Positions 1-28,325 of a stretch of 28,325 nucleotides of DNA are shown in pieces. A program made the translations under genes and the position numbers. Numbering within the stretch: position 1 is the stretch's first letter; each line of letters opens with the position of its first letter. This stretch comes from a virus. The stretch spans positions 1 to 28,325 of IMG/VR virus record IMGVR_UViG_3300025128_000238. One strand, 5' to 3'. The notes below the pieces were generated by a model. The model did no database searches, was not told the origin of the DNA, and saw only the letters and a list, made by a program, of their open reading frames with translations.

Positions 1-74
1 GCAACAAGTATAAGTTAGATGGCACAACGTGGTCAGCTAATCCTGATTATGTAGAGCCTGAAGAAGAAGAGTAG
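1..74 (+). CDS. 3' end of an upstream virion gene (partial)
   Basis: Reading from base 3 gives an open frame of 23 codons that ends at TAG (72-74). The peptide begins NKYKLDGTTWSANPDYVEP and ends in a run of four glutamates. The coding frame runs in from outside the window, so the size and function of the protein are unknown. The acidic tail and the 8-nt gap to the next ATG (83) fit a tightly packed late operon. An AGGA between the two genes (73-76), overlapping this stop codon, serves as ribosome-binding site for the next gene. Position next to the fibre genes suggests a structural protein, but that is inference. Confidence 0.6.
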   Translation, partial: NKYKLDGTTWSANPDYVEPEEEE

Positions 75-82
75 GACTCAAC

Positions 83-1525
83 ATGCGTATCATTGGTAAC
101 GATCCAAGCGTACCAAGACAGACACACGAAGTCGCCAGTGGTACGTTGCCAAACGGCAAGCCTGTAGTTGTGAATGCAGATGGGACTGTGAGTGTTGTTA
201 GTGGGTCAAGTGCCTCTTTAGGTTCAGAGGCTGTTTTTGAAAGTGCGTCAGTCACTTATACAAATGCTACTTTTGATAGTAATTCAAATAAAGTAGTTGT
301 TGCTTATGGCGATAATGATAATTCTTTTTCTGGCACAGCGATTGTCGGTACAGTAAGTGGTTCATCAATTACTTTTGGAACTCCTGCTGTTTATAACTCT
401 GGAGAGTCGGCATGGACTTCTATCGCTTTTGACAGCAACTCAAATAAGGTTGTAATAGCGTATTCAGACGCAGGTAATTCTCAGTATGGAACCGCAATAG
501 TTGGAACGGTAAGCGGCACAAGTATTAGTTTTGGAACTGAGGTTGTTTTTAACAGTGCTACCTCAAGACGGATGGATATGGGTTTTGACACTAATTCTAA
601 CAAAATTGTAATAGCGTTTGCTGATGTTCCTGCTGGCGAAGATGGCACGGCAATTGTAGGAACAGTATCGGGAACCTCTATATCTTTTGGCAGTAAACAA
701 GCTTTTCATAGCTATCAAATTGAATATCCTGCGGTTGCTTTTGACAGTAATTCTAACAAAGTGGTTATCGCTTATTCTGCTTATGATGGTGGTGACAAGA
801 TGAGCGCAGTTGTAGGCACAGTATCTGGCACAAGTATTTCATTTGGAAGCACTGCTTCAATCTTATCGGGCACTTATGGCATACATAATGGTGCTACTTT
901 TGATAGTAACAGCAACAAAGTGGTAATTACTTTTAGGCATCAAGGCAGTTCTAGTCATGGCACGGCTGTAGTTGGTACGGTTAGTGGAACTTCTATATCT
1001 TTCGGAAGTGCCGTTGTTTTCAACGCTGCTACTACAAATTATCCTGCACCGCAATTTGATAGCAACTCTAATAAAGTTGTTGTTTCCTATTTAAACTCCG
1101 ACACAAACGTAGCGAGTATAGTTGCAGGAACAGTAAGTGGAACGTCTATAAGTTTTGGTAGTGCAACTGCTTTTAACACTGGAGTAACGAATTACATCAA
1201 AAACACTTTTGATAGTAATAGTAATAAAGTAGTCACGGTTTACAGAGATAACGGCAATTCAAATTACGGCACAGCAATCGTTTTTGCTCCAGACTCTACC
1301 ACCCTCACCTCAGAAAACTACATAGGCATATCTCGCAGCGGTGCAGCAGATACAAAGGGGGCTATTATAAATACGCAAGGTGCAATAGCCGACAACTTGT
1401 CTGGGTTGACCGCAGGGCAAAGCTACTACGTTCAAACGGATGGCACATTAGGCACAACGGCTGCTGATCCTAGCGTCTTTGCAGGGACGGCTGTATCGGC
1501 AACTAAACTTATCGTGAAAGGGTAA
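83..1525 (+). CDS. Tail fibre/spike protein with one seven-repeat (predicted beta-propeller) domain
   Basis: 480 aa. Residues 1-45 form a short N-terminal module containing ASGTLPNGKPVVVNADGTV, a style common in marine phage fibre proteins. Residues ~50-403 hold seven tandem repeats of about 51 aa, each with a core FDSNSNKVVIAY and an ending VGTVSGTSISFG. The C-terminal ~75 residues (LTSENYIGIS, then GQSYYVQTDGTL, ending in SATKLIVKG) are a non-repeated cap also familiar in marine phage tail proteins. Seven blade-sized, beta-rich repeats fit a seven-bladed propeller, a fold used for ligand binding, so a receptor-binding role is inferred. The start at 83 has AGGA six nt upstream. The next gene is a paralogue that begins 2 nt after this stop. 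No enzymatic motif was seen. Fibre assignment is likely; host ligand unknown. Confidence 0.7.
   Translation: MRIIGNDPSVPRQTHEVASGTLPNGKPVVVNADGTVSVVSGSSASLGSEAVFESASVTYTNATFDSNSNKVVVAYGDNDNSFSGTAIVGTVSGSSITFGTPAVYNSGESAWTSIAFDSNSNKVVIAYSDAGNSQYGTAIVGTVSGTSISFGTEVVFNSATSRRMDMGFDTNSNKIVIAFADVPAGEDGTAIVGTVSGTSISFGSKQAFHSYQIEYPAVAFDSNSNKVVIAYSAYDGGDKMSAVVGTVSGTSISFGSTASILSGTYGIHNGATFDSNSNKVVITFRHQGSSSHGTAVVGTVSGTSISFGSAVVFNAATTNYPAPQFDSNSNKVVVSYLNSDTNVASIVAGTVSGTSISFGSATAFNTGVTNYIKNTFDSNSNKVVTVYRDNGNSNYGTAIVFAPDSTTLTSENYIGISRSGAADTKGAIINTQGAIADNLSGLTAGQSYYVQTDGTLGTTAADPSVFAGTAVSATKLIVKG
230..1290 (+). repeat. Seven tandem ~153-bp coding repeats (propeller 1)
   Basis: Seven in-frame repeats encode about 51 aa each. 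The protein cores are nearly identical (FDSNSNK, VGTVSGTSISFG), while the DNA differs at most synonymous sites, with serine switching between AGY and TCN codons. The first repeat ends SGSSITFGTP instead of SGTSISFGS, a first-blade signature also seen at 2811-3864. The seventh repeat lacks the VSGTSISFG ending and runs into the C-terminal cap; in a propeller a strand from elsewhere would close the ring. Confidence 0.8.
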
Positions 1526-1527
1526 CT

Positions 1528-4062
1528 ATGTTAAGACGTATAGGGGCTGAAGAAGGTGGTGAGTTTAAAGCAGTAGCCAGTGGCACATTGCCAAACGGTA
1601 GGCCAGTGATTGTGAATGCTGATGGGACTGTGGCTGTTGTTGGTAGTGCTGCACAAGCCCAAACTATTGGAACGCCAACTGCATTTACTTCATCAACAAC
1701 CGTAACACAACAAGCACTTGTCCATGATTCAAGTAACAATAAATATGTGTTTGTATACTATAATGGAGACCCCTATCATGGTAAAGCTATAGTTGGGTCA
1801 GTTTCTGGTACTTCTATTACTTATGGAAGTGAAGCTACTTTTAATGCAGCGGCAACATATAATACTACTTCAGCAGCTTTTGATAGCACTAATAATAAAG
1901 TCGTAATTGTTTATGGTGATGTAGGGGATAGTGGCAAAGGTAAAGCTATAGTCGGAACTGTAGATGGAACAAGTATAACCTTTGGCTCTGCCGTAGAATT
2001 TGAAGCAGGAGAAGTAGAATATTTAGATATTGTTTATGATGCTAACGCAGGTAAAGTTCTTATTGTTTATGCTGATGTAGGTAATAGTAGGTATGGAACT
2101 GCTATAGTTGGTACGGTATCGGGTACAAGTATAAGTTTTGGAAGTCCTGTTGTTTATCTTAGTAATCGTAGTAGAGGACAAACTTTAACCTATGATTCAA
2201 ACGCTCAAAAATCATTATTAGTTTATAGAGATCAAAATAATACTGAACAAGGAAGAGCTAGAGTTGCAACAATATCTGGAACATCTGTAAGTTTTGGCAC
2301 TCAAGCAGATTTAGGTCTAGCAGCGTGGCCTCAGAGTTCTGCTTTTGACAGCACTAATAATAAAATTCTTGTTGCGTATAGATCTGAGGAAAGTGGTTCT
2401 GGGAATAGGGCAGAATTAAAAGTTGCAACAATATCTGGAACATCTGTAAGTTTTGGTAGTGCTACTATAGTACGCAGTAGCAACACTGGTAATCTTTCTG
2501 TTGCATACGACAGTGCAAATGAAGTTTTTGTTGTGCTTTATGGTGCTACCGCTGATCTTAAAACAGCAACTATTAGCGGTACAAATGTTACTTTAAGCAG
2601 TGAAATAAGCTATGATACAGCAGGGCAAGTTAATACCCCACCAGGACGAGGGGTTGTTTACAAAGATGGTGTGGGTTTTGTAATATTTACTCAAAAAAGT
2701 AGTGTTGGCACAGGAACTGTTTTTAGACCTGCGGGTAATTACTTAAACCTCACCTCCGAAAACTACATTGGTATGTCGAGGGGCGTGGCTGTTCCTAGTT
2801 CTGCGGGTACAAAATCAGTTTATGAATCGGCAAGTGCTCCAAACACAGCTATAGTTTACGACAGTAATAGCGACAAAATAGTTATTGCTTATCGTGATAA
2901 TGGAAACTCTAATTATGGTACGGCAGTAGTCGGTACAGTTAGTGGAAGTTCAATTACGTTTGGAACTCCTGTTATTTTTGATTCATCAGAAACCATTTCT
3001 ACATCTCTTGATACTGCATTTGATAGTACAAACAACAAAATTGTAGTTGCTTATAAGTCAAATGCTGCTGCGGGTAAAGCGGTGGTTGGAACAGTTTCAG
3101 GTACATCAATTTCGTTTGGTAGCGTTGTTCAATTTGATAGTGCTACCGTAGCATCTTATATTGCAGCAACCTTTGATAGTTCAAATGGAAAAGTTCTAAT
3201 ATGTTATGGAAAGTCAAATACTGGTAAAGCGGTGGTTGGTACAGTTAGTGGAACTTCAATTAGTTTTGGAAGTATTGCCCAATTTGAGTCTGGAGAAACC
3301 GTTAATATTAGCGCAGGATTTGATAGTTCTAACAACAAAGTTGTAATTGGCTATGTAGATTCAGGAAACAACACCTACGGCACCGCAGTTGTAGGTACAA
3401 TAAGTGGAACTTCAGTAACTTTCGGTACACCTGTGGTGTTTGAAACAGCTACTTGTGGAGAAACTTCTACAGTATTTGACTCTAACAATAATAAAGTTGT
3501 TATTAGTTACGTGGGTGGCAGTAACTACGGTAAAAGTATTGTCGGTACGGTTTCTGGAACGTCAATAAGTTTTGGTTCTGCGGCAACATTTAAAGCACAG
3601 ACTGTTAATTATGTTTCTTCAACTTTTGATTCAACAAAAGGTCAAGTCGTTTGTCTCTATAATGACTCATCTGGAAGCCCTTACAATACTCTATCAAAAT
3701 CAGGCACTGTATCTGGAACATCAATAAGTTTTGGTGGTGAGAGTGTAGTAACGGGACAGGCTTATTCATTTAAAGTGACTCACGATCCAGATAATGGGAT
3801 CAATGTTGCTGCTTTTCAAGACGCAGATAATAGTTATTACGGAACGGCTGTTGCTTTCAATAATGAAACAAGAGGCGAAGTGGCAGACGGTAGTCAAGCA
3901 TCAATAGATATTATTGGTTCTGTATCTGATAACCAAGGAAGCCTCACAGCAGGGCAACAATACTTTGTACAAACAGACGGAACTATAAGCACAACAGCGG
4001 ATAGCCCAAGTGTATTAGCAGGGACTGCCATCTCTGCAACTGAACTCGTAGTAAAAACGTAG
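1528..4062 (+). CDS. Double-propeller tail fibre/spike protein, paralogue of the preceding gene
   Basis: 844 aa. The same N-terminal module (ASGTLPNGRPVIVNADGTV) is followed by seven repeats (about residues 50-405), a shortened copy of the cap (LTSENYIGMSRG), seven more repeats (about 429-779), and the full C-terminal cap (SLTAGQQYFVQTDGTI ending SATELVVKT). It therefore equals the 480-aa neighbour with an extra propeller inserted between N-terminal module and propeller. The first seven repeats are more diverged (repeats 4-7 have lost much of the consensus) than the second seven, which resemble the upstream gene closely. Start at 1528 has AAAGGG (1517-1522) directly before it, overlapping the upstream stop region. 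Role inferred: receptor binding together with the 480-aa protein. Confidence 0.7.
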   Translation: MLRRIGAEEGGEFKAVASGTLPNGRPVIVNADGTVAVVGSAAQAQTIGTPTAFTSSTTVTQQALVHDSSNNKYVFVYYNGDPYHGKAIVGSVSGTSITYGSEATFNAAATYNTTSAAFDSTNNKVVIVYGDVGDSGKGKAIVGTVDGTSITFGSAVEFEAGEVEYLDIVYDANAGKVLIVYADVGNSRYGTAIVGTVSGTSISFGSPVVYLSNRSRGQTLTYDSNAQKSLLVYRDQNNTEQGRARVATISGTSVSFGTQADLGLAAWPQSSAFDSTNNKILVAYRSEESGSGNRAELKVATISGTSVSFGSATIVRSSNTGNLSVAYDSANEVFVVLYGATADLKTATISGTNVTLSSEISYDTAGQVNTPPGRGVVYKDGVGFVIFTQKSSVGTGTVFRPAGNYLNLTSENYIGMSRGVAVPSSAGTKSVYESASAPNTAIVYDSNSDKIVIAYRDNGNSNYGTAVVGTVSGSSITFGTPVIFDSSETISTSLDTAFDSTNNKIVVAYKSNAAAGKAVVGTVSGTSISFGSVVQFDSATVASYIAATFDSSNGKVLICYGKSNTGKAVVGTVSGTSISFGSIAQFESGETVNISAGFDSSNNKVVIGYVDSGNNTYGTAVVGTISGTSVTFGTPVVFETATCGETSTVFDSNNNKVVISYVGGSNYGKSIVGTVSGTSISFGSAATFKAQTVNYVSSTFDSTKGQVVCLYNDSSGSPYNTLSKSGTVSGTSISFGGESVVTGQAYSFKVTHDPDNGINVAAFQDADNSYYGTAVAFNNETRGEVADGSQASIDIIGSVSDNQGSLTAGQQYFVQTDGTISTTADSPSVLAGTAISATELVVKT
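1675..2742 (+). repeat. Seven tandem coding repeats (propeller 2, diverged)
   Basis: Seven in-frame repeats of roughly 47-53 aa. Repeats 1-3 keep the consensus FDSxNNKVVIVY and VGTVSGTSI. Repeats 4-6 change VGTVSG to VATISG or KTATISG, and repeat 7 ends without the consensus (TGTVFRPAG). It is bounded on the right by a truncated cap (NLTSENYIGMSRG). Confidence 0.75.
2811..3864 (+). repeat. Seven tandem coding repeats (propeller 3)
   Basis: Seven in-frame repeats of 49-53 aa close to the consensus of propeller 1. The first repeat carries VYESAS and SGSSITFGTP, matching the first repeat of propeller 1 (VFESAS, SGSSITFGTP). This indicates that the whole seven-blade unit was duplicated after its blades had become distinguishable. 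The last repeat lacks VSGTSISFG, as in propeller 1. Confidence 0.8.
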
Positions 4063-4069
4063 GTGACAA

Positions 4070-5989
4070 ATGCCACTACAAAAACTCCAGTTTCAACCAG
4101 GGATAAACAGGGAGACAACATCATATTCAAACGAGGGTGGTTGGTTTGACTGTGACAAAGTCAGGTTCAGACAAGGGTTTCCAGAAAAAATAGGTGGTTG
4201 GTCTAAGATTGGTTCTACTTCTTTTTTAGGAACATGTCGTGCGTTGCACCCATGGAGAACACTTAGTCTAGATGGATACTTAGGAGTAGGCACTCACCTC
4301 AAATACTATGCTGAGTATGGTCAAGGTTACTATGACATAACACCCATACGATCTACCACAAGTGCCGGAGATGTAACTTTTTCTGCATCAAACGGTTCTT
4401 CAACAATTACAGTGTCTGATCCAAGCCATGGTGCTGTTGTAAATGATTTTGTAACTTTTAGTGGTGCCGTTAGTTTAGGTGGGAACATAACTGCTGCTGT
4501 TTTAAACCAAGAGTATCAGATTGTCAGTGTAACAGATTCGTCTACCTATACTGTTCAAGCAAGAGCCGCAGGAACAACTAGCAGTATAACTGTGGACGGG
4601 CAATATTCTCCAACTCCAGTTGTAGCAAATTCATCGGACAGTGGGAATGGCGGCAGTTCGGTTGTTGGCACCTATCAGATAAATGTAGGATTAGATACCA
4701 GTGTGCTTGGTACAGGATGGGGTGCGGGATCGTGGGGTCGCGGAACTTGGAACTCAGCCGCATCCGTTGATTTAATTACAGATACACTGCGTGTGTGGAC
4801 ACATGATAACTTTGGTGAAAATTTACTTATGAACGTAATGAATGGTGGCATATATTACTGGCAACCATCTGGAGGTCTTTCAAACAACCGAGCAGTTGCA
4901 ATAAGTTCTCTTGCAGGTGCCAATCAAGCTCCAACCATTGCAACCAAAGTTATTGTGTCAGATGTAGACAGGCATGTAATAGCCTTTGGCTGCGATCCGG
5001 CAACAAACATAGGGACACAAGACCCGTTGTTAATACGTTTTTCAGATCAAGAAAACATTACAGATTGGAACTCAACAGCGGACAACAGTGCAGGTAGTTT
5101 AAGTATAGGATCAGGCTCTAAAATAGTAACGGCTATAGAGACAAGACAACAGATACTTGTTTTTACAGACATTTCTTTACATGCATTACAGTATGTTGGG
5201 CCTCCATTTACCTTTGGTATCAACATGATCTCGGATAACATTACAATACGGAGTCCTTCTTCTGTAGCTGCGGTACAAGATACAGTTTATTGGATGGGTA
5301 AAAGCGAGTTTTATATCTACAACGGTGGCGTTCAAACTCTTCCTTGCTCTGTAAAAGATTACGTGTTTTCTGACTTTAATTCTTCACAAGCGGAAAAATG
5401 TTTTGCTGCTGTAAACTCATCTTTTTCTGAGGTGTGGTGGTTCTACCCGTCATCTAGTTCTGACAACAATGATCGTTACGTTGTATATAACTATCTACAA
5501 AACGTTTGGTACTATGGCACAATGGTGCGAACTGCGTGGATAGATCGAGGCGTAGAAGAAAATCCAATAGCAGCGGGTAGAGATGGCTATTTGTATAACC
5601 ATGAGGTGGGTTTTGATGATGGCAGCACGACCCCTGCATCAGCTATAAGTGCGTTTATTGAATCAAGTCAGTTTGATCTTGGAGAGGGGGACAGCTTTTC
5701 TTTTGTCAGAAGGTTGATACCTGACCTTACATTCAGATCATCTACGGCTCTACCGCCAACTGCAAACTTTACGTTGAAAGCTAGAAACTTCCCTGGAGGA
5801 AACTACTTACAAACAAATGCTAAAGCTGTAGAAAGAACAGCGTCGGTTCCTGTGGAACAATTTACACAAGATGCACATGTACGCTTGAGAGGTAGATCAG
5901 TAGCGGTTAAGGTAGATAGTAGCACTACAGGTGTGGGTTGGAGGCTTGGTTCTCCTCGAATAGATATTCGCAGCGACGGAAGAAGGTAA
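4070..5989 (+). CDS. Probable tail/packaged-DNA stabilisation-type structural protein
   Basis: 639 aa. The N-terminus (FQPGINRETTSYSNEGGW, then DKVRFRQGFPEKIGGW) is a pattern I recognise from a conserved structural protein of many marine podovirus-like phages, which I place tentatively near P22 gp10-type stabilisation/tail-hub proteins. Residues ~100-180 are a Ser/Thr/Val-rich, beta-type insertion. The middle (about 240-480) has repeated Trp/Tyr-containing strands such as DNFGENLLMNVMNGGIYYW and WWFYPSSSSDNNDRYVVYNY, suggesting beta-propeller-like structure. No enzymatic motif or membrane segment was seen. The gene starts 7 nt after the fibre stop with TAGGTG as Shine-Dalgarno, the TAG being the fibre stop codon, and its own stop overlaps the next ATG (TAATG). 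Structural role fairly safe; the exact subunit is not. Confidence 0.6.
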   Translation: MPLQKLQFQPGINRETTSYSNEGGWFDCDKVRFRQGFPEKIGGWSKIGSTSFLGTCRALHPWRTLSLDGYLGVGTHLKYYAEYGQGYYDITPIRSTTSAGDVTFSASNGSSTITVSDPSHGAVVNDFVTFSGAVSLGGNITAAVLNQEYQIVSVTDSSTYTVQARAAGTTSSITVDGQYSPTPVVANSSDSGNGGSSVVGTYQINVGLDTSVLGTGWGAGSWGRGTWNSAASVDLITDTLRVWTHDNFGENLLMNVMNGGIYYWQPSGGLSNNRAVAISSLAGANQAPTIATKVIVSDVDRHVIAFGCDPATNIGTQDPLLIRFSDQENITDWNSTADNSAGSLSIGSGSKIVTAIETRQQILVFTDISLHALQYVGPPFTFGINMISDNITIRSPSSVAAVQDTVYWMGKSEFYIYNGGVQTLPCSVKDYVFSDFNSSQAEKCFAAVNSSFSEVWWFYPSSSSDNNDRYVVYNYLQNVWYYGTMVRTAWIDRGVEENPIAAGRDGYLYNHEVGFDDGSTTPASAISAFIESSQFDLGEGDSFSFVRRLIPDLTFRSSTALPPTANFTLKARNFPGGNYLQTNAKAVERTASVPVEQFTQDAHVRLRGRSVAVKVDSSTTGVGWRLGSPRIDIRSDGRR

Positions 5990-6285
5990 TGTCACGAAAC
6001 CTTGCAATACCATACTTTCCAAATGCTCCAAGAGAGTACAATCAACAGTATATAGCTGAAGTTGTACGTGCATTTTCAGTTTATGTTCAACAGGTACAAA
6101 ACCCCGGCGAGGGAAGAAATACATTCGGTGTATTTACAAACTTGCAAACAGACAATTTTGCTTTAGAAACTGGGGCTATCTTTAACCATGGCGGTTATGT
6201 TAAGATAACAGAAATAAATATACCACATGCTCGTGGATCAGCAGGGACTGGGGCTGTTGGTTCGGTAACAGTAACAACTACATAG
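5989..6285 (+). CDS. Small conserved virion-region protein
   Basis: 98 aa, beginning MSRNLAIPYFPNAPREYNQQ. I chose 5989 because the ATG overlaps the preceding stop (TAATG) and is preceded by AGAAGG; an in-frame ATG at 5938 would lie inside the upstream gene. An N-terminal helix-prone half (YIAEVVRAFSVYVQQVQNPGEG) precedes a beta-prone C-terminal half with Gly/Thr/Val (AGTGAVGSVTVTTT). Similar small proteins sit next to the FQPGINRETTSYSNEGG-type gene in marine phages I recall, so it is probably structural or an assembly factor. Function unknown. Confidence 0.6.
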   Translation: MSRNLAIPYFPNAPREYNQQYIAEVVRAFSVYVQQVQNPGEGRNTFGVFTNLQTDNFALETGAIFNHGGYVKITEINIPHARGSAGTGAVGSVTVTTT

Positions 6286-6292
6286 GTGCAAC

Positions 6293-6526
6293 ATGTCTGA
6301 CGAAACAGTAATTACAATGCCAGATGGTGGGCGATGGAGACCTGCTACATCTGTTGATACTATTCAGTGTCACAACTGCGATAACCTAGTAGATACACCA
6401 GAAGAAATAGCTTCGTATCCTGACGGCAAATGCCCAGATTGCGGTGAGTCTTGGACAGGCGATACCAAGAAACACACTGCGATTACAGTAACGATGCCTC
6501 AAGCCATGGACGGAGGCACCTTATGA
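6293..6526 (+). CDS. Zinc-ribbon small protein
   Basis: 77 aa. Two CxxC knuckles (C26-x2-C29 in QCHNCDN and C47-x2-C50 in KCPDCGESW), 17 residues apart, fit a single zinc ribbon that could bind DNA, RNA or protein. The ends are Thr/Met rich with no other domain. The gene starts 7 nt after the previous stop using TAGGTG, the TAG being that stop, and its TGA overlaps the next ATG (ATGA). A zinc ribbon within a virion operon could be a minor virion or assembly protein; the sequence does not show which. Confidence 0.65.
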   Translation: MSDETVITMPDGGRWRPATSVDTIQCHNCDNLVDTPEEIASYPDGKCPDCGESWTGDTKKHTAITVTMPQAMDGGTL

Positions 6527-6726
6527 TTCAGTTTCTTGCTCCCTTTTTAACGTCCTATCTTGCGCCAACTTTAGCGGCAAGTGCTACCCCCGCTGTTGCT
6601 GCTTTAGGTACTGCTCTTTCAAAACCAATTATTGGTTCTGCTTTGTCAACAGGGATAGCTTCGTTACTGTCAGGAGATGATGTAGGAGACGCTTTAAAAA
6701 ATGCTGCAATAGGAGGCGTAGGATGA
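6523..6726 (+). CDS. N-terminal part of a gene interrupted by in-frame TGA (hydrophobic, Ala/Gly-rich)
   Basis: 67 aa from the ATG that overlaps the zinc-ribbon stop (ATGA). The product is hydrophobic and small-residue rich (MIQFLAPFLTSYLAPTLAAS, then PAVAALGTALSKPIIGSALS), with one or two possible membrane-active helices. It stops at TGA 6724-6726 inside a glycine-rich stretch. The same frame continues without another stop through the next coding unit (6772-7248), and the 15 intervening codons read like ordinary protein (ALGLTGPTAEAGKKA). I infer that both pieces are one ancestral protein of about 241 residues, perhaps a small ejected virion protein. Whether the TGA is a mutation, a sequence error or a recoding site cannot be decided here. 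Confidence 0.6.
   Translation: MIQFLAPFLTSYLAPTLAASATPAVAALGTALSKPIIGSALSTGIASLLSGDDVGDALKNAAIGGVG
6724..6726 (+). other. In-frame TGA separating two halves of one reading frame
   Basis: The codons around it read GGA GGC GTA GGA TGA GCT TTA GGT. One base change (GGA or TGG to TGA) would join the flanking frames. Other genes in the window end with TGA (6526, 8925 and, on the minus strand, at 18614, 17808 and 15600), so TGA is not generally reassigned here. Confidence 0.7.
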
Positions 6727-6771
6727 GCTTTAGGTTTAACTGGTCCTACAGCAGAAGCAGGAAAAAAAGCC

Positions 6772-7248
6772 ATGACTGTTGGAACAGAGGTGGCAAAAGA
6801 TCAAGTACAAAAACAAGGTATTGGTTCTCTTCTAAGCGGTTTAACTGGAAAAGATGGGCTGTTATCTCCAGGTAATTTAATGTTGTTAAGCATGTTTGCA
6901 CCAAAGCCCAAGAACCCAGAGCGTAAACCATATCTTGGTGGAGGATACTATGGCCCCGGTGGTAGATACGTTCCAGCAAGTAGGGTTTTTGGGGCTGTTG
7001 AAGGGGGTCGCATAGAAGGTCCAGGGACTCCGACAAGTGATTCAATTCCTGCAATGATCTATCAAGATGGACAACCTGTACAAGAGGCTGCACTTTCTAC
7101 ACAAGAAGTAGTACTGTCACATAAAGATCTTGCGGCGATGGACCCTAACGGAGACTATGAACGTGCTTCTGAGATTATCGGCAACGCTAAGAATGGTGAC
7201 CGTGCTAAAGCAGCAGCTGAAATGTATTTAAAAATGCAAAGGGCATAA
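6772..7248 (+). CDS. C-terminal part of the TGA-interrupted virion-region protein
   Basis: 158 aa from ATG 6772, which has AGGA (6759-6762) nine nt upstream, so translation could restart here after the TGA at 6724. Residues 1-45 continue the helical Gly/Leu-rich character (GIGSLLSGLTGKDGLLSPGN). Residues ~48-75 are Gly/Tyr/Pro rich (YLGGGYYGPGGRYVPASR). The rest is soluble (EVVLSHKDLAAMDPNGDYER, ending AAAEMYLKMQRA). It lies between small structural genes and the large internal-protein genes, so a minor virion or ejection role is inferred. No known catalytic motif. Confidence 0.6.
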   Translation: MTVGTEVAKDQVQKQGIGSLLSGLTGKDGLLSPGNLMLLSMFAPKPKNPERKPYLGGGYYGPGGRYVPASRVFGAVEGGRIEGPGTPTSDSIPAMIYQDGQPVQEAALSTQEVVLSHKDLAAMDPNGDYERASEIIGNAKNGDRAKAAAEMYLKMQRA

Positions 7249-7251
7249 CAC

Positions 7252-8925
7252 ATGGGAAAAGGAAGTAGCGGCGGAGAACAAATCCAACGAGTTATTCGGG
7301 AGTTACCCGAAGAAGCGAAACCATTTCTTTATGGCTTTGGAGATCAGTTCCTTACTCAAGAAGAATATGATGATCTATCTCCAGAAGAACAAGCTGATAT
7401 TGATGTAATTGAAGAAGATGGTAAAACCAAATATAGAAACCCAGATTACATCGAAGGTCTTTTACCAACAGCGCAAGAACTATTCACAGGGGAAATGCCC
7501 GAATATCAGGTTGCAGATTTTCAACCTATGCAGGATCAAGCATTTGCTTTGGCTCAAGAAGGAATCGGTGCATACAAGCCATATCTAGAGCGTGGAGATA
7601 AAGCTCTCGGTAAAGGCATACAAACTGTAGAGGATGCAATTAATGCGTCCAAAGCTTTAGCGGGTCAGATCTCAGGGGAAGTTGATCAAGGGCAAAGTGA
7701 ACTTAGACAAGCCGCAAGAGATGTACAGGCCGCAGGGGATCGGGGTGAAGCAGCCGGATTACGAGGTGAAGCCGCAGGGCAACGAGGTGAAAACTTAGCT
7801 TTAGATTTTGCCAGAGATGTACAGGCCGCAGGACAACGAGGTGAATCCGTTGCACAAAGAGCGGCTCGGGAACTTCGTGATGTCACTGCAATGGCACGAC
7901 CCTTTCAAGAAGAAGGATTGGCATCTATACGACAAGGTCGTGAGTTTCTTGGCGGGGCAACACAAGGCTACGACCCAATGTCCGCAAAAGGATTTTACGA
8001 TCCTTTTACACAGCAAGTTCTTGATGCAACTTTTGCCGATCTTGATCGAGCAAGAAGTGATGAAGCTTTAGCCATGGAAAGAAACTTAGAAACAAGAGCT
8101 TTGCAGCAAGGTGCGTTTAGTGGAGACAGAAGGTTTGACACTGTAGATGCTGCGTTAGGTAAAATCGATGATAGATACGCACGAGAGAAAGCACGTATAG
8201 CGTCACAGCTTCGCAGCCAAGCGTATCAAACAGCACAACAACAAGCACAACAAGCGTTTGAGCAGCAGCAGCAACGTCAAATGGGCGTTGGTCAGTTGTT
8301 CGGGCAACTCGGAACTCAGACCGGGGGAATTGGAACAGACATCGGGCAATTAAGTTTACAAGCTGCAAGGGGCGCAGGAGAGATTGGATTGTCTGGAACT
8401 GGACAGGCAATGCAGGGAGCACAAGGTGCGGGTCAACTAGCTCTATCTGGAACTGGGCAGGCAATGCAGGGAACTGGTCAAGCAATGCAAGGTGCAGGGA
8501 TGGCAATGCAGGGAGCACAAGGTGCGGGTCAACTCGCAGGTCAGGCAGCGGATCTTGGTCTTCGTGGAATCACCACTGGACTTGGTGCGCAACAACAAAT
8601 TTCAGGAATGGGTCAGGGACTTGGTTCGCTTGGTATGCAGTCTGCTCAGATGGGCGGCATGGCACAACAGATGAATCAATCAGATGTTAACTTACTATCA
8701 CAACTTGGTGCACAACAACAACAGCAAGAGCAAGCTAAAATGGATGCAACCAGAGCAAACGCAATGTTGCCTTATCAACAAGTTGGTTTCTTCTCAGATG
8801 TATTGCAAGGTGCTCCGATTGGCACTGCGCAAACAACGATGTCCCCTGGGCCGTCTCCGTTTCAGCAAGCCACGGGGGCGGCATTGGCTTATAGCGGACT
8901 TCAGAACTCGGGAGTATTCTCATGA
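7252..8925 (+). CDS. Gln/Gly/Ala-rich probable internal or ejected virion protein
   Basis: 557 aa. N-terminus mixed and acidic (about 1-90); residues ~130-215 are a long helical, charged stretch with RDVQAAGxRGE repeats; residues ~225-345 include a conserved-looking block (YDPMSAKGFYDPFTQQVLDA) familiar from marine phage proteins. Residues ~355-510 are low-complexity Gly/Gln/Met repeats (GTGQAMQGAQGAGQLA). The C-terminus contains LPYQQVGFFSDVLQGAPIG. Such composition, with extended helices and flexible amphipathic repeats, fits proteins ejected into the host envelope or forming internal rods, as in T7 gp14-gp16, but no direct homology is claimed. Starts 3 nt after the previous stop; its TGA overlaps the next ATG (ATGA). 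Confidence 0.55.
   Translation: MGKGSSGGEQIQRVIRELPEEAKPFLYGFGDQFLTQEEYDDLSPEEQADIDVIEEDGKTKYRNPDYIEGLLPTAQELFTGEMPEYQVADFQPMQDQAFALAQEGIGAYKPYLERGDKALGKGIQTVEDAINASKALAGQISGEVDQGQSELRQAARDVQAAGDRGEAAGLRGEAAGQRGENLALDFARDVQAAGQRGESVAQRAARELRDVTAMARPFQEEGLASIRQGREFLGGATQGYDPMSAKGFYDPFTQQVLDATFADLDRARSDEALAMERNLETRALQQGAFSGDRRFDTVDAALGKIDDRYAREKARIASQLRSQAYQTAQQQAQQAFEQQQQRQMGVGQLFGQLGTQTGGIGTDIGQLSLQAARGAGEIGLSGTGQAMQGAQGAGQLALSGTGQAMQGTGQAMQGAGMAMQGAQGAGQLAGQAADLGLRGITTGLGAQQQISGMGQGLGSLGMQSAQMGGMAQQMNQSDVNLLSQLGAQQQQQEQAKMDATRANAMLPYQQVGFFSDVLQGAPIGTAQTTMSPGPSPFQQATGAALAYSGLQNSGVFS
7717..7832 (+). repeat. Direct repeats encoding RDVQAAGxRGE
   Basis: An identical 20-base stretch beginning AGAGATGTACAGG occurs at 7717-7736 and 7813-7832, and shorter GAGGTGAA units lie between and after. 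At the protein level this gives RDVQAAGDRGE, LRGEAAGQRGE and RDVQAAGQRGE. Confidence 0.7.
8390..8540 (+). repeat. Gly/Gln/Met repeat array with a 33-bp exact direct repeat
   Basis: The 33 bases at 8406-8438 recur at 8502-8534, and related GGCAATGCAGGGA units lie between. The encoded motif is GQAMQGA and GAQGAGQLA. Near-identical DNA here contrasts with the scrambled codons of the fibre repeats and suggests recent expansion. Confidence 0.75.
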
Positions 8926-11342
8926 GCGTAATGAACCGCAAACTATTTAACCGTGGTGCAAGAGACGAGCTTCGTAGAAAAGGCGGTATCATGGCATCGT
9001 CTGAACCGATGATGCAAGCTGTTGGATATGAAAACGGTGGTCGTATTAGTGATGAGTTGATGCAGTATCTTGCAAGTTTAAGACCAAGGCTTCAAGGTGG
9101 CGCAGTCCCTGGAGGTTCTTTTCCAACCAATACAGTTTACGACCCAAACCCAAACCCAGATCCTCAGATACCTGTTTCTCCGACATACGACATGACACAG
9201 TTTGGTAATCTAGAATTAGATCTTCCAAAAGTTACAGGTGGGTATCAAGGTGTTCCTGTAGTTAATTTCCTTGATAGATCTGGTGAAAAACCTAATCTTG
9301 GTGATCCAGACGTTCTGTATCCGACCCCCCTTGTATCAGTTTCAGGCCGTCCTGGTGATGGGATTAGCGGACGAGAGCAGTTTGCAATAGACTACAGAGA
9401 AGAAAACCCCAATCCCGAAGTAGAACTACAAATGAAAGTTCTTGAAAAAGCAAAGGGTGGTAAACAGGTTAAAAATGCAGCACTTGATTTAGGAGAAACT
9501 TTTCTTGATGTGCTTAATCTTGGGGGCGGAACAGCGGTTTTTGGTGCCAACGAAGTGGCGGCACTAGGACTTGATGCGTTGGGGTATATAACAGGTGGAG
9601 GAGACGTAAGTAAGTCTATTTTTCGTTTTGCGGAAAACGTTAGACAAAAGGGTCTTGTTAATAGAAACGATTTGTTTGATGCGGACGGCAACCTTACATT
9701 AAACACACGTCTTGTTGGCGAAGGTCCATATGCAGGTCAGTTAGAAAAGGCAAAAGAAAGACTTCAAGAAACTCTCAAACGTCAAGGGATTCTTTCTGAC
9801 GAGGAGAAGGATCAAATTAGACAAACGTCACTAGCCAACATTGCTGATGCACAAGATAAACAAATCCTCTCAGGTGTAAATACTGGGGTTTTTGCAGACA
9901 CAGGTGAATCGATCCCTGCATTTTCTAGAAGAGATCCTTTAGGACAAGGATTTATAAGAGTTGATGGTACGGAAATTGCTCCGAAAGCAGATGAACCGTT
10001 TCCACAACCTTTTGTTGGGGATGCTACATTTCCTGTTGGGGAGCAAGAAACGATGATAGGTGCAAATGCCGATCCGAAGTACACGATGCTAGGAGGGACT
10101 GTCTTAAAGGGTACACGTTTTGATAACCCACCCCCCGATCCAACGCTTTTCGGTAGAGGTCCATCATTAAATCCCATAGAACAAGGTGTCGTCTCTGCGC
10201 TACCCAGTGTGGTAAACGAGCCTCCTGCTGAAAAACCGATGACAACAAAACAAGAAATATCTGATGCATTAGTTCGCATAGGTGCGAGTGGAGTTGAAAA
10301 TATTGGTGGTGCGATTGACAAAGGCGTTGAGTACTTAAAAGGACTTGCTTCAGGAAATCAGACGCCTCCTGCGCCAACAGACGAAAGATACGCTCCAGAG
10401 TTAACAACACAAGCAGGTCCAGAAGCAGAGCTTTCGGTTGTTGAAGAGTTAAAAAACACTGCTGGTCAGTTAACAAGTCAGCTTACTAAGAAAGCCCAAA
10501 ACGCCATTGATGCAACTAAAAAGAAACTTGAGAACCCACAGTCCGTTGAAGAAGCTCCTACCATAAAAGACAACGAGCCTGTTGCAACAGTTGAACTTGA
10601 TAGTAAAACAGAAAATCAACCCATTGTCACCCTCGAAGCCGCGAATGTGTTAACAAATAACGATAGTGAAACTGCAACAATAATGCAAAACATTACTAAG
10701 GGTGATGTAGGCAATATGATAAATGACTTGCCTGATGTAACGGATGATGAGAGTTTTGAGAGTTATGTCAGTAAGTACGTGAAGCAATACCAAGAACTCT
10801 TCAAAGAGGATGAGGATCAAATTGCAAAAGACAAAGGTTTTGCTTTGGCTATCTTTGGTTCAGTGTACGGCTCTACTGGAGATTGGGGTCAAGCATCTGC
10901 TGCAATGATTGATATGCTGCGTGGAGACAAGGCAACACGCCAAGCTCGTGCCGACAAGGTTAAAATGCTTGCTATAAACTCAGCGGCGGATAGAAAAGCA
11001 GCGGATCTAAGATACAGAAGAGAGCTTGCCGTTGCGAAAGCTCGTGGGAGCGGTAAAAACACATATGATGCAGCCCGAGAACGGTCTCGATTGAAAGAGA
11101 TTATTGTAGCAGACCCATTTCTATTCCCTACAGTGCTTGGTCCCAACAAGCAACTTGATCCAAAATTGCTGAACGAATACTTAGATGAGTTAGTTGGAGG
11201 CTCCGTTGACTCTGACACCAATAAAACAGGCGGCGGAGCAAATGAAAACATGATAAAAGAAATGGAAAAACTTAACAACGAAGCAAAAGCTGCGGGTAAA
11301 ACAGAGTATAATTATAATGGGCAGAGATACCCAGTTCAATAA
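8922..11342 (+). CDS. Large probable internal/structural virion protein
   Basis: 806 aa, starting MSVMNRKLFNRGARDELRRK followed by GGIMASSEPMMQAVGYENGG, a leader type I recognise in marine phage structural genes. Residues ~60-110 are Pro/Asn rich (NPNPDPQIPVSP). Residues ~160-230 include a hydrophobic Gly/Ala segment (LGGGTAVFGANEVAALGLDA) that could be membrane-active. The C-terminal third is charged and helical (YVSKYVKQYQELFKEDEDQI, later ARSRLK-type basic stretches). No peptidase, lysozyme or lipase motif was found. It overlaps the upstream stop (ATGA) and is followed after 9 nt by the 1352-aa gene. Best guess is an ejected or inner-core protein; this rests on position and composition. 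Confidence 0.5.
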   Translation: MSVMNRKLFNRGARDELRRKGGIMASSEPMMQAVGYENGGRISDELMQYLASLRPRLQGGAVPGGSFPTNTVYDPNPNPDPQIPVSPTYDMTQFGNLELDLPKVTGGYQGVPVVNFLDRSGEKPNLGDPDVLYPTPLVSVSGRPGDGISGREQFAIDYREENPNPEVELQMKVLEKAKGGKQVKNAALDLGETFLDVLNLGGGTAVFGANEVAALGLDALGYITGGGDVSKSIFRFAENVRQKGLVNRNDLFDADGNLTLNTRLVGEGPYAGQLEKAKERLQETLKRQGILSDEEKDQIRQTSLANIADAQDKQILSGVNTGVFADTGESIPAFSRRDPLGQGFIRVDGTEIAPKADEPFPQPFVGDATFPVGEQETMIGANADPKYTMLGGTVLKGTRFDNPPPDPTLFGRGPSLNPIEQGVVSALPSVVNEPPAEKPMTTKQEISDALVRIGASGVENIGGAIDKGVEYLKGLASGNQTPPAPTDERYAPELTTQAGPEAELSVVEELKNTAGQLTSQLTKKAQNAIDATKKKLENPQSVEEAPTIKDNEPVATVELDSKTENQPIVTLEAANVLTNNDSETATIMQNITKGDVGNMINDLPDVTDDESFESYVSKYVKQYQELFKEDEDQIAKDKGFALAIFGSVYGSTGDWGQASAAMIDMLRGDKATRQARADKVKMLAINSAADRKAADLRYRRELAVAKARGSGKNTYDAARERSRLKEIIVADPFLFPTVLGPNKQLDPKLLNEYLDELVGGSVDSDTNKTGGGANENMIKEMEKLNNEAKAAGKTEYNYNGQRYPVQ

Positions 11343-11351
11343 GGGGCTTCA

Positions 11352-14300
11352 ATGGCTGAAGAATTTAAAATTCCTAAACCTCTCGGCCCAGTGAAAAGTG
11401 GTTTTGTTATTCCTGAACCATTAGGCCCAGTGGAGGAAGAAGACGAGCAAGGTGTGATTGAGTCCATTGCCCGTGGTGGTGGAGCGGGTCTCGTTGATAT
11501 ATTCAAAGGCATCTCGGAACTCGGAGCTGCGGGTCTTGAGTATGGTGACCTAATAGAGGACGGTAACCAACAAAAGGTCACCCAGTTCTTTGATCAGTTC
11601 AAAGAATCGGCGGGTCTTATGCCAGATAGAACCGCAGGTAAAATAACCCAAACAATTGTAAACTACGGAGCACCTGGACTAGGTGTATTCAGTTGGTTAA
11701 GTAAAGCACGACGTGCGGGTCAAGCTATAAAGAGGGGCGAAGATTTCGGTGGTGCAAGAAGTTTGTTTGGTAAATCCGCCGAAGCGTTTGGTCGTACAAA
11801 AGTAGGACGTTTAGCTACAGGCACCCGTCCCGCGTTAGCCACATCGACGGCTCTTGGAACTGGGGTAGCAGACATCCTTGTTTCTCCTAGTGACATGACA
11901 ACACTGGCGGATAGTTGGGATGCAATGCCTGACTTCTTGAGAACAGAAGACGAAGAGGGATTGGTTGGTAAGGATCTTGCTGCAACCCGGTTGCGTAATA
12001 AACTCCGTTTGGGTGTTGAAGGTGCAGGGTTTGTTGGCGCAGCTGAAGCTGTGTTGCCTGTGGTTGGAGCTACCGTTCGCACCACAGCACAGGTTCCAGG
12101 TGTTCCTACTGTGGCTCGAGCGTTGTCCTCTGGTATAAGCTACATAGGAGCACGTCTTGGTGATGTGCCATTTATTAGAAATAAACTAACACCTGATGGA
12201 TTTACTCCTCCTGAGATTGCTACTGCTATTCGTACAGCAGAGGGTATGACTGAGGGACAGGAACAAGCAGCATCGAAACTTGTGTCAAAGTATGACAGTG
12301 CAATTAAGAAAGCCATTAGATTTCAAAGTTTAACAGGGCGTGGTAAATCAGGTCTACAACGTGCCCACAATGATACGATGGATTTTTTAACTGGTGAGTT
12401 GTCAGAAGACGCTTTCAGAAGTTCATATGGAAAGGCCGCTACAGAAGCTGCTACGAATATGCGTAACATGATTGACGAAGTTAGCACAGAGTTTGAATCT
12501 TCTGTCAGAGCGGCACCAAACTTAGACGATCAACAGAAAGCAGATTTATTACAGCAGTTTTCAAACGGACAAGGGACATACATACGACGGCTGTATGAGT
12601 TACACTTACAACCAAATAAGTTTCTTGGGACTGACATAAGAGCATTGCCGCAATACGCCGGAGCAAAACAACAAGTCACAGACTTTTTACAAAGACAAAA
12701 CCCTCAACTCCCAACGGGAGATGCTGCTCGTCAGGCAGAACAAGCGATTGATGAAATATTTAATGAAACTTTATTACAAGGCGGTTTAACTAGCGAGGCT
12801 CGTGCCGCACAACAAGCTAAAGCTCTTGCTCAAGGTTTCAAAGAAAATCAAGGTCAAACCTCTTTGTTTCGTCTTGCCGAAGGTATGTTAAAAGATAGAT
12901 CCCAAATGCTAGATGACGCCCCAATGTTACGAGAGATGATGGGTGAGGTTCGCAACCCTCGTGAGGCATTTCTTAGAACCATTGACAACATGTCTACAAC
13001 CAGAGCATCTCAAAGACTGTTTGATAGCATTACAGCTACTGGTCCTCGAACTTTGGATCAAGCACTTCAAGAAATGAATACTGGTGCAAGACCTTTAGTT
13101 ATTGATGGCACAACAGTTTTAACTGAACAAGCTGCTCGTGAATTAAACGGATTAGGATATGTTAAGCTTGGAGAACTTGATCCAGAAAAAGCTTTTGGTG
13201 GAACGTATGGATCTTTGTCTGGCAACTATGTCCCTGGTGAAATTTATAATTCTCTGACCACTCCTGCGAGAACAAACTCTGCTGCACAAGATGCATTGGC
13301 AGTAGCATTGCAATTGAAAGGTTTGTCACAAGTAGCAAAGACCGTATTCAGTCCCATAGCACAGGTTAGAAACTTTTTGTCTAATACATTTATTGTTGGA
13401 GCAAACGGTTTACTTGGTAGAAATCTAGGAATTTTTGAGAGTGCAGAAGTTCTTTTGGCAAATGCATTAGATAGTCCCAAACAAGCTAGACTTCTCAAAG
13501 CAATGAGTGACGAAGGTGCGATAGGTCAGAACATCCAACTAAACGAGCTTACACGTCTGTTAAAAGAGTCCGTTGAAGGTGGTGTGTCTGCTAGATTACA
13601 GAAAGCAGGGGATGTTTTTCGTAGGTCAAAAGCGGGAGCACCCGTCAGATTCATGGAGAAAGCCTACCAGATGGGGGACGACTACTGGAAGGTGGTAGGT
13701 GCCCTTGGAGAAAAAGCTCGTTACGGAGCGGCTCTACGCAAGGCAGGACTAGATATAGAAAACCTAGCTCCAGAAGTACAAACTGCTTTACGTCAGGCGG
13801 GTATTGCACAACGCACCAGTTCTATAGCGGGAACAGACTTTGGAGACATGCTTGCGATTGATTTGGTGAAACAAACGATGCCCACTTACTCTATGGTGCC
13901 ACAAGCAATCAAAGACCTACGCCGGATTCCTGTCGTTGGTAACTTCATGGCATTCCCTGCGGAGATAATTCGTACTTCTGGTAACATCGTCAACCGCTCT
14001 CTTAAAGAAATGGGCATGAACGCTAAAACGTTGCAACAATTTGGTCTGGATGCAAGAACATCTAAAGTGTTGGCTCGCCAAATCCGTGGCATCGGAGCAC
14101 AGCGTTTGTCTGGCTACGTGTCTATGGCAACGGTTGCTCCTCTGGCAATGCGTGGTGCAGCGCATGAGATTCTTGAGATCACACCAGAGGAAGAAGAAGT
14201 TCTAGAAAAGTCTGCTCCTTTCTGGACACTAGGAAACACTTTAATGTATTTAACTAAGCCGAATAAAAAAGGTGAAGCGGAGTATGTGGATCTATCATAC

Positions 14301-15410
14301 ATGCTGCCTTATGAGTTTATGTTGACACCCGCTCGAGCTGCTCTTCGAACCTATGCAAACAAAGGCGAGGTTGGTGCCGGAGAAGCAGAACAGATTCTGT
14401 CTGCCTCATTCGAAGCTTTTAAGAAGTTTGCCGAACCCTTTGCATCAGAAGGTTTAGCTGCCGAACGTGTAATCGATGTAACCACCCGAAAAGGTAAAAC
14501 ACAGACAGGTGCTGAGATTTATGAAGAAGGTGAATTAGTAGGGGACAAACTAAAGAAATCAGTTAACCATGTTATGGGAGCCTTTGTCCCTGGTATCGTA
14601 GATCAGTTTGTTACAGTTAAAAGTGGTAAGTTTGAACCAGGTCGTGTGACCCGTGCAGCCTCAGACATCCCTTCTCGTGAAGGAGATCCGTACAAAATAG
14701 CGGAAGAAGCGGGTACGATGATGACTGGACTTCGACCCTTGAAACTAAACATCGGACGGAGCTTACAGTATCAAGGCGGTGAATACTCTGCTCTTCGTTC
14801 AAGTGCGGTGCAAATATTTACCAAGGTTGCAGATGACAACGACGCAACAGAGCAGGATGTTTTGGACGCTTATGTAAAAGCTAACGAAGCAAAACGCAGG
14901 CACCAAGCTCAGTTAAAATCTCGCATCGATGCTGCAATAGATGCAGGTATGGATCTTGGACAAGTATTTCAGGCGTTGAAGAATACAGGAGTATCTAAAA
15001 AAGAATTTGGTTTAATCCTAAACAACCGTTACATGCCCATTAAAATTAGTAGAAATTTAATTCGAGAAGTTGCACAAGAAGTTAACGTAAAACGTGAAAA
15101 CAGAATACTTCAAAGATTGCCCCAACAAAAAATATTCAAATTAGGACAAGATTTTATTAACACCCCAATCATTCAAGACGATACTCCAGAGTTTGTTTTA
15201 CCTGAACCACTCGGACCAGTCGAAGATACAACCATTGATTCACAACCAACGGTAACACAGGTTCCCGTTAATCCACCGCAAGCACAACCAACGGTAACAC
15301 AGAATAACCCACAGTCTATGCTACCGTTCTTGAGTGGCAATCCGATAGATGCATTGAAAAACCTTGAGATACTTCAAAGGTTAAGGGGAACTAATCCGCC
15401 TCCTCAATAG
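11352..15410 (+). CDS. Giant (1352 aa) probable internal virion/ejection protein
   Basis: The largest protein in the window, last in the rightward virion block. The N-terminus carries a repeated decapeptide FKIPKPLGPV (residues 5-14) and FVIPEPLGPV (18-27), and the same motif recurs near the C-terminus as FVLPEPLGPV (1281-1290). The body is mostly helical with Ala/Gly-rich hydrophobic stretches (VGAAEAVLPVVGATVRT around 225-245) and many charged helices, resembling in size and placement large ejected core proteins such as T7 gp16. I see no lytic transglycosylase catalytic motif. The C-terminal ~60 residues are Pro/Gln rich with QPTVTQ twice. Start at 11352 has AAGGGG, which overlaps the upstream TAA. 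The 3' end overlaps the convergent gene by 20 bp. Function inferred. Confidence 0.55.
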   Translation: MAEEFKIPKPLGPVKSGFVIPEPLGPVEEEDEQGVIESIARGGGAGLVDIFKGISELGAAGLEYGDLIEDGNQQKVTQFFDQFKESAGLMPDRTAGKITQTIVNYGAPGLGVFSWLSKARRAGQAIKRGEDFGGARSLFGKSAEAFGRTKVGRLATGTRPALATSTALGTGVADILVSPSDMTTLADSWDAMPDFLRTEDEEGLVGKDLAATRLRNKLRLGVEGAGFVGAAEAVLPVVGATVRTTAQVPGVPTVARALSSGISYIGARLGDVPFIRNKLTPDGFTPPEIATAIRTAEGMTEGQEQAASKLVSKYDSAIKKAIRFQSLTGRGKSGLQRAHNDTMDFLTGELSEDAFRSSYGKAATEAATNMRNMIDEVSTEFESSVRAAPNLDDQQKADLLQQFSNGQGTYIRRLYELHLQPNKFLGTDIRALPQYAGAKQQVTDFLQRQNPQLPTGDAARQAEQAIDEIFNETLLQGGLTSEARAAQQAKALAQGFKENQGQTSLFRLAEGMLKDRSQMLDDAPMLREMMGEVRNPREAFLRTIDNMSTTRASQRLFDSITATGPRTLDQALQEMNTGARPLVIDGTTVLTEQAARELNGLGYVKLGELDPEKAFGGTYGSLSGNYVPGEIYNSLTTPARTNSAAQDALAVALQLKGLSQVAKTVFSPIAQVRNFLSNTFIVGANGLLGRNLGIFESAEVLLANALDSPKQARLLKAMSDEGAIGQNIQLNELTRLLKESVEGGVSARLQKAGDVFRRSKAGAPVRFMEKAYQMGDDYWKVVGALGEKARYGAALRKAGLDIENLAPEVQTALRQAGIAQRTSSIAGTDFGDMLAIDLVKQTMPTYSMVPQAIKDLRRIPVVGNFMAFPAEIIRTSGNIVNRSLKEMGMNAKTLQQFGLDARTSKVLARQIRGIGAQRLSGYVSMATVAPLAMRGAAHEILEITPEEEEVLEKSAPFWTLGNTLMYLTKPNKKGEAEYVDLSYMLPYEFMLTPARAALRTYANKGEVGAGEAEQILSASFEAFKKFAEPFASEGLAAERVIDVTTRKGKTQTGAEIYEEGELVGDKLKKSVNHVMGAFVPGIVDQFVTVKSGKFEPGRVTRAASDIPSREGDPYKIAEEAGTMMTGLRPLKLNIGRSLQYQGGEYSALRSSAVQIFTKVADDNDATEQDVLDAYVKANEAKRRHQAQLKSRIDAAIDAGMDLGQVFQALKNTGVSKKEFGLILNNRYMPIKISRNLIREVAQEVNVKRENRILQRLPQQKIFKLGQDFINTPIIQDDTPEFVLPEPLGPVEDTTIDSQPTVTQVPVNPPQAQPTVTQNNPQSMLPFLSGNPIDALKNLEILQRLRGTNPPPQ
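15241..15302 (+). repeat. 20-bp exact direct repeat pair in the 3' end of the giant virion gene
   Basis: CACAACCAACGGTAACACAG occurs at 15241-15260 and again at 15283-15302, 42 bp apart start to start. It encodes QPTVTQ in both copies within a Pro/Gln-rich tail. Probably a tandem duplication with the intervening part diverged. Confidence 0.8.
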
Positions 15411-15603
15411 TCAACTTGATACCGTTGGCACCAAACAGTTTTAGCAGTTCGTCTGCCAAAGCTTCCGTTTCTTCTATCACTTGATCGTCTTTTGTAAGTG
15501 TAGCCAAGTTCAATGTTATGCCAATAAACTCTATGAGTGCATCAACTTGCATCTTGTGCATATCTCTAAGGCCAAGACTTTTAAATTCTTTTTCAAACAT
15601 CAT
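15391..15603 (-). CDS. Small acidic protein coupled to DNA polymerase
   Basis: 70 aa (MMFEKEFKSLGLRDMHKMQV to GIKLTIEEAD). I chose ATG 15603 because it overlaps the polymerase stop as ATGA, implying translational coupling; an in-frame upstream start at 15618 would lie inside the polymerase gene. It is predicted to be all-helical and acidic, with no known motif. As the last gene of the leftward operon, its 3' end overlaps the end of the convergent giant virion gene by 20 bp, and no terminator is visible. Function unknown; linkage suggests a polymerase accessory role, which is speculative. Confidence 0.6.
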   Translation of the reverse strand: MMFEKEFKSLGLRDMHKMQVDALIEFIGITLNLATLTKDDQVIEETEALADELLKLFGANGIKLTIEEAD

Positions 15604-17501
15604 GTTATATCTCCCCAATCGTTTTGAATGTCTACGTCAATCTTCGAGGGAACCTTGAGCGGAACACCTGTTTCCATAATGTCCCTGATTTTATCTGCTT
15701 GCTCTTGGCTTTCTATGTTAAAACATAGTTCATCATGTACCGTAAGCATAGGAGTAAGTCCCTCTTTATAGCAATCAAGCATCGCTTTCTTTGTTTGATC
15801 TGCTGCTGAACCTTGGATCAATCTGTTTAACGCCTTGTAAGTAAACGCTCTTTTGATCAAAGGTCCGTATTCTTTTTGTGCTTCGTCGTGTGGCAAAGGC
15901 TTACCCGCACCAAACTTCTTTGGCTCCCACAGTGGAAAGCGGCACTTGCGTCCAAGCAAAGTTCGTATCTGACCAAACTTAGATGCTTGTTGTGTCGCCA
16001 GTTCTGCAAGAGATTTAACAAACGGAACTTTGTTTTGATGGTTCTCCATCAGTTCCTTTGCTTCTTCTTTTGATATGTCTAACTGATTGGCTAATTTACC
16101 AACACCCATCCCATACATAATTCCCAGGTTTACAGTCTTAGCTTGTTTACGATCAATGCCTGCTATGTCTGCTACCATCTGATGCAAATCTACATCACTC
16201 GTGTTGAACTCTTCGACGATCTGATCCACCATGTCATGCCGATTGACCCCTCGAACCGAAGCTGCAAAGTGAACAAGTAGCCGTGGCTCTTGGCTTGAGT
16301 AGTCAAATGATCCCCACTTGCACCCATCATCTGGAATAAAAAGGCCACGGATCAGTTTCTTTATATCCTTATCTCTGGCAGGTATTTGCTGAAGATTCGG
16401 ATTGGAGCTTGAGAACCGACCCGTGACAGTGCCACCCTCATCGCGACGTGTAGAGTGGAGTTCTGTATGGATACGTCCATTGTGCTCATGTCGGAGGATG
16501 CTGTCAATAAAAGTTGAATCTGCTTTGTCAAATTCTCTGAGCTTGACAAGTGTCTTACATACATCAGATGGGTGATTCGTCAGGAACTCTTTCGTAAAGC
16601 TTGGCGCACCCTTCTCGGTTCTTGGATACGGTATATCAAGCTTATCAAACATCTTTGCAATCGATGCCGACGCCCATATGTCTACGTCTAGCCCTGATTC
16701 TTTCTTGAGAAACTCCCGAAATGAATCCGTTTTTTTCTTGATTAGTTTCTTATTTACATCAGCTTTGTCTAGATCAACCCTTACGCCTCGTGTCCGCATG
16801 TCCAACATGCACGGTATCAATCCTATCTCAAGATGCCAGATGTCCCACAACTCTTCCTTTTGTAGTATTGGTTTGAGTGCATCCCATAGTTTGAGTGTAG
16901 CAACGGCGTCTTGTTCTGCATATGCACCCACATACTTGGGCGGTAGCTTCCACATCTCAGCCTTTGGATCTATGCCCCACTCTTTCGCAGCTGCCTGTAG
17001 GAGCTTCTCATCTTTCCGCTGAGAGATGTAATCCCTTGCCATGGCATCTAACCCGAAAGACCACCTGTTCTCGTCTACAAGCGCCCCTGTGATCATCGTA
17101 TCGACTATCTTACCTTTGACCTCAATGCCCTCGGCACGTAACCAACCTGCATCGTAGGTGGCGTTGTGCATAATCACATTCATATCTGGCACGGACAATT
17201 GTTTCTTGAGCCACCGCAACGTGAACTTCGGGTCTAGATTGTGCCCGTTTGAATGCCGGATAGGAAAGTACCCTTGGTATTCCCCTGCTGCTACGGCTAT
17301 GCCTATGATGTACCCATCGTTCCGTGCCCACCCAGGACCCAGTGTTTTGATGTTTGGATCATAGGTTTCTAGATCAACGGATATTTCTTTGTAACCTGTG
17401 AGGTCTGGAAACTCTGGTGGTATGTTCCAGTCCACATCTACTAGATCCATTTCACCTCGGATCTGATAGTTTTGATCACTTCCGAATAGATTTTTTTGCA
17501 T
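15600..17501 (-). CDS. Family A DNA polymerase with 3'-5' exonuclease (Leu at the position of E. coli Pol I Phe762)
   Basis: 633 aa, the length of exonuclease-plus-polymerase phage enzymes lacking the 5' nuclease. Exo motifs: D43-L-E45 (SVDLETYD), D117 in NATYDAGWL, and Y194-x3-D198 (YAEQD). Polymerase motifs: A at 399-407 (FDYSSQEPR, catalytic D400), B at 451-463 (RKQAKTVNLGIMYG, R451 and K455), and C at 588-591 (VHDE, catalytic D590). Residue 459, aligned with E. coli Phe762, is Leu, a variant known in part of the marine phage world and proposed to go with slower or temperate replication. Starts at ATG 17501 behind GAGGAG and overlaps the end of the upstream gene by 26 bp. Replicates the phage genome in the cytoplasm; assignment secure. 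Confidence 0.95.
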   Translation of the reverse strand: MQKNLFGSDQNYQIRGEMDLVDVDWNIPPEFPDLTGYKEISVDLETYDPNIKTLGPGWARNDGYIIGIAVAAGEYQGYFPIRHSNGHNLDPKFTLRWLKKQLSVPDMNVIMHNATYDAGWLRAEGIEVKGKIVDTMITGALVDENRWSFGLDAMARDYISQRKDEKLLQAAAKEWGIDPKAEMWKLPPKYVGAYAEQDAVATLKLWDALKPILQKEELWDIWHLEIGLIPCMLDMRTRGVRVDLDKADVNKKLIKKKTDSFREFLKKESGLDVDIWASASIAKMFDKLDIPYPRTEKGAPSFTKEFLTNHPSDVCKTLVKLREFDKADSTFIDSILRHEHNGRIHTELHSTRRDEGGTVTGRFSSSNPNLQQIPARDKDIKKLIRGLFIPDDGCKWGSFDYSSQEPRLLVHFAASVRGVNRHDMVDQIVEEFNTSDVDLHQMVADIAGIDRKQAKTVNLGIMYGMGVGKLANQLDISKEEAKELMENHQNKVPFVKSLAELATQQASKFGQIRTLLGRKCRFPLWEPKKFGAGKPLPHDEAQKEYGPLIKRAFTYKALNRLIQGSAADQTKKAMLDCYKEGLTPMLTVHDELCFNIESQEQADKIRDIMETGVPLKVPSKIDVDIQNDWGDIT

Positions 17502-17811
17502 CTCTTATTATCTCCTCAACGCTTCGCTCGTTTCTTGTGACGAACTCTGCACCTAATGCTGTGTATCCTGCCTTATCAATCCACGAATCTTCGTGGTCTA
17601 TAGTCTCAAGTAGTCTGCTTGTTTTGACCCAGTCCATCATCAATGCGACGTGAGCTGCGGTCAGGTATCCGTGAGATCTTAACGCCCCACTTATGATTAT
17701 GTTCCATCCCTCTGCAATGCGGTCATGGTTTTCGAAAGCGTCCCCGTAGTCTTTTGCACGAGGTCCGTTAACTAATTTTTCTGCTGCTTCTAGTAGTTCT
17801 TTCCTGTTCAT
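17476..17811 (-). CDS. DUF6378-like protein (possible nucleotide pyrophosphohydrolase relative)
   Basis: 111 aa from ATG 17811, chosen because it overlaps the upstream stop as ATGA; a GTG nine bases earlier is the only alternative. The sequence EAAEKLVNGPRAKDYGDAFE, then HDRIAEGW, VALMMDWVKTSRL and EDSWIDKAGYTALGAEF matches the pattern I know as DUF6378, a small all-helical family often found in phages and thought to relate to MazG-type nucleotide pyrophosphohydrolases. The E/D-rich helices (ENHDRIAE, EDSWID) could coordinate a metal. It lies between the PAPS-reductase-like gene and DNA polymerase, consistent with nucleotide-pool control. Family fairly sure; enzymatic activity inferred. Confidence 0.7.
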   Translation of the reverse strand: MNRKELLEAAEKLVNGPRAKDYGDAFENHDRIAEGWNIIISGALRSHGYLTAAHVALMMDWVKTSRLLETIDHEDSWIDKAGYTALGAEFVTRNERSVEEIIRDAKKSIRK

Positions 17812-18617
17812 CCTGTACACTCCCCATCATCTTTCTGGCATAGGTATGCCTCATTATCGAATATCCAGTCAGCTTGCCTATCTACAAACTCTCCGAGTCC
17901 TTTGTATGTTCTTACGTCGTGAAAAGAGTTTTGTTTCTTTTCTTCCCACGCTTGCCACCACTCCATGCGTTCTGGATACTCTCGCCACATAGCAGCTAAC
18001 GTCGCTTCACTTTTTAAAAAACAACCGTCACAATTTCCTGATCCCGGTTTGATGTACAAATCAAAAGGTGCCTTTGACCAAAAAGACATGACATCTCGTT
18101 TCGTGACCCCTGCATCTGCCAACGGAAACCAGTTTGTCCAACGCTTATCTTTACTTGGTTTAACTCTCTTAGCTTCATCGGCTCGAATGCCTATTGTATT
18201 TGTCCAGTGCTCCCATCCTATGGACAGAAGATACCGACGCATTGTTTTTACTTTTAGTTCTTGTGTACACGACCTTCGAAATACGTTTGGTAACATGTTG
18301 AAAGACAGATACTTGTCGAAAGGTTCTCCCTTTCTTGCCGCTTCATTCCAGTTTGTTATGTTAAAATGCGCTGTTCCATTAGCATATCTGTTTGACGGGG
18401 CACGATCATATTCCAACCATGTTACATCAACACCAATATATTTTTGTACATCTCGCACAAAGTCCAGTGTCCCTGGCATCTCTCTTCCAGTATTGGCAAA
18501 CAAAACTTTACAGTCTGGACGCAGCCCGTCATTTGCTTCTACAATCTGGTGAAGCATGTAAGCAGAAGTTCTACCTCCACTAAAACTTATTAGAACATTC
18601 CCTTCGGGAAGTTTCAT
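17808..18617 (-). CDS. PAPS reductase-like PP-loop ATPase family protein
   Basis: 269 aa. The PP-loop is SFSGGRTSA at 11-19, followed by ANTGREMPGTLDFV (41-54), typical of adenine-nucleotide alpha-hydrolase proteins of the PAPS/APS reductase superfamily. Cysteines C117 (RRSCTQELK), C196 and C199 (GNCDGCFLK), and C260 and C267 near the C-terminus could bind a metal or Fe-S cluster. The family includes true sulfonucleotide reductases, DndC-type phosphorothioation enzymes and many phage members of unknown substrate. No DndD/E or thioredoxin partner is in the window, so a role in sulfur metabolism, DNA modification or RNA modification is open. Overlaps both neighbours as ATGA. Confidence 0.8.
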   Translation of the reverse strand: MKLPEGNVLISFSGGRTSAYMLHQIVEANDGLRPDCKVLFANTGREMPGTLDFVRDVQKYIGVDVTWLEYDRAPSNRYANGTAHFNITNWNEAARKGEPFDKYLSFNMLPNVFRRSCTQELKVKTMRRYLLSIGWEHWTNTIGIRADEAKRVKPSKDKRWTNWFPLADAGVTKRDVMSFWSKAPFDLYIKPGSGNCDGCFLKSEATLAAMWREYPERMEWWQAWEEKKQNSFHDVRTYKGLGEFVDRQADWIFDNEAYLCQKDDGECTG

Positions 18618-20143
18618 AACATGTACCTGTATTTGTTCCCGGTTAAAACGATATAAAGATTGTGTCGTGCTCTTGTTACGCCGACATAAAAGGCTCGATG
18701 CTCATCATCTGGGTGGTCACTGTTCACACATGCAGCGGTAGACTTATCCAACACTACACAGTTGTCATCCTCTCCACCCTTCATTGCATGAAACGTTGAG
18801 ACTTTGATACGGGGTTTAGAAGTTAGATCCTCACCTCTACGATAAATTGCTTCGATGTAATCTCGTTCCTTGTAACTTACTTTTAATATATCATATGCCG
18901 CGTGACTTGCATCTCGGAGCAAACCGAACTCATCCAGAAGTGTATCCATGTCTACTTCATCCTCGGCACTCAAGACCTCCAATAGTTTTGAGGCACCTCG
19001 TTTAACAACGGCATCTTCCCCTTGCTTGGGCACAGCAGCGTAAAGTCTTTTGATCCGTTCTGTATTGATCTTCTTACCTTGGCACAGGTCATCCCAGGTC
19101 ATCATGTTCTCAACCAGTTTTTCTGAGATGCTAGGTCTGCCCTTGATAGAATATTTGAAACCAGAGTTTCGTAGGAAAGATGCAACGTCCCTGACATATC
19201 TATTTGTTCTTGCCATGATCGTCCAAGACCCTTCGTTCAAAGGTATCTGATCCATGTAATATACATATTCAACGGTGCCTAATTCATCACGAGGGTCAAA
19301 CTTCTTTTCAATACGCCCATCAATACGGTTAGCTATACTAGCTGCTAATTCATGAACACGTCTTGGAATGCGATATGACTGTGTCAGATACTCAACATTA
19401 CTAGAGCTTTGGATAAACAGGTTTACGTTTACACCAGTCCAACGGTGCACAGCTTGGTCGTCGTCGCCTGCGATAATTATCTTGTCTGCACATTCAGACA
19501 TGCCTTTGACCATCTCCCACTGTAGCGGTGTGAAGTCTTGTGCCTCGTCCACAAACAAGTAATCTAGGTTTGGATACTCACCCAGTTCAATGTACCGTTC
19601 AATCATGTCGATAAAGTCTACCTTGCCAGTGGTTCTCTTGTATTCTTGCAGTGTCTCTTGAAACTGTACCGCCTTGGCGTAAAACAAAGTGAAGTTGTTT
19701 GTTGCGCTAAACTCATCTTCCAGACTGACCATGCGATACCTCGAACGGCTGTCCATCTGTAGATAGTCTTGACCCGTGCCTCCTAAATTAGGAGTTCGCA
19801 TCCCATCGTCTAAATCTATCTCGTCCTCTTTCTCAAACGTCAGACCAATAGGTTCTCCGATGGCTTTGTAGTCTGCAAGTTTCATTACATCTTCGGGTTG
19901 CAAACCCAGACCATGAAACCCAAGGGAGTGACTGGTTCTCATAAACGGAAAGTCTTTGGACTCTAAATTAAACTGTGAACACGCACGGGTAATCATCTCC
20001 TCAATGGCTTTTCTTGTAAAAGATATCACACCTATACGAGAAGGATGCACTCCGCTTTGCAACGCCTCTTCTATCTCTTGGATCAATCGGTAGGTTTTAC
20101 CGCAACCTGGCGGTCCAAGTATTAGCTTACTATTCTGTATCAT
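18614..20143 (-). CDS. UvrD/Rep-like superfamily 1 DNA helicase
   Basis: 509 aa with the full SF1A motif set: Walker A GPPGCGKT (10-17), Ia-like SFTRKA (41-46), motif II VDEAQD (198-203), motif III AGDDDQAVHRWTG (225-237), motif IV LTQSYRIPRRV (253-263), motif V STFHAMKGGEDD (449-460) and motif VI FYVGVTRAR (485-493). Shorter than cellular UvrD (about 720 aa), with reduced 1B/2B domains. It would translocate 3'-5' on single-stranded DNA in phage replication or repair. Starts at ATG 20143, overlapping the HTH gene by 14 bp, and ends overlapping the PAPS-reductase-like gene as ATGA. Family secure; exact role inferred. Confidence 0.9.
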   Translation of the reverse strand: MIQNSKLILGPPGCGKTYRLIQEIEEALQSGVHPSRIGVISFTRKAIEEMITRACSQFNLESKDFPFMRTSHSLGFHGLGLQPEDVMKLADYKAIGEPIGLTFEKEDEIDLDDGMRTPNLGGTGQDYLQMDSRSRYRMVSLEDEFSATNNFTLFYAKAVQFQETLQEYKRTTGKVDFIDMIERYIELGEYPNLDYLFVDEAQDFTPLQWEMVKGMSECADKIIIAGDDDQAVHRWTGVNVNLFIQSSSNVEYLTQSYRIPRRVHELAASIANRIDGRIEKKFDPRDELGTVEYVYYMDQIPLNEGSWTIMARTNRYVRDVASFLRNSGFKYSIKGRPSISEKLVENMMTWDDLCQGKKINTERIKRLYAAVPKQGEDAVVKRGASKLLEVLSAEDEVDMDTLLDEFGLLRDASHAAYDILKVSYKERDYIEAIYRRGEDLTSKPRIKVSTFHAMKGGEDDNCVVLDKSTAACVNSDHPDDEHRAFYVGVTRARHNLYIVLTGNKYRYML

Positions 20144-20354
20144 ACTCTTTGCCTCTTGGTCTGGTGTTTACCCAGTCTTCTATTTCAGACAAAACCCAAC
20201 GACTCGATGATCGCTTGTTGTCCTCTGGCCCCAGAACTATGGGCTTTGGAAAACTGTCTGAGTTTTGTGATAGCTTGTAGACGTAAGATCGTGACACACC
20301 CAATAGATCTGCCACCTCACCCACTCTCAAAAGCCTATTAGAAGGGGATGTCAT
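20130..20354 (-). CDS. AlpA/excisionase-like helix-turn-helix protein
   Basis: 74 aa. RLLRVGEVADLLGVSRSYVY (7-26) is a clear MerR-type/AlpA helix-turn-helix, followed by a beta-wing segment (FPKPIVLGP) and SRWVLSEIEDWVNTRP, the usual AlpA ending. The family includes AlpA regulators and excisionases (directionality factors). Embedded between primase and helicase genes, with 17-bp and 14-bp overlaps, it is co-expressed with replication, so it may regulate transcription or bend DNA at an origin rather than excise a prophage; no integrase is in the window. Confidence 0.8.
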   Translation of the reverse strand: MTSPSNRLLRVGEVADLLGVSRSYVYKLSQNSDSFPKPIVLGPEDNKRSSSRWVLSEIEDWVNTRPRGKEYDTE

Positions 20355-21870
20355 TTTCGAACTCCTCTTTTCCTAGTGTCATTTCTCCCTCGTCAAATGC
20401 AGGTATCCACCAACAACGTATGGTGCTCCTTACTTCTCCTTTTGGTGTCCTCTTTACAATCGCTTGAACTGTACTGTCACCACCAAGATCACGAATCATC
20501 TGTATGATCTGCGCTCTGGTATGACCAGTAAATCTGCGTTGATGCAGAAACTCCAAGAGTCCAGGCAACGTGAACTTAGTAACTCCGGCGTCTGTCCATG
20601 GCTTGCCCATCTCCATTTCTTCTGGAGCCAGTGCTCTGATGTGACTTGTACAATATGTTTGCATGTGTTGCTTGAACTCCCCTGCCACAGTTAATTCCTC
20701 GGGAACATCGAGGTATGTAGCATTTTGCATAAGTGTATTGATAGTTTGTTGCCACTTCTGTGGCTTCATAGTCGGAGGCATAAAATTCTTTTGCTCCATA
20801 CAGGCACGTTGCCAGAGCGTTTGGTTCTGAAGCTGCTCCGTGCTTAACTGTAACCGCTGACCGTTTACATCCATAAAATACAAACGTGGTTCTGATAACA
20901 TGATACTCAGGCCATCAACACGAGGTGCATCCGGCGCATCTCCTCCGATACCAAACTGCTGTTGAGCACAGACCGTAGGATCGCAGTGGCTTTTGAACGG
21001 CTCGTCCTTACATGTATACCCGTATTCTTTTTTCTCATGTTGTTTGATTGTATTCGTCACCTCTTGCGAACTCAAAGGTGGGTTAAACATCGCCCTGTTC
21101 ATCTCCTCCGCTTGTTGTTGCCAGTGGTCTGGGTTGCTAAGTTTCGCATACTTGCACATCATAAACAGCAACTTGTTCCTTGGTTCTGATTGAGGTCCGT
21201 CTGCAAATATATGTTTCAAGCATGGCGGCCCCTTGGGAAATATCTCCCTGGGCTTAGACATCTGGAGTGCTTCAAGGTCTGCAAGGCTAGTCTGCTTCTT
21301 GTCTATCGCATCCAGAAACTCATCCAGTTCCATGGCCTCAACCTTGCTGTTGAAACAATACCGTTGTGGCATCTCCGCATTGAAGTATGGCATGTTAATA
21401 AAGTTGCCTACGTCTCCACGTTCCGTGATGATTGTGTCTTGCTTTGGAAAGATCTCGCAACCGCTTTGTCCCAGTGCAATAGACATCTCGGTAAGATACT
21501 CTCGCACCACTGCGGCTTGTTCAAACTCTTTGAGAAACAAATACAAATGTGCTCCACCAGATTTAGATCTGCAATGCAGCAGCGGAAGCTTTAGCTTTTG
21601 TATTTTGTTCTGCAAACTTTTGTGATCGAGGTCATAGATATCTACGTCCAACGCACCCCACTTGCACATGTTATCTTCATCAATAGGAATAGCACCAACA
21701 CCATTGACCCCGTCAATGTGCTGCTGAACTAACTCTTCAGTAAGAGGTTCCCTGATTATTCTGCTCTGTGATTCTGCTTTACCGTTACGATTTGTGCGAC
21801 CAACGACAGTTGTACCATGTGCGTTCTTAGCCCCAACAAAAGCGGCAAGCAGTCTTTTTGATTGTGACAT
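20338..21870 (-). CDS. Archaeo-eukaryotic-type primase (AEP) with four-cysteine PriCT-like domain and SSB-like C-terminal tip
   Basis: 510 aa. The AEP catalytic signature is visible: D75-V-D77 in ALDVDIYD (motif I), SGGAH at 103-107 (motif II), and downstream GNFINMPYFN (156-165), as in TOTE/bifunctional primase-polymerases. Residues ~210-301 resemble the C-terminal domain of such primases, with PPC217, RNKLLFMMCK and Y-T-C287, C296 and C301, a cysteine pattern like the Fe-S domain of PriL. The remaining ~200 residues have no Walker A and are unrecognised. The protein ends EEFENDIPF, nearly identical to the SSB C-terminal docking peptide. Follows a terminator and overlaps the AlpA-like gene by 17 bp. 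Probably primes phage DNA synthesis. Confidence 0.8.
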   Translation of the reverse strand: MSQSKRLLAAFVGAKNAHGTTVVGRTNRNGKAESQSRIIREPLTEELVQQHIDGVNGVGAIPIDEDNMCKWGALDVDIYDLDHKSLQNKIQKLKLPLLHCRSKSGGAHLYLFLKEFEQAAVVREYLTEMSIALGQSGCEIFPKQDTIITERGDVGNFINMPYFNAEMPQRYCFNSKVEAMELDEFLDAIDKKQTSLADLEALQMSKPREIFPKGPPCLKHIFADGPQSEPRNKLLFMMCKYAKLSNPDHWQQQAEEMNRAMFNPPLSSQEVTNTIKQHEKKEYGYTCKDEPFKSHCDPTVCAQQQFGIGGDAPDAPRVDGLSIMLSEPRLYFMDVNGQRLQLSTEQLQNQTLWQRACMEQKNFMPPTMKPQKWQQTINTLMQNATYLDVPEELTVAGEFKQHMQTYCTSHIRALAPEEMEMGKPWTDAGVTKFTLPGLLEFLHQRRFTGHTRAQIIQMIRDLGGDSTVQAIVKRTPKGEVRSTIRCWWIPAFDEGEMTLGKEEFENDIPF

Positions 21871-21880
21871 AACTGCTCCA

Positions 21881-21916
21881 AATAAAAGAGGGACAGTATA
21901 GGAGAACTGCCCCTCT
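21881..21916 (-). terminator. Rho-independent terminator/attenuator between SSB-like and primase genes
   Basis: On the minus strand an 11-bp stem (AGAGGGGCAGT pairing with ACTGTCCCTCT; one G-T pair) with an 8-nt loop is followed by TTTTATT. It starts 8 bases after the SSB-like stop, in the middle of the leftward operon. It would let the SSB-like gene be transcribed more than the primase and polymerase genes, with readthrough supplying the rest. Confidence 0.8.
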
Positions 21917-21923
21917 CAGACTG

Positions 21924-22742
21924 CTAGAATGGGATTTCGTCGTCCTTAGCTTCCGCACTCTTGTCACCCGAGGTATCAGGAGTGGAAGCCTTCTCCTCTG
22001 GTGCCGCAGCCTTTACCTCTCCGTCCTGCACTGAAACGAAGAGAGCCTTTGCTTGTTGGTACAAGTCTGTCTCTTTAATACGACCCTCTAATTGTACAGA
22101 GTAGTTCGCATATGACTGATCATTTTTGTTTGTCTCTTCAACAGAAGACACACGCCAGATGTTTGCAAAGATAGGAAGCTTAACAACCTGACCAGTCTTT
22201 GGATGTTTTACTGTTTGCAGATTGATCTGTGACTTCCAACGACGGCTTACTTTCAATGCCGTGATCTTCATGTCTAAGACCGCAGGGTTCCACGCCCCAT
22301 CTGAAGTTTCATACAACACATAGTAGTTGTCAGCTTTGACCATCTCGTTACCGTTTGGAAGAAGCTCTTTGTTTCCCTCCCGAACAGCTTGTTTGATGAC
22401 TGGATCATCTGGTGCTAACTCACCTACAAATCCACCACCATCATCTATTGGCACCCACTCAGTGTACTTAGTGACAGACGCACAGGCAATGACACGCATA
22501 CCCTCTGCTCCATCCCAGTATTCACTGGTAAGATTATTGAAGATGTCGCCTGCACCAATACCTTTGATGTACTCAGGTTTGTTTTTGTTAACCTGTGGTG
22601 ACATTTGTTGTGCCAACCGAATAAACGGCATGGTCATTTCTTCAGCGGCAAAGGAAGATCCTGCCCCTGCATCTGCAAAGATGTCGTCCATTAACTCTGT
22701 GCTAACTTCCACACCTTTTGTTTTTGCTACTGCTGTGTTCAT
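21924..22742 (-). CDS. Single-stranded DNA-binding protein-like (acidic tail, DDEIPF tip)
   Basis: 272 aa. The C-terminal ~30 residues are acidic and disordered and end in KDDEIPF, the hallmark tip of bacterial SSB that recruits partner proteins. The body (about 40-240) is beta-rich with Trp/aromatic positions (SEYWDGAEGMRV, KVSRRWKSQINL, PIFANIWRVSS) fitting an OB-fold ssDNA binder. Larger than E. coli SSB (177 aa) but typical for a phage type I recall near AEP primases and marine phage polymerases. Start at 22742 has GAGGAAG just upstream, inside the previous gene's end. A terminator follows directly, suggesting high expression. Sure about the tip; the fold is inferred. Confidence 0.75.
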   Translation of the reverse strand: MNTAVAKTKGVEVSTELMDDIFADAGAGSSFAAEEMTMPFIRLAQQMSPQVNKNKPEYIKGIGAGDIFNNLTSEYWDGAEGMRVIACASVTKYTEWVPIDDGGGFVGELAPDDPVIKQAVREGNKELLPNGNEMVKADNYYVLYETSDGAWNPAVLDMKITALKVSRRWKSQINLQTVKHPKTGQVVKLPIFANIWRVSSVEETNKNDQSYANYSVQLEGRIKETDLYQQAKALFVSVQDGEVKAAAPEEKASTPDTSGDKSAEAKDDEIPF

Positions 22743-22743
22743 A

Positions 22744-23307
22744 TTACTTCCTCCTTATTTCCGCAGTGTTCATTGAGTATGCCCCGAACAAGTCAAGGTC
22801 TATTGGTTTACCATCTGTAATACGCTCTTTCACAAACGCTTTGAGCGTTGATGCATGAACGTGGGTCTTGGTCTTCGGATCAAAACCCTTCTCTTGCAGC
22901 AAACCAACAACGTCCCCTGCAATATTGTCTTCACCCTTCCCGAAAGAAACAGTCACATCATTCTTGATGATGCTATCTAAATTGTTTTCTCTTAGCCAGG
23001 TGTAAGCTTCTTCTCTCCTCGCAACTGGTATGGATGCGTGAACTTGTAGCTTAGTTGAAACGGTGAGACCATCTACATCGATCCGATCTACACCCATCTC
23101 ATCCATCAGCATTGGAATTTGTTCCGCAGCTAACGAATGTTTTTGAGACTTCAAACTTTTCAAATGGTTTTCAACCTCATCAATCTTGTCCTCAAGGTCT
23201 CTCATATCTCGAACCAGAGAACTCAGAGTCTTGCCAGTGTCTGTGTCTACACTCTTTAACGCACTAGCCTCGTCAAAGATGTCTTCGAATATTTCATCAT
23301 TCGCCAT
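22744..23307 (-). CDS. Coiled-coil protein of unknown function, first gene of the replication operon
   Basis: 187 aa. Residues ~25-65 are a coiled coil (VRDMRDLEDKIDEVENHLKS). The centre is beta-prone (DVDGLTVSTKLQVHASIPV) and the C-terminal part contains THVHASTLKAFVKERI and KPIDLDLFGAYSMNTAEIRR, a motif I recall from phage proteins encoded beside SSB or recombination genes. Such proteins have been compared with host-nuclease inhibitors of the Gam type because of the helical hairpin, but this is not established. It is 1 nt from the SSB-like gene and 76 bp from the divergent helicase gene, so it is probably the first translated from the leftward promoter. Confidence 0.6.
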   Translation of the reverse strand: MANDEIFEDIFDEASALKSVDTDTGKTLSSLVRDMRDLEDKIDEVENHLKSLKSQKHSLAAEQIPMLMDEMGVDRIDVDGLTVSTKLQVHASIPVARREEAYTWLRENNLDSIIKNDVTVSFGKGEDNIAGDVVGLLQEKGFDPKTKTHVHASTLKAFVKERITDGKPIDLDLFGAYSMNTAEIRRK

Positions 23308-23352
23308 TACAAGTATTTCCTCTTCAGGGTTGATTTATGTGGACGCCTCGTG

Positions 23353-23367
23353 CTATCCACTGTATAG
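23353..23367. promoter_or_regulatory. Operator-like dyad in the divergent region
   Basis: CTATCCACTGTATAG is an imperfect 15-bp palindrome; every position except the centre and one symmetric pair matches its reverse complement. It lies where a repressor could control both directions. The XRE-type or AlpA-type proteins encoded here are candidate binders, without direct evidence. Confidence 0.4.
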
Positions 23368-23380
23368 ACATTAGTGGAGG
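23356..23380 (+). promoter_or_regulatory. Leader hairpin that can cover the helicase ribosome-binding site
   Basis: TCCACT (23356-23361) pairs with AGTGGA (23373-23378), which includes part of the GGAGG Shine-Dalgarno (23376-23380) of the SNF2-type helicase gene. If transcription starts upstream of 23356, the mRNA could hide its own ribosome-binding site. The stem is only six pairs. Confidence 0.35.
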
Positions 23381-23386
23381 TATATG

Positions 23387-24853
23387 ATGGATGTCAACTA
23401 CAAATTTAAATTAAAACCATTTAACCATCAACTCGAGGCATTGAAACTCGGTTGGGATCGCCGAGAGTTTGGCCTGTTCATGGAGATGGGAACAGGTAAG
23501 TCCAAGGTTTTGATCGACAACATGGGTATGTTGTACTTACGGGGAGCAATAAACTTTGCTTTGGTCATCGCACCGAAAGGCGTTTACCGTAACTGGGTAT
23601 CAAAAGAAATCCCAGAACATATGTCTGATGACATACCGTACAGAGTGATTCGATGGGTGGCCTCCCCCAATAAAAGTCAACAAGAAGAAATGCGTTCAGT
23701 CAAGGATCATTTCGAAGGTTTGACTATCTTTGTAATGAATGTCGAATCATTCTCCACGCCCAAAGGTAGGAACGGTGGCGAGTGGATGGCAAGAAAACTT
23801 GGCACCCATGGCATGATTGCCATAGACGAAAGCACAACTATCAAGAACCACAAAGCTAAACGAACCAAAGCATTGATGAAGATTGCAGCTGACTTCAAAT
23901 ACCGCAGACTTCTGACTGGTTCTCCAATTACCAAATCACCAATGGATATCTTTTCTCAGACTGAGTTTCTCCGCCCAGGTCTCTTAGGTTATGATTCATA
24001 CTACGCATTCCAAGGACGGTATGCCATCATGGTACGCAAGACCATGGGTTCACATGCATTCCAACAGCTTGTCGGATACCGCAACTTGGATGAACTTACT
24101 GCAAAGATAGATCAATTTAGTTATCGCGTTTTGAAAAAGGACTGCCTCGATCTGCCAGATAAAATATATACTGTCCGATATGTAGGCATGACCGCAGAAC
24201 AAGTGAACATGTACAACCAGATCCGTAAACATGCCATGGTTCTGTTGGAAAATGGGGAGATGAGTACGGCTCCGGCTGTCATTACACAAATGCTCCGATT
24301 GCAACAGATCCTGTCGGGACATCTCAAGACTGATGATGGTGACATGGTATACTTCCAATCCAAACGCATGGAGGCACTGGAAGAAATACTGGAAGAGCAC
24401 GATGGTAAAGTTATTGTCTGGTCTCGGTTCCGATATGACATCCAACAGATCGTGTCCACACTCAACAAGAAACACGGCGAAGGTTACGCAGCTGCCTACT
24501 ACGGGGATACTTCAGACGAAGATCGAAACAATATTGTCCGAGACTTTCAAAACCCAGATCACCCATTGAAATGTTTTGTTGGTAATCCTGCCACCGCCGG
24601 ATACGGTCTGACATTGACCGAAGCTAACTTGGTGGTCTACTATGCTAACGACTTTAATCTTGAAACTCGTATCCAATCAGAGGATCGGGCGCATCGGATT
24701 GGACAGAAGAACAACGTGACCTATGTTGATTTGATAACTGAACGCACAATAGACGAACAGATTGTCAAAGCACTCCGTGCAAAGATAGACATAGGTGCAA
24801 AGGTGTTAGGTGAAGAGGCAAAGCAATGGCTAAGTTTGACCCCGAAAAAGTAA
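23387..24853 (+). CDS. SNF2-type superfamily 2 helicase/translocase
   Basis: 488 aa. Motifs: Q-type region FNHQLEA (12-18), Walker A MGTGKS (34-39), Walker B variant IDEST (146-150), motif III LLTGSPI (175-181), VIVWSRFR (342-349), GYGLTLTEA (405-413) and motif VI QSEDRAHRIGQ (430-440), the last diagnostic for SNF2-like proteins. I placed the start at the second of two adjacent ATGs (23387) because GGAGG at 23376-23380 is then 6 nt away instead of 3. Phage members of this family are common and may remodel or pump DNA in replication, recombination or packaging; no extra nuclease domain is attached. Stands alone rightward, opposite the other replication genes, and overlaps the next gene by 28 bp. 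Confidence 0.9.
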   Translation: MDVNYKFKLKPFNHQLEALKLGWDRREFGLFMEMGTGKSKVLIDNMGMLYLRGAINFALVIAPKGVYRNWVSKEIPEHMSDDIPYRVIRWVASPNKSQQEEMRSVKDHFEGLTIFVMNVESFSTPKGRNGGEWMARKLGTHGMIAIDESTTIKNHKAKRTKALMKIAADFKYRRLLTGSPITKSPMDIFSQTEFLRPGLLGYDSYYAFQGRYAIMVRKTMGSHAFQQLVGYRNLDELTAKIDQFSYRVLKKDCLDLPDKIYTVRYVGMTAEQVNMYNQIRKHAMVLLENGEMSTAPAVITQMLRLQQILSGHLKTDDGDMVYFQSKRMEALEEILEEHDGKVIVWSRFRYDIQQIVSTLNKKHGEGYAAAYYGDTSDEDRNNIVRDFQNPDHPLKCFVGNPATAGYGLTLTEANLVVYYANDFNLETRIQSEDRAHRIGQKNNVTYVDLITERTIDEQIVKALRAKIDIGAKVLGEEAKQWLSLTPKK

Positions 24854-25050
24854 CACAGCTTATGGAAGAACGTGCAACCGGGTACGCATCCCGCGAAACA
24901 GCGGCAAAAGAACTGGCAGAAATGACTGGTCTTGATTTCGATGTAGCCAAAGCATTCTGTTCTAACCTCAAACCTCGTGGCTCCGCCGGACTTGCCGAAG
25001 TCAGAGGCTACAAAAAAGGTGAGTGGCCTAAAAAAAAGACCCCCAGTTAG
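24826..25050 (+). CDS. Small basic protein downstream of the SNF2-type helicase
   Basis: 74 aa. An N-terminal half with helical pattern (EKVTQLMEERATGYASRETA, then AAKELAEMTGLDFDVAKAF) and a Lys/Gly-rich C-terminal tail (YKKGEWPKKKTPS) suggest a small nucleic-acid-associated protein, but no family is recognised. ATG 24826 is 7 nt after GAGG and lies inside the helicase gene, implying coupling. Its TAG stop lies in the loop of the terminator hairpin at 25038-25056. Confidence 0.6.
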   Translation: MAKFDPEKVTQLMEERATGYASRETAAKELAEMTGLDFDVAKAFCSNLKPRGSAGLAEVRGYKKGEWPKKKTPS

Positions 25051-25056
25051 GGGGTC
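25030..25056 (-). terminator. Rho-independent terminator of the leftward small-gene cassette
   Basis: GACCCCC (25038-25044) pairs with GGGGGTC (25050-25056) around a 5-nt loop. On the minus strand the stem is followed by eight T (complement of A at 25030-25037), a textbook terminator for transcripts arriving from 25115 and beyond. Rightward it is followed only by AGTTTAAG, so it would be weaker for the helicase transcript. Confidence 0.85.
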
Positions 25057-25114
25057 AGTTTAAGTGAAAGACCACAGGCATGGATCTTTCTCATCGAGCA
25101 GTTAAAATATATTA

Positions 25115-25285
25115 TCATGCAGCTTGCATTTCATCAACAGCTTTCCGTATCATAACCGATAGTTGACGAGCCATGGATCTTTGCTCGTGCTCTGACAGTT
25201 TACGAAGCGCATCATGATCCTCTTTCAGCAATCCAACATTCTGAAACTGTTGTTTATCTGATTCCTTCATCTTTTTTCTCGGCAT
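25115..25285 (-). CDS. Ribbon-helix-helix-like small protein (56 aa)
   Basis: Reading from ATG 25285 gives MPRKKMKESDKQQFQNVGLL, then KEDHDALRKLSEHEQRSMAR and QLSVMIRKAVDEMQAA, ending at TGA 25115-25117. The arrangement of a short beta-type stretch (FQNVGLL), helix (DHDALRKLSEHEQ), turn and helix (MARQLSVMIRKAVDEM) is like Arc/CopG ribbon-helix-helix repressors, as is the Lys/Arg-rich N-terminus. AAGGAG sits 6 nt before the ATG. It is the last gene before the terminator at 25030. It likely binds DNA and represses phage or host promoters; this is inferred from pattern only. Short enough to be skipped by common gene-length cut-offs. Confidence 0.7.
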   Translation of the reverse strand: MPRKKMKESDKQQFQNVGLLKEDHDALRKLSEHEQRSMARQLSVMIRKAVDEMQAA

Positions 25286-25325
25286 ACTTGTCTCCTTTTT
25301 GTTATTACTTGTACACTACATGGCA

Positions 25326-25784
25326 CTAACTAACAAGTACATACGCCGTTACTTCTTTAAAAAGATCTGGGCGCAGCTCAAGCACAGATTCCACTGTGTC
25401 TTCGCTTAGTTTTGTTTCGCTTGCGATCTCTTCCAGTGTCCAGACTTCGTCGTTGTCCTCAAAAAACTTTTTCACAATAGCAATGTCGTGTCTTTTGTCT
25501 TTACGATCTTCACGATCCATAGCGTGGAGGTATCCTTCAACTGCATCACTGTCCATTCCCTCTTCAACTCGGATGCAACGCCAAGGTATCTGATCTCTTT
25601 TGTCCTCGTAGTTTGGAATGCAATGTGCGTAAACCATTTGCCCTTCCTCCAGGTTCATGCGCTGTACAATTCTTGTGTTGAAGAACACCGCCTCCCCTTC
25701 TTCAGTTGCACCGAACGCACTGTTTGAATTTGTTATCCCGTCAACAATGACAGGCATGGCAGTAGTGTTAAAACCTTGGGTCAT
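25326..25784 (-). CDS. Cold-shock-like domain plus winged HTH protein
   Basis: 152 aa. Residues ~20-75 (SAFGATEEGEAVFFNTRIVQ, then EEGQMVYAHCIPNYEDKRDQ and IPWRCIRVE) follow the spacing of a cold-shock/OB-fold domain, with FGATEEGEAVFF at the place of the usual GFGF...DVFVH motifs. Residues ~98-145 (DIAIVKKFFEDNDEVWTLEE, IASETKLSEDTVESVLE) look like a winged helix. The combination suggests a small nucleic-acid-binding regulator. Strong AAGGAG before ATG 25784, which overlaps the upstream gene by 17 bp. No family named with certainty. Confidence 0.6.
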   Translation of the reverse strand: MTQGFNTTAMPVIVDGITNSNSAFGATEEGEAVFFNTRIVQRMNLEEGQMVYAHCIPNYEDKRDQIPWRCIRVEEGMDSDAVEGYLHAMDREDRKDKRHDIAIVKKFFEDNDEVWTLEEIASETKLSEDTVESVLELRPDLFKEVTAYVLVS

Positions 25785-25938
25785 ATATCTCTCCTTTGTT
25801 AAGTTTTTCTTTGTAGTCTCTTATCTCTCGAACAAGCCCCTCAATCCTCGGATCTTGGGGATCATCCCATTCTATATCGTCAAGTTCTTTTTGTCTATTT
25901 CGTAGTAATTCTACTATTGAATCTAGTCTTTCGTCCAT
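25768..25938 (-). CDS. Small acidic helical protein (56 aa)
   Basis: ATG 25938 opens MDERLDSIVELLRNRQKELD, DIEWDDPQDPRIEGLVREIR and DYKEKLNKGEIYDPRF, ending at TAA 25768. AAGGAAAG precedes the ATG. It fills an otherwise empty 138-bp gap and overlaps both neighbours (16 and 17 bp), as is usual in this operon, which supports it being real. Two helices flank an acidic loop; no family recognised. Confidence 0.6.
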   Translation of the reverse strand: MDERLDSIVELLRNRQKELDDIEWDDPQDPRIEGLVREIRDYKEKLNKGEIYDPRF

Positions 25939-26123
25939 TTATCTTTCCTTTTGAGATCAGCTTGCGCCTCGGGTAAAGGTGCCACGCTGATCTCACGATC
26001 TTTCCATGGTGGTTCAGATAAAGTTACGTCTTCTTTATCCATGTACGCTTCTCGGCGTTTGTATCCAAGCCACTCTCTATCTGATTTATTCCATCGAATA
26101 ATCCTGTCCGTCATTTTTTTCAT
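25923..26123 (-). CDS. Small charged protein, unknown function
   Basis: 66 aa (MKKMTDRIIRWNKSDREWLG, YKRREAYMDKEDVTLSEPPW to KRKDKWTKD). Rich in Arg/Lys/Asp/Trp, no membrane segment, probably soluble. ATG 26123 overlaps the upstream stop as ATGA and has AGGGA about 7 nt upstream; a second ATG nine bases later (MTDR) is possible. Composition and position fit a small early host-takeover or regulatory protein; function unknown. Confidence 0.55.
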   Translation of the reverse strand: MKKMTDRIIRWNKSDREWLGYKRREAYMDKEDVTLSEPPWKDREISVAPLPEAQADLKRKDKWTKD

Positions 26124-26308
26124 ATGTTTATCCCTTTTTTTCTAAGTCCAGAGACAAACGATTTTAACTCTTCCCGCGCACGAAACAAGTCCTGTTCTGT
26201 ATTTCTGGGTCGATCTCTGCGCCCGAGTTCATTTTGCAATCTATCAACTTGCTGTTTCAGAAAACGGTATTCAAACTTGAGCGCAGGACTTAGATCTTTG
26301 TCACCCAT
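26120..26308 (-). CDS. Small coiled-coil protein
   Basis: 62 aa. Heptad-like LKFEYRFLKQQVDRLQNELG then EQDLFRAREELKSFVSGLRK suggests two helices forming a short coiled coil or helical hairpin. It overlaps the upstream gene by 8 bp and the downstream gene by 3 bp. No family recognised; a small adaptor or inhibitor is possible but unsupported. Confidence 0.55.
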   Translation of the reverse strand: MGDKDLSPALKFEYRFLKQQVDRLQNELGRRDRPRNTEQDLFRAREELKSFVSGLRKKGINI

Positions 26309-26546
26309 CTGGACGCAACTTTGGTTTTATGATCTCCCGAACGCCGGAAGTGAATGGGGTTCGTTTACAATACATCATGATCTCCTTGCCGTATGCATCA
26401 GCAAGCACATCGTACAGATCATCAAGCACCCCGTCGCCCATAGCTTCGTAACATTCATGTTCACTCGGGAAGATTGCAGACGTTGCTACGTCTTGGTCTT
26501 CAACAACGTACTCAATGATCAGCAACGTGTAGAAAAGTTTAAACAT
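26301..26546 (-). CDS. Small protein of unknown function
   Basis: 81 aa. The N-terminus MFKLFYTLLIIEYVVEDQDV is hydrophobic but turns acidic after 13 residues, so it looks more like a buried beta-strand than a signal peptide. The middle (ECYEAMGDGVLDDLYDVLAD) is an acidic helix; the end is basic (REIIKPKLRPDG). ATG 26546 overlaps the upstream stop by 8 bp. Two cysteines (in HECYE and MYCKR) do not form a clear motif. Unknown. Confidence 0.5.
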   Translation of the reverse strand: MFKLFYTLLIIEYVVEDQDVATSAIFPSEHECYEAMGDGVLDDLYDVLADAYGKEIMMYCKRTPFTSGVREIIKPKLRPDG

Positions 26547-26787
26547 CCTTGACCACCTCCCATACGCCCTCTGCGCCTGCGTCTATATTAGTATCTCGGA
26601 TCAAACCTTTGTTGTGCAGCTGAGATAAATTATTCCTCACAATCGATAGCTTTAAACCCATCCGGTCTGCGAGTTGCCGCGCTGTCCCAGGACCTCGATC
26701 GAGTTCCGCCAAGACTTGCTCCTTGCGCGTGAGTGCCTTGTTACTTTGACGCTTACTGGTTAATCGTTTCCAAAATTCTTTGATCAT
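26539..26787 (-). CDS. Winged helix-turn-helix regulator
   Basis: 82 aa. LTRKEQVLAELDRGPGTARQ followed by LADRMGLKLSIVRNNLSQLH and NKGLIRDTN is a typical wHTH with recognition helix at about 45-59 and wing at 62-76, as in small MarR/ArsR-like or replication-initiator-like domains. The N-terminal 20 residues are basic (KRLTSKRQSNK). Start overlaps the XRE gene stop by one base (TAATG). Probably a DNA-binding transcription factor acting on phage or host promoters. Confidence 0.7.
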   Translation of the reverse strand: MIKEFWKRLTSKRQSNKALTRKEQVLAELDRGPGTARQLADRMGLKLSIVRNNLSQLHNKGLIRDTNIDAGAEGVWEVVKDV

Positions 26788-27206
26788 TAGTCTTCTCCTT
26801 TGTGTTTAATCCTTGTGTTCACACCTAGATTATAGATGCATTCTTTTTTAAATTCACATAAACTTTTATGAACCCTTGCAAGACCTGCGGCGGCTCCCTC
26901 ATTTGGGTTACATTCATTAATCAAATCTTCCAATCGATCCACGACGTAGTGCATACATACTCTGTCATCTATCATGTTTGTTTTCCTCTTTCTTTTATTT
27001 ATTGGACGAGAGTTTTTGTATTCAATCTCGTCTGTATCAAAATCTAATCCAAAAAAATCCATGAGTAATATTTCTACGCTTTGGCAAGGTCTAGACTGTG
27101 CTTTCTCAAACTGACTGATTGCCGCTTGAGACACACCGATTATATTTGCCAGTTCTTTTTGGGTTAAACCTTCATCCACTCTCAACATTCTCAGATCGTG
27201 TTTCAT
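26787..27206 (-). CDS. XRE/Cro-type HTH regulator
   Basis: 139 aa from ATG 27206, chosen over ATG 27212 because AGAGG at 27214-27218 is 7 nt from the former and only 1 nt from the latter. Residues ~5-55 (MLRVDEGLTQKELANIIGVS, QAAISQFEKAQSRPCQSVEI) form a classic Cro/CI-type HTH. A basic patch (NKRKRKTN, ~70-77) links to a C-terminal helical part with C84, C99, C116 and C123. No LexA-type peptidase motif, so a Cro-like or host-directed regulator is more likely than a RecA-cleavable repressor. It overlaps the upstream gene by 35 bp. An internal ATG with its own Shine-Dalgarno lies at 26975. Confidence 0.8.
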   Translation of the reverse strand: MKHDLRMLRVDEGLTQKELANIIGVSQAAISQFEKAQSRPCQSVEILLMDFFGLDFDTDEIEYKNSRPINKRKRKTNMIDDRVCMHYVVDRLEDLINECNPNEGAAAGLARVHKSLCEFKKECIYNLGVNTRIKHKGED

Positions 27207-27393
27207 CCGCATACCTCTTTTCTAATTCATTAAGTCTTCTCAATTTATTTTGAAGTTCTCCCTTGCAAACTAAATAACCGCTATTCAAAGCTATCCACAA
27301 AAACTTTTGATATAGTTCATGTGCTTCATCCGTTTCGTAGTGCTTTCTGTTTTCCATTTGCCAATCTTTTACTTTTAAATATTTACTCATCAT
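27172..27393 (-). CDS. Small helical protein of unknown function
   Basis: 73 aa from ATG 27393 (MMSKYLKVKDWQMENRKHYE). An earlier in-frame start would lie inside the upstream gene with no ribosome-binding site. GGAGAGG sits just before the tandem ATGs (27393 and 27390), so either may be used. The centre (ELYQKFLWIALNSGYLVCKG) is an amphipathic helix and the C-terminal half (LQNKLRRLNELEKRYADET) a short coiled coil. It overlaps both neighbours. No family recognised. Confidence 0.55.
   Translation of the reverse strand: MMSKYLKVKDWQMENRKHYETDEAHELYQKFLWIALNSGYLVCKGELQNKLRRLNELEKRYADETRSENVESG
27214..27218 (-). promoter_or_regulatory. Ribosome-binding site deciding the XRE gene start
   Basis: AGAGG on the minus strand, 7 nt before ATG 27206 and 1 nt before ATG 27212; the spacing favours the downstream ATG. 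Confidence 0.6.
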
Positions 27394-27574
27394 CGGTCCT
27401 CTCCAAATATTCTTTATAAGATTTGTCCCATTCGTATTTCTTTGACAAAGAAACCTCAAATCTCTTTTCAAGTCTTTTTATTTGTTGAAACAATTTTGGG
27501 TCGTACAGATTAATGCAAGCCCACTCTTTAAGTGCAAGCAACACATGCTCTGTCTCATCTATTGATAATTTCAT
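27383..27574 (-). CDS. Small helical protein of unknown function
   Basis: 63 aa (MKLSIDETEHVLLALKEWAC, INLYDPKLFQQIKRLEKRFE to YLERTDDE). Predicted mostly helical with a coiled-coil-like LFQQIKRLEKRF. ATG 27574 lies 4 nt after the stop of the methyltransferase frame that ends at 27579, and its likely GGAGG is inside that frame's last codons, so translation is probably coupled to it. Unknown. Confidence 0.55.
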   Translation of the reverse strand: MKLSIDETEHVLLALKEWACINLYDPKLFQQIKRLEKRFEVSLSKKYEWDKSYKEYLERTDDE

Positions 27575-27578
27575 TTTT

Positions 27579-28325
27579 TTATCGAACCTCCATGTAACTT
27601 TCGATTAACCCTTGCGCGACTTGCGCCGTGATGGCGTTTCCATAGGCGCGGAGGCGTCCCACTCTGGCGGTAGCCCCATCAGCCAACGGGAATGTGTCGG
27701 GTTCAACTGGCCTCCACTTTCCATCTCGGCACAAGAGCCAGTCCGCAGATGACCAGTAGCCGTTAGTCTCATAGGCTCGGGCTTCGGTGTCACCTCCCCC
27801 TTCGCCTCCATCACCGCTTCGATCATCTCGGGAGATACTTGCTCCCTCAGATTGCACGGAAACGATCTGTTCTTGCGCGTGGTTTGATGCATCTTGATCA
27901 TTGCTTCTCGGCTCCGAAGAGGCAGACTGTCCATCGTGTTGGGTGTCGCCCACCCTGCCATCTTCGACAACTGGGTCAGACTGCTTCCCGTCATTCCGTC
28001 CGTGATCCCCGAACCTCCCCTCGTGCCGTCCGTTGCCGATGGCGTAGTCCACCCCGACATCTGTGCTTGCTCTGGAAGATTGTGACCCCGAGTGTTCCAT
28101 GCCTTGACCGACTCTGGTTTCGCCGCTCCCTTGTGATCCGCCGTGGTCGGTGTCGCCCATCCCCACAGTACCGCTACCACTTCCTCCAGATTGGATTTGT
28201 TGCGGTTCGCTAACTTGTCTCGGTTCTGTTCCGTGATCTCGGGATGCACCTTGTTCGCTCTCGGCGTAGGCCAACCTGTCAGTTGTGCTGCCACGTCCAA
28301 TGTGTCCGTGCTGATCTTGCCGTTG
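27579..28325 (-). CDS. DNA cytosine methyltransferase C-terminal region, frame A (partial; GNAI-containing end)
   Basis: Open for 248 codons from the window edge to TAA 27579. The C-terminal ~65 residues are a strong match to phage C5-cytosine methyltransferases as I know them: NGYWSSADWLLCRDGKWRPV, EPDTFPLADG, then RVGRLRAYGNAITAQVAQ, i.e. motif IX/X-like sequence including GNAI. The preceding ~170 residues are Gly/Ser/Asp/Gln-rich and hydrophilic (GMGDTDHGGSQGSGETRVGQ), a composition also found in the target-recognition region of this variant. Its stop lies 4 nt before the next gene, which fits the compact operon. It is in the -1 frame relative to the overlapping frame B. Which frame carries the N-terminal catalytic domain lies outside the window, though frame B reads more naturally at the edge. 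Confidence 0.65.
   Translation of the reverse strand, partial: QRQDQHGHIGRGSTTDRLAYAESEQGASRDHGTEPRQVSEPQQIQSGGSGSGTVGMGDTDHGGSQGSGETRVGQGMEHSGSQSSRASTDVGVDYAIGNGRHEGRFGDHGRNDGKQSDPVVEDGRVGDTQHDGQSASSEPRSNDQDASNHAQEQIVSVQSEGASISRDDRSGDGGEGGGDTEARAYETNGYWSSADWLLCRDGKWRPVEPDTFPLADGATARVGRLRAYGNAITAQVAQGLIESYMEVR
27605..28324 (-). CDS. DNA cytosine methyltransferase C-terminal region, frame B (partial; WPTP/SRWLMGLPPEW variant)
   Basis: Open for 239 codons from the window edge to TAA 27605, overlapping frame A throughout. It reads NGKISTDTLDVAAQLTGWPT, then repeated GW-TP units (LWGWATPTTADH, MSGWTTPSATDG, MAGWATPNTMDS), MRLTATGHLRTGSCAEMESG, GQLNPTHSRWLMGLPPEWDA and a basic end (SRRKSRKG). I recognise both the GWPTP repeats and the SRWLMGLPPEWD ending from another large group of phage methyltransferases. 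It lacks a GN-containing motif X. The edge sequence (NGKISTDTLDVAAQLTGWPT) suggests that the upstream catalytic part is in this frame. Sequence-specific cytosine methylation of phage DNA is the likely role. Confidence 0.7.
   Translation of the reverse strand, partial: NGKISTDTLDVAAQLTGWPTPRANKVHPEITEQNRDKLANRNKSNLEEVVAVLWGWATPTTADHKGAAKPESVKAWNTRGHNLPEQAQMSGWTTPSATDGTRGGSGITDGMTGSSLTQLSKMAGWATPNTMDSLPLRSREAMIKMHQTTRKNRSFPCNLREQVSPEMIEAVMEAKGEVTPKPEPMRLTATGHLRTGSCAEMESGGQLNPTHSRWLMGLPPEWDASAPMETPSRRKSRKG

Follow-up and report, generated by a model that had tools for sequence, protein, structure and literature searches.

One phage gene appears to encode both subunits of a split C5-methyltransferase in two overlapping reading frames, with the second subunit (beta) initiated internally and endowed with a modular specificity; we place the probability of this reading at about 0.8. 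The gene lies at the right end of the window, the 28,325-base virus record that was analysed, which also holds phage replication and virion genes and whose end cuts through the methyltransferase gene. In the proposed arrangement, frame A would encode the alpha subunit, made of a SAM-binding/catalytic half (motifs I-VIII), a disordered stop-free linker and a motif X helix. Frame B, read in +1 within alpha, would encode beta, which would consist of a leader over the alpha core, one to eight recognition modules of about 30-40 amino acids and a motif IX-like segment. Separate translation of beta would begin at an internal start codon, preceded by a Shine-Dalgarno sequence of its own in the group of loci to which the window belongs, and beta would join alpha and confer sequence specificity on the assembled enzyme. 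The gain, loss and exchange of whole modules would then alter the set of methylated sites, a change that probably lets the phage escape host restriction.

The two frames in the window

On the minus strand, frame A is open over 27579-28325 and frame B over 27605-28324, B being +1 of A in the direction of transcription. As the earlier note on this DNA had it, both frames run open to the window edge and their stops are 26 bp apart. The features of the gene are as follows:

27579-28325, minus strand: frame A, C-terminal 248 aa of the putative alpha subunit (C5-methyltransferase); open frame with a match to phrog_363, its N-terminus lying beyond the contig end
27771-28325, minus strand: A, linker; kept open, amino acids unconstrained, disorder predicted in relatives
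27630-27659, minus strand: A, motif X (GRLRAYGNAI); invariant columns in the A alignment
27605-28324, minus strand: frame B, C-terminal 239 aa of the putative nested beta (recognition modules and motif IX-like end); open frame with matches to phrog_31772 and phrog_1008, selection in relatives
28277-28324, minus strand: B, tail of module type 0 (NGKISTDTLDVAAQLT); module clustering
28163-28276, minus strand: B, module type 12 (GWPTPRANKVHPEITEQN...); module clustering
28055-28162, minus strand: B, module type 10 (GWATPTTADHKGAAKPES...); module clustering
27956-28054, minus strand: B, module type 1 (GWTTPSATDGTRGGSGITDG...); module clustering
27773-27955, minus strand: B, module type 5 (GWATPNTMDSLPLRSREAMIK...); module clustering, the type also occurring in relatives of a Paenibacillus copy (L271, L274)
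27656-27715, minus strand: B, motif IX-like element GGQLNPTHSRWLMGLPPEWD; near-invariant in the B alignment

Since the contig stops within the gene, the N-terminal parts of both frames in the window were inferred from close relatives.

Both translations had been described as family-like, and profile searches with each one separately bore this out. The A fragment of the window matched phrog_363, labelled 'DNA methyltransferase' (E 7e-14), and B matched phrog_31772 (E 3e-40) and phrog_1008 (E 1e-12), which carry the same label. No Pfam match above cut-off was obtained for the window fragment of either frame; full-length relatives of A match PF00145 (E 1e-10 to 2e-16) and show an M.HaeIII/M.HhaI-like fold. 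B had no match in Pfam or NCBIfam, and a search of PDB sequences with B returned chance matches only. The proposal that both frames are methyltransferase C-termini consequently holds for A and fails for B as a C-terminus with a catalytic domain of its own; B looks like the recognition part that is missing from A.

Two other genes of the window may be mentioned here. An XRE-type regulator of the phage repressor families (26787-27212, minus strand) follows the methyltransferase gene downstream at a distance of a few hundred bases, and a phosphoadenosine phosphosulfate reductase family protein (17808-18617, minus strand) is encoded between the DNA polymerase and helicase genes.

Spread of the arrangement and constraint on both frames

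Related loci were collected from IMG/VR, GTDB genomes and plasmids, and 241 distinct loci could be resolved by motifs after removal of duplicates. In 230 of the 241, recognition-like modules and an LMGxP element lie in +1 of the catalytic core while the core frame stays open through both. The layout is seen in Pseudomonadota prophages at one end of the range and, at the other, in phages whose loci are related to plasmid-borne ones of Bacillota and Bacteroidota. In most groups motif X shares the frame of the core; among the 63 loci of the group retrieved with the Bacteroidota copy, the motif pattern picked it up in only 15. Bacterial isolate genomes show the same layout, and sequencing error was rejected on this ground as the cause of the two frames. 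A tblastn search of phage records gave 198 with A and 194 with B, essentially the same set, including the well-studied phages N15 and epsilon15.

Both frames are annotated in phages K1ind2 and fTaEco03, where the K1ind2 names, 'C-specific methylase' and 'Mte8-like protein', correspond to the A and B families, and PGAP gives a single CDS at the locus in the E. coli genomes looked at. In PHROGs, the A family (phrog_363) and the B families (phrog_1008/phrog_31772) are filed as separate 'DNA methyltransferases', and no text was found in the literature that connects them as the two frames of a single gene. Nor did the literature covered, with most subscription papers and REBASE lying outside the search, yield an earlier description of such an overlap in phages. 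Judged from these loci and records, the arrangement is common to hundreds of related phages and prophages across several bacterial phyla, and most annotations give one frame.

The third position of an A codon is the second of a B codon, and the third position of a B codon is the first of an A codon; therefore, the silent position of one frame is sensitive in the other. Selection was assessed from transversions at 4-fold versus 2-fold sites in each frame, sites that differ just in the silence of the change, with transitions as the control. Over 34 independent close pairs, picked greedily and not from a tree, differences at A third positions amounted to 4.7% (4-fold) against 0.57% (2-fold) (p 3e-30), and at B third positions to 5.7% against 0.93% (p 3e-27). 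The catalytic core is strongly selected in A and more weakly but significantly in B (p 2e-4), and the motif IX/X end is selected in both frames (p 9e-8 and 6e-8). In the variable region only B is selected (p 1e-23, against 0.81 for A), the differences at A-codon positions 1, 2 and 3 being 15, 4 and 2%. The window compared with its relative L006 gives the same kind of picture there, with 35, 9 and 3 differing sites by A codon position and 40 changed A residues against 10 in B. A set of 32 pairs taken from bacterial genomes gave the same result (B over the core, p 5e-11; IX/X end, p 4e-7). In the Bacillota-type phages, B was selected in the variable region (p 3e-4) and its selection over the core was not significant (p 0.44).

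Stop codons tell the same story from another side. None of 207 neighbouring genes has a stop-free +1 frame. A first count of stops in the loci is partly circular, as the region was bounded by the B frame, and was repeated with limits set on A alone. For this core test, covering motifs I-VIII, the expectation was obtained by shuffling synonymous A codons, on which the expected numbers depend: B has 1 stop against 51 expected in 75 viral loci and 0 against 71 in 62 bacterial loci, while the third frame is as expected (279 against 285 and 256 against 263, respectively). Conversely, A has no stop in the variable region of 76 loci where 222 are expected given B, the control frame having 631 against 646. 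Eight conventional methyltransferases, used as a further control, have 4-20 stops in their +1 frame. The earlier assertion that the double open frame exceeds chance is thus upheld by the neighbouring-gene counts and the shuffled codons alike.

These results leave next to no probability for the reading in which coding is confined to a single frame, the other being a fossil or a chance open frame. The variable region of A, with no constraint on its amino acids, would fit such a frame; against this, the C-terminal end is selected in both frames and the variable region in B, in three separate data sets, and stops are depleted in both directions. The earlier note had offered a fossil of the ancestral frame as one of its two options, which the substitution and stop tests reject, and had named stops or neutral drift in one frame of the homologues as what would speak against overprinting, the opposite of what was found, both frames being conserved and selected. 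Its other option, an overprinted gene, agrees with the data: both frames are under purifying selection in relatives and neither is a fossil.

Anatomy of the proposed alpha and beta and the probable expression of beta

Full-length relatives show A to be a C5-methyltransferase with motifs I-VIII, including the catalytic core motifs PCQ and GEQV/ENV, followed by about 80-250 residues that are stop-free, unconstrained in sequence and predicted to be disordered, and then by motif X (GNA[IV]) in the same chain as the core. Alpha was modelled from L009, which is 76% identical to the window in A over the shared fragment. The AlphaFold model has high confidence for residues 1-170, disorder for 170-343 and an ordered motif X helix, and its best PDB matches in Foldseek are M.HaeIII and M.HhaI. 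Between motifs VIII and X of alpha there is no recognisable recognition domain and no motif IX. A monomeric-type enzyme would have the two in the catalytic chain; here, the motif IX-like element is in B alone.

B sits where A is without a target-recognition domain. It is nested in A and comprises a leader over the core, one to eight modules of about 30-40 residues (GWxTPxAxD...), a motif IX-like end with the consensus GGQLNPxHxRWLMGLPPEW, of which WLMG.P..W is invariant in the B alignment, and a basic tail. Clustering of 606 modules from 215 B proteins gave recurrent types in varying positions and orders. After the tail of type 0, the window has the order 12-10-1-5, while its relatives have 0-12-1-5 (L009), 0-10-1-5 (L012) and 0-6-12-10-15-5 (L010). 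The AlphaFold model of beta alone is poor (pLDDT 51), which tells against the two-subunit reading.

The assignment of the B end is a motif-level call, made from a short motif, from where it lies and from three bridging relatives, and we hence describe it as motif IX-like. B gave no significant match to a home-made motif IX profile, which was small and weak and built from conventional methyltransferases of the same genomes. The bridging sequences are three relatives of a Streptomyces plasmid copy in which the modules are in +1 and the LMGxP element is in frame with motif X (RLSPAFVEWLMGLPGGH...ALGNGVVPQQ), which would link the B element to motif IX. In four loci of actinobacterial type (L238, L318, L319 and L328), the modules are in +1 and the motif IX-like element is back in frame with motifs I-VIII and X; by their motif layout, these are a different split of the same enzyme.

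Alternatively, B could be an accessory protein that was overprinted on the gene and serves another purpose, such as anti-restriction or DNA binding, without being part of the methyltransferase. The searches of Pfam, NCBIfam and PDB sequences, all of them empty for B, and a leader with no recognisable fold would be in keeping with this. We consider it quite unlikely, however, since the recognition domain and motif IX are missing from alpha exactly where B sits, the end of B looks like motif IX, this element shares its frame with motif X in the three distant relatives, and alpha alone would have no recognition domain.

How B would be expressed is suggested by start signals inside alpha. Within the conserved DERSIxDV segment of alpha, the window's group has AGGAG followed by ATG in frame B, and all 17 AGGAG sites have a B-frame ATG. 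The Arg codon that forms the Shine-Dalgarno sequence is AGG in 18 of 39 distinct sites, compared with 10% elsewhere in A. A B-frame ATG with a Shine-Dalgarno match of at least 5 nt was found in 62 of the 75 loci of this group against 6 of 75 for the control frame. About 13 of these 75 loci and most loci of other groups are without a clear Shine-Dalgarno sequence for B, and outside the window's group the candidate B starts are weaker or later. From the start signals, internal initiation of B can be called well supported for the loci grouped with the window and less well supported for the others.

The same signals bear on a programmed +1 frameshift, in which ribosomes would start in A and shift into B to yield a fusion of core, modules and motif IX beside full-length A. 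Such a shift would join the catalytic half to the recognition modules in one chain, could occur anywhere as the frames run parallel, and would suit the Bacillota-type phages in which selection on B over the core was not significant. We nonetheless regard it as unlikely: the fusion needs neither an open nor a selected B over the core, yet B is both; internal B starts are conserved; and the fusion would be without motif X, which lies in A. The G-rich site that the earlier note had singled out for -1 frameshifting, AAGGGGGAG, does exist, at 27794-27802 rather than 27792-27800, but is present in just 10 of 83 loci, and hence no conserved slippery site emerged from scoring for AAGGGGGAG alone. Likewise, its suggestion of isoforms with a common N-terminus and an ending set by the choice of frame is not supported, given a B frame that stays open and under selection well upstream, across the catalytic core, and that has its own start codon and Shine-Dalgarno sequence in most loci of the window's group.

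Known systems, significance and exceptional loci

Known systems offer partial parallels to the proposed arrangement. In the multispecific phage C5-methyltransferases of the SPR/phi3T type, small recognition modules, several per enzyme, lie between motif VIII and motif IX and are gained and lost as units. The genes described here are alike in having several small modules gained and lost in this manner; the SPR/phi3T modules, however, are in one chain and one frame, whereas those found here are in +1, in another frame and another protein.

A second comparison is M.EcoHK31I, a two-polypeptide C5-methyltransferase with the target YGGCCR, to which M.EaeI is similar; Lee et al. reportedly described in 1995 that the gene for the small subunit of M.EcoHK31I is nested out of frame within that for the large subunit. 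The large subunit of M.EcoHK31I has motifs I-VIII and X and the small subunit motif IX, and the recognition domain has been predicted in the larger subunit (PMC3404938), which counts against our reading, since this is the one analogue found. As in that enzyme, A has motifs I-VIII and X without IX, and, as reportedly there too, a second gene is nested in the other frame (230/241 loci). M.EcoHK31I, however, is part of a restriction-modification system, with one specificity and the recognition domain predicted in its large subunit, whereas here beta carries recognition-like modules, several of them, sequence constraint is absent from the alpha linker and the arrangement is wide in phages and prophages. 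Several exchangeable recognition modules in beta are, on our best explanation, what would be added to an M.EcoHK31I-like division of motifs. M.AquI is also a C5-methyltransferase split into two chains (PMC3404938), but a single break there leaves both motif IX and motif X to the second subunit, unlike the present division with the IX-like element in B and X in A.

Out-of-frame coding inside a methylase gene whose own frame stays open has also been described for the ShiLan domain of an actinophage DNA methylase (PMC11855218). ShiLan is an inserted HNH endonuclease and no part of the methylase. A comparable insertion was seen in one of our loci (L062, 3047-4549, plus strand), where an HNH/endonuclease VII-like segment in frame B (phrog_3322, E 2e-23; phrog_3118, E 4e-11) is continuous with B on both sides and A stays open; L075, a relative of L062, is a candidate for the same insertion.

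Going beyond the single gene, we lean slightly towards the view that these loci form a widespread class of phage methyltransferases in which recognition resides in a separate, out-of-frame protein of exchangeable modules, so that specificity would be reshuffled module by module and the overlap would ask of alpha just that it be stop-free. Each module may read a different target, which would give multispecific protection from restriction. It can be speculated that a pair of compensating indels, flanking the recognition part and motif IX, arose in an ancestral one-frame enzyme; the still canonical order of motifs along the DNA would thereby be accounted for.

At about 150-540 codons, the overlap would be one of the longest, and one of the most widespread, of the same-strand gene overlaps that phages conserve, and the alpha linker would be a protein segment maintained just for being free of stops. 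If beta is the specificity subunit, then the annotated methylase alone cannot predict the methylation motifs of a phage, knock-outs of the gene affect two proteins, and the modules provide a natural set for learning a DNA-recognition code.

A few loci deviate from the common layout. The Bacteroides finegoldii plasmid copy (L239) has three in-frame TGA codons in A (1381, 1954 and 2452) with B open, reflecting either decay or a recoded stop. In L082 and L161, a stop interrupts A in the variable region and B is intact. In L018, L043 and L313, an indel switches the frame inside the gene, fusing the N-terminal part of A to the C-terminal part of B or the reverse. L018 and L043 look like chimeric frames because one indel breaks both frames at one place; the fusions in all three loci are probably assembly errors and possibly natural single-chain variants.
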